IMG/VR virus record: IMGVR_UViG_3300045911_000060
Span: 1-52,442 of that record
Reading direction: 5' to 3' (one strand)
From: a virus
Length of the DNA: 52,442 bases
Under the pieces are notes generated by a model that worked only from the letters and a program-made list of their open reading frames with translations, searched no databases and had not been told where the DNA came from. The position numbers were made by a program, and so were the translations under genes. Positions 1 through 52,442 of the stretch are shown piece after piece. Numbering within the stretch: position 1 is the stretch's first letter; each line of letters starts with the position of its first letter.

Positions 1-13
1 GCCAAAATGGGGG

Positions 14-42
14 TTGACATATAGGTCGTGCTCCGGTATGAT
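14..42 (+). promoter_or_regulatory. sigma70-like promoter, leaderless
   Basis: TTGACA at 14-19, a 17-nt spacer, and TATGAT at 37-42. Six bases separate the -10 from the ATG at 49, so the expected start of transcription coincides with the start codon. The upstream stretch 4-21 matches that at 16239-16257, so this looks like a reused promoter module. Confidence 0.8.
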
Positions 43-48
43 GGAGTC

Positions 49-279
49 ATGAGCTACCATGTGGTTTACGAATTGGGCGGTCCCGGCACACTGAGCAAAC
101 GTGGGTTCGCCCACTTTGCCTGTTTCCTTGCGAAGTTTCTGAACCACAAAAAGGAACCGGTGACGCTGGACCGATATCGGCGCACGCTCACCGAAGTTCA
201 GGCAAGTGAACACAATTGCCTGTTGTGCAAGGCCAAGCTCAACGAACCCTCTCTGATGCCGGTCGAACCGGTCGCGTAG
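49..279 (+). CDS. small hypothetical protein, 76 aa
   Basis: No family recognised. The frame is open from 28, but the ATG at 49 is preferred because a strong promoter ends at 42; transcription would begin at that ATG, leaving a leaderless message. The product is mixed-charge and soluble, with one C-x2-C pair (CLLC) near residue 55. A single CxxC is not enough to claim zinc binding. It stands alone in front of the fibre-related genes. Confidence 0.6.
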   Translation: MSYHVVYELGGPGTLSKRGFAHFACFLAKFLNHKKEPVTLDRYRRTLTEVQASEHNCLLCKAKLNEPSLMPVEPVA

Positions 280-318
280 GTTCCTTCAGTTCGACAAAGA
301 TGCCATTTCGATGGTGTC

Positions 319-324
319 TAAATT
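319..324 (+). promoter_or_regulatory. late-promoter-like element (TAAATT)
   Basis: TAAATT followed by six bases and the ATG at 331. It fits the window-wide pattern of a T4-late-like element placed so that transcription starts at the start codon. Confidence 0.5.
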
Positions 325-330
325 GAACTG

Positions 331-588
331 ATGGAACCTATTTTCGTTGACCAAGACTCCCCTTCCGAAATCCAACTCGAACAAGGCAACCAGATTCCGA
401 TTCAACCGGCTGTGCAGACTCTTTTGCGCCGGTGGATCAAGGAACGCGACGCTCTTGAGAATCAAATCAATGGCGTGTTGCAGTCTTTCGTTGTCGGGCA
501 TCCCGGCGTGTGGGATCTGGACGACTCCATCGCATTCATGATCCGGCGTGCTCCAATCGCGGGCGCGGGCGGTCCTACGGAGCGATAA
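331..588 (+). CDS. hypothetical protein, 85 aa
   Basis: Short protein with a helical middle containing 'RRWIKERDALENQING', a likely amphipathic helix. It lies 3 nt upstream of the fibre-like gene at 592, whose GGAG site is inside this gene's end, so the two are probably co-translated. It may therefore be a virion or fibre-assembly partner; that is inference from position only. No family recognised. Confidence 0.6.
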   Translation: MEPIFVDQDSPSEIQLEQGNQIPIQPAVQTLLRRWIKERDALENQINGVLQSFVVGHPGVWDLDDSIAFMIRRAPIAGAGGPTER

Positions 589-591
589 GAC

Positions 592-1791
592 ATGGCTGGC
601 ATCACGATTCAATTTCGGCGCGGGACGACTGCGAACCACAGCGCCTTCACTGGCGCGGCGGGCGAAATCACTGTTGACACGACAAAGTGGACTTTGGTGC
701 TCCACGACAATTCGACAGTGGGCGGGTTCGCCATGTCCAAGGAAGGACATACACATACCATCGCCAACATCACTGATATCCACTATCAGACGTTGCGCCG
801 GGCCGGTACACCCTTCACTCAGCGTTCCCGGATCAATTTCTCTTCCGGGTTCTCTCTGACGGACGATTCCGGCAATGACCAGACGACGGTGGATCTGAAC
901 GATTCTGGCGTCACTGGTGCCACGTATGGCAGCGGCACGACGGTCGCACAGGTACAGGTGTCTTCGAAGGGCATCATCACTTCCGCGTCCAGCGTTGCGA
1001 TTGACGTGACGGCTCTTCTGCCGACAGCGACGGGCAATGCTGGTAAGTTCCTATCCACAGATGGATCGACGGGCCGGTCGTGGGATCACCCGGTTACCGC
1101 CCCGGCGTATGCTAGCGCACCGGCCCCGGCGACTGGCAATACTGGTCGTGTGGTATTGCCGGGTACCGGTTTCGGTTTGCGCCGTTCGACGGGTTCGGTC
1201 TATGAAGCGTTTGGTCCGCTGGTGAAGTTTGAGACGCCGAACTTTGGTTCCTTCTCATGGATCAACCAAGGCGGATCAGCGGTATCATCCAGTTCGCTTG
1301 GTGGTGTGTTTATTGACACCGTGGCGGCGGAAGCATCAGAGAACCTTCGACTGATGCAAGCGTCTCTCAGCGCGGCCCCGTGGAAGATCACAGCGGCCTT
1401 CTATCCGTATCTCAATGGTTCCACCCCGGCAGAGTGTGGCATCTTCCTTCGGAACAGCACAGACAGCAAGATCGTGACCTACGGTGCGTCGTTTGGTTCA
1501 AGCACGTGGTTGCGCGCGGTCGGTACCAAATGGACCAATGAAACGACGGTTGATTCCACGTACTTCACGACTTCGTATGGACTGGTCGCTCAGCCGGTTT
1601 GGTTCCAGATCCAAGACGACGGTGCGGATCGGATCTTCCGTATCTCTATGAACGGCGTGCATTGGCACGATGTCAACAGCGTTGTCAACAGCGACTTCTT
1701 GAGTTCCCGGAGCCAGTATGGTTTCTATGTTTCTTCGCGGGCCGGTACGACGCGGGCGGCGATGGCGTTGATGAGCCTGATCGTCGAATAG
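592..1791 (+). CDS. tail fibre / adhesin-like structural protein
   Basis: 399 aa, rich in Gly, Ser and Thr with few charged stretches, as in phage fibres. The first ~65 residues (RRGTT, then HSAFTGAAGEITVDT, LHDNSTVGGF, GHTH) form an N-terminal module common in phage tail fibres. The same module begins the minus-strand protein at 46566-48212, including a shared 'TDD..GN.TTVDL' segment near residue 90. The C-terminal half may be a receptor-binding domain. A GGAG site overlaps the end of the preceding gene. Confidence 0.65.
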   Translation: MAGITIQFRRGTTANHSAFTGAAGEITVDTTKWTLVLHDNSTVGGFAMSKEGHTHTIANITDIHYQTLRRAGTPFTQRSRINFSSGFSLTDDSGNDQTTVDLNDSGVTGATYGSGTTVAQVQVSSKGIITSASSVAIDVTALLPTATGNAGKFLSTDGSTGRSWDHPVTAPAYASAPAPATGNTGRVVLPGTGFGLRRSTGSVYEAFGPLVKFETPNFGSFSWINQGGSAVSSSSLGGVFIDTVAAEASENLRLMQASLSAAPWKITAAFYPYLNGSTPAECGIFLRNSTDSKIVTYGASFGSSTWLRAVGTKWTNETTVDSTYFTTSYGLVAQPVWFQIQDDGADRIFRISMNGVHWHDVNSVVNSDFLSSRSQYGFYVSSRAGTTRAAMALMSLIVE

Positions 1792-1795
1792 CGGG

Positions 1796-1803
1796 TATAA
1801 GTA
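1796..1803 (+). promoter_or_regulatory. late-promoter-like element (TATAAGTA)
   Basis: TATAAGTA just after the fibre gene. Transcription should start near 1809. Unlike most late elements here it leaves a leader, containing the perfect palindrome CCCAAATTTGGG (1814-1825) and an AGGAG site before the ATG at 1844. Confidence 0.5.
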
Positions 1804-1843
1804 TACTGGTGACCCCAAATTTGGGTAAACAGGAGAACAGACA

Positions 1844-2095
1844 ATGAGTGCAAACAGTGGCCCTTCCGTTGCGTTGGATCAAGGTGCGACGGGGCGAATC
1901 ATGTTGGCGGCTCTTCGCCGCCTTCTAGCCGACCGTCAATCGGTGGTCGTGGAACTCAAGGACCCGCGTGGCATTTTCACGGTGCAAAAGGTGGATGGTC
2001 AAGTGAACGTCCGCCCGGCGACAGAAAAGGAAATTGATGCCTTCACCAGTTACGATAAAATTATGAATGCGATGAGTAAGAAAATCGCAGTCTAA
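1844..2095 (+). CDS. hypothetical protein, 83 aa
   Basis: Clear AGGAG ribosome binding site and a short leader with a 12-nt palindrome. The product is soluble, with a likely helix (residues 18-30) and then beta-like segments. Its stop shares a base with the next ATG (TAATG), so the downstream membrane protein is translationally coupled. Function unknown. Confidence 0.65.
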   Translation: MSANSGPSVALDQGATGRIMLAALRRLLADRQSVVVELKDPRGIFTVQKVDGQVNVRPATEKEIDAFTSYDKIMNAMSKKIAV

Positions 2096-2253
2096 TGAAC
2101 TGGCGCGACATCATTTTCACACCGAAACTTTTCCCAACAATCCAGATCGGATTGAGTCTAGCGGCGGCTGTTTGGTACTACTCGACTGGCGACATTCGCC
2201 GGGCGATATACTGGATAGCCGCCGCTGTGTTGACTACGACCGTCACCTATTAG
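2095..2253 (+). CDS. small two-helix membrane protein, 52 aa
   Basis: Starts in a TAATG overlap with the upstream gene. There are two hydrophobic stretches, about residues 12-25 (IQIGLSLAAAVWYY) and 36-51 (IYWIAAAVLTTTVTY), joined by a short polar loop containing RR. This hairpin topology is typical of small phage membrane proteins such as holins, but nothing proves a lysis role. Its end overlaps the end of the opposing gene by 4 nt. Confidence 0.6.
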   Translation: MNWRDIIFTPKLFPTIQIGLSLAAAVWYYSTGDIRRAIYWIAAAVLTTTVTY

Positions 2254-2963
2254 ATTGGACGCCGGTCGAAGATAGACCCGCGCTGTGGTGCCGCTTGCCG
2301 TTGAGGTAACGGCGGACGGGATGATGTTGCGGGCGCGGCGGACATCCTTCCACCATCCATGAAGACCGGCTGGACTGCATTAGCCTTTTCGAAGGCTGAA
2401 TTGCACGACAGAATGATAGACCGCAACATGAAGCCGGTCACCACTTCCACACCATTCTCGTTTACGATGGCCCCGGAGCTATCAGGCACAATACCACTAG
2501 GGACTGCCTTGTAGTGCCCGTGGAGCTTCGTGAAGATCGGCTGCATGGTTTCGTACCAAGGATTCGCGCGCGTGGACATATCGTGGATCGCGAAGCGAAT
2601 GGTCACATACCAACTGTTGTCCGCGTCTACGACTTTCATGTCGATGACTTGACCGATCATGCGATCCAGCCGCAAGGTGCCGTCCGGGTAGAATTCATCG
2701 GCAAGGCAAACGCCAAGTGGGTCATGTGCGGCTTCGATGACGGGTTGGTTAGAGAAGTACAGGCGTTGGGCGTTCAGGAAGTCCTTGCGGCTGTATCGGC
2801 GTCCGTTCTTGGTGACGCCACCATCGGCGATGATGGCGTCGTAGACACCGGTAGGGCGAAGACTGCTTTCCTTGATCGGCTCAAGAAGATCGTATGCGTT
2901 CCGATACGGAGCATACAGTTCGTTGATGGGGGTTCCTTTGATGCGTCTGTCAATTCTTTGCAC
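2250..2963 (-). CDS. prohead core protease-like protein
   Basis: 237 aa. The layout resembles T4 gp21-type prohead proteases: a 'GRRYSRKDF' region, a His in 'IEAAHDP' (H80), a beta-rich middle and a Ser in 'AVPSGIV' (S156), candidates for the catalytic His and Ser. Such enzymes cleave scaffold and capsid proteins during head maturation. The Pro/Ala/Gln-rich tail could be scaffold-like. The GTG start at 2963 is chosen because a TAAATG late element ends 5 nt upstream. Assignment is from motif pattern only; another capsid-associated role is possible. Confidence 0.5.
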   Translation of the reverse strand: MQRIDRRIKGTPINELYAPYRNAYDLLEPIKESSLRPTGVYDAIIADGGVTKNGRRYSRKDFLNAQRLYFSNQPVIEAAHDPLGVCLADEFYPDGTLRLDRMIGQVIDMKVVDADNSWYVTIRFAIHDMSTRANPWYETMQPIFTKLHGHYKAVPSGIVPDSSGAIVNENGVEVVTGFMLRSIILSCNSAFEKANAVQPVFMDGGRMSAAPATSSRPPLPQRQAAPQRGSIFDRRPI

Positions 2964-2968
2964 GCTGA

Positions 2969-2974
2969 CATTTA
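2969..2974 (-). promoter_or_regulatory. late-promoter-like element (TAAATG)
   Basis: TAAATG, five bases, then GTG at 2963. The same TAAATG-5-GTG/ATG arrangement occurs at 46541 and 28951. Confidence 0.5.
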
Positions 2975-3121
2975 GTCGCGGCGAAATCGTTTCGACAATG
3001 CGTTCAGTTTGGTATCGAAGGACTTGCGCCAGAACAGGAAAGAGATGGCCGAACCAACGATCAACCCAATCAAAAATGATCCAATACCGATCCAGATGAG
3101 CACGGTCGTTCCGCCTTTCAT
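2972..3121 (-). CDS. small single-span membrane protein, 49 aa
   Basis: The ATG at 3121 overlaps the stop of the Thg1-like gene (ATGA). The product has a strong hydrophobic span at about residues 6-28 (VLIWIGIGSFLIGLIVG, then SAISFLFW) followed by a basic tail ending KRFRRD. It is expected to be an inner-membrane protein with a cytoplasmic basic tail. Its stop lies inside the late promoter of the next gene. Function unknown. Confidence 0.6.
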   Translation of the reverse strand: MKGGTTVLIWIGIGSFLIGLIVGSAISFLFWRKSFDTKLNALSKRFRRD

Positions 3122-3840
3122 TCAGTCGGCATGAACCGACCTACGAATTTCTGATCCCGGACGAACTCCGGGATGTCCTTGTCAGTATACCAGTTTGCGA
3201 CTTTGATGCGACCCGGTGCTTTCTTATAGACAGCGGTTCCCCGGCGGAACCATGCTGGCGTCTCTTCCCATTTGACTTTCTTCTCTTTGCGCAAGAGTTC
3301 GATGGCGTCTTTCGACGAAACCTTGTGGAGACGTTTGGCGCTGAAGTGGTGGCGGGCCAGCATCGAAACACTGTTGCGGATCGCGTCCTGTTGCCGCCAG
3401 ATGAAGTAGTTGACGACTTCGTGTTGTGCCGGGATGATGAAGGCGCGGGCGTCGAACTGCCCCATGAGATTCGGGGAAATCTTCATCATGGAGTAGTTGA
3501 AATACGCGGTGAAGGCGGAAGCCGCGATAGTTTCGATCTTGGACTTGTTCCCACCGAACCACATTTGTGTTTCGTGGGTGTCGTAGTCGGTCGCAAGGAA
3601 GCTGGCTTCGTCGCTCTGTGTATAGGCGAACTTGCAACCGCCGATCTCTTCGGCCACCATCCGGGTAGCGAAGGTCATGGCATCATGAATCGTTTCGTCG
3701 TAGGGACGTTTGAAAGGCTTCGTGAAAGTGTGAAAAGCCCGTCCGTCGATGCGAACGATGAGGTTAGTCCGTTGGGGAAGTACTTGACGAAAAGGGTCTT
3801 CGTACTTCCCTTTCATCCGGTCGCCTAGAGAATCCTTCAT
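3118..3840 (-). CDS. Thg1-like 3'-5' nucleotide polymerase
   Basis: 240 aa, close to the usual length. Family motifs are clear: 'VRIDGRAFHTFTKPF' with the metal-binding Asp (D32), 'YTQSDEASFL' (D77, E78), 'GGNKSKIETIAAS', 'FDARAF' and 'FIWRQQDAIRNS'. The family adds nucleotides to RNA 5' ends, either G-1 on tRNA-His or template-directed 5' repair of tRNA in Thg1-like proteins of bacteria and phages. In this genome, with a tRNA cluster and an RNA ligase, 5' tRNA repair is the likely job. A TAGAAT element sits six bases before the ATG. Confidence 0.88.
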   Translation of the reverse strand: MKDSLGDRMKGKYEDPFRQVLPQRTNLIVRIDGRAFHTFTKPFKRPYDETIHDAMTFATRMVAEEIGGCKFAYTQSDEASFLATDYDTHETQMWFGGNKSKIETIAASAFTAYFNYSMMKISPNLMGQFDARAFIIPAQHEVVNYFIWRQQDAIRNSVSMLARHHFSAKRLHKVSSKDAIELLRKEKKVKWEETPAWFRRGTAVYKKAPGRIKVANWYTDKDIPEFVRDQKFVGRFMPTE

Positions 3841-3846
3841 TCCCCA

Positions 3847-3852
3847 ATTCTA
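3847..3852 (-). promoter_or_regulatory. -10-like element TAGAAT
   Basis: TAGAAT, six bases (starting with TG), then the ATG of the Thg1-like gene. The same TAGAATTG-like arrangement precedes the ATGs at 18402 and 22886. No convincing -35 is visible. Confidence 0.5.
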
Positions 3853-3880
3853 AGCGACCGGGCAAGAGTGCGAAAATCCG

Positions 3881-4273
3881 TTATGCGCTGGCAGCTTGTT
3901 CCGGTTGTTCTTCCCGGCGCAACTTCCTCCAGTTCCACCCACGAATGACAGCGACAGGAGCGGGTTCCGGCATGGGTTCCGGTTTCGGCTCTTCGATGCG
4001 AAGCGGAGCAAATTTCCGTTCATTGACCGGCGCGATCTTCGTTCGCTCCATCACCGTGTAGTAGGAATCGACGAAAGCGTCCGCACCCCGGACGATAGCC
4101 GCGATCCACCGTTGATACTCATACAGCCGGTAGATGAAGTTCTGGAGCATCCGGCGACGCACATTGCGTTCGACGTGGCCGATGTGCCGGATGAGGAACC
4201 ACCCCACGAAAAAGAACGCTATGACGAAGAGAAGCACTAGTGTGGATTCTGGTATTGCTTGTGTTTGTCGCAT
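3881..4273 (-). CDS. membrane-anchored protein, 130 aa
   Basis: An N-terminal hydrophobic span (about residues 11-27, TLVLLFVIAFFFVGWFL) is followed by a long helical, charged region and a Pro/Glu-rich stretch (KPEPMPEPAP) near residue 97. It is probably anchored in the inner membrane with a soluble C-terminal part. A TTGACG-17-CATACT promoter lies directly upstream. Function unknown. Confidence 0.6.
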   Translation of the reverse strand: MRQTQAIPESTLVLLFVIAFFFVGWFLIRHIGHVERNVRRRMLQNFIYRLYEYQRWIAAIVRGADAFVDSYYTVMERTKIAPVNERKFAPLRIEEPKPEPMPEPAPVAVIRGWNWRKLRREEQPEQAASA

Positions 4274-4281
4274 ACCTGATT

Positions 4282-4310
4282 AGTATGTCAGAAATCTCGT
4301 TTCGCGTCAA
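4282..4310 (-). promoter_or_regulatory. sigma70-like promoter (minus strand)
   Basis: TTGACG, 17-nt spacer, CATACT, then eight bases to the ATG at 4273. It is divergent from the RNA ligase promoter at 4322. Confidence 0.65.
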
Positions 4311-4321
4311 CTGGCGCGCTC

Positions 4322-4327
4322 TAAATG
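4322..4327 (+). promoter_or_regulatory. late-promoter-like element (TAAATG)
   Basis: TAAATG followed by six bases and ATG at 4334. The ATG inside this element (4325) is therefore probably not the start codon. Confidence 0.5.
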
Positions 4328-4333
4328 TCTGGC

Positions 4334-5488
4334 ATGCTAGAACTTCAGCGTGCCCTGCGAACAGGCGAAGAGACGACGGAATCACTGTCGGCACGTGGCA
4401 TCCGTGCCAAAGAGCACCCGGAATATCCGGGCCTTTGGCATTTCAGCTACGATCAACTTGAAGCCAAACCAAGTGATCCGATGGTCCGGGAAGCGCGCGG
4501 GTTGATCCTTGACCAGAATGACGATTGGAAAGTCGTCGCCGCGCCGTTCTTCCGTTTTGCCAATCACGGCGAATCGTGGGCCGATGCGATTGACTGGTCT
4601 ACAGCCGTCGTGCAAGAGAAGGTAGACGGATCGTTGATGATTGTCTGGTACTACAACGGTCAATGGAACGTCAGCACCAAGGGAAGCCCGAACGCGGGCG
4701 GTCAGGTGGACGTGCATCCGTTCACGTTCTCTGAGTTGTTCTGGCGGGTCTGGAAGGATCGCGGTTTCTCCACCGGGTACATGCATCCTCTGTTCACGTA
4801 TATGTTTGAACTGGTGTCCCCGTACAATCGGGTAGTGTGCAACTACGGAGAACCGAATCTCATTTTCCTTGGCGCGCGGAACAATGAAACTTTGGTCGAA
4901 CAATCGGCACATGAGTGGGCATGCGAATACTTGCCGGTGCCGGTTGCTCACTATCCGTTGAACAGTCTGGACGATGTGATCGCGGCGGCGCAAAAGTTGA
5001 CCCCGGAGTCGGGCGAAGGTTTTGTCGTGGTGGATGGACAGTACCGCCGGGTGAAGATCAAATCCCCGGCCTACGTCTTGGTTCACCATGCCAAGGATGG
5101 ATTCGGCCAGCGGCGGATCATTGATCTGATTCGTTTGGGTGAAACCAGCGAAGTGCTCAGCTACTTCCCGGAGTACCAACAGCAGTACGATGAACTGAAT
5201 TCCGCATTGGATGAACTGGTCGCAGAGTTGGAAGAGGCGTATGCCAAAATTCAACACATCGAAATCCAAAAGGACTTCGCGGTCGAAGCGTTGAAGACTC
5301 GATATTCGGCGGCGCTGTTCCAGACGCGGAATGGTCGTACAACGTCCATTCGGTCGGCTGTGCTGGCCGCGTCAACTGAAGTGCTCGAAAGGTTGCTTGG
5401 TGCCCGGAAAACCCGTGTTATCATTCCACATGCGGGAAATCCTACGGAAGATGCGCCAATGCCTGACACGGAAGAAGGAAGCGCCTGA
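4334..5488 (+). CDS. T4 Rnl1-type RNA ligase
   Basis: ATP-dependent RNA end-joining enzyme. Nucleotidyltransferase motifs appear in order: motif I 'EKVDGSL' with the adenylated Lys near residue 96, an upstream 'REARGLI' typical of the Rnl1 group, 'FELVSPYNRVV' (motif III), 'EGFVV' (IV) and 'VKIKSPAYV' (V), then a helical C-terminal half. About 384 aa, matching T4 Rnl1. T4 Rnl1 reseals tRNA cut by host anticodon nucleases and has a tail-fibre role. The start at 4334 fits the late element; 4325 would add three residues. Confidence 0.85.
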   Translation: MLELQRALRTGEETTESLSARGIRAKEHPEYPGLWHFSYDQLEAKPSDPMVREARGLILDQNDDWKVVAAPFFRFANHGESWADAIDWSTAVVQEKVDGSLMIVWYYNGQWNVSTKGSPNAGGQVDVHPFTFSELFWRVWKDRGFSTGYMHPLFTYMFELVSPYNRVVCNYGEPNLIFLGARNNETLVEQSAHEWACEYLPVPVAHYPLNSLDDVIAAAQKLTPESGEGFVVVDGQYRRVKIKSPAYVLVHHAKDGFGQRRIIDLIRLGETSEVLSYFPEYQQQYDELNSALDELVAELEEAYAKIQHIEIQKDFAVEALKTRYSAALFQTRNGRTTSIRSAVLAASTEVLERLLGARKTRVIIPHAGNPTEDAPMPDTEEGSA

Positions 5489-5636
5489 ACCAGAAGTCAT
5501 CCGTGGGCCGGACGACATGCGCAAAATAATGGAAGACGCCGGGATGATCGTGATCCAACACGATTGCGGTCCCGGCGTCTTCTTCTTTGAACGGGTACCC
5601 GATTCCGTCTTCGAAGAAATTGAAAAGAGTGCTTGA
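5430..5636 (+). CDS. small hypothetical protein, 68 aa
   Basis: Overlaps the RNA ligase end by about 60 nt. The ATG at 5430 has TATCAT five bases upstream; the ATG at 5451 is an alternative. The product is charged, with 'EIEKSA' at the end and 'GPGVFFFERVP' in the second half. Its last codons overlap the -35 of the next promoter. No family recognised. Confidence 0.5.
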   Translation: MREILRKMRQCLTRKKEAPEPEVIRGPDDMRKIMEDAGMIVIQHDCGPGVFFFERVPDSVFEEIEKSA

Positions 5637-5661
5637 CATATAAGTCCCATTGTGCGAAGAT
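5633..5661 (+). promoter_or_regulatory. sigma70-like promoter
   Basis: TTGACA (5633-5638) in the extended form TTGACATATAAGT, 17-nt spacer and a weak GAAGAT -10. Here a leader with an AGGAG site follows, unlike the leaderless promoters. Confidence 0.6.
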
Positions 5662-5683
5662 TGGATCAGGAGAGAGAAAACAA

Positions 5684-6034
5684 ATGGGACGTAGCAGAAC
5701 TTGCAAGTACAAAGTTGAAGAGATTTACGGTCGGGGCACCAATCTTGCCCCGGCGGTCTACGGTGCCGACAAGTTGCCGAAAGACATTGAACGCCACGTG
5801 ATGTGCAACGTGGTCAGCACGATGCCCGGCTTCATCAATGAAGCGGTCGGGTATCAGTTCGGGATCACGATTCCCGCGCTGGTCCGCTACACCGCTCAGC
5901 TTGGCCCGAAGGCCGGTGAAGTGGTTCGCGAATGGAAGTGCCCCGCGTTCATGGTGTTGCCGGACCCGGCGAACTATCCCGAAGTCGCCAAGCACCCGAA
6001 CCCGAAGCCGAAGGCGGAACCGGTCGATGCCTAA
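5684..6034 (+). CDS. hypothetical protein, 116 aa
   Basis: The ATG is chosen at 5684 because an AGGAG site lies 12 nt upstream and the promoter is at 5633-5661. The product is soluble, with no clear domain, and its Pro/Lys-rich tail (PNPKPKAEP) looks disordered. It overlaps the next gene by 8 nt. Function unknown. Confidence 0.6.
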   Translation: MGRSRTCKYKVEEIYGRGTNLAPAVYGADKLPKDIERHVMCNVVSTMPGFINEAVGYQFGITIPALVRYTAQLGPKAGEVVREWKCPAFMVLPDPANYPEVAKHPNPKPKAEPVDA

Positions 6035-6347
6035 GTTCACCGTCGCATCCCGCAACATGTCCATCGAAATTGCAGAAGAGGACATGTTGGCGATCCTTCG
6101 TGCGGAAGCTGGTCGCAATGCCGTGCCTGTGGCCTTAGTGACGAAGCTGGACGATCTTGGTGGTGTCTACGACATCAACTATGACGGCCATTTTGGACCG
6201 GCCATCTATTGCGCCATTGAGTTCCCGGAGCCAAAGGGCCTTCGGAAGAAGATCAAGGACATCATCAAGGCGCATGTGAAGGAATGCCGGGAGTGGGTAG
6301 CAACCCCGCCGGAAGAGTTCGAACAGCGCGCGAAACGAGTTTGTTAG
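6027..6347 (+). CDS. hypothetical protein, 106 aa
   Basis: The ATG at 6027 lies inside the end of the upstream gene, indicating coupled translation. The product has an acidic N-terminal half and a Lys-rich helical segment (GLRKKIKDIIKAHVKE) near residue 75. No recognised motif; function unknown. Confidence 0.6.
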   Translation: MPKFTVASRNMSIEIAEEDMLAILRAEAGRNAVPVALVTKLDDLGGVYDINYDGHFGPAIYCAIEFPEPKGLRKKIKDIIKAHVKECREWVATPPEEFEQRAKRVC

Positions 6348-6388
6348 TCGGTTTTTCTCTCCACCATTCGGTGCGAACATTGGACCGT

Positions 6389-6404
6389 GGGACTAAACAG
6401 TCCC
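6389..6404 (+). promoter_or_regulatory. hairpin GGGACT-AAAC-AGTCCC before a start codon
   Basis: Perfect 6-bp stem with a 4-nt loop ending 9 nt before the ATG at 6414. It could control translation of the next gene. It lacks the T-run expected of a terminator. Confidence 0.4.
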
Positions 6405-6413
6405 GTGAGTTTT

Positions 6414-6869
6414 ATGACGCGAACCGAATACATTGACTGGCTCATCGCAAAACACGAAGATGAACCAGATGACGCGGCGGAACGCATCCGCCGCGATTTT
6501 TTTGAAACCCTTCGACATGCCGGATTGATCGTTCCCGACGATCAGGACACCCGTCCTGTGCGCACCGGATTCATGTGCAAAGTAGACTTTGAATGTGAGC
6601 TAGGCGGCGCGATGGGTGGCAACCACGTCTATCCATCGATTCATGATTTGCGGGCAAACCGCAAGTGTGTCAATGGTCTGTCGGACATCGCTGAAGTCGA
6701 AGTACAGGAAGTGCGCGTCGTCGAAGAGAGTGACTTCGAAGGTGGTGGATGTGGGATCACCGAAGTTCGCGTGCGCCAGCTTCGGGACGCCACCGAAGAG
6801 GATGTGAAGGCCGAAGAAGAAGCCCACGCGGAGTGGGAAGCCAAGTGGGGCAGAAAGGAAGATGTTTGA
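6414..6869 (+). CDS. hypothetical acidic protein, 151 aa
   Basis: Acidic, helical ends (EDEPDDAAERIRRDFFE near the start, EEEAHAEWEAKW at the end) with a Gly-rich middle (FEGGGCG). The ATG at 6414 is preferred; a GTG at 6387 is in frame but lies before the hairpin. Its last codons overlap the methyltransferase start by 8 nt. Function unknown. Confidence 0.55.
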   Translation: MTRTEYIDWLIAKHEDEPDDAAERIRRDFFETLRHAGLIVPDDQDTRPVRTGFMCKVDFECELGGAMGGNHVYPSIHDLRANRKCVNGLSDIAEVEVQEVRVVEESDFEGGGCGITEVRVRQLRDATEEDVKAEEEAHAEWEAKWGRKEDV

Positions 6870-7674
6870 GCTTCATCGCGGCGATTGCCTAGACGTGATG
6901 AAGACGATACCGGACGAATCGTTCGATCTTGTCATCACCAGTCCGCCCTACAACATCCACAACACGACCGGCGGCGGATTCTCGAAGAACGTATGGGAAA
7001 GTTCCCTGTGGAAAGGACCGGCGATTGCTGACGCCTACGACGGCACTGAAGACGCTTTACCGCGTCCGGTGTATGTGGAGTGGCAGAAAGCCGTCCTGAG
7101 CGAAGCCTACAGGCTTCTGAAGCCCACCGGAGCCATCTATTACAACCACAAGCCCCGTGTGCAAGCCGGGATCTATGAAATGCCGTTGGAACTGAATCCC
7201 GGTCTTCCTTTGCGTCAGATCGTGATCTGGCGGAAGTCGGGCGGGATCAATTTCAGTCCGACGTTCTACCAGCCGTGGACGGAATGGATCATGATCTTTG
7301 CGAAGCCCGGTTTCCGGTTGAAGAGCAAAGGCGCGTCTGGCATGGGTGACGTGTGGGAGTTTGTTGTGGAGCGGAGAAACCCGCACCCGGCGGCGTTTCC
7401 CATTGAGTTGCCAGATCGCATTTTGCAGACCGCCCCGGCACAAAGAGTGCTGGACCCGTTTATGGGATCGGGCACCACGGGGATCGCATGCATCAAGCAT
7501 GGTGTCGATTTCGTGGGAATCGAAAAGAGCCAGAAGTACTACGAAATGGCGAAGTATCGATTGGAACAGGCCGCGCTTGGTGACTTCACGACATGGAAGG
7601 AACAGTTCGACGATACGTGCAACCCGTTGCCGCCGAAGACTGTGAGCCTGTTTGACAAGTTCACGGAAGACTAA
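6862..7674 (+). CDS. DNA methyltransferase (N4/N6 amino type)
   Basis: S-adenosylmethionine-dependent DNA methylase. 'SPPYN' (residues 27-31) is the catalytic motif IV, and 'DPFMGSGTTG' (198-207) is the cofactor-binding motif I. The catalytic motif coming first gives the beta-class order. 'FVGIEKSQKYYEMAKYRL' follows as usual. 270 aa, compact, with no separate large recognition domain. It may protect phage DNA from host restriction. The base and site methylated cannot be told from sequence. Confidence 0.85.
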   Translation: MFELHRGDCLDVMKTIPDESFDLVITSPPYNIHNTTGGGFSKNVWESSLWKGPAIADAYDGTEDALPRPVYVEWQKAVLSEAYRLLKPTGAIYYNHKPRVQAGIYEMPLELNPGLPLRQIVIWRKSGGINFSPTFYQPWTEWIMIFAKPGFRLKSKGASGMGDVWEFVVERRNPHPAAFPIELPDRILQTAPAQRVLDPFMGSGTTGIACIKHGVDFVGIEKSQKYYEMAKYRLEQAALGDFTTWKEQFDDTCNPLPPKTVSLFDKFTED

Positions 7675-7697
7675 GGGGTACTAAGGTTTTCATCCCA

Positions 7698-7726
7698 TTG
7701 AAATGATTCGTGTGTTCCAGTACCGT
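7698..7726 (+). promoter_or_regulatory. sigma70-like promoter, leaderless
   Basis: TTGAAA, 17-nt spacer, TACCGT, then seven bases to ATG 7734. Confidence 0.6.
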
Positions 7727-7733
7727 GAAAAGT

Positions 7734-8105
7734 ATGGAGCACACGATATCGGGACAAGAATGCGCGGACATTTTGACTGCGCTCAAGGTGAACGGGTATC
7801 TTCGTCTTCCCGGCGATCATCCTGTTCTCTCACAGCTTTTGGACAGCCGGGTGGTGAAGTTCCGCCCGTTCTATGAGAAGGAAGACGATCAGAACGTCTT
7901 CTTACAAACGATCAACACGAAGAAGCAAGGCATCAAGACCGCGCTTGAGCGGAATGATTTTCCGGGGATCATGAAACTGGCCTTGGCGATTCAAGAGATC
8001 AGTACCGCTATCACCGATCATGTGTGGGTAGCGAACGTTTCTGACGAAGTGTTGGACCAGTGGATTGACATGTTCCAAAACGATTTCGCCTCCGTCGCTG
8101 CGTAG
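7734..8105 (+). CDS. hypothetical protein, 123 aa
   Basis: The start at 7734 is set by the promoter ending at 7726. Predicted mostly helical, with a likely C-terminal amphipathic helix (EVLDQWIDMFQNDF). No family recognised. It stands as a single-gene unit before the late element at 8143. Confidence 0.6.
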   Translation: MEHTISGQECADILTALKVNGYLRLPGDHPVLSQLLDSRVVKFRPFYEKEDDQNVFLQTINTKKQGIKTALERNDFPGIMKLALAIQEISTAITDHVWVANVSDEVLDQWIDMFQNDFASVAA

Positions 8106-8142
8106 AACCCACAACTCGTTTTTCGAAAACGACCCATTCCGA

Positions 8143-8148
8143 TAAATA
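8143..8148 (+). promoter_or_regulatory. late-promoter-like element (GATAAATAC)
   Basis: TAAATA, eight bases, ATG 8157. Confidence 0.55.
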
Positions 8149-8156
8149 CTTCGCGA

Positions 8157-8396
8157 ATGGGTCGTCCTCATTTGTACAAGCGATTCCGTGAAGGGATCGT
8201 GATAGGAAGTCTGAGCCTGTATCGCATCCGCAACGAAGCGGATTGGGCAGCGATGCAGATGGGACTCCGTGGCTCTCACCCGGTCGAATATCAGGGTGAG
8301 ACGTACTATCGTCCGGGCGACACCCCCGCCGCGTTTGAAGCCGCCTTCCACCGTCCAGTCAAATCATTCCAAGAATTCGTAGAGGACAACCGCTAG
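8157..8396 (+). CDS. hypothetical protein, 79 aa
   Basis: Basic N-terminus (GRPHLYKRFREG) followed by a compact mixed domain with 'VEYQGETYYRPGDTPAAFEAAF'. It heads a transcript that continues into the zinc-ribbon and PhoH genes. Function unknown. Confidence 0.6.
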   Translation: MGRPHLYKRFREGIVIGSLSLYRIRNEADWAAMQMGLRGSHPVEYQGETYYRPGDTPAAFEAAFHRPVKSFQEFVEDNR

Positions 8397-8413
8397 ATAG
8401 TTGCGGAGACACT

Positions 8414-8698
8414 ATGCCCACCTACGAATACTCTTGCACTGCCTGTACCGAAGCCTTCGAGCGCCGCCTTTCAATGGATCGCCACACGGAGCCGGAAACC
8501 CAACCGTGCCCCGCTTGCGGCAAAGAGAACACCGTCAAACAACAAGTATCCATGTTTGCGTTAGGTGATCCGATTCGCCTTGGAATTACCCGGCCTGACG
8601 GCGGCTTCACGGAAGTGATGGACCGCATCAAGAAACAGCACCCGGTTAGCCCTATGGCAAGGAATACCAGCAAATACGGGAGAACAGGAGTGGTGTGA
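8414..8698 (+). CDS. FmdB-like zinc-ribbon protein
   Basis: Begins 'MPTYEYSCTAC', the standard FmdB-family opening. Two Cys pairs (C8/C11 and C33/C36, 'CPACG') should hold one zinc ion. 94 aa, near the family's usual size. The family is often annotated as regulatory, but its activity is not well established. A GGAG site precedes the ATG, and the stop overlaps the GTG of the PhoH gene. Confidence 0.75.
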   Translation: MPTYEYSCTACTEAFERRLSMDRHTEPETQPCPACGKENTVKQQVSMFALGDPIRLGITRPDGGFTEVMDRIKKQHPVSPMARNTSKYGRTGVV

Positions 8699-9489
8699 GC
8701 GGCAACCACAATCATCAACGTAAACCCAAGGTTGTCGCTAAGGAGACTGGAACCAAACCAATGTCAAAGAAAAAGCGGCAACCGACTGAACAGCAGTCAT
8801 CATTTCAGCTTCGACCGAAGAAGATTGTCCCGCTGAATGATGCGCAAAGAGACATGTTTGATGACTATCGGGAAGGATACAACCTCTTCCTGAATGGTTG
8901 CGCCGGAACAGGCAAAACGTTCTGTGCCATCTATCTAGCTTTGCGCGACGTGATGATGCCAAATTCGAAGTATCAACGAATTTACATCGTCCGTTCGGCT
9001 GTCCCGTCACGGGATATGGGATTCTTGCCCGGTAAGTTGAAAGAGAAGTTGGAAGCCTATGAATCTCCCTATCGCGGGATCTTGGGAAAGATTTGCGACC
9101 GGGGCAACGCATGGGAAATTGCGATCCAACGTGGTTACGTCGAAGTGATTTCGACCAGCTACTTGCGCGGTATGACACTGGAAAATTGCATCGTCATCGT
9201 AGACGAAGTGCAAAATATGAACTACGAAGAACTGGCGACAGTCATCACCCGCCTTGGGGACGATTCGCGGGTGATCTTCTGTGGTGACACCAAGCAAGAC
9301 GATCTGTACCGCAACAAGTACGACACCAGCGGCATGGCTCAGTTTGAAAACGTGATCGACCGAATGGAGTCAATGCGAATTGTCGAATTCCTGCCGGAAG
9401 ACATTGTTCGATCCGGTATCTGCCGGGAGTTCATTTTGGCTGAATTGGGCATCACGCCAGAACAAGAGGCACCAGCGGAAGCCGTGTAG
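8695..9489 (+). CDS. PhoH-like ATPase
   Basis: P-loop protein of the PhoH family. Walker A 'GCAGTGKT' (residues 68-75), 'IYIVRSAVPSRDMGFLPG' typical of PhoH, Walker B 'IVIVDEVQN' (about 166-173) and 'RVIFCGDTKQ'. 264 aa from the GTG at 8695, which has AGGAG just upstream and overlaps the previous stop; ATG 8761 is a possible alternative. Phage PhoH proteins are common, and RNA-related helicase or nuclease roles are suggested but not settled. Confidence 0.88.
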   Translation: MSGNHNHQRKPKVVAKETGTKPMSKKKRQPTEQQSSFQLRPKKIVPLNDAQRDMFDDYREGYNLFLNGCAGTGKTFCAIYLALRDVMMPNSKYQRIYIVRSAVPSRDMGFLPGKLKEKLEAYESPYRGILGKICDRGNAWEIAIQRGYVEVISTSYLRGMTLENCIVIVDEVQNMNYEELATVITRLGDDSRVIFCGDTKQDDLYRNKYDTSGMAQFENVIDRMESMRIVEFLPEDIVRSGICREFILAELGITPEQEAPAEAV

Positions 9490-9526
9490 CTTCCCATTTT
9501 TGACCCTACATTTCGGATGCTAATCT

Positions 9527-9552
9527 GGCGGCTGAGTACTAATTCAGCCGCC
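9527..9552 (+). promoter_or_regulatory. 9-bp inverted repeat ending at the start codon
   Basis: GGCGGCTGA (9527-9535) and TCAGCCGCC (9544-9552) are perfect complements, and the ATG starts at 9553. A possible -10 (TAATCT, 9521-9526) lies directly before it, so the repeat would straddle the transcription start. It could be an operator or a 5' RNA hairpin. Confidence 0.55.
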
Positions 9553-10293
9553 ATGCTTCTTTCAAAGACATTCACGCAAACACCACCCGCTGTGTCGTTG
9601 CCCCGGCTAGGAAGGACCACGCTTCCTAACGGAAAACGAGCATATAAAGTCCCGTCCGGGGATTTCTACCCATCCGTCACAACCGTCGTCGGGATCGTCA
9701 AAGAAGACGCGATCAAAGAATGGCGTGCCCGTGTCGGTGAAGAAGAAGCCGCCCGTATTGCAAAAGCCGCCGCCGGACGCGGTACCGAATTGCACTACAT
9801 GGTCGAACGGTATCTTCTGAACGAAGTTCCCAAGTCCGAAAATCAGACCGCGAACATGTTGTTCAATCGCATCCGGCACATCTTGAACCGGATCGACAAT
9901 GTGCGCGCCCAAGAAATTGCTCTGTGGTCCGACGAACTTATGGTGGCCGGGACGTGCGATTGTGTGGCGGACTACAATGGTGTGCCGTCGATCATTGACT
10001 TCAAAAGCGCATTGCACACGAAGCAAGAGGATTGGATTCTCGACTACTTCATGCAAGCGACTGCCTACTCCTACATGTGGGAAGAGCGCACCGGCGAAGC
10101 CATCGATCAAATCGTCATCATCATTTCAAGTGAAGACGGAACGGCCAGCACGTTCGTGAAAGACCGGCGTGACTACCGCGCCATGCTTGAAGAGACAGTT
10201 GTTCGTTACTACACCGAACGCTTCAATACTGACTTCGGGTTTGATTTCGAAAACCTCAAGGTGGACAACAATGACGCCAACGCCGCTAACTGA
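9553..10293 (+). CDS. PD-(D/E)XK exonuclease
   Basis: 246 aa. 'DFYPSVTTVVGIV' near residue 37 and the nuclease core 'GTCDCVADYNG..SIIDFKSA' (D136, D149, K151) match RecB/Cas4-like phage exonucleases, which degrade or process DNA with a metal cofactor. The downstream 'QATAYSYMWEE' helix fits the family's QxxxY element. Likely role: recombination or DNA processing during replication. The start at 9553 is set by the inverted repeat. Confidence 0.75.
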   Translation: MLLSKTFTQTPPAVSLPRLGRTTLPNGKRAYKVPSGDFYPSVTTVVGIVKEDAIKEWRARVGEEEAARIAKAAAGRGTELHYMVERYLLNEVPKSENQTANMLFNRIRHILNRIDNVRAQEIALWSDELMVAGTCDCVADYNGVPSIIDFKSALHTKQEDWILDYFMQATAYSYMWEERTGEAIDQIVIIISSEDGTASTFVKDRRDYRAMLEETVVRYYTERFNTDFGFDFENLKVDNNDANAAN

Positions 10294-10861
10294 AATCGCT
10301 TTCCGGTATCTTGACCATACCGCCCATCAGATCAAGAATCGTCATTTGCGTAACATCACCTATGGTGCCATCTGCGATCCGCGCTTTCAGGCGGGCGTAG
10401 GTTCCGCTGACAAGCACCATGCATTCGAAGGCGGTCTGATGGTCCATACCGCTGAAGTGACTGCCATCGCGCTGAACATGGCAACACAGTTCGAACAGGT
10501 GTCGTTTGATGTGCTGGCGACCGCCGCGATCTTGCACGACTTCATGAAGATCCACGACTATGAAATCTCCCCATTGGGGACGATCATCAAGACGGAGTAT
10601 CGCAAGTTGGTCCGGCACTTAGCCGGGAGTCATGCGATGTTCTATGCCAGCGTAGTCGGATTGAGTGAAGACGACGTGCCCGGTTCGATTCGCATGCGTA
10701 TCGAACACGCGATGCTTGCTCATCATGGCCGGTTGGAGTGGCAGACAGCGATTGAGCCGGTCACGCCGGAAGCGCACATCTTGCACTATTCCGACATGAT
10801 GTCATCCCGGTTCGGAGCATCACAACCCGATCAATCGTCAAGTATTATCCCGATCATGTGA
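10271..10861 (+). CDS. HD-domain phosphohydrolase, YhaM-like
   Basis: 196 aa. 'KHHAFEGGLMVHTAEV' followed by 'AAILHDFMKI' (H89-D90) and 'HYSDMM' near residue 178 give the His/Asp metal ligands of the HD superfamily. The 'HHAFxGGLxxHT' spelling resembles the HD domain of YhaM-type 3'-5' exoribonucleases, so an RNA or nucleotide phosphodiesterase role is likely. It overlaps the nuclease gene by 23 nt. Confidence 0.7.
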   Translation: MTPTPLTEIAFRYLDHTAHQIKNRHLRNITYGAICDPRFQAGVGSADKHHAFEGGLMVHTAEVTAIALNMATQFEQVSFDVLATAAILHDFMKIHDYEISPLGTIIKTEYRKLVRHLAGSHAMFYASVVGLSEDDVPGSIRMRIEHAMLAHHGRLEWQTAIEPVTPEAHILHYSDMMSSRFGASQPDQSSSIIPIM

Positions 10862-10890
10862 ACGGTAAGTACGAACGTTGGGCAATATCA

Positions 10891-11334
10891 ATGTCAATCA
10901 ACACCGAAAAAATCAGGGAATTGAATCAGCAGTTGGATCACATCCGGCATCAGATTCAGGAAGCGGCGAAGGGTGTCTTTGCCGATTTGATCGCTGATCT
11001 GTTCAAAGAGAACGAAGACCTCGATTCCTTTGGATGGCGTCAGTGGACTCCGCATTGGAACGATGGTGCGCCGTGTGTCTTCGCGGCCAGCACCGATCCC
11101 GACACGATCTACATCAATGGCAGCAATGTCTACGATGACGACTTCGACATGATCGAAGTTGAAGAAATGAGCGATGATGAGAACCGCCGCGCCGCTGAAT
11201 TAGCAGACATGGTTAGCAAAATTCTCATCGCTGTCGGTGATAGTAACCTAGAGTTGATGTTTGGTGACCATGTGGAAATCGTGGTTCATCGGAACGGAGA
11301 TATCGAAGTCAAGAAGTATGAAGAACACGATTAA
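10891..11334 (+). CDS. conserved phage hypothetical protein, 147 aa
   Basis: An N-terminal helix (TEKIRELNQQLDHIRHQIQEA) is followed by 'GWRQWTPHWNDGAPCVF', a pattern I recall in uncharacterised phage proteins. The C-terminal half is acidic. The ATG at 10891 is preferred by that pattern; a GTG at 10858 overlapping the previous stop is possible. Function unknown. Confidence 0.6.
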   Translation: MSINTEKIRELNQQLDHIRHQIQEAAKGVFADLIADLFKENEDLDSFGWRQWTPHWNDGAPCVFAASTDPDTIYINGSNVYDDDFDMIEVEEMSDDENRRAAELADMVSKILIAVGDSNLELMFGDHVEIVVHRNGDIEVKKYEEHD

Positions 11335-11338
11335 CACG

Positions 11339-11364
11339 GTGGCGGAACGTCGCACTTCCGCCAC
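11339..11364 (+). promoter_or_regulatory. 9-bp inverted repeat upstream of dNMP kinase
   Basis: GTGGCGGAA (11339-11347) pairs with TTCCGCCAC (11356-11364) across an 8-nt loop, just after the previous stop. There is no T-run, so a transcript-stabilising hairpin, attenuator or operator is more likely than a terminator. Confidence 0.45.
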
Positions 11365-11388
11365 TACATCACAGAGGCGACAGAAAGG

Positions 11389-12087
11389 ATGGCACAAGAA
11401 CTAGTAACCCGACTCATTCGACACTTAGGCCCGGCTCTTGCTCATGAAACATTGGGCAACGGCATCAGCCAAATCGTCAATCAACTCAATCTCGACAACG
11501 CGCCGCGCCTGATTGGTTTCTGTGGAGCGGCTGGTGCCGGGAAAGATACAGCAAGTTTTCTCTTGTCGTTTCTCGGTTATCAAAAATTGGCGTTTGCTGA
11601 CGCTTTGAAAATCGAAGCATACGACTCAATTACTAATCCCACCGAAGAATATCAGGTGCGCGTGCGGGAAGAATTGGGCATCAATTTGCCCTTTGCTTTG
11701 GATGTCGCGACCGCTGATTACGACAAAGTAGACATCATCAACCGCCGGAAGGTGGAATTGCGCCGGTTGCTGCAATGGCACGGCACTGAATACCGCCGGG
11801 CACAGGACAAGGACTATTGGATCAATCGGGTCCGGGAAAAGGTCAAGACCGGCAAATGGGTTGTCTCCGACGTTCGGTTCCAGAACGAAATCGCCATGAT
11901 CCGCGAAGAGGGCGGGCAAGTTTGGCTGGTCACCGGGCGCGATGACGGCTACACTCCGACTCACGCCAGCGAAACCGACTGGAAGGACACGACGTTCGAC
12001 GCGACGTTCGAGAATGGTGGCGACATCACCGTCCTTCAGAACGCCTTGTATCGGTGCATCTTTGACCGGAAGGTGATGGCGCAATGA
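11389..12087 (+). CDS. deoxynucleoside monophosphate kinase (T4 gp1-like)
   Basis: P-loop 'GAAGAGKDT' near residues 46-54 in 'LIGFCGAAGAGKDT', the opening of phage dNMP kinases. 'QWHGTEYRRAQDKDYWINRV' and 'WVVSDVRFQNE' are further family features. It would phosphorylate dNMPs to dNDPs for phage DNA synthesis. 232 aa, close to T4 gp1. A purine-rich site is directly next to the ATG. It overlaps the next gene by 4 nt (ATGA). Confidence 0.85.
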   Translation: MAQELVTRLIRHLGPALAHETLGNGISQIVNQLNLDNAPRLIGFCGAAGAGKDTASFLLSFLGYQKLAFADALKIEAYDSITNPTEEYQVRVREELGINLPFALDVATADYDKVDIINRRKVELRRLLQWHGTEYRRAQDKDYWINRVREKVKTGKWVVSDVRFQNEIAMIREEGGQVWLVTGRDDGYTPTHASETDWKDTTFDATFENGGDITVLQNALYRCIFDRKVMAQ

Positions 12088-12533
12088 GCAAACCCCGCGT
12101 CTATCTTGCCGGTCCTATCGCCGGGCAGAACTACTCCGAAGCGACGGAGTGGAGAAATCAGGCCAAGGTTTTCTTGGCCGATCATGGCATCGATGGTTTG
12201 TCCCCGATGCGCGCCAAGAGCTACCTGAATGACGGAAAGCTCTTGGCGGACGGGTATAAGGAATTCCCGTTGAGCACTGACGATGCAATCACCGCGCGCG
12301 ACCGCATGGATGTCATGCGGTCAGATGTGGTTCTTTTCAATTTTCCACCCGGCCTGTCCCGTGTCAGCATCGGAACGTGTATTGAATTCGGGTGGGCAGA
12401 CGCATTCCGTAAACCGTGTGTGGTGATCCTTGATGAATTGCACGATCACGCCATGATTCGGAACCTGATCGATTTCAGGGCCAACAACCTTGAGGATGCG
12501 TTGAACATGGTCGTTGCAATTCTGAAGCCTTGA
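12084..12533 (+). CDS. nucleoside 2-deoxyribosyltransferase-like protein
   Basis: Begins 'KPRVYLAGPIAGQNY' and has 'GTCIEFGWADAFRKPCVVI' near residue 95, where the Glu is the likely nucleophile of this family. Members exchange or hydrolyse bases of deoxynucleosides or nucleotides. Next to a dNMP kinase this fits nucleotide salvage during infection. 149 aa, usual size. Confidence 0.7.
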   Translation: MSKPRVYLAGPIAGQNYSEATEWRNQAKVFLADHGIDGLSPMRAKSYLNDGKLLADGYKEFPLSTDDAITARDRMDVMRSDVVLFNFPPGLSRVSIGTCIEFGWADAFRKPCVVILDELHDHAMIRNLIDFRANNLEDALNMVVAILKP

Positions 12534-12542
12534 GGAAAAACT

Positions 12543-13028
12543 ATGATGAGCAAAAGCAACAAGGCCATCCGTGTTGCGCGGAAGGCCGGTTATCGAGTCA
12601 ACCGCAACGGTGTCGTCGTTCGTGATGAAGACAAGACCCGGTTGAAGAGCTATTCCCACAATCGCCGGGAACCGAACCAGTACCGGAAGGTCTATGTGGA
12701 AGAGGCTGGTACGTGGATCTACGTTCACCGGCTGGCCGCGTATGAGAAGTTCGGCGCACAGGCTTTCAGCAAGAAGTACTACGTCGGGCACAAAAACAAC
12801 GACGGAACCGACAATCGTCCGTCCAACATCATCCTGACGCCGCGTGAAGGTCGGTCGTTCAAGAGTTCCACCCGCCGCCCGATCACGGACACGGATATCC
12901 AGATCGCGATGGAAATGCATCAGAACGGCTATACGTCGTGCGACATCGCCGCCCGGCTCATCCGTTCGCCCCGGACGTGCCGTGCGATTGTGGAGCGCCT
13001 GAAGGCCACGGAAGAGGCATCCGCGTGA
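12543..13028 (+). CDS. HNH endonuclease with C-terminal HTH
   Basis: 'VHRLAAYEKFG' then 'YVGHKNNDGTDNRPSNIIL' (near residues 80-100) is the HNH_3-type catalytic core (His, Asn, Asn). The C-terminal part, 'TSCDIA..IRSPRTCRAIV', looks like a helix-turn-helix for DNA targeting. Such free-standing nucleases are mobile within phage genomes. It sits in a nucleotide-metabolism operon and overlaps the next gene by 4 nt. 161 aa. Confidence 0.8.
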   Translation: MMSKSNKAIRVARKAGYRVNRNGVVVRDEDKTRLKSYSHNRREPNQYRKVYVEEAGTWIYVHRLAAYEKFGAQAFSKKYYVGHKNNDGTDNRPSNIILTPREGRSFKSSTRRPITDTDIQIAMEMHQNGYTSCDIAARLIRSPRTCRAIVERLKATEEASA

Positions 13029-13369
13029 AAGTCCTTGTTGCCGGTAGTCGGGAAATTGCAGATCCGGCGATCATCGAACGCGCCATCCGTGAATCCGGGT
13101 ATGAAATCACGACCCTGATTTGCGGCATGGCGCGGGGTGTGGACATGTTGGCCTACCATTGGGCGAAGGCCAACAATGTCCCCGTCGAAGAGTACCCGGC
13201 CAATTGGGATAAATATGGCAAGAGTGCGGGCATGCGCCGCAATCGGGAAATGGTCGCGGTGGCAGATGCCGCCGTGATTGTATGGGATGGAAATAGCCCC
13301 GGAACGGAGAACACCATCAGCTTGCTGAAGGCGAAGGGGATTCCCTACTATCTTGTCGAAGCCTTCTGA
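13025..13369 (+). CDS. SLOG-family protein (YspA/DUF2493-like)
   Basis: 'MKVLVAGSREIAD' then 'GMARGVDMLAYHWA' and 'PANWDKYGKSAGMRRNREM' are the characteristic motifs of DUF2493/YspA in the SLOG superfamily. These Rossmann-like proteins bind nucleotides or nucleotide-derived ligands, and some relatives are signal sensors in defence systems. 114 aa. The GTG start overlaps the previous stop (GTGA). The ligand is unknown. Confidence 0.8.
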   Translation: MKVLVAGSREIADPAIIERAIRESGYEITTLICGMARGVDMLAYHWAKANNVPVEEYPANWDKYGKSAGMRRNREMVAVADAAVIVWDGNSPGTENTISLLKAKGIPYYLVEAF

Positions 13370-13379
13370 CCAAAATTCA

Positions 13380-13385
13380 TAAATA
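13380..13385 (+). promoter_or_regulatory. late-promoter-like element (CATAAATACC)
   Basis: TAAATA, six bases, then an ATG at 13392 that opens an 8-codon mini-ORF ahead of the GTG gene at 13435. Confidence 0.6.
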
Positions 13386-13391
13386 CCTGTC

Positions 13392-13418
13392 ATGCCAGCG
13401 GATAGTTGGCGATTTTAG
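13392..13418 (+). CDS. 8-residue leader peptide, possible upstream ORF
   Basis: ATG exactly six bases after a late element, encoding MPADSWRF and a TAG, 16 nt before the GTG of the next gene. If transcription starts at this ATG it would be a leaderless upstream ORF that could set ribosome loading on the following gene. It may also be chance. Confidence 0.35.
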   Translation: MPADSWRF

Positions 13419-13434
13419 AACAGGACTCAACATC

Positions 13435-13839
13435 GTGAATCTTGGAATCTCCGAAGCTACCGTGGCTATCGTATTTGGCATCATTGGCATCCTGACCAGC
13501 TCTTTGTCGTGGGCCGTGCATATGAAGGTGCGGAACGACATTCTGGAAAACAACGTTCAATCTCTCAAAGAGATCGAAGCGTTGAAAGAAAAGGTCATCC
13601 ATGACCTTAACGCTGTCAACATTGGTTTGGTCAGCCTCAAAACGACCGTTGCTGACACCCTCATGGCGATGGTTGAAACGAAGTTCGTTCGGGAAGACAC
13701 CTTCCGCACCCGGCTGGAACAGATCGAAGACAAGATCGAAAACGTCAAAACTGTCGTTGAAGTTCAGATGAAGAGCATGCACGAAACCTTCGATTCCCGG
13801 TTGGAAGACATTCGTCGGCATCTGATTGAATGCACCTAG
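13435..13839 (+). CDS. membrane-anchored coiled-coil protein, 134 aa
   Basis: N-terminal hydrophobic span (about residues 8-28, ATVAIVFGIIGILTSSLSWAV) followed by a long charged helical region with heptad-like spacing to the end. A single anchor with a coiled coil recalls spanins or membrane scaffold proteins, but there is no lipobox or partner gene to support a lysis role. The GTG start is preferred because no better start precedes the anchor. Ends before a strong terminator. Confidence 0.6.
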   Translation: MNLGISEATVAIVFGIIGILTSSLSWAVHMKVRNDILENNVQSLKEIEALKEKVIHDLNAVNIGLVSLKTTVADTLMAMVETKFVREDTFRTRLEQIEDKIENVKTVVEVQMKSMHETFDSRLEDIRRHLIECT

Positions 13840-13880
13840 AAAAAAATTTCTCCCTGTCTAACTTGTTGAAAAGTCAGCGA

Positions 13881-13927
13881 CCTTGGGTTAAACGAGACTC
13901 CAAACTCGGTAACCCAAGGTTTTTTTG
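13881..13927 (+). terminator. intrinsic terminator
   Basis: CCTTGGGTTA (13881-13890) pairs with TAACCCAAGG (13910-13919), with an inner CGAG/CTCG stem, followed by seven T. Confidence 0.85.
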
Positions 13928-13929
13928 TC

Positions 13930-13958
13930 TTGACGAAACGAACGAAAACCGCGATACT
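13930..13958 (+). promoter_or_regulatory. sigma70-like promoter of the parB-like gene
   Basis: TTGACG, 17-nt spacer, GATACT, then an ~80-nt leader with AAGGAG before ATG 14045. This is a conventional leadered promoter. Confidence 0.65.
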
Positions 13959-14044
13959 GACAATGTGAGCCGCAAGCGAAAGAGCACCGGCTTAACCAGA
14001 GTGGCAACAATGCCATCTGATCCAAAAGGAGCTAACCTACTCAT

Positions 14045-15058
14045 ATGTCAGTGTTCTCAGTTGAATTCGGAAAGCGCACGGGCTACGCACTGAACCCGTC
14101 GCTCATCAAGTTGCCGGATCATTCCTTGCAGGGCCGATTCGGAATCAAGCCGAAGGCGGTGGAAGAGATGGCCGAAAGCCTCTTGACCGAAGGCCAGAAG
14201 CAGAACGTCATCGTCCGCAAGGACAACGAAAACGCCCCGGTTCTGGTCGCGGGCTTCCGCCGCCGCGCCGCCGCGTTGCTCATCAACGAAAAGCGTCACG
14301 ACAAGACCTTCCGCTCGAAGCTGTCGGAAGCGGCCATCGCCAAGCTCGACGCGATGGGCGACGAACCGTTCCTTCTCGAAGCGAAGCTGGAGTCGATCAA
14401 CGAAAAGGCCGCGTTCCTGTCGAACGTCACGGAAAACGTGGGCCGCATCGAACTGTCGCCGATGGATCGCCTGAAGATCATCATGGTGCTCCGCGACACC
14501 TTCAAGATGAAGGACGCCGAAATCGCGGCGGTCTTCGGCAAGAAGCCGTGGTACGTCTACCACCACCTGAAGCTCTCCGAACTCTCCACCCGCATTCAGG
14601 AGTTGGTGGACGCGGGCGTCATCAGCCTCGAAGTCGCCGCCAAGACGCTGGTCAAGGTGCCGGAATCCGAACGCGAAACGATGGTGGACGCCATCGTCGC
14701 CGAACACGCTCAGAATCAGGCCGAAAACGAAGCGATGGCCGAAGAGGGCACGATTGACCCGGCGACGCTCAAGCGCATCACCGGCGCGGTGCTGGCGAAG
14801 CACGAACGCGAACGCCGGTCCAAGACGGGCGAAGATGGCTCGAAGATCAAGCGCACGCTGGCCGATCTGAAGAAGTTCTCCCGCAACTACGTCGAAAGCC
14901 ACCCGTCCGACGAAGACCCGACCTCCGCTCTTCTGGTCGATTTCATGGCCTTCCTCGAAGGCGGGATCAGCGAAGCCACGCTGGTGCGTCGCATCAAGAA
15001 GCACCTTGGCATCGAATCCGCCACCAAGAAGGCGGGCGCGGTCGCCGCTACCAAGTAG
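14045..15058 (+). CDS. ParB-like DNA-binding protein
   Basis: 337 aa. The N-terminal part ('GRFGIKPKAVEEMAESLLTEGQKQNVIVRKDN' then 'VAGFRRRAAALLI') is the ParB nuclease/CTPase-like fold. 'LSPMDRLKIIMVLRDTFKMKDAEIAAVFGKKPWYVYHHLKL' is the following helix-turn-helix. In phages such proteins act in DNA partition, regulation or packaging-related DNA handling; no parA is in view. It has its own promoter and terminator. Codon choice (nearly uniform CGC, CTG/CTC, GAA) is more biased than its neighbours, suggesting high expression or a different origin. Confidence 0.8.
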   Translation: MSVFSVEFGKRTGYALNPSLIKLPDHSLQGRFGIKPKAVEEMAESLLTEGQKQNVIVRKDNENAPVLVAGFRRRAAALLINEKRHDKTFRSKLSEAAIAKLDAMGDEPFLLEAKLESINEKAAFLSNVTENVGRIELSPMDRLKIIMVLRDTFKMKDAEIAAVFGKKPWYVYHHLKLSELSTRIQELVDAGVISLEVAAKTLVKVPESERETMVDAIVAEHAQNQAENEAMAEEGTIDPATLKRITGAVLAKHERERRSKTGEDGSKIKRTLADLKKFSRNYVESHPSDEDPTSALLVDFMAFLEGGISEATLVRRIKKHLGIESATKKAGAVAATK

Positions 15059-15081
15059 TCCTGTTCACCCTCAAAAAAGAA

Positions 15082-15109
15082 CGCCGGGCCTTCGGGTCCG
15101 GCGTTTTTC
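15082..15109 (+). terminator. intrinsic terminator with UUCG loop
   Basis: A 9-bp GC-rich stem (15082-15090 with 15095-15103) closed by TTCG and followed by five T. It ends the parB-like transcript. Confidence 0.9.
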
Positions 15110-15115
15110 TTTTGC

Positions 15116-15121
15116 TAGATA
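15116..15121 (+). promoter_or_regulatory. late-promoter-like element (TAGATA)
   Basis: TAGATACC followed by ATG at 15130 (eight bases). It differs from TAAATA by one base, so it is weaker evidence. Confidence 0.4.
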
Positions 15122-15129
15122 CCTAATGC

Positions 15130-16239
15130 ATGCGTAACACCATTTTGACTCTCTATTCGCTTTTTGCTTCTGTTTGTGTTTTTGGTCAGACCCCGCCTCC
15201 TGTCACGATCAGTCCACAGGAAATCAATGCCGTAGCCGATAAAGCCAGCGCCACCAAATTGACGTGGCCGATCACGGTGGCATTGCCGCCCGGCACGAAC
15301 AATCAATCTGTTTTTGTTCAGGTCAACTCTTTTGCAAACCTTCTTCCGCCCGGCGTCACTGTCACCCCGTCCGCCGCATTGATCTATCCGAACTACCCGG
15401 CAAACATTGAACTAGCGATCAATCCCGCCGCGCTCACATTGGACGTGGGCAAGTATCCTTTCCTTCCGATCACCTTCACCTATACCGGCAATGGCGTCCA
15501 GAACTGGTCGCAAACGATCACGCTGAATTTGGAAGTCACTGACTCCCGGCTGTCTCAACTCCCACCAGCGATCCAGCGGCAAGTCCCGCACATCGCCGCC
15601 GGTGGCGGATGGAAGACCACTTTGCGATTTGTGAACCCCGGTATTGACACAGCGGTCATGCGGGTCCAGTTTGTTCGCCCGACCGGGACTCCCTTGTCGC
15701 TGGTCGCCAATAGCATCTATGGCAGCGATGCCATCGTCACCATTCCGCCGAAGGGTGTAAGCCTGTTGGTCCTCACTGATCCTTACGTGCCGCATCCGAA
15801 CGTCACTACGGGGCACGCTGAAGTTCTCCCGCAAGTCAATGGGACTGGTGTAGGCTTCAGCATCGCCTATGAGTTCCCGAACAGCCGGGGAGAAGCTATG
15901 GAAGCTGCTACGCCGGGCGTCGCGCCAGACAAGGATACTCTGAACTTGGTCTATGACCTTCGGAACAACAACGCCACCGGTGTCGCACTGTCGAACGCAA
16001 TGGGATTCCCGCAAGTGGTGACCTTGACGTTCTTCAATGACGCGGGCGTGCAACTGTACCAGACAACTGCCACACTTGTGGCGAAGGGTCAGGTGTCGTT
16101 TACCGTTGATAAGACGGCATTTCCGTCACTGGAAGGCAAGCATGGAATCATGGTCGTGAAGGGTCCGTTCAAGGCTTTGTCCGGCCTGTCCCTGAAGTTT
16201 TCCCCGTCTGGCGGGTTTGTGCCCTTGACCTCATTCTAA
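15130..16239 (+). CDS. secreted protein of host-like type
   Basis: 369 aa with an N-terminal signal peptide (hydrophobic residues 4-19, ending VFGQ). The mature part is beta-rich, with 'VPHIAAGGGWKTTLRFVNPG' near residue 155. I associate this GGGW-type motif with secreted proteins of Acidobacteriota, where its role is unknown. In a phage it could be an acquired host gene, a surface-modifying factor or a virion adhesin. Placed alone between a terminator and the small-RNA unit. Confidence 0.6.
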   Translation: MRNTILTLYSLFASVCVFGQTPPPVTISPQEINAVADKASATKLTWPITVALPPGTNNQSVFVQVNSFANLLPPGVTVTPSAALIYPNYPANIELAINPAALTLDVGKYPFLPITFTYTGNGVQNWSQTITLNLEVTDSRLSQLPPAIQRQVPHIAAGGGWKTTLRFVNPGIDTAVMRVQFVRPTGTPLSLVANSIYGSDAIVTIPPKGVSLLVLTDPYVPHPNVTTGHAEVLPQVNGTGVGFSIAYEFPNSRGEAMEAATPGVAPDKDTLNLVYDLRNNNATGVALSNAMGFPQVVTLTFFNDAGVQLYQTTATLVAKGQVSFTVDKTAFPSLEGKHGIMVVKGPFKALSGLSLKFSPSGGFVPLTSF

Positions 16240-16248
16240 AATGGGGGC

Positions 16249-16278
16249 TTGACATATCAGCCAGAGTGTGCTTAACAT
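16249..16278 (+). promoter_or_regulatory. sigma70-like promoter of a short RNA
   Basis: TTGACA (16249-16254), 18-nt spacer and TAACAT (16273-16278). The preceding bases match those before the promoter at 14. No start codon with a sizeable frame follows before the terminator at 16334. Confidence 0.6.
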
Positions 16279-16284
16279 ATAAGT

Positions 16285-16375
16285 GGCGTCGTAGGACGCC
16301 GTTTCGGACCACAACCTTGGCTGTGGCCGGACGCGGGCGCGGTGTATTTGGCTACACCGCGCCCGTTATTTTATT
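16285..16375 (+). ncRNA. candidate structured small RNA
   Basis: About 80-90 nt between a sigma70-like promoter and a strong terminator. It contains GGCGTC-GTAG-GACGCC (a perfect 6-bp hairpin), then CCACA/TGTGG flanked by CGG/CCG, then a 13-bp terminator hairpin. No plausible protein is encoded. The downstream genes are on the other strand, so the unit cannot be a leader. Function unknown. Confidence 0.55.
16334..16375 (+). terminator. strong intrinsic terminator
   Basis: 13-bp perfect stem (16334-16346 with 16353-16365), 6-nt loop and a T-rich tail on the plus strand. There is no matching T-run for the minus strand. Confidence 0.85.
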
Positions 16376-16658
16376 GCACGGTTGTTCTCTCGAACCCGAC
16401 CAAAACGTCGCGGGGAGTGACGGTATGGGGACCGTCCTTGGTTTCCACGATCATCGGGATGTCATTCAGATTCGTCACCCACGGTTGATCGAAAAGTTTG
16501 AAGCGCAACTCTACAAACCCGGCCTTCATTGCGATGGTCAGATGTTGAAGAGACTGTTCACCGGTCAACTCGAACTCTTTGATGAGATCGGATGGCATGA
16601 TAATGAAGCCAGCTTCTTTGGCGGCGATGTGTTCGATGACCTTAGAGTCTAGGTTCAT
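16371..16658 (-). CDS. hypothetical protein, 95 aa
   Basis: The start at 16658 (MNLDSKVIEHIAAKEAG) has a GGAG site upstream inside the preceding gene; the frame continues further up but that part overlaps the other gene. Mixed alpha/beta composition, no motif recognised. Last gene of a minus-strand operon of hypothetical proteins. Confidence 0.6.
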   Translation of the reverse strand: MNLDSKVIEHIAAKEAGFIIMPSDLIKEFELTGEQSLQHLTIAMKAGFVELRFKLFDQPWVTNLNDIPMIVETKDGPHTVTPRDVLVGFERTTVQ

Positions 16659-17289
16659 TTCGTGTCTCCAGATAGTCCTTGATGTGATCGACAATTTCCC
16701 CGGCGCGGAGCATATCCCGAACCGCTGACAAACCGGGTGCTGTGTTGAGATCCACAGCGTATCCATCTTCCATACTACCAATCAGGTCTACAGCGACAAG
16801 CGGGAAATCCAGAAACGCATCCGGTCGCGGAATGCCTTCACTCATGCCGGTCGTGACGATTTCTACATCACCGACATTCGACCGCCAGTCGTCGTTGGAA
16901 CGATAGCACATCCCTACCCACAGCCGCCCGATCCAGACTTCCCGGTATGAGACAGTCGTGGTGTCGATGCCAGACAGGGTGCCAAGGTAGACGGAGCAAT
17001 ATGTCTCCGGGTCCAAGGTGTTCACACCGACTTTGCGTTTGCCTTCGCCGCGATGCGCGAAAGGGTCGTCGTAAGCAACGACGGTCCATCCTTCGCCGGG
17101 CGCGTGAAAATGAGTTTTGATCTTGGCGGCGGTGCCGTGGGGCGGCACCTTGTATCCGGCGCGGCTCAGCAGTTCGAAAACGTCGCGCCGGTGCATGTCC
17201 GTTCGGGTGAATCGCTCGAACACGTCACCCGACCGGTCAAACATGTGGTCATAGAAATCGCGGAAGTCTGACCGCAACTGTAGCTTCAC
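16642..17289 (-). CDS. ATP-grasp-like protein
   Basis: 215 aa. The region 'FPLVAVDLIGSMEDGYAVDLNTAPGL' near residue 165 resembles the last ATP-grasp motif, where Asp and Asn bind metal-ATP (D..xxN.xPG). 'TAAKIKTHFHAPGEGWTVVAYDDP' earlier could be the ATP-binding face. The enzyme class ligates carboxylates to amines or thiols; the substrate is unknown. It overlaps the upstream gene by 4 nt. Confidence 0.5.
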   Translation of the reverse strand: MKLQLRSDFRDFYDHMFDRSGDVFERFTRTDMHRRDVFELLSRAGYKVPPHGTAAKIKTHFHAPGEGWTVVAYDDPFAHRGEGKRKVGVNTLDPETYCSVYLGTLSGIDTTTVSYREVWIGRLWVGMCYRSNDDWRSNVGDVEIVTTGMSEGIPRPDAFLDFPLVAVDLIGSMEDGYAVDLNTAPGLSAVRDMLRAGEIVDHIKDYLETRNEPRL

Positions 17290-17837
17290 GCCACTAGTTT
17301 AGCTTCGCGCTCTTTCAGTTCGTCGTCCAGAAACCAATGCTTGTTTTCTGCGATGTTGTAAGGCTGGTCGTCCTTGTGCCATTGCGCGGGACCGACAGTG
17401 GTCTGTTGCCAGCACACAGCTTGCCATCCGTATTCGCTATTGCTGACATTCAGGAGTGCCCGCGCTTGGTCATTGATGGTGTTCACGCGCTTGGGCCATT
17501 TCTCACGGGCAAGCGTGTCGAATTCCATCAGTAGAGTCGCCAGCCGGGGCAGATATTCCCGGCGACACATCGCGCCGTCAAAAGTGGTCAGGAGTGCCGC
17601 ATATTCACATAGCGGCAAGTCTTCCTTGTTTTGAAGGTCCCACACCTTCTTCAAAAACGTCGGGTTGATTGTGCAGTATGTCCATGTGTCAGTGGGATCG
17701 TGGTCTTCGGGGACGGGGAAGTACTTTTGTGCCAGATAGTCCCACACCAGCATGGCACTTCCCCATGAGTTCTTGAATTCACTGTGCTCTTGGACATCAC
17801 CGTCTTCATTGACGGCATAGAGGATGGTTGCGCTCAT
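17286..17837 (-). CDS. hypothetical protein, 183 aa
   Basis: Trp- and Tyr-rich soluble protein with a long helical middle. No recognised motif. Translationally coupled to the ATP-grasp-like gene through a 4-nt overlap, so a joint function is possible. Confidence 0.6.
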   Translation of the reverse strand: MSATILYAVNEDGDVQEHSEFKNSWGSAMLVWDYLAQKYFPVPEDHDPTDTWTYCTINPTFLKKVWDLQNKEDLPLCEYAALLTTFDGAMCRREYLPRLATLLMEFDTLAREKWPKRVNTINDQARALLNVSNSEYGWQAVCWQQTTVGPAQWHKDDQPYNIAENKHWFLDDELKEREAKLVA

Positions 17838-17840
17838 TGG

Positions 17841-18017
17841 TTAGTATCCGATAGGGTCGCCGGGGATCAGAAGGAACAGCCACAGAACGAACCATCCGGC
17901 GATGCCCATCCCGGTGGACTTGAGGTATTCGCGCATGGGGTGGTTCCAGTAGCGGATCATGTTGAACACCGCGATCAGAACGAATCCGGTGACGGGGAAG
18001 AAGAAAACATCGTTCAT
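17841..18017 (-). CDS. small two-span membrane protein, 58 aa
   Basis: The ATG overlaps the upstream stop (ATGA). Hydrophobic stretches lie at about residues 4-20 (VFFFPVTGFVLIAVF) and 38-53 (GIAGWFVLWLFLLIPG), with a basic loop between. Probably an inner-membrane protein of unknown role. Confidence 0.6.
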   Translation of the reverse strand: MNDVFFFPVTGFVLIAVFNMIRYWNHPMREYLKSTGMGIAGWFVLWLFLLIPGDPIGY

Positions 18018-18343
18018 TGGTTTGCCGCCTTTGACATTTCGATCACATTGGCTTTGACACCGATCTTGTTGATGAGGATCTGGACAGACGGGGCGAAGCC
18101 GTCTTTATACGACCGTCCTGTTTCTGTGTGAAGGTACGCTTTGTACACCATGCGACCTTTCGGGGTGATAGTGAAGGATTCGTGCCGGTCGTTGTAGTCT
18201 ATCAGACCGTTGCGAATCAGGCTCCCAAAGGTTCGCTGGTCGATCAGTAGGCATTCGTCTATGTGGACGTGCCGCCGATTCACAGCGAAATCGTGGAGCA
18301 GACTTATTTGTCGGCTTGACAGTCTGAAGGTTTCCGGCTTCAT
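18014..18343 (-). CDS. winged-helix-like regulatory protein
   Basis: 109 aa. 'SSRQISLLHDFAVN', 'LIDQRTFGSLIRNGLIDYND' and 'SFTITPKGRMVY' follow the helix-helix-helix-wing pattern of small winged-helix DNA-binding proteins. It is first in a minus-strand operon behind a sigma70-like promoter and could regulate it. Specific family not recognised. Confidence 0.5.
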   Translation of the reverse strand: MKPETFRLSSRQISLLHDFAVNRRHVHIDECLLIDQRTFGSLIRNGLIDYNDRHESFTITPKGRMVYKAYLHTETGRSYKDGFAPSVQILINKIGVKANVIEMSKAANQ

Positions 18344-18352
18344 AGAAATTGA

Positions 18353-18381
18353 ATCGTATCACCACCCGACGTGTATGTCAA
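18353..18381 (-). promoter_or_regulatory. sigma70-like promoter (minus strand)
   Basis: TTGACA, 17-nt spacer, TACGAT, nine bases to ATG 18343. It faces away from the TAGAAT element at 18390. Confidence 0.7.
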
Positions 18382-18389
18382 GGGTGCGA

Positions 18390-18395
18390 TAGAAT
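18390..18395 (+). promoter_or_regulatory. -10-like element TAGAAT
   Basis: GATAGAATTG with six bases between TAGAAT and ATG 18402. Same form as at 22874 and 3847. Confidence 0.5.
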
Positions 18396-18401
18396 TGTTC
18401 C

Positions 18402-18866
18402 ATGACCGATACCGAACTCTTGGACAAGCTGCAACACATGGTTGACCATTCCTATGGGTTGTCAAAACTCGTTTCGCTGGACGGACACCGTTTCACGTCT
18501 GTTCGGGAATGCATCGAAGCGGTCAACCAAGAAACAGATGGATACAACAATCCACCCGCCCGCTTAATTCGCATGACCTTCGATGAAACAAGCGGCCTTG
18601 ATGCGGCGGTCAACTACCCCGGAGTCATACACATGGCGGCTGAAGTCGCTCAGATGTTCCGCGATGGTGGCGCGGTGAACGTGTTCGAATTTCAAGTGAA
18701 CCCACCTGACATGGCGGGTATCGTTGTTCGCTTCCAACGGAACGGCGGCAAGACAGATATGCAGCTACGGTCGGAAGCACTCCGGGACCTTGCTGACGCG
18801 CTTCGGCAATTGGACGAAGAACGGGCCAAGAATGCGGAATTGGAATCCCGGCTGAGAGAACTATAA
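18402..18866 (+). CDS. hypothetical protein, 154 aa
   Basis: Globular N-terminal two thirds and a C-terminal coiled coil (about residues 125-154, RDLADALRQLDEERAKNAELESRLREL). No motif recognised. The predicted message is leaderless. It may oligomerise through the coiled coil. Confidence 0.6.
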   Translation: MTDTELLDKLQHMVDHSYGLSKLVSLDGHRFTSVRECIEAVNQETDGYNNPPARLIRMTFDETSGLDAAVNYPGVIHMAAEVAQMFRDGGAVNVFEFQVNPPDMAGIVVRFQRNGGKTDMQLRSEALRDLADALRQLDEERAKNAELESRLREL

Positions 18867-18961
18867 GAGATTTTTACCACCTGACCGTAGTGCTATTGTT
18901 AGTCTATGGGGACTGGTACTGGACATGCCACCGGTAACCGGCCCAAAAGGGAGAACAACAC

Positions 18962-19387
18962 ATGGCAGGAACATCCGCCGATTTTTATGTTCAGGAACCT
19001 GACGGATCTGTGAATTGGTTGGGGAGTATGGAGTTCGACGGGTACCCATATTCTTCGGAGATTGAACCCGTAGTGGCGACGACCACGCGCACGGAGTACA
19101 TGCAAGCGGTCGTGTCCTTGTCGGAAAGGATCAGCGACTTCACGCGGCCCGAACAAGGCTATCCGTTCGGTCGCAAGTCATCGGCTGAAACGCCTTACAC
19201 CTACGTCTTTTTGAATGAAGGGTACGTCGCGGTGTACAAGCGTGGAAGGCCCGCGAAGGATTCCTTCCCGAAGCTGAAGTTCCCGGATTTGACTCCGCTT
19301 CATCAGCCGCATGTGAAGGTACAATCAAATGGTAAGGCAGCGGTAGTGGACGCAATCCGCGCCGCTTCAGTGGAAGAAGAGGAATAG
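18962..19387 (+). CDS. hypothetical protein, 141 aa
   Basis: Strong GGGAG site upstream of the ATG. Begins 'FYVQEPDGSVNWLGSMEFDGYP', an Asp/Gly-rich beta-like segment, and ends in an acidic tail. First of three linked genes (18962, 19392, 19760) spaced by a few bases. Function unknown. Confidence 0.6.
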   Translation: MAGTSADFYVQEPDGSVNWLGSMEFDGYPYSSEIEPVVATTTRTEYMQAVVSLSERISDFTRPEQGYPFGRKSSAETPYTYVFLNEGYVAVYKRGRPAKDSFPKLKFPDLTPLHQPHVKVQSNGKAAVVDAIRAASVEEEE

Positions 19388-19391
19388 GAAA

Positions 19392-19760
19392 ATGACAGCA
19401 CCGCCCGGCATCGATCTTCATGAAGAGATTCGGCTATTGATCGACGTGAAGTCGTATCACTACAAATCGAAGAATGGCAAGTCGTATTGTCCTGTCGTTC
19501 GGCGGACTAATCGGAAGCCGGGCGGTTTCCCTGAGTGTGGTTTTGTGGTTGGGCAAAATGGATTGATGGAACCAACCGTTTACTTGGGCAGCATTTTCGA
19601 GCACTTCGAAGCGAAGTTGGAGAAGACAGAAGACTCCGGGTTTGCGTCGGTATTCGTCATGCAAAGCAATCGGGACGTGCCGGATTTTCCTCTTCCGGTT
19701 CAACGTCTGGAATACGCCAACACAATGGCAATGGTCGAAGCGGGGTGGCAAGTCGATTGA
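19392..19760 (+). CDS. hypothetical protein, 122 aa
   Basis: Four bases after the previous stop. Mixed composition; 'SYHYKSKNGKSYCPVVRRTNRKPGG' near residue 21 is basic and could bind nucleic acid. Shares one base with the next start (TGATG). Function unknown. Confidence 0.55.
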   Translation: MTAPPGIDLHEEIRLLIDVKSYHYKSKNGKSYCPVVRRTNRKPGGFPECGFVVGQNGLMEPTVYLGSIFEHFEAKLEKTEDSGFASVFVMQSNRDVPDFPLPVQRLEYANTMAMVEAGWQVD

Positions 19761-20104
19761 TGTACGAAGTCAGTCTGATCGAACGCCCCGACCATAAGGT
19801 CTGGATTCCAGCCGGGCAGTTCGATCCAGAAAAACACGTCAAGCACGCGGAACGAAACATCACCGCTGATGACATGCTGGATTGGATTGATGGTGATTGG
19901 CCGTCCATCGAAACCGATGCGACCGGCACAACCGTCGCCCGGCTGGAACCGGGGCAAGGCGCGAACAACATGTTCCGGGGAAGGAATGTGCGGGAAGCCT
20001 TGGCGAAGGCCATGATGACGCCGCCGTTCGGTGGCCCGACTCCACAGCAGTTTGATGCGATGAATGACGAAGAACAGCTTGCGTCAAACTCTGTGGTGTG
20101 CTAA
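19760..20104 (+). CDS. hypothetical protein, 114 aa
   Basis: Start in a TGATG overlap. Acidic, mainly helical C-terminal half ('EALAKAMMTPPFGGPTPQQ'). The promoter of the tmRNA gene lies inside the last codons of this gene. Function unknown. Confidence 0.55.
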   Translation: MYEVSLIERPDHKVWIPAGQFDPEKHVKHAERNITADDMLDWIDGDWPSIETDATGTTVARLEPGQGANNMFRGRNVREALAKAMMTPPFGGPTPQQFDAMNDEEQLASNSVVC

Positions 20105-20107
20105 ATT
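20079..20107 (+). promoter_or_regulatory. sigma70-like promoter of the tmRNA gene
   Basis: TTGCGT (20079-20084), 17-nt spacer and TAAATT (20102-20107). Transcription would start near 20114, just before the acceptor piece. Confidence 0.6.
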
Positions 20108-20175
20108 AGAGTTGTTCGCGTTGATCTGGTGTAGACCACGTTCGGACGCCGGTTCAATTCCGGCCACCTCCACCA

Positions 20176-20204
20176 AAACACGCTCCCGCAAGGGGGCACC
20201 ATAC
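20176..20204 (+). other. ssrA: intervening segment of permuted tmRNA
   Basis: 29 nt between the encoded CCA of the acceptor piece and the 5' end of the coding piece. In permuted tmRNAs this linker is processed away to leave two RNA pieces. Confidence 0.75.
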
Positions 20205-20320
20205 GGGGGTGTCAGGTTTCGACGGGCGGCGGAAAGCTAAAGGGAGCGGGCCGGTAGACGACTACCGAAGCCGATGAAGTTTTATGAGCGGATTCGGACC
20301 AACAGCGTAAAACAATAACT

Positions 20321-20353
20321 GCCAACAGCAATGTTCTGGCGATGGCTGCTTAA
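20321..20353 (+). other. ssrA: tmRNA proteolysis-tag reading frame
   Basis: Read from GCC to TAA the tag is ANSNVLAMAA. The Ala-rich ending matches the C-terminal degron recognised by ClpX-type unfoldases. The bases before it (AACAATAACT) resemble the usual upstream resume signal. Confidence 0.75.
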
Positions 20354-20408
20354 TTGCACCCATCCGGGGAATTGAAGGTGCCCTGTTAAAGAAAGACCTT
20401 CGCAAGAT

Positions 20409-20436
20409 CGCCGGACTTTCGGGTCCGGCGTTTTTG
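20409..20436 (+). terminator. intrinsic terminator of tmRNA
   Basis: CGCCGGAC (20409-20416) and GTCCGGCG (20423-20430), 6-nt loop, then five T. Confidence 0.9.
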
Positions 20437-20466
20437 TTTCCCACCGAACTTTTCCACAGGTACCTC

Positions 20467-20495
20467 TTGACATATAGGTCCAGAACTTCTATACT
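20467..20495 (+). promoter_or_regulatory. sigma70-like promoter, leaderless
   Basis: TTGACA in TTGACATATAGGT, 17-nt spacer, TATACT, and six bases to ATG 20502. Same spacing as the promoter at 14. Confidence 0.8.
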
Positions 20496-20501
20496 TGGAT
20501 C

Positions 20502-20621
20502 ATGAGTACCAATTATTTCTTCCTGTTCCTCTTCGGTGTGGTGATGTTGCTCACCGCTCAGAAGGTCTATAACCGTCGTCGCATTGCCGCCATCATCCGC
20601 CGGGTCAAGGGCGAATGGTAA
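20502..20621 (+). CDS. 39-aa membrane microprotein
   Basis: The promoter fixes the start at 20502 (MSTNYFFLFLFGVV). One hydrophobic span (about residues 5-20) is followed by a very basic tail (YNRRRIAAIIRRVKGEW), an inside-positive single-pass layout. Too short for most gene finders. It may act on host membrane processes; function unknown. Confidence 0.65.
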   Translation: MSTNYFFLFLFGVVMLLTAQKVYNRRRIAAIIRRVKGEW

Positions 20622-20640
20622 GGTGGTGCGGGTCGTCAGC

Positions 20641-20646
20641 TAAATA
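20641..20646 (+). promoter_or_regulatory. late-promoter-like element (TAAATA)
   Basis: TAAATA, six bases, ATG 20653. Confidence 0.6.
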
Positions 20647-20652
20647 TCCAAT

Positions 20653-20922
20653 ATGGCTGACAATTTCCGCACCCACGAAACTAACCTCGAAAGCCCGGCA
20701 CGCAATGCGTACCTCGTTTCGCCAAACGATTCGGTAGACCTTCCGATCACAACCCGTGCGCTGATGGTGAATAACCCCGGCGACGTGAAGGTTGAATTTG
20801 CCCGCGATATTGAAGGCGCGGCGGTCGTTTTGAAACTGGCCGCTTCGACGGTGTATCCGTTCTGTATTCGCCGCATTTGGGCCAACGGCACCACTGCGAC
20901 ACAGATCACCGCTTTGTACTAG
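20653..20922 (+). CDS. small virion protein, 89 aa
   Basis: Compact beta-rich protein: 'YLVSPNDSVDLPITTRALMVNNPGDVKVEF' and 'RRIWANGTTATQITALY' match a type I recall in many tailed phages and prophages (SPSD..L...RALYVG..GDV... ATGTTAT.I.ALY). Those are usually encoded among tail or fibre genes and are thought to be structural. Late-type leaderless message. Its end meets the end of the minus-strand fibre-like gene. Confidence 0.65.
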   Translation: MADNFRTHETNLESPARNAYLVSPNDSVDLPITTRALMVNNPGDVKVEFARDIEGAAVVLKLAASTVYPFCIRRIWANGTTATQITALY

Positions 20923-21913
20923 ACCCTGATTTCGAAAGACAACGAAATCTGTTGCGGCATCGTGTTTTCATTCGGTTCTATGCCGCCCGGCGAAAAGAAC
21001 GTCCGGCTGGTTCCGAAAGAGAACAGCGTGATTCGTCGAACATACGTGATCGCCACATCCGACCCGGACGCGCCAGCAGTTGACGCGGATACAACACGGT
21101 ACTTCTGAAACGATGTGGTGATGTCAGAAGATCCAATCGTTCCGATAGTGACAAGCTGAACCGGCACCGGCGTGGCGGAAACGTCTGATGTTCCTGAAGC
21201 AAAGATGGTGTCGCTCCACCGTATCTTGGTGGTTGTCGTGAACGTCGAAGATGTTGAATCTGACGCACCGGCGCTGAAGCATATCCGATATAGGACTGCG
21301 TTTGTTTCTGACAGTGCCGATGTTTCCAGCGACGCGGCAAATCGCACTCGATACAATTGAGCAATCGTTTCCGACAAGCCATCCAATTGTCCGGTCGTGA
21401 ATTGATACTTGGTCCCGGTTGCCGTGGCTTCGCTGATCGAATTGACAGTGGGCGCGGCAAATCGCAACAACACCGCGTTAGCTGATGCCACGCTGATGCT
21501 GTTGATGGTGAACGGATTGTTCTGGAACAGGGTGTAGGTGACTGATGTGTCAGAGTTCCCCGCCGCCTGTTGGTCGCTTATGGAATGGACCAGATCATTG
21601 ACTTGAGCATCGGACAACCCGGCGGTTTCACCGGTACGATGAAACACAAGTAGGATGTTCTGAACATCCGCTTCCGACGTGCCATTTGTTTCAATGTTGG
21701 TTGAGATCCCATCAATGAGATCCAACAAGATTTCGCTAAGGCCGTTGGTAGTGACCGTGCGCCGGTAGATTTTCTGATAGACCGCGCTGGTGCTTGACGA
21801 ACCAGATGTCGTGAAGACAAGAGCGGTGACGGCACTCCCTAGAAGACGCCAAGCATCGTTTTGTTCAACGCGAAGGTCACACCAATCGCGGCAATTGTGT
21901 ACGTTTGTGCCAT
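20919..21913 (-). pseudogene. fibre-like repeat protein with a frame break near the start
   Basis: From ATG 21913 (nine bases after a late element) the frame reads MAQTYTIAAIGVTFALNKTMLGVF and stops at a TAG. The long open frame down to 20919 is one base out of register and continues as 'LGSAVTALVFTTSGSSSTSAVY...', a Ser/Thr/Ala-rich body with many 'x-LSE' and 'x-ISE' repeats, typical of phage fibres. The plus-1-like registers join near 21841. A -1 shift would restore ~330 aa. Whether this is a mutation, a read error or recoding cannot be told. Confidence 0.6.
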
Positions 21914-21922
21914 GCTGTCGGA

Positions 21923-21928
21923 TATTTA
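21923..21928 (-). promoter_or_regulatory. late-promoter-like element (TAAATA)
   Basis: TAAATATCC on the minus strand, nine bases before ATG 21913. It supports that ATG rather than the in-frame ATG at 21950, which lies upstream of the element. Confidence 0.6.
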
Positions 21929-21956
21929 GAAAGACGATTTGGCGGTACACTGCCGA

Positions 21957-21962
21957 TAAATA
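21957..21962 (+). promoter_or_regulatory. late-promoter-like element (GATAAATACC)
   Basis: TAAATA, five bases, GTG 21968. Confidence 0.6.
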
Positions 21963-21967
21963 CCTGA

Positions 21968-22873
21968 GTGCCGAAGACCTATAGCCATTTCATCCGGGAA
22001 GGACATACTAGTGATGAAGTCTTGTCGTTCAAAGACTATCCGCTGGTGTCGAAGTTCCATCTGTTCAACAAGCTGTTCTTCGACAATGTGATCCCGAACA
22101 ACACTCCAGTGGTGTGGGGCAAGACCGGCAAGCGGGTATCGGGAGTGACGACCGGCAAATTCAAACTGGCACCGGGCGAACGAAAGCCATCCGGCGCGCT
22201 GGCCGCGATGACGAAGATGAATGGTGAAGTCTACGACCTGAAGATCACCATGAGCACGGAAGTGCCGATCCGCCCGGAGTGGAAGTGGGACGGTATCCTT
22301 CTTCATGAAATGGTTCATGCGTACCTCATCACGCAAGGCTACTGGTTCGAGAATCACGGATCGCGTTTCTTGACCAAGGTTCATATGGTGTCCAAAGATT
22401 TCGGTCGTCCGGTTCCGGTGTCGGACACGATTAGCCCGGAAGAAATGGAGCACGTGACCGGCAAGCCGTGTGTGTTGGTGACTTTCATCGATCATGACCG
22501 AAAGGATATGCAGTACTCCCTGTTGATGCCGACGTGGAAAGCCAAGGCCGGGGAACTCAAAGCAACCTTGCGGAAATTGTGGATCAGATACGACATGGAG
22601 ATCACCGCATTCTTCATCCCGGCGTCGAAGCTGGCGACCCGGATGACAGTCAGCCGGACGCTTCCAGCGGCGCGCTACGGAGTCTCTGATCGGACCAAAG
22701 ACATGCTATTGACCGATAAGAAGAGTGCGGTCCAGTTGTGGACGATGAATACTTCCATTGAACGTGACGCCGATCAGAAGGCCAAGGACGACTTCTTCAA
22801 TCCCAACAAACCCGCCCCGGATATCGGTGGTAGGGACTTCGGCAAGTGGAATTCCAAAGTCATCGCCCCGTGA
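21968..22873 (+). CDS. SprT-like zinc metalloprotease domain protein
   Basis: 301 aa. 'LLHEMVHAYL' (HExxH, residues 113-117) followed by 'FENHGSRF' (H130) gives the zinc-binding site of SprT-like proteases. The upstream 'FNKLFFDNVIPNNTPVVWGK' is also typical. SprT/SPRTN relatives cleave DNA-bound proteins; in phage the target is unknown. The GTG start is set by the late element five bases upstream, so it may be a virion-associated or late protein. Confidence 0.75.
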   Translation: MPKTYSHFIREGHTSDEVLSFKDYPLVSKFHLFNKLFFDNVIPNNTPVVWGKTGKRVSGVTTGKFKLAPGERKPSGALAAMTKMNGEVYDLKITMSTEVPIRPEWKWDGILLHEMVHAYLITQGYWFENHGSRFLTKVHMVSKDFGRPVPVSDTISPEEMEHVTGKPCVLVTFIDHDRKDMQYSLLMPTWKAKAGELKATLRKLWIRYDMEITAFFIPASKLATRMTVSRTLPAARYGVSDRTKDMLLTDKKSAVQLWTMNTSIERDADQKAKDDFFNPNKPAPDIGGRDFGKWNSKVIAP

Positions 22874-22879
22874 TAGAAT
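22874..22879 (+). promoter_or_regulatory. -10-like element TAGAAT
   Basis: GATAGAATTG with six bases between TAGAAT and ATG 22886, like those at 18390 and 3847. Confidence 0.5.
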
Positions 22880-22885
22880 TGGGTC

Positions 22886-23191
22886 ATGTATCGAGACGCC
22901 GCCGAAGTTGTTGCATCGCAGAAATGGTTTCACGTTGACGCGGTAACCGGCGAACATCTGTCGTGGGAACAAGAAGATGAGTCTTCCTGTTCCAGCCGGG
23001 AAGAAGCTATCGGGATCATTCAACGCACGCTCGATTTCTGGCTAGTCAAGATGCGCGATATGTACGTCGCACAGGGATTGGACATCGAACGGGCGCGGGA
23101 AGACGCGAAGGTTACGTTCATCATCAATCTGGAAGCGATGATGTTGAATACTCCCTTCGCAAAACAGTGGGGATTAGAACTTTCCTTTTGA
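22886..23191 (+). CDS. hypothetical protein, 101 aa
   Basis: Mostly helical, acidic protein; 'EEAIGIIQRTLDFWLVKMRDMYV' and 'EDAKVTFIINLEAMM' are likely long helices. Predicted leaderless message. No family recognised. Confidence 0.6.
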   Translation: MYRDAAEVVASQKWFHVDAVTGEHLSWEQEDESSCSSREEAIGIIQRTLDFWLVKMRDMYVAQGLDIERAREDAKVTFIINLEAMMLNTPFAKQWGLELSF

Positions 23192-23219
23192 AAAATGTTG
23201 ACTTTTGTCCGGCGGCATG

Positions 23220-23227
23220 TATAAATA
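23220..23227 (+). promoter_or_regulatory. late-promoter-like element (TATAAATA)
   Basis: Exact T4 late core TATAAATA. Transcription would start near 23233, inside a first ATG (23231), which argues for the ATG at 23246. TTGACT at 23198 with a 16-nt spacer would also make this a sigma70 -10. Confidence 0.6.
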
Positions 23228-23245
23228 GAGATGAGGCAACGCACC

Positions 23246-23368
23246 ATGAAGGCAATCTTCACAACTCGAACGCACACAGCCACTACGATGTCTGTGCGCG
23301 CGACTGCGTTTGCCGGTGGCGTCGATATTGTGATCGATACCATCGCTGCGACGGCAGCAGCGGCTTAA
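23246..23368 (+). CDS. small Ala/Thr-rich protein, 40 aa
   Basis: MKAIFTTRTHTATT opening, then an Ala-rich, mildly hydrophobic tail (VDIVIDTIAATAAAA). GAGG about nine bases upstream serves as a ribosome site. Starting at ATG 23231 would add five residues. It ends at a palindrome (GCGGCTTAAGCCGC) before the tRNA cluster. Function unknown. Confidence 0.45.
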   Translation: MKAIFTTRTHTATTMSVRATAFAGGVDIVIDTIAATAAAA

Positions 23369-23416
23369 GCCGCCCACAGACTTTCCCCTCCAAGTCATAT
23401 TAGGTTTTGTCCATTT

Positions 23417-23493
23417 GGGCCGTTAGCTCATTTTGGGAGAGCATCCGCCTTGCAAGCGGAAGGTAGCCGGTTCGATCCCGGCACGGTCCACCA
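23417..23493 (+). tRNA. tRNA-Ala(UGC)
   Basis: Acceptor GGGCCGU/ACGGUCC with the G3-U70 alanine determinant and CCA encoded. The anticodon loop is CUUGCAA (anticodon UGC), and the T arm is GCCGG-UUCGAUC-CCGGC. All arms are canonical. Confidence 0.92.
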
Positions 23494-23500
23494 AACAAAT

Positions 23501-23580
23501 GGGGCACGGGGCTGCATGGGGTGGCCGCTTCGATGGCATCGAAGATATTCAGGTGGGTTCGATTCCCACGTGTTCCACCA
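23501..23580 (+). tRNA. tRNA-Ala(GGC)
   Basis: Acceptor GGGGCAC/GUGUUCC with G3-U70, anticodon stem CUUCG/CGAAG around AUGGCAU (anticodon GGC), T stem GUGGG/CCCAC, CCA encoded. The variable region is 8 nt, longer than usual. Confidence 0.8.
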
Positions 23581-23692
23581 AACAGAGACGGGCGATTACA
23601 AGTTTCTTGTGTCGTGCGATTGCAAGTTTTCTCTGTCTTTGTTCTTTGAAAATCGAATAGTTTTTGCGGAAGGAATCTCGGTTCACTAAAAC
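23581..23692 (+). other. 112-bp gap between tRNA genes
   Basis: No gene seen. Contains an imperfect direct repeat GCGATTRCAAGTTT at about 23592 and 23617. Probably a processing spacer. Confidence 0.4.
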
Positions 23693-23773
23693 GGGGCACG
23701 GGACTGCATGGGGGTGGTCGCCTCATTCGCAATGAGGATATTCAGGTGGGTTCGATTCCCACGTGTTCCACCA
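23693..23773 (+). tRNA. tRNA-Ala(CGC)
   Basis: Near-duplicate of the tRNA at 23501 in acceptor, variable and T arms, but with anticodon stem CCUCA/UGAGG around UUCGCAA (anticodon CGC). G3-U70 and encoded CCA are present. The variable region is again 8 nt. Confidence 0.8.
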
Positions 23774-23786
23774 AGATTCCATGACA

Positions 23787-23960
23787 CGAAGCCGAAGTAT
23801 AAGTACTTCTTGACAGGGCCGTTCAAAGCCGAAGTCGGAAGATTATCTGGTTACAACAGATGGCCGGGCTTACTAAGTTCGGTCTTCCCCGTGTTATGGG
23901 GAATGCTTCGTTACCGGGCAACCGGGCGACCGTCAGACCTGTACGGTGACATTTGACAGG
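23787..23960 (+). ncRNA. structured RNA segment, unassigned
   Basis: No coding frame fits, but base-paired elements follow one another: GAAGTA-TAAG-TACTTC (23793-23808). GGAAGA/TCTTCC encloses ATCTG-GTTACAA-CAGAT and an 8-bp hairpin CCGGGCTT-ACT-AAGTTCGG. Next come TCCCC-GTGTTAT-GGGGA and ACCGT/ACGGT. Two loops are 7 nt with U33-like placement, like anticodon arms. Possibly decayed tRNA genes or a multi-hairpin RNA. Confidence 0.35.
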
Positions 23961-24069
23961 CACTTTGATGCTTCTGATGAGTTGGATTCTTGCTTTGAAC
24001 GGCTCTTTCTTCGTGTCATACTGAATTCAGGACAAGCCGCCTCAGATTGGTTATCTGTCCCCACCTTTC

Positions 24070-24147
24070 GGAGATGTAGCTTAACATGGTTAAAGCGCCG
24101 GGCCGCAAAGCCCGGAGAAGTTGGTTCGAGTCCAATTCTTAGTCGAT
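24070..24147 (+). tRNA. degenerate tRNA-like gene (Cys-like)
   Basis: Good D arm (GCTT/AAGC), T arm (GTTGG-TTCGAGT-CCAAT) and anticodon stem CCGGG/CCCGG. The anticodon loop is 8 nt (CCGCAAAG, GCA by normal numbering, no U33) and the acceptor strands GGAGATG and TCTTAGT barely pair. No CCA follows. Likely a pseudo-tRNA, or one needing end repair or editing. Confidence 0.45.
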
Positions 24148-24175
24148 CTGTACTCTCTTGCTTGTCCATAATTTT

Positions 24176-24295
24176 CGCTGGCCGGTGCCGACTTTCTGGC
24201 TTAAGAAAGAGCACCTTCCTCCAAAGTCGGTAGTCGTGGGGCGAACGGTTAACGTCGATGTTTCCCACTGTCAGTCGGAGCGACATCGGCCAGCG
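24176..24295 (+). ncRNA. cloverleaf-like structured RNA, unassigned
   Basis: A closing stem of 12 pairs (24176-24187 with 24284-24295, one G-U) encloses an 8-bp hairpin (24188-24195 with 24223-24230) and a GTGGG/CCCAC stem (24236-24240 with 24264-24268) with an inner ACG/CGT stem. It carries no tRNA consensus loops and no frame. The layout suggests a stable ~120-nt RNA. Confidence 0.45.
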
Positions 24296-24315
24296 TGCAT
24301 TCCTTCCGCAAGTTC

Positions 24316-24389
24316 GGGGCATTTCGTTAGTGGCAAACGGCACCACTGTCTATGGTGTACCACGGGTTCGATTCCCGTATGCCCCGCCA
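24316..24389 (+). tRNA. tRNA-Asp(GUC), first copy
   Basis: Perfect acceptor GGGGCAU/AUGCCCC, G73, encoded CCA, D stem CGUU/AACG, anticodon stem CACCA/UGGUG with loop CUGUCUA (GUC; unusual U37), T stem ACGGG/CCCGU. Confidence 0.82.
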
Positions 24390-24390
24390 C

Positions 24391-24468
24391 GGTCTTGTAG
24401 GGGAGTTGGCCGTCCCCGTCACCCTGTCACGGTGAAGATCACGGGTTCGAATCCCGTCAGGACCGCCA
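24391..24468 (+). tRNA. tRNA-Asp(GUC), second copy
   Basis: Acceptor GGUCUUG/CAGGACC, G73 and CCA; D stem GGGG/CCCC; anticodon loop CUGUCAC (GUC) in stem UCACC/GGUGA; T arm ACGGG-UUCGAAU-CCCGU. Fully canonical. Confidence 0.9.
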
Positions 24469-24504
24469 AGTTTGACGTTCACGTTTGTGGATGTCAGACC
24501 CGTT

Positions 24505-24606
24505 GGGGAGATAGCCTAGCTTGGTTAAGGCACCGTTGCATGCCTTTTGCTGGCAACAGCCGTTTTGTGATGGTTATCATTGGTTCGAATCCAATTCTCC
24601 CCTCCA
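24505..24606 (+). tRNA. tRNA-like gene with a 31-nt anticodon loop
   Basis: Acceptor GGGGAGA/UCUCCCC with encoded CCA, D arm GCCU/AGGC, 5-nt variable region and T arm AUUGG-UUCGAAU-CCAAU are all canonical. The anticodon stem CCGUU/GAUGG (24533-24537, 24569-24573) encloses 31 nt instead of 7. CCGTT recurs at 24560, giving a 27-nt direct-repeat spacing. Removing 24 nt at the 5' side of the loop would leave UUU (Lys) as anticodon; this is inference. Confidence 0.6.
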
Positions 24607-24610
24607 ACAT

Positions 24611-24686
24611 GCCGGTGTAGTTTAAGTGGCAAAATAGTGGTTTCGTACTCCACAGTCACGACTTCAATCTGTCGTCACCGGCTCCA
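24611..24686 (+). tRNA. tRNA-Thr(CGU)
   Basis: Perfect acceptor GCCGGUG/CACCGGC, encoded CCA. Anticodon stem GUGG/CCAC with a U-U mismatch at its base and loop UUCGUAC (anticodon CGU). The T stem ACGAC/GUCGU closes an 8-nt loop, one more than normal. Confidence 0.7.
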
Positions 24687-24696
24687 AACACAACAC

Positions 24697-24772
24697 GCCG
24701 AATAAGCATTGATGGCGATGCGCTGGTCTTGTAAATCAGAGAAGAGGGTTCAACTTCCCTCATTCGGCTCCA
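24697..24772 (+). tRNA. tRNA-Thr(UGU)
   Basis: Perfect acceptor GCCGAAU/AUUCGGC, D stem GCAU/AUGC, anticodon stem CUGGU/AUCAG with loop CUUGUAA (UGU), CCA encoded. The T stem GAGGG/CCCUC has an 8-nt loop, as in the adjacent tRNA-Thr. Confidence 0.82.
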
Positions 24773-24774
24773 AC

Positions 24775-24865
24775 GGGCCTGTAGCTTAGAGTGCCGGGGA
24801 CGCCCGGACGGTCAGAGCACTTCAGGTTGAAGAAGGCGCGGGTTCGATCCCCGCCAGTCCCGCCA
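24775..24865 (+). tRNA. aberrant tRNA: 3-nt anticodon loop, long D loop
   Basis: Acceptor GGGCCUG/CAGUCCC (one mismatch), encoded CCA and canonical T arm GCGGG-UUCGAUC-CCCGC. The D stem GCUU/GAGC closes a 27-nt loop containing CCGGG-GACG-CCCGG. The anticodon stem CUUCA/UGAAG has only GGU as loop. Isotype cannot be assigned. Probably non-decoding. Confidence 0.55.
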
Positions 24866-25566
24866 TGCACCTGTCTTCTAACTGGTCAGGAACCGCGATT
24901 GGTATTCGCGAAATATGGGTTCGAGTCCCATCGGGTGCTCCATTCTTTTGATGATATCGTTGACGACGAATTGCGCGACCTTTTCCTTTATTGAGCGCTC
25001 CAAATGTCGGAGTGACACTATGACAGTTCGGGCAGATGAGTTCAAGGTTCTCTTCCTTGTTGTTCAGCGGGTCGCCGTCAATATGATTGACTTGTAACGG
25101 TACCCGTTGTGTGACAGGATTGATTTGACACCATCCGCACTTCCAACACGCCAGGCCTTTCTTCTCGAACAGGTATCGGCGGATAGTTTTGACTGATCGA
25201 CATACCGCCGCCTTTGATACCATCTTCCAATCCATTCTTCCACCGTTGAATGAATTCATTGTACAGATGATTTTTGTGGCAGCGACCAGAACAGAATTCA
25301 TTCGTTCCCTTTTTGACATCTTTGCCGCACACAATGCACGTGGGTGTTTTGTCTGCCCGTCGCACGTTATTGTATCTGGCCGCGCACGATTGATTGCAGA
25401 ACTTCTTTTTTCTGGTTTCCGCAACGCGACCGCCTTCTGGTACATGAATCACTTCATCACAATGAAGGCAACGGTTGGGTGACTCATTGTATGATGTGAT
25501 TGCTTGTTGACGAAAACGATGTGCTGTGATGGCGGCACCTAGCCGCCCCGCTTGGGATCTGGTCAC
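24822..25566 (-). pseudogene. HNH endonuclease, frameshifted
   Basis: The N-terminal frame starts at GTG 25566 and holds two zinc pairs (CLHC, FCNQSC; CIVC, FCSGRC) up to 'RWKNGLEDGIKGGG'. A second frame, out of register by one base near 25207, continues 'RSVKTIRRYLFEKKGLACWKCGW...VNHIDGDPLNNKEENLELICPNCH', the HNH core. The homologous order elsewhere is one protein, so an indel broke it. The second frame runs on antisense through the last two tRNA genes (24822-24941), so its normal end is also missing. Confidence 0.7.
24867..24942 (+). tRNA. tRNA-Thr(GGU)
   Basis: Acceptor GCACCUG/CGGGUGC, encoded CCA, anticodon stem CGCGA/UCGCG with loop UUGGUAU (GGU), T arm AUGGG-UUCGAGU-CCCAU. With the two other Thr tRNAs it completes a three-anticodon Thr set. 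Confidence 0.85.
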
Positions 25567-25571
25567 GCCAA

Positions 25572-25577
25572 GATTTA
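25572..25577 (-). promoter_or_regulatory. late-promoter-like element (TAAATC)
   Basis: TAAATC, five bases, GTG 25566. It diverges from the TAAATA at 25595. Confidence 0.35.
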
Positions 25578-25594
25578 GGCTTCGCGTTCGGGCC

Positions 25595-25600
25595 TAAATA
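25595..25600 (+). promoter_or_regulatory. late-promoter-like element (CCTAAATACCC)
   Basis: TAAATA, five bases, ATG 25606. Confidence 0.65.
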
Positions 25601-25605
25601 CCCAC

Positions 25606-26076
25606 ATGGCATTGTGGAATCTATCGAATCCGCCATCGTGGGCACCCAACGCGATTGCGACCCCAAAGGGATGGGTGAATCCTGACACCGGTGAAGTTCT
25701 GGTGACCATCGGATCGCTGGATCGTCGTACCGGCGCGGCGGTCATTCGAAGCGCTCATATCGTCAACAACAAGGGAACCTACCAAGACGGAGATACCATC
25801 CGTCTCCGTGTTCAGTTCAGCGAACCGGTGCTTGTGGTTGGTGTGCCGACGATTTCCATTGATATTGGGGTAGACACCGTGGATCTGTCCTATGTGTCCG
25901 GGTCGGGCACAGCGGCTCTTGATTTCACGTATGAGATCAACGGAGAAACCGGCCAGATCGTGATGGCGAATCCCACAACGATCACCGGTTCGATTCACGA
26001 TGTCGCGCCGGGCGACTACGGATTGCAAGTCGATACCGACTTCGTACCACCGGCTCCCCTTCCGATGGTTGAATAA
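25606..26076 (+). CDS. virion-associated beta-sandwich protein
   Basis: 156 aa. 'NNKGTYQDGDTIRLRVQFSEPVLVVGVPTISIDIG' is a bacterial Ig-like/cadherin-like beta-sandwich pattern used in phage structural and adhesion proteins. The opening 'ALWNLSNPPSWAPNAIATPKGWVNPDTGEVL' also looks structural. Late-type promoter, single gene, own terminator. Precise place in the virion unknown. Confidence 0.6.
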   Translation: MALWNLSNPPSWAPNAIATPKGWVNPDTGEVLVTIGSLDRRTGAAVIRSAHIVNNKGTYQDGDTIRLRVQFSEPVLVVGVPTISIDIGVDTVDLSYVSGSGTAALDFTYEINGETGQIVMANPTTITGSIHDVAPGDYGLQVDTDFVPPAPLPMVE

Positions 26077-26080
26077 ACGA

Positions 26081-26108
26081 AAGCCCCGGTCATGCCGGGG
26101 CTTTTTGT
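26081..26108 (+). terminator. intrinsic terminator
   Basis: AAGCCCCGG (26081-26089) with CCGGGGCTT (26095-26103), then T-run. Flanking A's mean it may also work for the minus-strand operon that ends at 26090. Confidence 0.85.
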
Positions 26109-26341
26109 TTTTCGTAGTGGGCTTTCATTGCGAAGATCAACCCGGTCGGACCAGTCATCGGTTGCACGCCACAAATGTTCGCTGCAACCAATTTCGGCAT
26201 CGCCCGGCGGATCAACGAAATGAGAACCGCATCCGGGTGTGGTTTGGGACGCGCCCAAGCGGGCAAAGTCAAACCCAATGTCCGGCATGCCGCCGCAACA
26301 AAAGGTGTCAGAAGGGTGATGAAAAAAGCCTGTCTTGTCAT
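26090..26341 (-). CDS. small exported lipoprotein-like protein, 83 aa
   Basis: The ATG at 26341 shares a base with the clpP stop (TGATG). The N-terminus '[19 protein letters not shown]' has a basic start, a hydrophobic core and a Cys at a lipobox-like position. The rest is basic and helical. Co-translated with clpP, but with no visible link to proteolysis. Confidence 0.5.
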   Translation of the reverse strand: MTRQAFFITLLTPFVAAACRTLGLTLPAWARPKPHPDAVLISLIRRAMPKLVAANICGVQPMTGPTGLIFAMKAHYEKQKAPA

Positions 26342-26934
26342 CACGGCTGTTTCTTAATCACCTTATCGACAAGGCCGTACTTGACCGCCGCGTCCGCTTC
26401 CAAGATGTAGTCGCGGTCCACGTCCGCGCTGATCTTTTCGAGCGGCTGGCCGGTCTTGGTTGCCAAGATGCCGTTGAGGATTTCGCGCATGCGCAAGATT
26501 TCCTTGGCGTGGATGTCGATGTCGCTGGCCTGTCCGCTGAGTCCGCGCATCAACGGCTGGTGGATCAGGATGCGTGCGTGCGGCAAAGCGAAGCGCTTAC
26601 CCTTGGCACCGTTCGCCAGTAACACAGCGCCCATTGAAGCGGCCTGACCGACGCAATAGGTCACGATGTCGGGCTTGACCAGATTCATCGTATCGAGAAT
26701 GGCAAGGCCCGCCGTGATCGATCCGCCCGGCGAATTGATGTACATGCTGATGTCCTTGTCCGGGTCTTCCGCCGCAAGGAAGAGAAGCTGTGCGACGACC
26801 AGATTGGCAACGTCGTCATCAATCGCAGTGCCAAGGAAGATGATGTGTTCTTTGAGAAGACGGGAGTAGATGTCGTAGGAACGTTCGCCGCGCGGGGACT
26901 GTTCCACGACCATCGGGATGAGTGTGTTGTGCAT
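26341..26934 (-). CDS. clpP: ATP-dependent Clp protease proteolytic subunit
   Basis: 197 aa, the standard length. All landmarks are present: 'YINSPGGSI', the catalytic Ser in 'GQAASMGA' (S100), the His in 'RILIHQPL' (H125) and the Asp in '[10 protein letters not shown]' (D171 or D173). ClpP forms a barrel that degrades proteins delivered by ClpX or ClpA; no unfoldase gene is in the window, so the host's would be used. The N-terminus '[31 protein letters not shown]' is canonical. TACAAT lies eight bases before the ATG. Confidence 0.95.
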
Positions 26935-26982
26935 GTACTGGTATTGTAGACCGCACGGATTGGTACCAAAAACTCTCTAAGG

Positions 26983-27011
26983 TTGAAGGGCTGGTCGGGA
27001 TCTGTTATTAT
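26983..27011 (+). promoter_or_regulatory. sigma70-like promoter, near-leaderless
   Basis: TTGAAG, 17-nt spacer, TATTAT, seven bases to ATG 27019. Confidence 0.65.
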
Positions 27012-27018
27012 GCGGGGT

Positions 27019-27441
27019 ATGATTCCTTTATGGGTATGGCATTCGGGTTTCGTAATCGTCAGTTTGATTGCGTTGACGTTGGCATTGGCATACGCCGGGG
27101 AAGTGCTGGCCCGCCGCCGGATCGAACGTCAATGGATGCAATGTATGGCTGAATTGCACCGGAAGTCTGTGATTCCGGTTGTGGCAGCTTTCCTCATCGC
27201 CGGGTATGCGTGGGCGCAAACACAGATCGGCACCGATCAACGGTCGCCGAAGATTCCACAGGTGGTGGAATGGGGTGTGTGCAAAGATCCGGTTCCGAAT
27301 CCAACGCCGAACATCAGTTGCGCCGGGCTGGAAATGATGCGGTTCCGCTACGCTGACGGTTCGACGAAGGTGTACACGCTGGTTCCGGCGACACCGAACA
27401 TCGCCACGGAAACGAAGTTCGTTCGAGTGCCGCTAAACTAG
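27019..27441 (+). CDS. membrane/exported protein, 140 aa
   Basis: Two hydrophobic segments: residues 3-24 (PLWVWHSGFVIVSLIALTLALAY) and about 47-61 (VIPVVAAFLIAGYAWA, ending AQTQ like a cleavable signal). Between them is a basic loop. The second half is polar with two Cys (C88, C101). Possibly a membrane protein with a periplasmic C-terminal domain. Start set by the promoter. Function unknown. Confidence 0.55.
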   Translation: MIPLWVWHSGFVIVSLIALTLALAYAGEVLARRRIERQWMQCMAELHRKSVIPVVAAFLIAGYAWAQTQIGTDQRSPKIPQVVEWGVCKDPVPNPTPNISCAGLEMMRFRYADGSTKVYTLVPATPNIATETKFVRVPLN

Positions 27442-27445
27442 TGTC

Positions 27446-27610
27446 ATGATGAATCGTCGATCCTTCTTCGCTGTGATTGCCGGGGTATTCTCTTCGGTTG
27501 GCTGTGAAAGCTATACGAAGAGGTTTCTGGCCGCGCACCCGGAAGTCAAACCGTTTCCGCCGGGCATTTTGATAACCGGTCTATCGGTCTGGTTCGTGCC
27601 TGACTGGTAA
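27446..27610 (+). CDS. small lipoprotein with twin-arginine start, 54 aa
   Basis: MMNRRSFFAVIAGVFSSVGC: paired Arg, hydrophobic core and a lipobox-like 'SVGC'. After the Cys only about 35 residues remain (AAHPEVKPFPPGILITG). The ATG at 27446 or 27449 may be used. Sits 4 nt after the preceding exported protein, so both may act in the envelope. The ending 'PFPPGILITGLSVWFVPDW' is hydrophobic. Confidence 0.55.
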   Translation: MMNRRSFFAVIAGVFSSVGCESYTKRFLAAHPEVKPFPPGILITGLSVWFVPDW

Positions 27611-27737
27611 GCAATGGCGTTATGAGCACCGCGCCGGGGTGTGCGTAAACCGGCGGTCAGTGATGGGGCCACCAGTCTGGCGACACGAAGCGCCGGAAAG
27701 CGGAGAAACAACGCCGCAAGCTGATACCAATTCGAAA

Positions 27738-27780
27738 CGGGCCGGAACGCCTCATGAACGTTCCGGCCCGTTTTGGTTTT
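27738..27780 (+). terminator. strong intrinsic terminator
   Basis: 12-bp perfect stem (27738-27749 with 27759-27770), 9-nt loop, T-rich tail. The preceding 27611-27737 holds no recognisable gene. Confidence 0.85.
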
Positions 27781-27788
27781 GATGGTGA

Positions 27789-28004
27789 CTACTGCCCGGC
27801 GCACATGGCACGGGCGGCTTGCATGAAAGCGAACTGGTCGTAGTTGTCGTTCCGCTCTTCGTCGCGGGCATTCTGGACGCCCTTGCCGTTGCAGCGGTAG
27901 CAGATCCCGCCGGGGCCAGTCGGGAAGGGAGTTTCATCGTCATTCTCTCCACCTTCATGATGACTCGTTTGACCGAGAATGACAATGGTACTTTGGTACT
28001 GATC
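27789..28004 (-). CDS. zinc-finger-like segment without its own ATG
   Basis: The frame 'GGENDDETPFPTGPGGICYRCNGKGVQNARDEERNDNYDQFAF' looks real: CYRCNGKG is a DnaJ-type Cys pair and the tail is typical of small phage proteins. No ATG, GTG or TTG precedes it in frame; an ATT at 27986 could serve. It is in the same frame as the NADAR gene, directly after its TAA (28005-28007), so stop readthrough could fuse 71 residues to NADAR. A one-base error is a third option. Confidence 0.45.
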   Translation of the reverse strand, partial: DQYQSTIVILGQTSHHEGGENDDETPFPTGPGGICYRCNGKGVQNARDEERNDNYDQFAFMQAARAMCAGQ

Positions 28005-28490
28005 TTAGGAAATCGTGCGCAATTGTTCCCGAAGTTCCATCAAGAGCACGCCAAGCATGTTCTTGCCGCTTCCGTCCCGACCGCAACCCCAATAGTAGTC
28101 GAACGGGCTGTCTTCGATGATGATTTCGTCGCCGGTGCTGAGCAGAAGGTCGCGAAGGTCGGGTTCGCTGAACTTGGCACGGAGCGCCCGGCGCATGAAG
28201 TCGTCTTTGACTTCATCCCAATCCGGGCGCATCGGGAAGTCACGCCGCCGTCCTTCATCAGCGGCTTCGCGGGGCCGGTTCAACCCGGCGATGTAGTCGT
28301 GAAGAGTGATGGTGTAGGGTTCGAGCGACGGCGGTTCTGTGCCAAGGGTGATCGTGGCATCGGGGTAGAACTTCATCGCTTGGTAGTAGTGTTCGGTGGA
28401 CTTCCACTTACGTCCATCGACCACAACGTCGCGGCGGTAGAAGTTTGAAAACTCTCCCCACTTGTCCAACACTCTCCAGAACTTTATCAT
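28005..28490 (-). CDS. NADAR-family ADP-ribose glycosidase-like protein
   Basis: 161 aa. Motifs 'WGEFSNFYRR', 'WKSTEHYYQAMKF' and 'GSGKNMLGVLLMELRE' define the NADAR family. Characterised members remove ADP-ribose from guanine in DNA and serve as antitoxins to DarT1-type toxins; phage copies are plausible counter-defence factors. The start at 28490 is set by a perfect TATAAT six bases upstream; longer starts lie within the operator-like repeat. Confidence 0.85.
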   Translation of the reverse strand: MIKFWRVLDKWGEFSNFYRRDVVVDGRKWKSTEHYYQAMKFYPDATITLGTEPPSLEPYTITLHDYIAGLNRPREAADEGRRRDFPMRPDWDEVKDDFMRRALRAKFSEPDLRDLLLSTGDEIIIEDSPFDYYWGCGRDGSGKNMLGVLLMELREQLRTIS

Positions 28491-28496
28491 GTATCT

Positions 28497-28502
28497 ATTA
28501 TA
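28497..28502 (-). promoter_or_regulatory. -10 element TATAAT, leaderless
   Basis: Consensus TATAAT, six bases to the NADAR ATG. The -35 position is occupied by an inverted repeat rather than a TTGACA. Confidence 0.65.
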
Positions 28503-28536
28503 GTCCCGGATGCCTGACATACTAGACATCCGGGAC
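28503..28536 (-). promoter_or_regulatory. 10-bp inverted repeat upstream of NADAR
   Basis: GTCCCGGATG (28503-28512) is the exact complement of CATCCGGGAC (28527-28536), 14-nt spacer. It abuts the TATAAT and covers the -35 region, as an operator would. A hairpin ending the upstream transcript is the alternative, but no T-run follows. Confidence 0.5.
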
Positions 28537-28561
28537 AGTTGTGGAGGATTTGCCTTATATA

Positions 28562-28951
28562 CTAGGCAGGACGGGTGAGCGGCTTCGGCTGTTCTCGTTC
28601 ATCATCGGGCCGGTATGACCGGCGGGGCCGCATGTGGATGTCGCCGCCGCACCGTTTGCACAGTTCGTTCTTGACGGCACAATCGAAACAGATTGGATCG
28701 GTTGTGGTGGTGTCGTACAGTTCGTTTTTGCCACAAATGCCGCATGGCCGTTCCGTGGCGGTAGGACCGCCAAGGCGCGACCGAAGGATGTAGTAGCAAG
28801 TCTTGCACTGTGAATCCTTGATCCGCTGTAGACGTTCGGGGTCGTCCAGAAATTTGATTGCTTTGGCGACAGTAGCGTCACCAGTGGTGCGCGCGAAGTC
28901 GGTGGCGCGGCGAACGCTCACGGAATCGATATGCGCTGGTTTTTGCTTCAT
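28562..28951 (-). CDS. zinc-binding protein, 129 aa
   Basis: Four C-x2-C pairs (CKTC, CGIC, CFDC, CKRC) between about residues 49 and 101 should bind two zinc ions. 'RSRLGG', 'PCGICGKNELYDTTTTDPICFDCA' and 'LCKRCGGDIHMRPRR' match uncharacterised phage proteins I recall. Basic tail. Late-type promoter five bases before the ATG. May bind nucleic acid; function unknown. Confidence 0.65.
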   Translation of the reverse strand: MKQKPAHIDSVSVRRATDFARTTGDATVAKAIKFLDDPERLQRIKDSQCKTCYYILRSRLGGPTATERPCGICGKNELYDTTTTDPICFDCAVKNELCKRCGGDIHMRPRRSYRPDDEREQPKPLTRPA

Positions 28952-28956
28952 ACCGT

Positions 28957-28962
28957 CATTTA
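28957..28962 (-). promoter_or_regulatory. late-promoter-like element (TAAATG)
   Basis: TAAATG, five bases, ATG 28951. Confidence 0.5.
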
Positions 28963-28994
28963 GATTCGAAGTTCGACGCTAAACTAATCAATGT

Positions 28995-29240
28995 ATGGCA
29001 ATCTATGACCCGATGGACCATGAGAACAGCATCTTGCGCTTCTCTGAAGAAGTAGAGCGAATCGCAAGATCCGGGCGTGGGATGCGCATCATTGACGCAA
29101 TTTTGGCGGTGGCCGGAAAGGAAAACATGGAACCCCAATTTGCGGCGACGTTGTTAACCCCGACCCTACGCGACAAACTTCAGGACGATGCCGAAAAGCA
29201 TCATATGGTGAAAAAGTCGGCACGCCTTCGTTTCACATGA
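28995..29240 (+). CDS. 33: T4 gp33-like late transcription co-activator
   Basis: 81 aa. 'RGMRIIDAILAVAGKENMEPQFAATLLTPTLRDKLQDDAE' resembles gp33 of T4-like phages (helix, 'IEPE..A..L....K..IE.EA'). gp33 links the sliding clamp to RNA polymerase and, with gp55, drives late promoters. Support comes from order: it precedes gp59-like and gp32-like genes, as in T4, and the window is full of T4-late-like promoters. Overlaps the gp59-like gene by 4 nt. Confidence 0.6.
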   Translation: MAIYDPMDHENSILRFSEEVERIARSGRGMRIIDAILAVAGKENMEPQFAATLLTPTLRDKLQDDAEKHHMVKKSARLRFT

Positions 29241-29863
29241 GCGACATGCTCTTTGAACCGTTCGAAACCTACTACACACGGGGCTTGCTCTACAAGCACC
29301 TGACAGAGCCAAAATTCGACTTCTTCAACCAAGTGTCCAATCCCGTCATCCGGCGGCATTTCTGGAAGAAGTGGCAGGAGCATCCAAGCAAGCAAACGTT
29401 CTGGATTGCCTTGACCCGCCGGTTCAAGAAGATTGATGACATGCGCGACCATTTCCTTTCGGTGATGGTTACTCGGTCACCCAAAGAATACGCCAATCTC
29501 TACGATCTGGAGTGCTATCAGAAATGGGTCGGTCGATTGCATTCCATGCACGTTCAGTTTGAGGATGATTTGACCATCATTCGGCGACGGGCGGGGTCTT
29601 TGAAGAAATCCATCCGGGGCGATGGCGACGCACAGCCGATGCTGTACACCTTGCTTATGTCCGGCCAGATATCAATGGAGACGTTTGCATGGCTGGTTCA
29701 CTTTCAACCGAAGATCATCACGGTGATGGATGCGTATTTCGATTCATTGGATCTGGCGTGGAAGGAAAAGCGAATGATTGCTATGAAGTACGCGGCCTTC
29801 TTGACCCGGCTAAATATCAATCAGGAACGCCTGAAAACCATTCTCAAGGGGTACATTGCATAG
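29237..29863 (+). CDS. 59: T4 gp59-like helicase loader
   Basis: 208 aa, close to T4 gp59 (217). 'PFETYYTRGLLYKHLTEPKFDFFNQ' and 'ALTRRFKKIDDMRDHFLSVMV' then 'KWVGRL' match the pattern of gp59 proteins, which load the gp41 replicative helicase on gp32-coated forks. Position between gp33- and gp32-like genes is the T4 order. Mostly helical. Confidence 0.65.
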   Translation: MSDMLFEPFETYYTRGLLYKHLTEPKFDFFNQVSNPVIRRHFWKKWQEHPSKQTFWIALTRRFKKIDDMRDHFLSVMVTRSPKEYANLYDLECYQKWVGRLHSMHVQFEDDLTIIRRRAGSLKKSIRGDGDAQPMLYTLLMSGQISMETFAWLVHFQPKIITVMDAYFDSLDLAWKEKRMIAMKYAAFLTRLNINQERLKTILKGYIA

Positions 29864-30106
29864 ATGATTGTCACGAAGGTAAGCCCGGAACGCAAGGATT
29901 TGTATATCCAGACGTTGATGGATCAACTGTGCGCGTCGCACCAAGAGAATCTCTTTATGCTCGAAGAGCTTTCCAAGGCTCAAGATCAATTGAAGTCTCT
30001 GTTCAAAGAGAATTCGATGCTTCGGCATCGATTGCAGGAAGCCGGAATCGAAGTCGAATCCGGTGAGAAAAAAGATTCTGGCGATCAAAAGCCGGTGTCT
30101 AAATAG
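29864..30106 (+). CDS. small coiled-coil protein, 80 aa
   Basis: Begins immediately after the gp59-like stop. Central heptad pattern (ENLFMLEELSKAQDQLKSLFKENSMLRHRLQEAG, about residues 28-61), then a charged tail. It is an extra gene between 59 and 32. Possible replication accessory; no family recognised. Its stop overlaps the late element of gene 32. Confidence 0.6.
   Translation: MIVTKVSPERKDLYIQTLMDQLCASHQENLFMLEELSKAQDQLKSLFKENSMLRHRLQEAGIEVESGEKKDSGDQKPVSK
30100..30105 (+). promoter_or_regulatory. late-promoter-like element of gene 32
   Basis: TCTAAATAG; transcription would start near 30111. Confidence 0.5.
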
Positions 30107-30111
30107 TTTTT

Positions 30112-30130
30112 GCGCGGGTAGATCCCGCGT
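30112..30130 (+). promoter_or_regulatory. 5' leader hairpin of gene 32
   Basis: GCGCGGG-(TAGA)-TCCCGCGT: CGCGGG/CCCGCG plus a G-T pair, located at the predicted 5' end of the mRNA. It could protect the message or take part in autoregulation, as the T4 gene 32 leader does. The rest of the leader (to 30239) is unassigned apart from an AGGAG site. Confidence 0.5.
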
Positions 30131-30239
30131 TACGATCAAAGTCAGAAGTTAAGCCAAAGTACGTCGGGCGGCGGGCGAAAGCCAAATTCAAGCACGCTTC
30201 GGCAGAAAGGATTGGACAGACTTATAGGAGAACAACACA

Positions 30240-31193
30240 GTGAAAAGTCTTGCAGAACTCAAGGCCAACATGCAGGCCAACAAGGACGCGCTTCGCCGGA
30301 AGATGGAAGAAACGAATTCCGGTGCAGGACGCGCCAAAGACACGCGCTTCTGGAATTTGGAGCGTGACAAGAGCGGTACGGGTAGCGCAATCATCCGGTT
30401 TCTTCCGGCCCGCGCTGACGAAGACACCCCGTACATTACCACCTACGATTACGGCTTCCAAGGTCCCACTGGCAAGTGGTACGTGGAAGAGAGTCTTCAG
30501 ACCATCGGAAAGACCGACCCGGTGGCTGAAGAGAACAGCAAGCTGTGGCAAACTGGCGAAGAAGCCAACATTGCCTTGGCCCGTAAGCGTGCCCGTCGCA
30601 CCCACTACATCAGCAACATTCTGGTCATCAGCGATCCGGCTCACCCGGAGAACGAAGGCAAGGTGTTCTTGTGGAAGTACGGCAAGAAGGTCATGACCAA
30701 GATCAAGGACATGATCGAACCGCCGTTCAAGGATGATCCGTCTGTGGACCCGTTCTGTTTCTTCGGCGGTGCGAATTTCCGCCTGAAGGTGAAGAACGTG
30801 GAAGGATATCCCAACTACGATTCTTCGGTGTTCGATTCTCCCGCTCCGCTGTTTGGTGGCGATGAGAAGAAGATCCAGAAGGTTTGGGATTCGGAGTACA
30901 GCTTGAAGGAATTCTTGGACCCGAACCGGTTCAAGAGCTACGAAGAGTTGAAGAAGCGCTTCGAAGAAGTCATGGGCTTGACCGGCGGCGGTGCTGGTTC
31001 GGCTCCCGCTTCGGCACCGGCAACCGCCAAGGCGTCCGCTGCGAAGGCGACGACCCGCACGGTGTTGCCGCAAGATGACGACGATCCTCCGTTCGACGTG
31101 ACTACCTCGAAGGGTAGCAAGGGTGGCGGTGCTTCTACTTCCCGGCAACAGGAAGAGGAAGATGCTTTCGCCGCACTGGTGGAGAAGGACTAA
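30240..31193 (+). CDS. 32: gp32-like single-stranded DNA-binding protein
   Basis: 317 aa from a GTG with AGGAG upstream. Basic N-terminal region for cooperativity (LAELKANMQANKDALRRKM), an OB-type core ('FWNLERDKSGTGSAIIRFLPA', 'NILVISDPAHPENEGKVFLWKYGKKV', 'DPFCFFGGANFRLKVKNVEGYPNYDSS') and an acidic, Ala/Gly-rich C-terminal tail ending EEEDAFAALVEKD. These are the three parts of T4 gp32. It coats ssDNA during replication, recombination and repair. The Zn-binding Cys/His of T4 gp32 are not obvious. Confidence 0.9.
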   Translation: MKSLAELKANMQANKDALRRKMEETNSGAGRAKDTRFWNLERDKSGTGSAIIRFLPARADEDTPYITTYDYGFQGPTGKWYVEESLQTIGKTDPVAEENSKLWQTGEEANIALARKRARRTHYISNILVISDPAHPENEGKVFLWKYGKKVMTKIKDMIEPPFKDDPSVDPFCFFGGANFRLKVKNVEGYPNYDSSVFDSPAPLFGGDEKKIQKVWDSEYSLKEFLDPNRFKSYEELKKRFEEVMGLTGGGAGSAPASAPATAKASAAKATTRTVLPQDDDDPPFDVTTSKGSKGGGASTSRQQEEEDAFAALVEKD

Positions 31194-31210
31194 CAGTCCG
31201 CCTGAAAATG

Positions 31211-31243
31211 AAAAGGCCCGGCATCGATGCCGGGCCTTTCCTT
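31211..31243 (+). terminator. intrinsic terminator, probably bidirectional
   Basis: 13-bp arms (31212-31224 with 31227-31239) with a tiny loop, T-rich on the plus side and A-rich before it. Confidence 0.85.
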
Positions 31244-31247
31244 ATCT

Positions 31248-31418
31248 ATGCCAGCCTATTTTGATCCTGTCCTTTACCGATATGAAGAAGCACTCGAAGC
31301 ATACCGCGACCGAGTTGCTTTTCCAGAGCGCGAAATTCTATCAGACCTGTCCACAATTCTTAGACATTCACAATCTGATGTTGAATCGTTGATCGACCAA
31401 ACCGGACGTACAGATTAG
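31248..31418 (+). CDS. small hypothetical protein, 56 aa
   Basis: MPAYFDPVLYRYEEALEAYRDR opening, acidic and helical. It starts right after the gene 32 terminator with no clear promoter; TTATCT lies directly before the ATG. Its stop overlaps the end of the opposing gene by 4 nt. Moderate support only. Confidence 0.4.
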   Translation: MPAYFDPVLYRYEEALEAYRDRVAFPEREILSDLSTILRHSQSDVESLIDQTGRTD

Positions 31419-31741
31419 TCGTCGTCTTCGTCCGGGCCTTCATCTTCCGACTCATCGAAGGATACACCATCATGAGCGATGACGTTCTCTTGATTTGGAT
31501 GGACCTTCGGTTCGAAAATCGGACAGTTCCCGATCTGATTGACAATTTCGCACCGTTTGAATAGGAACTCACCGGTGACAAAGTTGCGACCGATCAGCGA
31601 ACTTTGGTGGCCGCATAGCGGCGTTTCCATCCGAACGATCAGGCCGTCGTGCTCTTCGCGGTGGAAGATTCCCCAACGGCATTCCCCGCAGATGGTTGCC
31701 ATCTGAAGTTTCTCTTGTTCCTGTGGTGTCAGCATTTCCAT
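31415..31741 (-). CDS. Cys-rich acidic protein, 108 aa
   Basis: 'ICGECRWGIFHREEHDG' with 'LCGHQSS' and further Cys (about residues 18, 21, 43, 64, 73) suggests a zinc site. The tail is strongly acidic (ESEDEGPDEDDD). The ATG at 31741 is set by a late element seven bases upstream; the frame continues upstream but as out-of-frame reading of the amidase gene. Function unknown. Confidence 0.6.
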   Translation of the reverse strand: MEMLTPQEQEKLQMATICGECRWGIFHREEHDGLIVRMETPLCGHQSSLIGRNFVTGEFLFKRCEIVNQIGNCPIFEPKVHPNQENVIAHDGVSFDESEDEGPDEDDD

Positions 31742-31748
31742 GTGAGGA

Positions 31749-31754
31749 TATTTA
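31749..31754 (-). promoter_or_regulatory. late-promoter-like element (TAAATA)
   Basis: TAAATA, seven bases, ATG 31741. Confidence 0.6.
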
Positions 31755-31761
31755 GGGGACT

Positions 31762-32442
31762 CTAGGCTTCCCGGTATCCCGCATTCAGAAGAGCTTGCCA
31801 GATGACTTCGCCCGCCGGACCCAAATCCCACTTGTCGGGCCGGACGTTGACGTGAGTGAACACACCTTTGAATTTGTCGAAGTACGGCATGTCGAATGCC
31901 ATACGTTTCGCCGCCGATGGGATCACCTTCGGGATGCCGTATTTGTCGCACATCAGATCACACAGCGCGACCGTGTTGGCGATCTGTTGCGGCGTGTATG
32001 TGGCAAAGAACTTCTCTCCACGGTAGGCCGGTACTTCGATGTACTTGTCCGTCTCACTCACGGTGCAGTACGGTGCAGACCAGTTCTTCGGCCAGAAACA
32101 CATCTTGTCGCCAACCTTGCGGAGCGGGCCGGGGTTCACAATCTCGAAGGCCACGGTGCGCTTGTCGTGCTTGTGGCTCTGTGCCCACTGGCCGGTGATC
32201 GCCAGATTGTATGCCCAATACTCATCGTCGAACAGCTTGAAAACAGTCGCCGCCGGGTCGTTCCCGATCACGTAGGGCACGGACATCGGGTACTTGTTGA
32301 TTCGTGGAGACGCTTCAAACGTCGCAATCGCGCCGGTGGCAGTCGTCCCCGCTGTGAAGTGCAAAACAATGCCGTCTTTCGGAAACTTGGTCTGAAAGTA
32401 CATCGACGGCTGATGCAAACGGGACGTATCAATGTTCAACAT
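31762..32442 (-). CDS. endolysin: N-acetylmuramoyl-L-alanine amidase
   Basis: 226 aa, amidase_2-type. Zinc ligands: His in 'GIVLHFTAGTTATG' (H28), the 'HVNVRPDKWDLGP' block near residue 205 (His and Asp), and the catalytic Glu/Tyr region 'TVAFEIVNPGPL'. It cuts the bond between peptidoglycan glycan and stem peptide at lysis. No signal peptide, so a holin or equivalent would be required. Late-type promoter. Confidence 0.85.
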   Translation of the reverse strand: MLNIDTSRLHQPSMYFQTKFPKDGIVLHFTAGTTATGAIATFEASPRINKYPMSVPYVIGNDPAATVFKLFDDEYWAYNLAITGQWAQSHKHDKRTVAFEIVNPGPLRKVGDKMCFWPKNWSAPYCTVSETDKYIEVPAYRGEKFFATYTPQQIANTVALCDLMCDKYGIPKVIPSAAKRMAFDMPYFDKFKGVFTHVNVRPDKWDLGPAGEVIWQALLNAGYREA

Positions 32443-32449
32443 CGAACCG

Positions 32450-32455
32450 TATTTA
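32450..32455 (-). promoter_or_regulatory. late-promoter-like element (TAAATA)
   Basis: TAAATA, seven bases, ATG 32442. Divergent from the element at 32465. Confidence 0.6.
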
Positions 32456-32464
32456 GGTTCAGTC

Positions 32465-32470
32465 TAAAGA
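32465..32470 (+). promoter_or_regulatory. late-promoter-like element (TAAAGA)
   Basis: TAAAGA, six bases, ATG 32477. Confidence 0.45.
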
Positions 32471-32476
32471 TATGGC

Positions 32477-32953
32477 ATGATCCTTGAAGACCGTTTGAGA
32501 GACTTGGTGAAAGCCGCATGCATCGACAAGCATTACTGCTATACCTACAACAACATCACGCGCCAAGAAATTGAAGCCAGTCGTCCATCAAGATACGGAG
32601 ATATTCAGAAACACTTCGATCTGATGAAGAATAGTACACTGGCTCTTGAGATTCAGAACAAAATCAAGGTATCCGAACCGTCTGTTTACCCGGAAGGTCA
32701 CCCGTGGGCCGGTCGAATGGCTTGGAAGTATAGCGGGCCGGATGGCGACGAATACTTTGTTCGGCTTGGTCTAACCCGTGAAGAAATTGCCTCTTTCAAG
32801 GGACTCACAAATCTTTACGTGGGATCAGTTCAGATCCCGGATGATGTGATGGAAGCTATCGATGATCCATATGTGCCGGAAGATGAGATCCATCTGAGCA
32901 ATGAAGAAGTCGAAGCAATCATTGCTCAGATGGAAGATACGATGACGGCTTAG
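32477..32953 (+). CDS. hypothetical protein, 158 aa
   Basis: Soluble mixed protein; 'GHPWAGRMAWKYSGPDGDEYFVRLGLTREEIASF' in the middle and an acidic helical C-terminus. Divergent from the endolysin and convergent with the tape measure gene (4-nt overlap). Function unknown. Confidence 0.6.
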   Translation: MILEDRLRDLVKAACIDKHYCYTYNNITRQEIEASRPSRYGDIQKHFDLMKNSTLALEIQNKIKVSEPSVYPEGHPWAGRMAWKYSGPDGDEYFVRLGLTREEIASFKGLTNLYVGSVQIPDDVMEAIDDPYVPEDEIHLSNEEVEAIIAQMEDTMTA

Positions 32954-35900
32954 GTCCGGTAGTATTCCCGGTCCATGATGCGCTTGTGGGTGTTCTCCGT
33001 GTTGCGCGCCTTCAGATCCGCTACGATGCTGGTGGTCTGTTGATTGACGTTCACAGGCGCGACGTTCAGGGTGCTACCCTGCGACGGTTGTGTCAGCGCA
33101 CGGGCCATCTGAGCGTTTTCGGCGGTGGTCCGCATGATGTCCCGTCCCATCGTCGGGGCTTGTGCCACGGTGACCGGCGGCGGTGCAACACCCAAGGCTT
33201 GACGCGAAGAGCCAATCGCATCGATGACATTTCGTTGTCCGGCGATTCGTCCAATCACATTGCTGTAGTTGCGGTCGGTTGCGTATGTCGGGGAGATGTC
33301 CCGGATGAATCCTTGTACGTCGCCGGTCATCTTGTACCGGTCGAATGCTGTTTTGTATGGACCCGTGTTTGCAGAGAGCAATCGGGCGTGGTCGCGGAAA
33401 GCGTCTTCGAGCGTGTCGAAATCCGCGAACTGCCGGTCCATCTTGACTTTCATTTTGCCTTGCCACGGTCCCGTGATTGGCTGTCCATCCAGTGTGCGCA
33501 CAGATGCTCGTTCCTCCGGGTTGAACTTCATCAACTGATCGTAGGTGATGTCTTCTGTTGTGCTCTTGGTCTGGCTCTTTGTGTGTCGCCGTGCCTTCGT
33601 GATGCCGAAGACGTTGTTGCCGATGCTTTTCTGTCCCCATCCACTTTCGGTCGCCCACTGTGCAATGGTGACAGCCGCCGGAATGCCGGTTTCCTTTTCC
33701 ATCTTGACGGCCATTTCTGCGATTTCTGGTGGAACCTGTCCGGGGCGATAGTTGATGCCGCCGCCGGGCGCGCCGGGTCCCGGTGTTCGCATGGAAGGAT
33801 CGCGGGGCGGTACGACGGGGCGGGTAGAGCCGCCCGGAATCTTAGACAGAACAGTATCCGCCATACGACCGATGCCAGTGCTGATAGCGGACGCTACAGG
33901 GTTCGGACGCTTCCACCCGGTCATTACATCAGGATCACGCGGCGGACGCTGTACAGGGACCGCTTGAGGCCGCTGTGAGCGATCCTCTTCTTGTGTCTCC
34001 TGTTGGGACCGGAAGAAGATTTCCGGGTTCTCCGGTTTGGTCTGAGAATTCGCCAGCGACCAACCCTTACGCACTTCGAAGTGCAAGTGCGGGCCGGTGC
34101 CGATGCCGGTGTTGCCAACCGCGCCGATCACCTGACCAGCTTTGACTTCCTGACCGATGCTGAGCGGAGCGAATGACGACAAGTGGGCGTACCGGGTCTG
34201 GTAGCCGTTCTTGTGGTTCAGGTAGACAACGTTGCCATACCCTCTGAGCGAAGATGCCAACTGTACAACACCGTCGCCCGCCGCCTTGACGGGATCACCC
34301 ATCTTACCGGCGTAGTCGGTACCTTCGTGCATCTTGGCGTCTTGGCCGGTGACCGGGTGCTTACGCATACCGAAATCAGACGTAACACCGCTCATCAACG
34401 GGCGCACCCATTCCGCACCTTGTCCTTCTGTGGTCGGAGCTTGTGAAGAAATGGGCGGCGCACCGGCGGCGGGCATGCGCACCGGGGCAGGGATATCCGC
34501 CTGACGGCTGGTATCCAGAGTAGGATCGTATTGCTGTCCTGCGACCGGTGGGGCGGTCGGAGTGGACGCCGGGGCGGTCGGTACCTGAATGGGTGTATTC
34601 GGGGATTGTGACGCCCGCTGAGCGGCTTCCCGTGCCTCTTGTTCCTTCTGTTGCCGGGCGCGTGCGGTATTGGCGCGATCTTCGTTTACCTTCTTCTCAT
34701 AGTCGGCAAACTCTTTATCGTTGTATCCCAAGTATCCGGCGATCTTGCCAAGACCCTTGACGAACCCGCCGATCTTCTCTTGGATGTAGGTGAACGGCTT
34801 GAGGATCATATCCTTCAATGCGATGACCCGATCCACCAACGCATCGAAGTTTTCGAATCCCAATAGCTTCGCCACACCAGCGCCGATGCCTGAGAACACA
34901 CCTGTGATTTTGTCCCGCAACGCTTGGTAGGCAGACTTCATGCTGTCGAAGCCAAGGTATTGCGCAACACTGTCGCCGATGCCGACGAACTTTTCACCGA
35001 TGGCGCTAGCCAAATTTTTGACGCCTTCAGTTGCCCAATTGATCGTCTTCGTGAAGAAGTCGCCGATAGCCGCGCCGATGCTCTTGATGCCTTCGATGGC
35101 ACGCTTCTTCAATCCGTCAATGTATTCGCTGACGGTTGCCGCCATCTTGGTGAAGGCTTCTTTGATGAACTTCGTTCCCTTCTCCAACTTGAACTTGGCG
35201 AAGTCCATCGCGCTTTGAAGCGAACGGAAACCGAAGATTTTGGCGATCTGTTCACCAAGCGCGGTGAACGGTTTCATGATCGAATCAACAAGGAAATTGG
35301 CAACGGTCGAATAGATTTTCGCGTACCACTTCTTGACAAATCCGCCAAGATCCGTCTTGATGCCGAACAAACCAAGCACACTATCGAGAATGCCAACTAG
35401 TCCGCCAAGCACACTTCCGACACCCGCGCCAAGGCGGTCCATCATAGTCAATTGATCTTCTGCTTTGCCAAGGATCGTTCCCGCATCCTTCCACCCGCTG
35501 AAGAAGTCGAAGATGCCCATGATGACCGTAAGCGGCCATGCCAGCTTACCAAGCACACCTTTCCCAAGTCCTAGCAGTTTGCCAAGTCCGGGGATCTTCG
35601 AGAATACTTTGGTCAGGCCGCTGAGCCATTCGCCGATGCCGCCCAACTTCGCCAGAATGCCGACGCCGCCAGCCGCCGCGCCGCCGCCCTTGAAGAGACG
35701 GAACAGCTTGCCGATGCCGGGGATCTTTTCGAAGAACTCACCGATGCGGCCAAGCAAAGAGAGAATCTTGCCGACGCCGGGGATCTTTTTGAACAGGTTG
35801 CCGATCTTACCCAGTCCATAGCGAAGCATCGCGCCTTCGACCAGTTCGCCCAAAATGGTTTGCATCAAACCACCGAACCAACCGCCGCCGCCCTTTTCCT

Positions 35901-37068
35901 TCTTCAGTTTGTCGAAGGTCGGCATGACGCGGGCTTGTCCGGCGCGCTTTTCGAAAGACTCTTCTTCCTTGGCGTCTTCGGCCCGCTCCGCGCGGGCTTC
36001 GGCTGATTGTTCCAGCTTGAAAGTGCGTTCAAGGATTTCGCGGATCTTGACCAGTTCTTCCGTCTGTGCTTTGGTCACCTTCATGACCATCAGGGACGTG
36101 ACAGCACCGACGCCGGGGAGATCATTGAAAGTGTCGCGGACACTCTCCATGAAATTGGTCATGCGGCTCAACAGGCCGCTGGTCTTCTTCGTCTCTTCGG
36201 TAGATGGTGTATCCGGTGCCGCTGTGGTCGTTCCTTCGGGTTTGACTTCCGTGGGCGCACCAGTGCGGCGGAACATGGTGAGGAACGGCTGAAACGGTTT
36301 TGTGAGAACCGATTGCAGACGCTTGGACCATTCCGAAGGCGACATCAATTTGCGCATGGATTCGGCAAAGTCTTTGCCCTTATCACGCAAACGAATACCC
36401 TTGTCCAGCAAGGGTTGAATCTGTTTCTTTTGGATTTCCTGAAGAGACTCACGGATGCCCTTTAGAGGCTTCATGAGAACATCCGCGATGTTCATCCATG
36501 TGTTTCTGGCCGGGGCTGTCTCACGGGGAAGAAAGCGTCCGGTTTTTGGGTCGCGCTGAAGTGGTGCCGGGGTAGCATTCGCTACCGGCTTCATATTGGC
36601 GCGGAAAGATTCAAATGACTTGGCGATTCTCTCCCATGCGGTGAGTTCACGGGCAACAAACCGTCCGGTGATCGGATCGCGCATAGGCGTCCGGCGGGCA
36701 GTTGTCGGAGTAGCCTTTGTTGGAGTGGCCGGGGCGGAAGGCGTCGCCATCCAGTCATTCATCGTACTGATGTTCTTGGACACTGACCGAAGAAGGCCAG
36801 TCTGCATCATCAGGAAGTTTTCGGCAGTCCCGCGCACACGCGCGGCCCGGCGCGCATAGGCAACAGCCTGTGCGCCATCATCACTAGCGGATTCTCGTTT
36901 TCCGACAACGGAACGAATGCCTTGGAAGGCACCGCGCACTTGGGACTTGATGGAATTCAGCGCTTTGTTTTTCTCATCGGCACCGAACTGTGACAAAATG
37001 ATCGCGCCCGCCGGGGTGATCCCGGCGGCTTCGTTCATACCAATCACAAAGTCTTGAAACTTGGACAT
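32950..37068 (-). CDS. tail tape measure protein with M23 and glucosaminidase domains
   Basis: 1372 aa, the longest gene. The N-terminal two thirds are helical with repeated glycine-rich hydrophobic segments ('KIPGVGKIL', 'KIPGIGKLF', 'KIPGLGKLL'), as in tape measures that set tail length. Residues ~890-1000 form a LytM/M23 peptidase ('HEGTDYAG', 'HLHFEVR' zinc motifs). Residues ~1110-1280 resemble a glucosaminidase ('AVTIAQWATESGWGQKSIGNNVFG'). These would open peptidoglycan during DNA entry. Equivalent place to T4 gp29. Confidence 0.85.
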   Translation of the reverse strand: MSKFQDFVIGMNEAAGITPAGAIILSQFGADEKNKALNSIKSQVRGAFQGIRSVVGKRESASDDGAQAVAYARRAARVRGTAENFLMMQTGLLRSVSKNISTMNDWMATPSAPATPTKATPTTARRTPMRDPITGRFVARELTAWERIAKSFESFRANMKPVANATPAPLQRDPKTGRFLPRETAPARNTWMNIADVLMKPLKGIRESLQEIQKKQIQPLLDKGIRLRDKGKDFAESMRKLMSPSEWSKRLQSVLTKPFQPFLTMFRRTGAPTEVKPEGTTTAAPDTPSTEETKKTSGLLSRMTNFMESVRDTFNDLPGVGAVTSLMVMKVTKAQTEELVKIREILERTFKLEQSAEARAERAEDAKEEESFEKRAGQARVMPTFDKLKKEKGGGGWFGGLMQTILGELVEGAMLRYGLGKIGNLFKKIPGVGKILSLLGRIGEFFEKIPGIGKLFRLFKGGGAAAGGVGILAKLGGIGEWLSGLTKVFSKIPGLGKLLGLGKGVLGKLAWPLTVIMGIFDFFSGWKDAGTILGKAEDQLTMMDRLGAGVGSVLGGLVGILDSVLGLFGIKTDLGGFVKKWYAKIYSTVANFLVDSIMKPFTALGEQIAKIFGFRSLQSAMDFAKFKLEKGTKFIKEAFTKMAATVSEYIDGLKKRAIEGIKSIGAAIGDFFTKTINWATEGVKNLASAIGEKFVGIGDSVAQYLGFDSMKSAYQALRDKITGVFSGIGAGVAKLLGFENFDALVDRVIALKDMILKPFTYIQEKIGGFVKGLGKIAGYLGYNDKEFADYEKKVNEDRANTARARQQKEQEAREAAQRASQSPNTPIQVPTAPASTPTAPPVAGQQYDPTLDTSRQADIPAPVRMPAAGAPPISSQAPTTEGQGAEWVRPLMSGVTSDFGMRKHPVTGQDAKMHEGTDYAGKMGDPVKAAGDGVVQLASSLRGYGNVVYLNHKNGYQTRYAHLSSFAPLSIGQEVKAGQVIGAVGNTGIGTGPHLHFEVRKGWSLANSQTKPENPEIFFRSQQETQEEDRSQRPQAVPVQRPPRDPDVMTGWKRPNPVASAISTGIGRMADTVLSKIPGGSTRPVVPPRDPSMRTPGPGAPGGGINYRPGQVPPEIAEMAVKMEKETGIPAAVTIAQWATESGWGQKSIGNNVFGITKARRHTKSQTKSTTEDITYDQLMKFNPEERASVRTLDGQPITGPWQGKMKVKMDRQFADFDTLEDAFRDHARLLSANTGPYKTAFDRYKMTGDVQGFIRDISPTYATDRNYSNVIGRIAGQRNVIDAIGSSRQALGVAPPPVTVAQAPTMGRDIMRTTAENAQMARALTQPSQGSTLNVAPVNVNQQTTSIVADLKARNTENTHKRIMDREYYRT

Positions 37069-37070
37069 TC

Positions 37071-37298
37071 TTATTCTTCATCCTGTTGCTTCTTCGGGGC
37101 GGTCGGTGGTTGATCGGGGTTTGTGTTCGCTCCCCGGACCAATCCACCGATCACTCCCAACATGAATGTCAACGCTTCCCACGCCTTCGGATTGTTTTGC
37201 AACAGGAACGGGGTCAGGAAAAGGACCAGAACCAAACAGGCAACCAGATTGCCCGCCGGACTGTTGAATCCATGTACAAAATCAACCCACCATTTCAT
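37071..37298 (-). CDS. small membrane protein, 75 aa
   Basis: Hydrophobic segments at about residues 16-33 (NLVACLVLVLFLTPFLL) and 42-55 (LTFMLGVIGGLVRG), then a Pro/Gln/Lys-rich hydrophilic tail (PTAPKKQQDEE). This topology is holin-like, but the gene sits between baseplate and tape measure genes, so a tail-linked role is equally possible. Confidence 0.55.
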   Translation of the reverse strand: MKWWVDFVHGFNSPAGNLVACLVLVLFLTPFLLQNNPKAWEALTFMLGVIGGLVRGANTNPDQPPTAPKKQQDEE

Positions 37299-37304
37299 AG
37301 CTCT

Positions 37305-37514
37305 TTACCTACCCGTTTTTTGTCGCGCCTGTTCGGAACGCATCCGTTCTTGCTCTTCCTTGACCCAATTGTTCAACATGGTCACGTAAATGTCCCGTTC
37401 CCAAGGCATCAAGGATTCGACTTCCGTAATCGAGTATTTATGGTGCTGAGCCAAGGCGAACTGTACTTCGTAGTAGTTCGCTAGGGAATTGTGCAACAGG
37501 ACTATCCGAAAAAA
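37305..37514 (-). CDS. -1 frameshift extension of the gp26-like protein
   Basis: A 67-residue frame overlapping the end of the gp26-like gene: 'RIVLLHNSLANYYEVQFALAQ', then 'ITEVESLMPWERDIYVTMLNNWVKEEQERM'. No ATG or GTG begins it near the overlap; a TTG at about 37493 is the only candidate and has no ribosome site. A T-TTT-TTC slip site (37514-37508) joins it in frame to the upstream protein, giving ~322 aa. The product resembles short tail or baseplate assembly chaperones (T4 gp51-like by position). Confidence 0.65.
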   Translation of the reverse strand, partial: FFRIVLLHNSLANYYEVQFALAQHHKYSITEVESLMPWERDIYVTMLNNWVKEEQERMRSEQARQKTGR

Positions 37515-38272
37515 TTCTGGATGCCTTCGATCACGATGTCTTGCTGATGACCACATGCCGGACACTCGAAATGGACGGTGTGGCGAAGACGCGGGATCGT
37601 GTCGAAGAACTTCTGAATCTCCGCAAACTGTTGCTGCGTCAACGTTTCCAACCACTTCACCATTTCGGCTTGGTTGAACTCCGTGATGACTTGATCCGCG
37701 TCGAAGACAGATTCGATACATGCCGCGATCAAATCGAGTGCCTGACCAACATCTTCCGTGTTCCGGCCTTCGGCTTGCAATTTGCGGGCCAATGTCAGAT
37801 TGGGATACCGCATGGTCAATCCGACTTCATCCGTCAGTTTGACCTGAGTGGTGTGATTCGGGTCCTTATCCACTTTCACTTCGTCCAGATGCACTTTGAT
37901 CGGGACGTTGGTGCCGCACGGACGATTGACGACTTGTGTTTCGCCGGTGTGTTCGTCGCGAATGGTCTTGGGAATCTCCCGCTGACACTGGTACCGCATT
38001 TCGACGATTTCGCCGATGGACTTCGAACGGATCTTCAGGAAGATGTATTCGATGTCGAACATAGACAGCTTGCTGAGATCAACAGTGCCGATCAGACACG
38101 ACTTGATGATGTCTTCAACCGCGCGGATGACTTGTTTTTCATCTTCGCTTTGCATCGCCATCAAGAGGATCTTTTCTTCCCGGACTAGGAATGGACGGAA
38201 TGCCGCCCGCTGGCCGGAAGACGGAATGGTCAATTCGTATTCCGGCGTTTTCAGTAATGGAAGGTTGCTCAT
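37502..38272 (-). CDS. 26: T4 gp26-like baseplate hub assembly protein
   Basis: 256 aa. 'VEMRYQCQREIP', 'NRPCGTNVPIKVHLDEVKVDKDPNHTTQVKLTDEVGLTMRYP' and a C-terminal zinc ribbon 'FECPACGHQQDIVIEGIQNFFG' match the family annotated as baseplate hub subunit gp26 in T4-like phages. It helps build the central baseplate hub. The ATG at 38272 is set by a TAAATA seven bases upstream. Its end carries the slip site described separately. Confidence 0.65.
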   Translation of the reverse strand: MSNLPLLKTPEYELTIPSSGQRAAFRPFLVREEKILLMAMQSEDEKQVIRAVEDIIKSCLIGTVDLSKLSMFDIEYIFLKIRSKSIGEIVEMRYQCQREIPKTIRDEHTGETQVVNRPCGTNVPIKVHLDEVKVDKDPNHTTQVKLTDEVGLTMRYPNLTLARKLQAEGRNTEDVGQALDLIAACIESVFDADQVITEFNQAEMVKWLETLTQQQFAEIQKFFDTIPRLRHTVHFECPACGHQQDIVIEGIQNFFG

Positions 38273-38279
38273 CAGCAAT

Positions 38280-38285
38280 TATTTA
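38280..38285 (-). promoter_or_regulatory. late-promoter-like element (TAAATA)
   Basis: TAAATA, seven bases, ATG 38272. Confidence 0.6.
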
Positions 38286-38303
38286 GTAGGCAAATCGGGA
38301 AGA

Positions 38304-39179
38304 TTATCGCGGTTGCTGTTGTTGTTGTTGTGCCGCGCGGCGTTGTGCTGGCGTAATCACTGTGTCGCGGAACCGTTCCCGGTTGCCGCGTCCAGTATCA
38401 TTGTTGACACTGAGAGTGCGTTCGTCCAGATCAACGGTGAGCACGCGCTTGTAGGTGAAGGTGACTGATACGCGGTGGATTTCGTTTTGGGTGTCCCAAT
38501 TCAGATCCATCTGATTGATTGAAATGGGGAAGGCTTCCAATAGCGTACAGGTGTAGGTGTCCTGATCGTTCAGATCCATCTGAGTGATCGTGATGCTGGT
38601 GGAGAATTCGCCGATGTAGTTGAAATCCTGTGTCTGTGGGTCCATGATGGAATGCATCCATCCTTCGAAGAACCACCGTTCAAACATGTCGTCTCCGACG
38701 TAGAACTCCAGATCGATATCGTTGTATTGCGGCATGTACGGGACTTTGAACTGCGAACCGTAGATGCGGTTGTCGTCGGTCTGATATGACACACCGGGGA
38801 TTTCTGCATTGAAGCAATAGAACATCAACCGGGAACCGGTTTCGATAGCATCTTTCGCGCCGAACCACTGTGCCCAATTCTGGTCGTATCCCGGCGGGCC
38901 GATGGTCTGGTCCAGATTTTGAAACAGATTGAGCGTGGCAATTTCCACCCGGAACCGATTGGGCCGGGCGAAGACATTGCTGGCAAACATTGTCGCGGTG
39001 AAGTTGGTGATGTTTGCGTAGTTCGGATGATCCAGAACCAGTCGCGGCGCATTGTTGACGAACGCTTCAAAATTCGACACCCGTTGAGGAATCGAACTGA
39101 TCGCAATCGGTTGAAACGGCGGCAACGGCGGGAGATTGAGACGTGGAATGTCCCCGACGCGCGGTAGTGTAAAAGACAT
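38304..39179 (-). CDS. tail tube / tube initiator protein (gp19/gp54-like)
   Basis: 291 aa. 'KVPYMPQYNDIDLEFYVGDDMFERWFFEGWMHSIMDPQTQDFNYIGEF' followed by 'LLEAFPISINQMDLNWD' and 'RVSVTFTYKR' is the T4 gp19 tube fold. The ~60-residue N-terminal extension and its place by tape measure and hub genes favour gp54 (tube initiator), though a major tube protein cannot be excluded. Gln-rich C-terminus. GAGG site nine bases upstream of the ATG. Confidence 0.65.
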   Translation of the reverse strand: MSFTLPRVGDIPRLNLPPLPPFQPIAISSIPQRVSNFEAFVNNAPRLVLDHPNYANITNFTATMFASNVFARPNRFRVEIATLNLFQNLDQTIGPPGYDQNWAQWFGAKDAIETGSRLMFYCFNAEIPGVSYQTDDNRIYGSQFKVPYMPQYNDIDLEFYVGDDMFERWFFEGWMHSIMDPQTQDFNYIGEFSTSITITQMDLNDQDTYTCTLLEAFPISINQMDLNWDTQNEIHRVSVTFTYKRVLTVDLDERTLSVNNDTGRGNRERFRDTVITPAQRRAAQQQQQQPR

Positions 39180-39182
39180 ATT

Positions 39183-40346
39183 CTATTTCCTCTTCTTGGT
39201 GAATGTGCGGATCTTGCGACGGGATTCCGCCCACACATAATCCGCACTCTGTTTCTGGAACATTTCCACCGGCAAGAACAGAGCGATTTCCCACTCCGAT
39301 GGATGGACGCGCAAGAACTGCGAACGGACGTGGCTGGATAGATACCGCTTCACGCATGGTCGCACTTCGGGGAATTTGGCAACGGACGCCAGCAGAGCAT
39401 AGCTCAACTTCAACTTGGTGGAGTCGTCATACCGGTCGTTATTCTTGAACTGCATCAACTTGTCGAACAGTCTCAAACGAAGCGTCCGGTCCAAGTAGTG
39501 TAGGTTGATCCCAAGGAATCCATCGTCGTAGAGTTCCAGCGGGAAGATGAGCGGAAAACGATCCCAATACGGAAGCGTCTTCTTGTGCTTGGCGTCGTAG
39601 AAGAAGAAAAACATGTTGCCGATCAACACATCGGCCAATGTCTCTCCGTTGTTCACCAACCCTTTGCGGCTTGGTGTCCGCATGTTGGTCAGCGTTTGTT
39701 TCATCCACGCGCGGGCCTTCTTTGTCAGCAACGGGATACCTTCCCGGCGCATGCGGTTTTTCACCTTGTCGAAGAACGTCAGCGGACGATCTTCGGTCGG
39801 ATAGATGCGCGGGTGAAGATCCGGTACACTGGTCTTCTTGGTCTTTGCCTTGGCGATATCCGCCGCCGGACTTGGCTTCGCCGGGACTGGCGCGACTGGC
39901 TTCGGCTTAGGTTTCGTCTTCGGCGGCGCGACATGCATGGTCGCCGCCTTCTTCGCCTTGGATTTGACAATGGCACGAACGTCGTCTTTCGGTGTCGGTG
40001 GGGTTGTCTTGGGCGGCTCCGGTGGCGGTGGCGGCGGCGGGGTCGCCTTGGGCCGTGTGGTCGCTTTCGGTGCCGGTGGAACCTTCGCCTTTTCCTGTCC
40101 CGGTGTCTTCTTGGCGAAAGACTTGACGATCTTCTGAATGTCCTTCAGGACATCGGCGCGGGAAACCTTCTTCGGTGCCGGTTCAAGATACTTCTTGACA
40201 ATTGCGCGCACGTCATCCGGCGTACCCTTCGGAAGACGGATCTTAGGCGCGGGTTCGGGCTTCACAGACACGTTCGCCTTCGGCGTAGACTTCTTCGCCT
40301 TGGCTTTGACAATCTGTGTGATGTCGCTACTCGGTTTACGCGGCAT
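39183..40346 (-). CDS. 2: T4 gp2-like DNA end protector / head protein
   Basis: 387 aa. The first ~170 residues are Lys/Pro/Ala-rich and disordered, with repeated 'DVRAIVK' and 'DIQKIVK' units. The C-terminal domain ('FFFFYDAKHKKTLPYWDRFPLIFPLELYDDGFLGINLHYL', 'VRPCVKRYLSSHVRSQFLRVHPSEWEIALFLPVE') matches proteins called gp2 or virion structural protein in T4-like phages. gp2 protects packaged DNA ends from RecBCD-type nucleases. Order 2-4-53 as in T4 supports it. Confidence 0.55.
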   Translation of the reverse strand: MPRKPSSDITQIVKAKAKKSTPKANVSVKPEPAPKIRLPKGTPDDVRAIVKKYLEPAPKKVSRADVLKDIQKIVKSFAKKTPGQEKAKVPPAPKATTRPKATPPPPPPPEPPKTTPPTPKDDVRAIVKSKAKKAATMHVAPPKTKPKPKPVAPVPAKPSPAADIAKAKTKKTSVPDLHPRIYPTEDRPLTFFDKVKNRMRREGIPLLTKKARAWMKQTLTNMRTPSRKGLVNNGETLADVLIGNMFFFFYDAKHKKTLPYWDRFPLIFPLELYDDGFLGINLHYLDRTLRLRLFDKLMQFKNNDRYDDSTKLKLSYALLASVAKFPEVRPCVKRYLSSHVRSQFLRVHPSEWEIALFLPVEMFQKQSADYVWAESRRKIRTFTKKRK

Positions 40347-40347
40347 C

Positions 40348-40788
40348 CTAGTATCGCAACTCCCGGTCGGTCATCACTGTGAATTCCCAACCCTGTTTCT
40401 TACAAAACTCTTTGGCGGCGTTCCATTTCGCTTGATTGACAGCGTAGGTCGCCATTTCGCTCAAGTACCGGGCACTCTGTTTGCGTGTCTTTGGTTGCTT
40501 CGGCGGGAAGCACTGGTCGTAGGGTTTGACTTCGATCAGATAGGTTTTGATTTGCCCATCCTGTCGCTTCACCTGTGCCACCATGTCTACGAAATACCGA
40601 TGGACCCTGTTGTCGGTCGGCTTGACATACGGCACGACCACTTCTTCAGAGTTCCAATGCAACACATCCGGGTGAGCATCCAGATGTTTCATCAGCCGGT
40701 ATTCCAGCGATGAGCGGTAGTAGATGGCGTTTACGTCGCCAACGTATTTGCCCGGATTCTTGGGTCGAAACTGTCCTTGCCACGGCAC
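40348..40788 (-). CDS. 4: T4 gp4-like head completion protein
   Basis: 146 aa. 'WQGQFRPKNPGKYVGDVNAIYYRSSLEYRLMKHLDAHPDVLHWNSEEVVVPYVKPTDNRVHRYFVDMV' is the head-completion signature, and the '..YRSSLE..' plus 'YLIEVKP' (E-x-K) parts form an endonuclease-like core. T4 gp4 acts at the last step of head assembly before tail joining. The GTG at 40788 lies six bases after a TAAATA. Confidence 0.85.
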   Translation of the reverse strand: MPWQGQFRPKNPGKYVGDVNAIYYRSSLEYRLMKHLDAHPDVLHWNSEEVVVPYVKPTDNRVHRYFVDMVAQVKRQDGQIKTYLIEVKPYDQCFPPKQPKTRKQSARYLSEMATYAVNQAKWNAAKEFCKKQGWEFTVMTDRELRY

Positions 40789-40794
40789 ATAGGT

Positions 40795-40800
40795 TATTTA
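40795..40800 (-). promoter_or_regulatory. late-promoter-like element (CATAAATAACC)
   Basis: TAAATA, six bases, GTG 40788. Divergent from the element at 40823. Confidence 0.65.
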
Positions 40801-40822
40801 TGGGCGGTTCCGGGGTGGTGGG

Positions 40823-40828
40823 TAAATA
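40823..40828 (+). promoter_or_regulatory. late-promoter-like element (GGTAAATACC)
   Basis: TAAATA, nine bases, ATG 40838. Confidence 0.6.
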
Positions 40829-40837
40829 CCAGAAGCG

Positions 40838-41392
40838 ATGCCGACTCCATTCTTTTCAACGATTCCGTTCATCCAGTACGACATGCTGGACGACAACAAC
40901 CTTCAGGCGGCGGTGAACATCCTTCAGCGGGTCAAAATCCGTGATGTCATCAAGACTGAAATGCTGGAAATGTATGAGTACTCCGTCAAAGACGGTGAGC
41001 GTATCGAAGACATCGCCCATCGCTATTACGGTTGGACGGGGTACCACTGGATCGTGTTGCTGGCAAACGACATCATCAACCCATACACCGACTGGCCGCT
41101 GTCCTACGAAGACTTCATCGCCTACATCAAGGCGCAATATACGACACCGGAGCTAGATGGTTTGATCTACGCATATCAGACACTTCATCATTACGAAGAC
41201 ATCCACGGAGTTCAGATCGATTACGACACCTATGTACGCACACCGGCGAATGAACGGAAACGGGTGACGCTATATGATTTCTTGGTAGCAGAGAACGACG
41301 CAAAGCGGAACATCCGTCTGATTGACAAGAAGCACACATCGATGCTCGAAGATCAGTTGGTCCGGCTCATGAAGGAAAACAAGTTGGTGTAA
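40838..41392 (+). CDS. 53: T4 gp53-like baseplate wedge protein
   Basis: 184 aa, near T4 gp53 (196). The central LysM-like block 'EYSVKDGERIEDIAHRYYGWTGYHWIVLLANDIINPYTDWPLSYEDF' is characteristic. gp53 completes the wedge and joins wedges around the hub. It begins the plus-strand baseplate operon with the gp27-like gene 1 nt downstream of its stop. Confidence 0.85.
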   Translation: MPTPFFSTIPFIQYDMLDDNNLQAAVNILQRVKIRDVIKTEMLEMYEYSVKDGERIEDIAHRYYGWTGYHWIVLLANDIINPYTDWPLSYEDFIAYIKAQYTTPELDGLIYAYQTLHHYEDIHGVQIDYDTYVRTPANERKRVTLYDFLVAENDAKRNIRLIDKKHTSMLEDQLVRLMKENKLV

Positions 41393-41393
41393 G

Positions 41394-42626
41394 ATGGCCG
41401 ATTTTCCGAAGGATTATAATCTCAAAGAATTGACCCTGACGCTTTGCACGGGTGAGATTTGGGACATTCGCTACATCTACCATGAACTGAACATCTTCGA
41501 AGACATCTGGTCCCCGACGATGAGTGGGTCCGTGCTCATTTCAGACACACAGAACCGGCTGGCAAACTTTCCGATCTTCGGTTTTGAAACTCTGACTATC
41601 GGGCTGGAAACGCCCGGCAAAGGACTCCTGTCCAAAACCTTCCGCGTTTACAGCGCAACCGACCGGCACCTTGGCAAAGACCGGAACCTTGCCTACATCC
41701 TCAACTTCTGTGCCGATGAAGCATGGAAAAATTACAAGGTCCGCGTCAGCAAGTCATACAAGAGCAAACAGATCCATGAGATCGTGGCGGACTTGCATAA
41801 CACTTGGTTGGGCGGCGGCACTATTGAGATTGAGCCGTCGAAGTATATCCACCACATCATCATCCCGAACCTTCACCCGATCCAAGGGATTCAATGGTTG
41901 TCCACCCGTGCCAATCCGTCCAGCTACAACGGCGCGAACTATCTCTACTACCAGACCTTCGACAAGTTCTATTGGATTCCCATCGAAAAATGTCTGGAAA
42001 AGGGGCCGGTGCAAGACATCATCTATCAACCGGCCAACGTCCGGCAATCCGGCACCCACCATGCGCGCACCATCAATCAAGATTTGGAAGCGATTCAAGC
42101 CTACACGGTGGACTTCTACAGCGACGTTCGGGAGAACCAAGAGCAAGGTATGTACGCTTCCGAACTCATCACACACAGTCACGTGCGGAAGAAGTGGGAA
42201 CGCTTCACGTGGGACTACGTGGGGAATTTCGACAAACACAAGCATCTGTATCCGGGCAACAAGTTGTACTCGAATTCCCGGCAAGACTTGCACAACAAGG
42301 CCAACAAATTCAAGATGTACAGTACCGGCGTCGCGCCGTTCTTGAACCAAGTGGACCGATGGTTGCTGGATCGTGTGTCACAATTACAACAGCTACAGAA
42401 CATCAAGCTGAGCGTGAGTGTCCCCGGCAACAGCAACTTGAAAGTTGGCGATGTCGTCAAGTTTGAAATGCCTTCGCCGGAACCGCCGCAAAACAATCAG
42501 CAGATGGTTGATAAACACTATCGCGGCAAGTTTTTGATTTCAGGCATTCGTCACAAGGTTGACCAAAAGCAATATGTGACGGTGCTCGAACTGGTCAAGG
42601 ACTCCGTATTTGAGGCGTACCCATAA
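41394..42626 (+). CDS. 27: baseplate hub protein, gp27-like
   Basis: 410 aa. 'HELNIFEDIWSPTMSGSVLISDTQN' and 'LETPGKGLLSKTFRVYSATDRH' then 'NLHPIQGIQWLSTRANP' are typical of the gp27/VrlC-like hub family, two beta-barrel domains forming the torus around the tail tube end. The C-terminal 'SVPGNSNLKVGDVVKFEMP' is the second barrel. No lysozyme domain is fused. Overlaps the phosphatase gene by 1 nt. Confidence 0.7.
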   Translation: MADFPKDYNLKELTLTLCTGEIWDIRYIYHELNIFEDIWSPTMSGSVLISDTQNRLANFPIFGFETLTIGLETPGKGLLSKTFRVYSATDRHLGKDRNLAYILNFCADEAWKNYKVRVSKSYKSKQIHEIVADLHNTWLGGGTIEIEPSKYIHHIIIPNLHPIQGIQWLSTRANPSSYNGANYLYYQTFDKFYWIPIEKCLEKGPVQDIIYQPANVRQSGTHHARTINQDLEAIQAYTVDFYSDVRENQEQGMYASELITHSHVRKKWERFTWDYVGNFDKHKHLYPGNKLYSNSRQDLHNKANKFKMYSTGVAPFLNQVDRWLLDRVSQLQQLQNIKLSVSVPGNSNLKVGDVVKFEMPSPEPPQNNQQMVDKHYRGKFLISGIRHKVDQKQYVTVLELVKDSVFEAYP

Positions 42627-43081
42627 TGGATTCCATCATTCCCGGCAAGCTATTTCTAGGTGATCTTGCCGATGCGCTTGACCCGAAATTAGGAGAGAGC
42701 ATCGACCGTGCGGTCGCTGTGTGTAACGAATACGAAATCAAACATCAGTGTGCGGATAGCTGGCAAGTCGGCTTTTTCGACGGACAGTCAGTTGACAACA
42801 AAGTCATCCATCGGGCGGTGTCGCTGATTCATGATGGCATTCATGCCGGACAGCGTGTGTTGATTCACTGTGCCGCCGGGATCAGCCGGTCGCCGATGAT
42901 TACCGCTTGCTATTTGGTCAAGGCCGGACACTTCGCCAATTACGACGCCGCGCTCAGCTACATTGCCACCCGCCGTCCAAAGATTGATCCGGCGGGCGCG
43001 ATCTATCGTTCCGGCAAATCCTATTGTGCGACCGGCTTGCGGTTGTCGGAAAAGCCCGAACCCATCATCGTGATACCATAA
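42626..43081 (+). CDS. dual-specificity protein phosphatase
   Basis: 151 aa. 'VLIHCAAGISRSP' (C82, R88) is the HCxxGxxR(S/T) signature, and D52 in 'FFDGQ' could be the general acid. The start 'IIPGKLFLGDLADA' is the usual DSP opening. It removes phosphate from protein Tyr/Ser/Thr, or from other phosphomonoesters. Translationally coupled to a baseplate gene (TAATGG), so it is a late product; its target is unknown. Confidence 0.85.
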   Translation: MDSIIPGKLFLGDLADALDPKLGESIDRAVAVCNEYEIKHQCADSWQVGFFDGQSVDNKVIHRAVSLIHDGIHAGQRVLIHCAAGISRSPMITACYLVKAGHFANYDAALSYIATRRPKIDPAGAIYRSGKSYCATGLRLSEKPEPIIVIP

Positions 43082-43085
43082 CGGC

Positions 43086-43364
43086 ATGTGCCAAGCATAC
43101 GCCGCTGAAGCCGCTTACATTCGAAGTGGAGAAGAATGGGCAGCGAAAAAAGGATTCGCCGCCCACCGGGATAATCTTCCGATCACAGAAAATCCCCACA
43201 TGAGCGGGTACTACAAAGAGGCGTGGGATCACGGCTGGAACTGTCGAAAGGAAGGTATCGTGCCGTGGGCGATTACGTCCCTCTTCCGGGAGAAACAGGA
43301 AGAGAAAACCGGCAAGTCTTGCTACGAAAATCCCACCATTGAACAGGCAGACGCGCTGGTATAA
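43086..43364 (+). CDS. small hypothetical protein, 92 aa
   Basis: 'HMSGYYKEAWDHGWNCRKEG' recalls the Gly/Trp spacing of ribosome-modulation-factor-like phage proteins, but this is weak. TACCAT lies six bases before the ATG. Function unknown. Confidence 0.5.
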   Translation: MCQAYAAEAAYIRSGEEWAAKKGFAAHRDNLPITENPHMSGYYKEAWDHGWNCRKEGIVPWAITSLFREKQEEKTGKSCYENPTIEQADALV

Positions 43365-43367
43365 ACA
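43360..43367 (+). promoter_or_regulatory. late-promoter-like element (TATAAACA)
   Basis: TATAAACA, five bases, ATG 43373. Confidence 0.5.
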
Positions 43368-43372
43368 AGACT

Positions 43373-43786
43373 ATGAAACGCCGCAATTTCATCCATGCCC
43401 TGAGTGGTCTTCCTTTCGTGGGAATGCTGGCCGCTTCGACTGTCGAAACGATCATCTATGTCCATGATCTAACGCTGACCCGTCAAAAGGTCGCTGTGTT
43501 CGATCTGGACGGAAAGACCTACGGTCTGAAGATGACGGAAGAGTACATCGAAGCGGTACGCGAATGTCACGGCACCGATCCGATTGAGTTGTTGCGGGAA
43601 TTTGTTTCAACCTGTACCGAATGGACTGTCACGCGCGGCGCGACCCGTATTGAATCCCGGATCGGGCGTATCCCGGAGTATGAAGAAGCGTCGTGTCTCT
43701 TTGTCAAGGAATACAAGACCCCCGACGTGCCGGAATATCGCGTGTCGTTCCGCGCCGGGGATCACGGTCTGTTTTGGCGGCTCTAG
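43373..43786 (+). CDS. exported protein with Tat-like signal, 137 aa
   Basis: MKRRNFIHALSGLPFVGMLA: twin Arg, then a mildly hydrophobic core, as in Tat signals. The mature part is mixed alpha/beta with two Cys in the middle. It may also be a single-span membrane protein. Function unknown; lies between two short genes with their own late elements. Confidence 0.55.
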   Translation: MKRRNFIHALSGLPFVGMLAASTVETIIYVHDLTLTRQKVAVFDLDGKTYGLKMTEEYIEAVRECHGTDPIELLREFVSTCTEWTVTRGATRIESRIGRIPEYEEASCLFVKEYKTPDVPEYRVSFRAGDHGLFWRL

Positions 43787-43790
43787 TCTC

Positions 43791-43796
43791 TAAATA
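43791..43796 (+). promoter_or_regulatory. late-promoter-like element (TCTAAATAGG)
   Basis: TAAATA, five bases, GTG 43802. Confidence 0.6.
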
Positions 43797-43801
43797 GGCG
43801 T

Positions 43802-44089
43802 GTGACTACTGTTGACGCCAACACCATCGACGCCGCGATCAAAGCATCGAAACTTCCCGTACTGCTAGTGTTCTTCATGCCGGGTAGCGTGCTCAGCGCC
43901 CGCATGGTGAAACGAGTTGGGGAATTGGACCCGACGAAGATCACCGTGCTCTTGGTGGATGTCAATGCTTCATCGGATCTGGTCCGCCGATTCTCCATTC
44001 GCAAAGTTCCGCATCTGTTGAAGATTGACGCGACTGGAAATCTGATCGCCGCCGGGGATGTATTGAGCGAAGTGATCGTCGCCGAATAG
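43802..44089 (+). CDS. thioredoxin-fold protein lacking CxxC
   Basis: 95 aa from GTG. 'LPVLLVFFMPGSVLSARMVKRVGELDPTKITVLLVDVNASSDLVRRFSIRKVPHLLKI' follows thioredoxin strand by strand, with the cis-Pro in 'VPHLL'. The active-site WCGPC is replaced by FMPGSV, so no disulfide chemistry is possible. Probably a binding or scaffold role. Confidence 0.65.
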   Translation: MTTVDANTIDAAIKASKLPVLLVFFMPGSVLSARMVKRVGELDPTKITVLLVDVNASSDLVRRFSIRKVPHLLKIDATGNLIAAGDVLSEVIVAE

Positions 44090-44114
44090 CCAATTAGTAG
44101 TCCATTTGGCCCGC

Positions 44115-44120
44115 TAAGTA
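44115..44120 (+). promoter_or_regulatory. late-promoter-like element (TAAGTA)
   Basis: TAAGTA, six bases, ATG 44127. Confidence 0.5.
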
Positions 44121-44126
44121 GCCATT

Positions 44127-44885
44127 ATGGATAAGATGTTGTCTGTTGCGAAGACTGCTTTCTATTTCGCGTCTGTCGTCTGTTTGCTTTTTCTGGCCCG
44201 CCTTCTGTGGGTCGTTCCCGACCTCATCAAAACTGAAATGGCCGCGACACGTGCCTTGATTGACACCCGCGTGTCATCACTGGAGAAGACCACGGATCGC
44301 CAATTGACCGATTGGCGCGCTACCACCGATCAGCAGTTGACGGAGATCCGCACCACCACCGACCGGCGCATCAGCAGTTTGGAGAAGACCATGGATCGGC
44401 ATCTGGTAGCACTGGAAGGCGAAACCCTGAAACGGGTCGATCAGTTGGTGGCATCCGCTGACCGGAACCTGACCAATGTAGCGGGTGGGGTGAACGATCT
44501 GACGAAAACCTATGCGGCACTCCCGGAGCGGATGAACACTTCGCTCAAGCCATTCACGAACTGTGAAGAGAACGACTTCTGTTGGCAGAACCTTGTGACC
44601 GATTCTATGGTGTCTTTCCGCGCCGCCAGCCGCGACACATCGGCCACGATGCAGGGGATTTCGACGACCATCCCGATGATCGCTTCTGATGTCAAGAAGA
44701 GCACGGACGCCTTCGCAACACAGTTCCCGATCATCGTCCAGAACACCAGCAACATCACGGCCAACATTGATCGGTTGACCAAACCGAAGTGGTATGACCG
44801 GGCGATTGGTTACGCGGCGAACGGTACGCTGATCTGGTTCAATATCAACCGGGCCTTGACGCCATCCGTGACGCTGACCAAATAA
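44127..44885 (+). CDS. membrane-anchored coiled-coil protein, 252 aa
   Basis: N-terminal span (about residues 8-30, AKTAFYFASVVCLLFLARLLWVV) and then repeated units 'TTDRQLTDWRA', 'TTDQQLTEIRT', 'TTDRRISSLEK', 'TMDRHLVALEG', an 11-residue repeat consistent with a right-handed or hendecad coiled coil. A second weak hydrophobic patch lies near the C-terminus. Possibly a phage membrane scaffold or periplasmic spanning protein. Confidence 0.6.
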   Translation: MDKMLSVAKTAFYFASVVCLLFLARLLWVVPDLIKTEMAATRALIDTRVSSLEKTTDRQLTDWRATTDQQLTEIRTTTDRRISSLEKTMDRHLVALEGETLKRVDQLVASADRNLTNVAGGVNDLTKTYAALPERMNTSLKPFTNCEENDFCWQNLVTDSMVSFRAASRDTSATMQGISTTIPMIASDVKKSTDAFATQFPIIVQNTSNITANIDRLTKPKWYDRAIGYAANGTLIWFNINRALTPSVTLTK

Positions 44886-44915
44886 AAAAATGGCGGGCCG
44901 ATACACTGGCCCGCC
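44884..44915 (-). terminator. intrinsic terminator for the minus strand
   Basis: GGCGGGCC (44892-44899) and GGCCCGCC (44908-44915) with seven A at 44884-44890, which read as a U-run on the minus strand. Confidence 0.8.
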
Positions 44916-44971
44916 GTAGCAAGAGAAAAAGCGCGAACCTCTCACAGCGCACGCTTACCCATCATTATACG

Positions 44972-45487
44972 TCAGTTCACCGTATTGTTTTTGGGATTGC
45001 ACGCGCACTTGTCATCGCAACAGCTATCGCCGGATTCCGGGTAGGTCACCGGGGCGTTCAGGACGTGTTGTTTGCCGATGAACCTCTTTTCGAATTTGGG
45101 TTCCCACGGGAACTTCCCTTTCGTGTCGGTCCAGACCATCTGGAGAGCGTCGAACTCCGGGCCGTTGTAGTTGTACGCCATGCCGACCCAATCTGCGTTC
45201 TTCCGATCCACCACGACGAACTGTGTGGGGAAGTTGGCAAGTTCGTCGTAGTTCTTGCCCGGCTCAAACCGCTGGCCGTCCCCGATCATCTTCACAATGT
45301 TTTGCAGGAAGACGTAGGCCGTTTGGACCGGCAAACCGTGGATCACGATTTCGGGATGGTTGAACTTCTCCATCAAACCGACCGTGTAGCAAATACCAAG
45401 CGACGGCACACCCGTCACGATCCACCCGTATTCCAGCATCTTTGCGGCCAAGGGAACGGGCAATCGGAGAAGTCGTTCTTCATTCAT
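44972..45487 (-). CDS. DUF4262-like protein, 171 aa
   Basis: 'YGWIVTGV....ICYTVGLMEKFNHPEIVIHGLP' and 'YNYNGPEFDALQMVWTDTKGKFPWEP' match the DUF4262 family, found in bacteria and phages without known activity. A Cys-rich C-terminus (SCCDDKCACN) is an addition that may bind metal. The start at 45487 is fixed by a TTGACT-18-TATACT promoter whose -10 is six bases upstream. Confidence 0.75.
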   Translation of the reverse strand: MNEERLLRLPVPLAAKMLEYGWIVTGVPSLGICYTVGLMEKFNHPEIVIHGLPVQTAYVFLQNIVKMIGDGQRFEPGKNYDELANFPTQFVVVDRKNADWVGMAYNYNGPEFDALQMVWTDTKGKFPWEPKFEKRFIGKQHVLNAPVTYPESGDSCCDDKCACNPKNNTVN

Positions 45488-45493
45488 GCCAAG

Positions 45494-45523
45494 AGTATAA
45501 CACGCATTTGACATACAAGTCAA
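45494..45523 (-). promoter_or_regulatory. sigma70-like promoter (minus), leaderless
   Basis: TTGACT, 18-nt spacer, TATACT, six bases to ATG 45487. Overlaps the plus-strand promoter. Confidence 0.75.
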
Positions 45524-45536
45524 TGCATGATACGCT
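45508..45536 (+). promoter_or_regulatory. sigma70-like promoter (plus), leaderless
   Basis: TTGACA in TTGACATACAAGT, 17-nt spacer, TACGCT, six bases to ATG 45543. Confidence 0.7.
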
Positions 45537-45542
45537 ATTTCT

Positions 45543-45884
45543 ATGGCAAGAGCCGCAACCAAGAAAGCCGCGCCGCCGGTGGAATATGCGAACGTTCGCA
45601 CGACGATGCAACGAAAATTCGCAATCATCCTGACCGATGAGCAGATCAAGAAGTACTCCGATCTTCACCCGATCACCAAAAGAGATTCCCGTGACGATGT
45701 GTGCGATACGATTGACCGGGACATCCTGATCGACGCCATCGTCGAAGACCTGTTAGGTGCGCCGTGGCACTGGCCGATGAATATGGACTCACCGGCCTAT
45801 GCGCAAGAGTTCTATCAGAAGTTCCACGACGCCTGTCTGGAAAAGGGGATCAAGCTAGACGAAGAGAAGTGGTATAAAGACTAG
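45543..45884 (+). CDS. hypothetical protein, 113 aa
   Basis: Basic start (ARAATKKAAPP), then helical segments with 'LGAPWHWPMNMDSPAYAQEFYQKFHDAC'. Leaderless early-type promoter. No family recognised. Confidence 0.6.
   Translation: MARAATKKAAPPVEYANVRTTMQRKFAIILTDEQIKKYSDLHPITKRDSRDDVCDTIDRDILIDAIVEDLLGAPWHWPMNMDSPAYAQEFYQKFHDACLEKGIKLDEEKWYKD
45873..45880 (+). promoter_or_regulatory. late-promoter-like element (TATAAAGA)
   Basis: TATAAAGA, five bases, ATG 45886; lies in the end of the previous gene. Confidence 0.5.
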
Positions 45885-45885
45885 T

Positions 45886-46068
45886 ATGCTTTTCGACATT
45901 CTGAAATACGTCACCAGTGGTTTTTGGGTGTTCATCGGATGCTTCATTATCTTGATCCTCTTCGTGAACGGGATGGTGAATCTGGTGGCCCGTTTGCGTG
46001 GCATTCCTGCCTATCCGTCGAAGTGTCCGCGATGTGGGTACGACCACGACAAGACAGAAGACGACTAG
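45886..46068 (+). CDS. membrane protein with half zinc ribbon, 60 aa
   Basis: One hydrophobic span (about residues 12-33, GFWVFIGCFIILILFVNGMVNL) and a C-terminal 'KCPRCGYDHDKTEDD', one C-x2-C pair. It may bind zinc as a dimer. Ends 4 nt into the opposing gene's end. Confidence 0.6.
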   Translation: MLFDILKYVTSGFWVFIGCFIILILFVNGMVNLVARLRGIPAYPSKCPRCGYDHDKTEDD

Positions 46069-46541
46069 GCTTTTTTTCGTGGACTTTTCTTGGCCGCTTT
46101 CTTTACGGCCTTCTTCGCCGGAGATTTCTTCGTGGGAGCGGCTTCTTTTTTCTTAGTCGCCTTGGGTGGTTTGGGCGGATCGGGAACAGGTTCCGTTTCG
46201 GGAAGAACCGCCGTAGACTTCGGTTTCTTCTTTTTGTCCCCCGCCGGGTTTTCATAGGCCCGGCGTTCTGCGTCTGTGAGCCGGGCTAACACGGTGTCCC
46301 GGAATCGCGCGATGGTCACTTTCTCTTTGTCGTTCGGATCTTTGAGTTCCATCATGGTGTCCCGCCCGCCAATGAGGAACCGTCCTTCCGCCGTCGCGCT
46401 GATAATGCGGAAGTCTTCCCCCGGATGAAACACAGCGACCTTCACGTCTTTCTCTTCCATGTGAATGATTTCACATGCGAAAGCCCGTGAAGGTCCTTTT
46501 GACTCTTTGTAGAGCAGAACGAATTGCTGTCCTAGTTGCAC
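46065..46541 (-). CDS. protein with histone-like basic tail, 158 aa
   Basis: N-terminal ~95 residues look globular. The C-terminal third is Lys/Ala/Pro-rich (KKSPAKKAVKKAAKKSPRKKA), like H1-type or bacterial histone-like tails that bind DNA non-specifically. Could condense or coat DNA, or attach to the virion DNA. The GTG at 46541 is five bases after TAAATG, so it is a late gene. Confidence 0.6.
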   Translation of the reverse strand: MQLGQQFVLLYKESKGPSRAFACEIIHMEEKDVKVAVFHPGEDFRIISATAEGRFLIGGRDTMMELKDPNDKEKVTIARFRDTVLARLTDAERRAYENPAGDKKKKPKSTAVLPETEPVPDPPKPPKATKKKEAAPTKKSPAKKAVKKAAKKSPRKKA

Positions 46542-46546
46542 GTAGA

Positions 46547-46552
46547 CATTTA
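46547..46552 (-). promoter_or_regulatory. late-promoter-like element (TAAATG)
   Basis: TAAATG, five bases, GTG 46541. Confidence 0.5.
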
Positions 46553-46565
46553 GGACAGTAGCGGT

Positions 46566-48212
46566 TTATGGTACCGCGCCAAGGTCCTGAACGATTGCGA
46601 CCGTGACGTTATTGCCCGCGCCGCCGTCAGTGATGCTGATCCCGGTACCGGCGGTCAACACACGTTCATTGGAAAGTGTTCCATCGTTCGCCAGACAGAC
46701 GAACTGTGCGCTTGAGGAAACGCCGCCGGTCTGATTGATTGTCACGTTCGTGCGATTCGTCGGGGTGTCGTCCACCACATCAATGCTGATGCCGGTGCCG
46801 TCAATGAAGTTCAGTTCGCGCCGGGTGCCGACCAGTGTTCCGCCCTTGGACAGCCGCAAACGCTGGACGACCGTATCCGCCGTCTGTGCGATGGTAGGAT
46901 CGCCGCTGACGCCATCGCCGTTGGTGATGCTGATACCTGTGCCCGCCGTCAATGTGCGCGTCGCTACGGTGCTGGTAGCCGTCTTCGCCACGATGCCGAT
47001 AGACGACCCCAATCCCACGAAGTTGGTCAGTAGCGTGTTCTGAGCCTGATATGCCGTATTGGACGCGGCGGTGATGCGTCCGTAGACATCTACCGTCAGG
47101 GTGTTGTACGTGCCCGCTCCGACGCCCGTTGTCGCCAGATCGACGCCACTCCCACCGACGACGATGCGGCTGGCATTGGCCGTGCGAACGCTGAGGGTGT
47201 TGCCGACTTTCGAAAGACCATCGCCCGCCGCCACATTGTTCGCCCCGGAGAACTGGACCCAATCGAGTCCGGTGGTGTCCAAGGTGATCGGCGCATCAGT
47301 AGCAAGGACCCATGCAGTGTCGCCATTGACAGATCCTTCCGTGACCAAGACGAACGTGCCCGGCAGCATTTCATCGCTGGTGTTAGAGTCCGCCGCCCGG
47401 CTGAGTGGTGTGGACGGTCCAGCAAACACATAGATGCCGTTCTGTGACGTGGTGGTCTGATCCTTGAGCAAGATCCGATCACCGTTGACAAGCGTAACGC
47501 CGTCAATTGTGGTGCCCGGCAAGGTCAGGTTGATGTTCGCTGTAGATGCGGCCCGAACTGATTCTTTGAACTCCAAACCAACGCGCGCGGAATCCACATA
47601 CGCCTTCGTTGCCGCGTCTTGTGGATTCGTCGGGTCCAACAGGTTGATGATCTTCTGTGTGTTCAGATTGACAGATCCCGTGGGTGCCGTCAATTGGTCA
47701 ATCCGGTTGGTCTGAACCGTCGCATTGAAATCAGTGATCTTAGCCGATGTCAGGCTTGGGATGTCCGCCGCCGATAGAACTGTTGCGGCGGTCACCCGGC
47801 CTTGAGCATTGACAGTGACCTTCGTGTATTGAGCCGGGGAAATTCCAAGATCGCTGAGATCAACGGTTGTTTTGTTACCGGCATTGTCGTCCGTTACCGC
47901 GAAGGCTGGCGCAAAATTCAGAGCGGCCCGCGCCGGTCCCGGCGTGCTGTTCGTTTGGACTTGTTGATACACCACGCTGGCCGGTAGATCGTCCAGTTTC
48001 GATTTGTCCGAAGCTGACATGAACCCCGCCACAACGGGTGAGGCATTGCCGTGAACGTGGTTTTCCTTCGCCAATGGATATCCACCAAGCGTCGAACCAT
48101 CATGAACTACGACTGTCCATTTCGTCGTGTCAATGGTCACTTCACGTTGTTTGCCCGTGAAGCTCGAATGTTCGGCGGTGGTGCCACCGCGCCGTTGAAT
48201 TGGTACGCCCAT
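46566..48212 (-). CDS. tail fibre protein, 548 aa
   Basis: Begins with the same N-terminal module as the protein at 592 (RRGGTTAEHSSFTGKQREVTIDTTKW, HDGSTLGGYPLAKENH). Then come typical fibre repeats: 'TSAKITDFNATVQTNRIDQL', 'LLDPTNPQDAATKAYVD', 'NGDRILLKDQTTTSQNGIYVF', and two copies of 'AGTGISIT(N/D)G'. This composition is common in myovirus long or short fibres. Overlaps the next fibre gene by 1 nt. Confidence 0.8.
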   Translation of the reverse strand: MGVPIQRRGGTTAEHSSFTGKQREVTIDTTKWTVVVHDGSTLGGYPLAKENHVHGNASPVVAGFMSASDKSKLDDLPASVVYQQVQTNSTPGPARAALNFAPAFAVTDDNAGNKTTVDLSDLGISPAQYTKVTVNAQGRVTAATVLSAADIPSLTSAKITDFNATVQTNRIDQLTAPTGSVNLNTQKIINLLDPTNPQDAATKAYVDSARVGLEFKESVRAASTANINLTLPGTTIDGVTLVNGDRILLKDQTTTSQNGIYVFAGPSTPLSRAADSNTSDEMLPGTFVLVTEGSVNGDTAWVLATDAPITLDTTGLDWVQFSGANNVAAGDGLSKVGNTLSVRTANASRIVVGGSGVDLATTGVGAGTYNTLTVDVYGRITAASNTAYQAQNTLLTNFVGLGSSIGIVAKTATSTVATRTLTAGTGISITNGDGVSGDPTIAQTADTVVQRLRLSKGGTLVGTRRELNFIDGTGISIDVVDDTPTNRTNVTINQTGGVSSSAQFVCLANDGTLSNERVLTAGTGISITDGGAGNNVTVAIVQDLGAVP

Positions 48213-49189
48213 TAGCTCAGATCCCCTTCATCTAGGACGATGCCGCCCTGTTGTACTGATACCGTGGTGCCGCTGGTGACCACGTATTGTTGTTTCTCGT
48301 TCATGGTGCCTTGCCGGACTTGTGCTCCCCAAAAATAGTTCGCGTTGGTCGCCGATCCGTTATAGGTCACTGTGCCGTCGCTTGTGGTCATGACGATATC
48401 AAACGTCTTGGTGACGTTGGTTGTCTGTGTGGTTTCTACCAAGCACCGATACCATCCATTGCCGACATTCACAATCGTGGCCTTTGCGCTGGCTCCGACC
48501 GTGCCTACTGTTCCGGTGTTGATGTTGAACCATGCCCGGCGACCAGTTTCACCGTTGATGTTTTGTCCGATGCAAATCCAATCGAGCGACTGTTTTTTGG
48601 CGTAAACGCTAATGACAATAGCCGTTCCGTCTGCCAGAGTACTGTAAGTTGCCCCGACGCCGTGCCGCCCCGATCCGCTTCCTTCCAAAAGACGCCGCCC
48701 CGTATTTGTGCCGTTCGGTGCCGCGATGTTGGTGGCCGGTACCGTCGTGCCGGTGTACTTGTTCCACGCGACATTTTCAAAGGCTTCGCTGTAGGTGAGC
48801 AGATTTTCCAGACGATCCAATCCGCGCATGGCATTTTGGAAAGTGAATCCGCTGAGTGATTGAATCTCCGCTGCGACTTGGTTGTGATGGTAGGCGAAGA
48901 TGTATCCCAATACAGGGGTGTTGTCAGTATGTGCGACAGCAGTGGTGCCGCTGACACCACGAATGCACGGAGTCAAGTTGTTGCCACTTCGCCCGGCCAC
49001 GGAGATGATTTCGTCGTCAATCCCGATGAGACACGGCGTTTCAAACACCGAACCATCGCTGACAGGAATCGAAGTTTGGGTGTCGTCGATATCCGCCGTG
49101 AGTGGAGATTGCGCATTGTCCGAAGCGACCATAAGGATGGAATCCGTAGGGATCGCATACGGGAATGTTGAAGTATTTGGGTTCGCCAT
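48212..49189 (-). CDS. tail fibre/adhesin, 325 aa
   Basis: Two parts: residues ~25-105 contain 'DDTQTSIPVSDGSVFETPCLIGIDDEIISVAGRSGNNLTPCIRG', a phage structural repeat. Residues ~130-300 ('NLLTYSEAFENVAWNKYTGTTV', 'WYRCLVET', 'NYFWGAQVRQG') form a carbohydrate-binding-like jelly-roll domain often found in phage adhesins. Late element nine bases upstream. Confidence 0.75.
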   Translation of the reverse strand: MANPNTSTFPYAIPTDSILMVASDNAQSPLTADIDDTQTSIPVSDGSVFETPCLIGIDDEIISVAGRSGNNLTPCIRGVSGTTAVAHTDNTPVLGYIFAYHHNQVAAEIQSLSGFTFQNAMRGLDRLENLLTYSEAFENVAWNKYTGTTVPATNIAAPNGTNTGRRLLEGSGSGRHGVGATYSTLADGTAIVISVYAKKQSLDWICIGQNINGETGRRAWFNINTGTVGTVGASAKATIVNVGNGWYRCLVETTQTTNVTKTFDIVMTTSDGTVTYNGSATNANYFWGAQVRQGTMNEKQQYVVTSGTTVSVQQGGIVLDEGDLS

Positions 49190-49198
49190 GCTGACTGG

Positions 49199-49204
49199 TA
49201 TTTA
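49199..49204 (-). promoter_or_regulatory. late-promoter-like element (TAAATA)
   Basis: TAAATA, nine bases, ATG 49189. It overlaps the stop of the upstream fibre gene. Confidence 0.55.
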
Positions 49205-50956
49205 GAAGTAAAACTTCGGGTTGTTGATAAGACTGGACACCGTTGGGTCGAATTCGGGCCGGACCAAAATTTCGACAGCGATATGCTGGACAAAAGTCGG
49301 TGTGATCGCCGCGTCGCGAACCCTTTCCAATGCCATGTGATTGACGACTGCCGGGATACTGAACGAATTGCGGAACCATTCAAGCGCCACATGATTGATG
49401 ACCGCTGGCGGGAACGGCTGGACGACATATTCCAACGCGATGTGATTGATAACCGCTGGCGGATTCGGAGCATTCCGCAACGATTCCAGCGCCACTTGCT
49501 GAACAAATGACGGGGTGGTGTCGATTTCTGTTTTCTGGCGAAGGACTTCCGTCGCCACTGAAGTGAGGTTGACCGGCGGGTCCGGGTTGGCTCCCTTCAG
49601 GAGTTCGTGAGCGACTTGGGTCAGGTTAACCTTGGCCTTGATGGAGTACATCACTTCCAAGGCGCACTGTTGAATCAAAGCATAACGCAACGCACTGATT
49701 TGATTGCCGATTGCTTCAACAGCTTCTTGCTGAATCCACCCGACATTGAGTTGCCGAAGGACTTCCACGGCTGTCTGTGTGTGCCGCGCCCGGCTTCCCG
49801 GAGAGATCAAAACTTCATGGGCGACCTGTGTTAAACGAGCATTGGAACTGACCTGTGCCAGAACTTCGGTGGTGACTTGTGTGTTCCGGGCATACGTCAG
49901 GTTGTCCAATGTGCCGACCCAATTGGCCGTATATCCCGAATAGAAGTCGGTCGTCCAAGATGTCGTTCCGCTCAGAGTGCTGGACTCCGGGGTGACATCC
50001 TGTTCCATTACGCTGTACACATTCAGATTGACCGGCAACCAATCATATCCGGTGTTCAGGACTGACCGGGGCTGTTTGAAGTTGGCGGCGGGGTAGTTGG
50101 TGTATCCCCATGCCAACCGTCGATCATAGTACCCGGCATACAGATCGCTGAACCGCGCCGTGACGCCGCTGAGCACCATCGAACCGGAAATGGTTTCTTG
50201 AGCTTCGACGGATCGGTTGTTCGTGACGACGCCACCGTACATACCCGTTTCAATGGTTACGGACGCATTGGCGTTACAAGTGAGCGTACCGGCCACAGGC
50301 ATAGATGCCGGTGTGCCGGTTTCTTCCTTGGTCAGAATTGCAGTGAGACTTCCCGTGGCGGACATGGTAGCCGCCCCGTTGACCAATACACCCGCTCCGA
50401 CTTGTAGAGACACGGTGATCGCAGCGGTGCCATTGATAATGTCGCCACCGCCCGCTGTGCGCAAGATACCCGTGTCATAGAAATAGCTTGCGTATGCAGA
50501 AGAGGCATTGGTGACGCCATGCGTGGAATTGACAAAGGTGATAACCCCGCCGCCGCCCCGCGATAGCTTGGATGAAGCTGTGAAGGAAAGGGAAGACGGG
50601 ATCGGCACATGCGCCGCTGTCCAAACACTATCACCCTCGAAAAGTGCCGCTGTTGTGAAAAAATTGGTTGTGGTTGGGATAACCGGAATGAATTGTGGAA
50701 TATCCGTATCATCCGAACCAGACCAAATTTTGTACGTGCCAATAGCATTGCTTTCCGGTCGCAAGCCATGTGTCTCTACAAAGTCAATGACACCGCCACC
50801 GCCCCGCGACAGTTTGGCTGAAGCTGTGAAAGAAAGGGAAGACGGAATAGCAACATTGGCCCCACGTAGGTTATACGTGAGGGCCTTGATTGCTGTCGTG
50901 TTCGCTGTCCAGCTATTCGAAATTAGCTGAAGCGTGAATGTCTGTCTTCCGGGCAC
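49202..50956 (-). CDS. repeat-rich tail fibre/spike protein, 584 aa
   Basis: The N-terminal part has two copies of a ~25-residue unit starting 'IPSSLSFTASxKLSRGGGG' (residues ~36 and ~120), matched at DNA level by direct repeats near 50550 and 50790. From about residue 350 to the end there are roughly a dozen short units of the form 'h-x-Q/H-x-A-x-E-h-h' (TQVAHEVL, TQTAVEVL, NHIALEYV, QHIAVEIL), probably a beta-strand repeat. GTG start with AAGGA upstream. Confidence 0.7.
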   Translation of the reverse strand: MPGRQTFTLQLISNSWTANTTAIKALTYNLRGANVAIPSSLSFTASAKLSRGGGGVIDFVETHGLRPESNAIGTYKIWSGSDDTDIPQFIPVIPTTTNFFTTAALFEGDSVWTAAHVPIPSSLSFTASSKLSRGGGGVITFVNSTHGVTNASSAYASYFYDTGILRTAGGGDIINGTAAITVSLQVGAGVLVNGAATMSATGSLTAILTKEETGTPASMPVAGTLTCNANASVTIETGMYGGVVTNNRSVEAQETISGSMVLSGVTARFSDLYAGYYDRRLAWGYTNYPAANFKQPRSVLNTGYDWLPVNLNVYSVMEQDVTPESSTLSGTTSWTTDFYSGYTANWVGTLDNLTYARNTQVTTEVLAQVSSNARLTQVAHEVLISPGSRARHTQTAVEVLRQLNVGWIQQEAVEAIGNQISALRYALIQQCALEVMYSIKAKVNLTQVAHELLKGANPDPPVNLTSVATEVLRQKTEIDTTPSFVQQVALESLRNAPNPPAVINHIALEYVVQPFPPAVINHVALEWFRNSFSIPAVVNHMALERVRDAAITPTFVQHIAVEILVRPEFDPTVSSLINNPKFYF

Positions 50957-50968
50957 GCCGTCGTTTCC

Positions 50969-52198
50969 TTACGGCACCACAATTGCTAGAGATCCGCGAA
51001 TAGGTTGTGCGATGCCGACGTTGTTGTGTGTGATAATTTGCCAGTTGCGGGAGTCAATGTTAGACAGAATCGTGTCCATGACGTAGGCATCAGATGAGAC
51101 AAATGCGTCCCACAATTGACCTTTGAGTGTGCCTTCGGTTGTGTTGGTAGTCCCCCATCCAATCAAAGGATCGGCCAGAATAGCACTTCCATCATGCCAG
51201 TAACGATGAACTGATGCGGTTTGTCCATTGTAGGCGGAAAGCATTGTCACCAAGTATTGATTGGCGGATGTCGTAACGACTTGGTTCTCCCAAAAATAGC
51301 CGTTACATAGATTTTGGGTTTGTGCCGCTCCGCTGAAGGTGTATCCGTAGTCCACACCCAAAATCACACGGAAACACAAACGACATCCGTAGTTGCCCGC
51401 ACTGGTCGTGTCGGTGTCACTGGAAGCATTCGCTTGTAACCACGCGGCTTCCCAAATCTTCCCGCAGAGGAAAGAAGGAAGATATGGCACACCAAAAGCA
51501 CCGAACGTTCGGTTTTCGAGCGTGCCCGGCGACATGATGAAGACTTGATATTTGTTGGCAATCACCCGCCATCCACGGGCGGTAAGCGGTAGTAATTGGA
51601 TGCCGTTTCCTGTTCCGTTAGCACCAGCTTTGCTTCCCGGCACGTTTTCAATGGAGACAACCGCACAGTTGTTGCCATTGTCACGGATGCGTGCTCGAAT
51701 TCGAAGATTCTGTGGATCGGGCGATAGCGACGACTGCATCAAAAGGTTCGTTGTGTTTGAACCAGAAATCGTAATCCATCCCGCCGCCAACAACGCTGTT
51801 TCAATGCCGTTGATGATCTGTTGTTTGGTTGAACCCACAAAGTTGTAGGCGACATTTGCGCCGCCGTGATATGTGGTTGCCACCAGACCAAGCAACGTAT
51901 TACAGTTGTTGGCCGGGGAGTTGACCACGATGGTGGAGCTTGCTCCAAGGGCATTGGTTGTCCGAATTCGAACGTAGGTAGCAGAATTCACTGTCACTAC
52001 GCTAGCTACCGCGCCGGTCAGAGCACTCAAGTCGGCTACGATGTCCGCCGCCGTGCGGGTACCGGTGGTCAATGAAAAGACTTGGTTGCCGGTTCCGTTG
52101 ACATTGATGGATAGCTGATTGTTCGATTCCGTCACAACATACGGTCCCGCGACGTTGCAGCAGAGATCCGCATTCTTATCAACATATTGAATTGCCAT
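50969..52198 (-). CDS. virion structural protein, 409 aa
   Basis: N-terminal segment 'GPYVVTESNNQLSINVNGTGNQVFSLTTGTRTAADIVADL' is typical of phage tail/fibre proteins. The C-terminal 100 residues ('HDGSAILADPLIGWG', 'KGQLWDAF', 'WQIITHNN') recur in the partial gene at the right edge. Rich in Cys for a virion protein. Possibly a receptor-binding or baseplate-peripheral protein. Confidence 0.65.
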   Translation of the reverse strand: MAIQYVDKNADLCCNVAGPYVVTESNNQLSINVNGTGNQVFSLTTGTRTAADIVADLSALTGAVASVVTVNSATYVRIRTTNALGASSTIVVNSPANNCNTLLGLVATTYHGGANVAYNFVGSTKQQIINGIETALLAAGWITISGSNTTNLLMQSSLSPDPQNLRIRARIRDNGNNCAVVSIENVPGSKAGANGTGNGIQLLPLTARGWRVIANKYQVFIMSPGTLENRTFGAFGVPYLPSFLCGKIWEAAWLQANASSDTDTTSAGNYGCRLCFRVILGVDYGYTFSGAAQTQNLCNGYFWENQVVTTSANQYLVTMLSAYNGQTASVHRYWHDGSAILADPLIGWGTTNTTEGTLKGQLWDAFVSSDAYVMDTILSNIDSRNWQIITHNNVGIAQPIRGSLAIVVP

Positions 52199-52225
52199 GT
52201 TTTTGTTTTTGTTTCTTCTCCCTGT

Positions 52226-52442
52226 TTAGCTGATTGCGGTCATCAGTGCGCCGCGCGCGTTTTCGTTGGTCCCGTAGTTGTTGATGGTCATAGGCAAAAA
52301 TGTCCTACCGTCAAGGGTGAACGTGTGATTCGGCTGATATGGTCCACCGACCGCGATATAGGATTCCCACAATTGGCCGCGTATCTTCGCTTCATCGGTC
52401 TGTGCGGTGAGTCCCCATGCAATCAAGGGGTCAACCATGAAC
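52226..52442 (-). CDS. partial structural gene, C-terminus only
   Basis: The frame is open to the window edge, so the start lies outside. 'MVDPLIAWGLTAQTDEAKIRGQLWESYIAVGG' and 'TFLPMTINNYGTN' parallel the C-terminus of the 50969-52198 protein, indicating tandem paralogues. Confidence 0.7.
   Translation of the reverse strand, partial: FMVDPLIAWGLTAQTDEAKIRGQLWESYIAVGGPYQPNHTFTLDGRTFLPMTINNYGTNENARGALMTAIS

What the first reader, a model, noticed from the sequence alone, without database searches (positions are those of the whole stretch)
20102..20436. Phage-encoded circularly permuted two-piece tmRNA
The acceptor piece (T arm, CACCTCC-ACCA) precedes the GGGGGTG...TTTCGACGGG coding piece, and their ends form a 7-bp acceptor with G3-U70. 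This is the permuted form known from some bacterial lineages; in a phage it is unusual. It has its own promoter and terminator. The predicted tag is ANSNVLAMAA.
Basis: partly seen in the sequence, partly recalled or inferred. Interest (0 to 1): 0.85.

Follow-up and report, generated by a model that had tools for sequence, protein, structure and literature searches.

The report
Phage-borne two-piece (permuted) tmRNA gene
A T4-like phage carries its own complete gene for a two-piece ribosome-rescue RNA (tmRNA) with a private degradation tag; this is real and intact, but phages with this gene form were already known and turn out to be common.

Summary
ARAGORN calls a permuted tmRNA at 20083-20444. 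Rfam's tmRNA_permuted model matches 20114-20353 at 108.6 bits (cut-off 47), while the standard-order model finds only sub-threshold pieces (33.9 bits). The 7-bp acceptor stem with G3-U70, T arm, encoded CCA, 29-nt excised segment and tag ANSNVLAMAA are all present. Two large relatives (about 83% DNA identity nearby) keep the gene with the identical tag; their tRNA-like halves have diverged, yet the proposed stems re-pair, with five two-sided changes. No smpB was found, so it must use host SmpB. The nearest subtype is betaproteobacterial (81 bits against 40-44 for alpha and cyanobacterial). "Own promoter" is not shown: the strong promoter lies downstream. Verdict: a new member of a known kind. 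A side finding may be newer: in distant relatives an HNH endonuclease gene sits inside the excised segment of a permuted tmRNA.

The parts
20079..20107 (+). candidate weak promoter: TTGCGT, 17 nt, TAAATT with TGC in front (overlaps the stop codon of the upstream ORF)
   Evidence: read by eye; does not pass the consensus scan; block 20079-20113 is 94% identical in a relative against an 83% background; the beta_tmRNA model aligns its promoter region here without gaps
20114..20175 (+). acceptor piece of the tmRNA (5' end inferred from model start)
   Evidence: RF04321 alignment
20114..20119 (+). 5' strand of outer P2 helix (pairs with 20246-20251)
   Evidence: 6/6 pairs in both variants, three one-sided compatible changes
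20139..20144 (+). 5' strand of inner P2 helix (pairs with 20223-20228)
   Evidence: 6/6 pairs here, 5/6 in the relative, three two-sided changes
20148..20164 (+). T arm, 5-bp stem with UUCAAUU loop
   Evidence: RF04321 alignment; one pair flipped C-G to G-C in the relative
20165..20175 (+). 3' acceptor strand CACCUCC plus encoded ACCA
   Evidence: sequence; pairs with 20205-20211; one two-sided change in the relative
20176..20204 (+). 29-nt intervening segment, expected to be excised; GCUCCC-GCAA-GGGGGC hairpin
   Evidence: RF04321 alignment; hairpin keeps a GNRA loop (GAAA) and pairing in the relative
20205..20211 (+). 5' acceptor strand GGGGGUG with G3-U70 to U20169
   Evidence: sequence
20205..20437 (+). 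coding (mRNA-like) piece with tag frame and terminator (3' end inferred)
   Evidence: ARAGORN and RF01850 span
20252..20313 (+). hairpin CGGUAG-ACGA-CUACCG and a possible pseudoknot upstream of the resume codon (CCGA 20271-20274 with UCGG 20294-20297; GUUUUAU 20279-20285 with GUAAAAC 20307-20313)
   Evidence: hairpin in folds; pseudoknot by eye only, no variation there to test it
20321..20353 (+). tag frame GCC...TAA, ANSNVLAMAA*
   Evidence: ARAGORN; 100% identical DNA 20309-20353 in relatives
20409..20437 (+). intrinsic terminator
   Evidence: kept in relative

Best explanation
This is an intact, probably functional, phage-encoded tmRNA gene of the circularly permuted form. One transcript is made. 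Host tRNA-processing enzymes (RNase P at G20205, 3' trimming at the encoded CCA) remove the 29-nt segment and leave two RNAs, held together by the 7-bp acceptor stem and the P2 helices. Host AlaRS charges the CCA end using G3-U70, and host SmpB and EF-Tu deliver it to stalled ribosomes. The ribosome then resumes at GCC 20321, adds ANSNVLAMAA and stops at UAA, so the stalled protein is released and tagged for proteolysis. Shown: gene form, paired structure, conserved tag, absence of smpB from the contigs searched. Inferred: transcription, cleavage, charging, tagging. Most likely benefit (inferred): keeping ribosomes free during a lytic infection in which mRNA is degraded.
For: RF04321 at 108.6 bits against cut-off 47; ARAGORN permuted call with tag. 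Same gene and same tag in G001, G002, G003 and G005. Between window and L252, 24 proposed pairs: 24 and 23 form, 5 change on both sides, 4 on one side; slid controls pair 36-54%. The tag region is 45/45 identical and the rest of the coding piece beyond P2 90-93%, against an 83% background. The T4-like backbone (gp32, PhoH, RNA ligase, tail tube, DNA end protector) places it in a large tailed phage, not stray host DNA. The same class exists in cultured phages.
Against: No expression data. Only two distinct variants inform the covariation, and shuffles reach the observed values in 19 of 500, so that test alone is modest. No strong promoter found upstream. Host unknown, so compatibility with its SmpB and AlaRS is untested. 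The record is a 52-kb fragment, so an smpB elsewhere in this phage is not excluded, though none was found in 224- and 184-kb relatives.
Confidence: 0.85

Rival explanations
1. The RNA is intact but acts against the host: it competes with the host tmRNA and diverts trans-translation with a phage tag that host adaptors or proteases handle differently, to alter protein turnover during infection.
For: The tag ANSNVLAMAA departs from the usual betaproteobacterial ANDxxFALAA tags and is invariant within the lineage. A tag-less phage DS6A tmRNA inhibits endogenous tmRNA in E. coli (as reported in PMC11915505). The Melnitz authors also proposed host-protein degradation.
Against: The tag ends in AA like working tags; a bacterial permuted tmRNA found here also ends in MAA (ANDENFAMAA). 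Nothing shows altered proteolysis.
Confidence: 0.12
2. A captured host ssrA remnant (imprecise excision or contamination) without function.
For: ssrA is a common integration site, and tmRNA fragments occur in prophages (PMC9004378).
Against: Complete gene in a T4-like backbone. The best bacterial matches cover only the acceptor/T-arm part, never the coding piece. Stem pairing is kept while sequence changes. Kept at the same place in independent contigs.
Confidence: 0.02
3. A standard one-piece tmRNA or a chance arrangement misread as permuted.
For: None beyond 33.9- and 17.6-bit pieces of the standard model.
Against: Permuted model 108.6 bits; the two acceptor strands lie in the permuted order and pair 7/7.
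Confidence: 0.01

Closest known systems
Rfam RF04321 tmRNA_permuted
   Same: gene order, acceptor and T arm, D-loop GGUUUCGAC, P2, resume region and tag; 108.6 bits over the full model
   Different: carries about 34 extra nt between the first hairpin and the resume codon relative to the older beta model; distinct tag
Betaproteobacterial permuted tmRNA (RF01850), e.g. Propionivibrio (L260)
   Same: best of the three older subtype models, 81.0 bits over the full model including promoter and terminator regions; alpha 39.8, cyano 43.8
   Different: below the curated 84 bits; bacterial members score 160-296. The phage encodes CCA where L259 and L260 read CCT; tag ANSNVLAMAA instead of ANDERFALAA
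[quoted passage not shown]
   Same: permuted tmRNA in a T4-like marine myophage; Mosig matches RF04321 at 93.6 bits
   Different: those are described as alphaproteobacterial in type, with a glutamine riboswitch; tag differs (ARAGORN gives GEDNFALAA for Mosig); the present one is beta-like

Membership tests
circularly permuted (two-piece) tmRNA | acceptor/T-arm piece encoded upstream of the mRNA-like piece | tested here: met
   RF04321 full-length match, 108.6 bits; ARAGORN permuted call
circularly permuted (two-piece) tmRNA | acceptor stem formed between the two pieces, with G3-U70 for alanine | tested here: met
   7/7 pairs incl. G20207-U20169; two-sided change A-U to G-C in relative
circularly permuted (two-piece) tmRNA | tag reading frame with Ala resume codon, Ala-Ala end and stop | tested here: met
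   ANSNVLAMAA*, invariant in relatives
circularly permuted (two-piece) tmRNA | intervening segment removed so that the mature RNA is two molecules | not testable with these tools
   needs RNA from infected cells
betaproteobacterial subtype (RF01850) | score at or above the curated cut-off (84 bits) | tested here: not met
   81.0 bits; nearest subtype, but not filed as a member
complete trans-translation system | SmpB partner encoded alongside | tested here: not met
   no SmpB (PF01668) in window or four relatives, while 10 of 14 control genomes ring; must come from the host

The most novel reading that the evidence does not exclude
Permuted tmRNA genes of T4-like phages are modular RNA genes. 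In this lineage the tRNA-like half diversifies (62-65% identity against an 83% background) while the tag half is frozen, as if refitted to different hosts' SmpB or AlaRS. In distant relatives the excised segment has become a safe harbour for a mobile HNH endonuclease gene, tolerated without any self-splicing intron.
Probability: 0.35. Interest if true: 0.6.

Novelty: new member of a known kind. Interest (0 to 1): 0.3.

Why it matters
It adds a beta-like, well-conserved example to the phage permuted tmRNAs and shows that the gene is under selection in a T4-like lineage that lacks smpB in the sequence held. It gives a clean test of why phages carry tmRNA: the same tag with two different tRNA-like halves. 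The side finding, an HNH gene inside the excised segment of permuted tmRNAs, would be a new niche for homing genes if confirmed.

Tried and rejected
Standard-order tmRNA rejected. Host-gene capture by recent excision: the phage tmRNA against 399 genomes of the Propionivibrio order matches only the acceptor/T-arm part, best in one-piece tmRNAs; rejected as a recent capture, host left open. Near DNA search in isolate phages: no match. Distant search finds mainly the T-arm region. A simple fold of the whole region is only mildly stable (z -1.87), and single-sequence folding or cofolding of the pieces did not recover all the proposed helices, so energies were not used as evidence. 'Own promoter' by consensus scan: none upstream. 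A T4-type late promoter (CTAAATA occurs 10 times against 1.3 expected) for the tmRNA was considered; it has only CTAAATTA, so left open. Alpha and cyanobacterial subtypes considered and ranked below beta.

Full report
Check of the observation. ARAGORN calls a permuted tmRNA at 20083-20444 with tag ANSNVLAMAA. cmscan gives RF04321 tmRNA_permuted at 20114-20353, 108.6 bits, cut-off 47, E 2.5e-20. The standard model RF00023 gives only pieces of 33.9 and 17.6 bits, below its cut-off. Read directly: T arm 20148-20164, CACCUCC 20165-20171, ACCA 20172-20175, intervening segment 20176-20204, GGGGGUG 20205-20211, tag 20321-20353, terminator 20409-20437.

Promoter. The scan finds one sigma-70 type site, TTGACA-17-TATACT, at 20467-20495. 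It lies behind the terminator, in front of a small ORF at about 20502, so it is not the tmRNA's. Upstream of the tmRNA there is only a weak candidate at 20079-20107, in a block 33/35 identical in the relative. The beta_tmRNA model, which includes the promoter region, aligns there without gaps. The terminator claim stands.

Genome context. The window is a 52,442-base virus record. Its proteins include a gp32-type single-strand binding protein, PhoH, T4-type RNA ligase, helicase loader, tail tube, DNA end protector and a large protein with tape-measure and endolysin-like domains. It is a T4-like myophage fragment. There is also a cluster of about ten tRNAs. No SmpB was found here or in four relatives, including 224- and 184-kb records.

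Relatives and selection. Close relatives were found by gp32. Four of five carry the gene, two of them on large contigs with about 83% identity nearby. All have the identical tag. Segment identities, window against L252: upstream coding 0.83; promoter block 0.94; acceptor-piece P2/T region 0.62-0.65; excised segment with acceptor strand 0.93; D-loop/P2 part of the coding piece 0.63; next part 0.90; resume and tag 1.00; downstream to terminator 0.93. The two low segments are the two strands of the tRNA-like domain and P2. Across 24 proposed pairs, 24 form in the window and 23 in L252; five change on both sides and four on one; sliding the partners leaves 36-54% paired. With only two distinct variants, shuffles reach the observed values in 19 of 500, so this is good but not overwhelming evidence.

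Subtype and source. The old subtype models rank beta 81.0 bits (cut-off 84), cyano 43.8, alpha 39.8. In 200 genomes of the Propionivibrio order only seven exceed the beta cut-off, at 160-296 bits. The phage gene is thus a distant beta-like relative, not a recent capture. Two bacterial hits to a tight pattern are a Propionivibrio and an unnamed proteobacterium, both with ANDERFA(L/I)AA tags and CCT where the phage encodes CCA. DNA searches against 399 genomes of the order match almost only the acceptor/T-arm part. The host is unknown.

How common. Buchholz et al. 2022 (PMC9004378) report 53 two-piece among 133 unique phage tmRNAs, 50 of the 53 from marine or aquatic phages. The 2025 database lists 79 bacteriophage tmRNAs of all forms (PMC11915505). 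Some of those contigs may be proviral or host DNA. Mosig, a cultured phage, gives 93.6 bits. So the kind is known and common.

Side finding. In a 218-kb distant relative (PhoH 47%), the permuted tmRNA (104.6 bits, L361:1501-2049) has an intervening segment of about 360 nt containing a 101-aa HNH endonuclease ORF (phrog_2255, E 1.5e-22; no Pfam match), enclosed by the inverted ends AAAGTAAATTAAA/TTTAATTTACTTT. L380, another phage, has the same arrangement; in the DNA held, the two share similarity only across L380:8739-9130 (the 3' part of the acceptor piece, the excised segment with the HNH gene, and the start of the coding piece) and not in the flanks or the rest of the coding piece. Both tag frames are intact by eye (ANTNAAPVAYALAA, ANTNAKPEALALAA). 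The 2025 survey reports a repeat and a tRNA-Ala in permuted intervening sequences and homing genes only in group I introns; I found no earlier report in the papers searched. This suggests horizontal movement of an HNH gene into the excised segment.

Mechanism. Transcription as one precursor, excision of the segment by host tRNA-processing enzymes, alanine charging through G3-U70, delivery with host SmpB, tagging and release. These steps follow from what is established for two-piece tmRNAs; here only the gene anatomy and its conservation are shown. The likely use, ribosome rescue during infection, is inference.

Noticed in passing
L361:1501-2049 (-), L378, L380:8739-9130: Permuted tmRNA genes with a 101-aa HNH endonuclease ORF inside the excised intervening segment; the block is shared (91-100% DNA) between two phages whose flanks and tmRNA coding pieces are unalike, suggesting a mobile gene in the excised segment. 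ARAGORN misses the L361 one.
   Followed up: partly
window 24069-24144: tRNA-Cys-like gene with an enlarged (8-nt) anticodon loop, read by ARAGORN as four-base anticodon gcaa; the relative has a 7-nt loop with gca at the same place. Possible frameshift tRNA or decay.
   Followed up: partly
window 24505-24603: 99-nt tRNA-like gene found by Rfam (45.2 bits) but not by ARAGORN; the fold suggests a very large anticodon loop.
   Followed up: no
window 23417-24942: Clustered tRNAs in like-with-like groups (three Ala, two Asp, three Thr with different anticodons), kept in the relatives in nearly the same order.
   Followed up: no
window, 10 sites such as 20640, 25594, 29810, 21929(-), 49205(-): CTAAATA occurs 10 times against 1.3 expected, several 10-20 nt before start codons: probable T4-type late promoters.
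   Followed up: partly
window 20467-20495: Strong consensus sigma-70 promoter TTGACA-17-TATACT behind the tmRNA terminator, in front of a small membrane-like ORF (MSTNYFFLFLF...) at about 20502; conserved in the relative.
   Followed up: no
window 592-1791: Protein with a major tropism determinant (Mtd) N-terminal domain (PF18454); whether a diversity-generating retroelement accompanies it was not checked.
   Followed up: no
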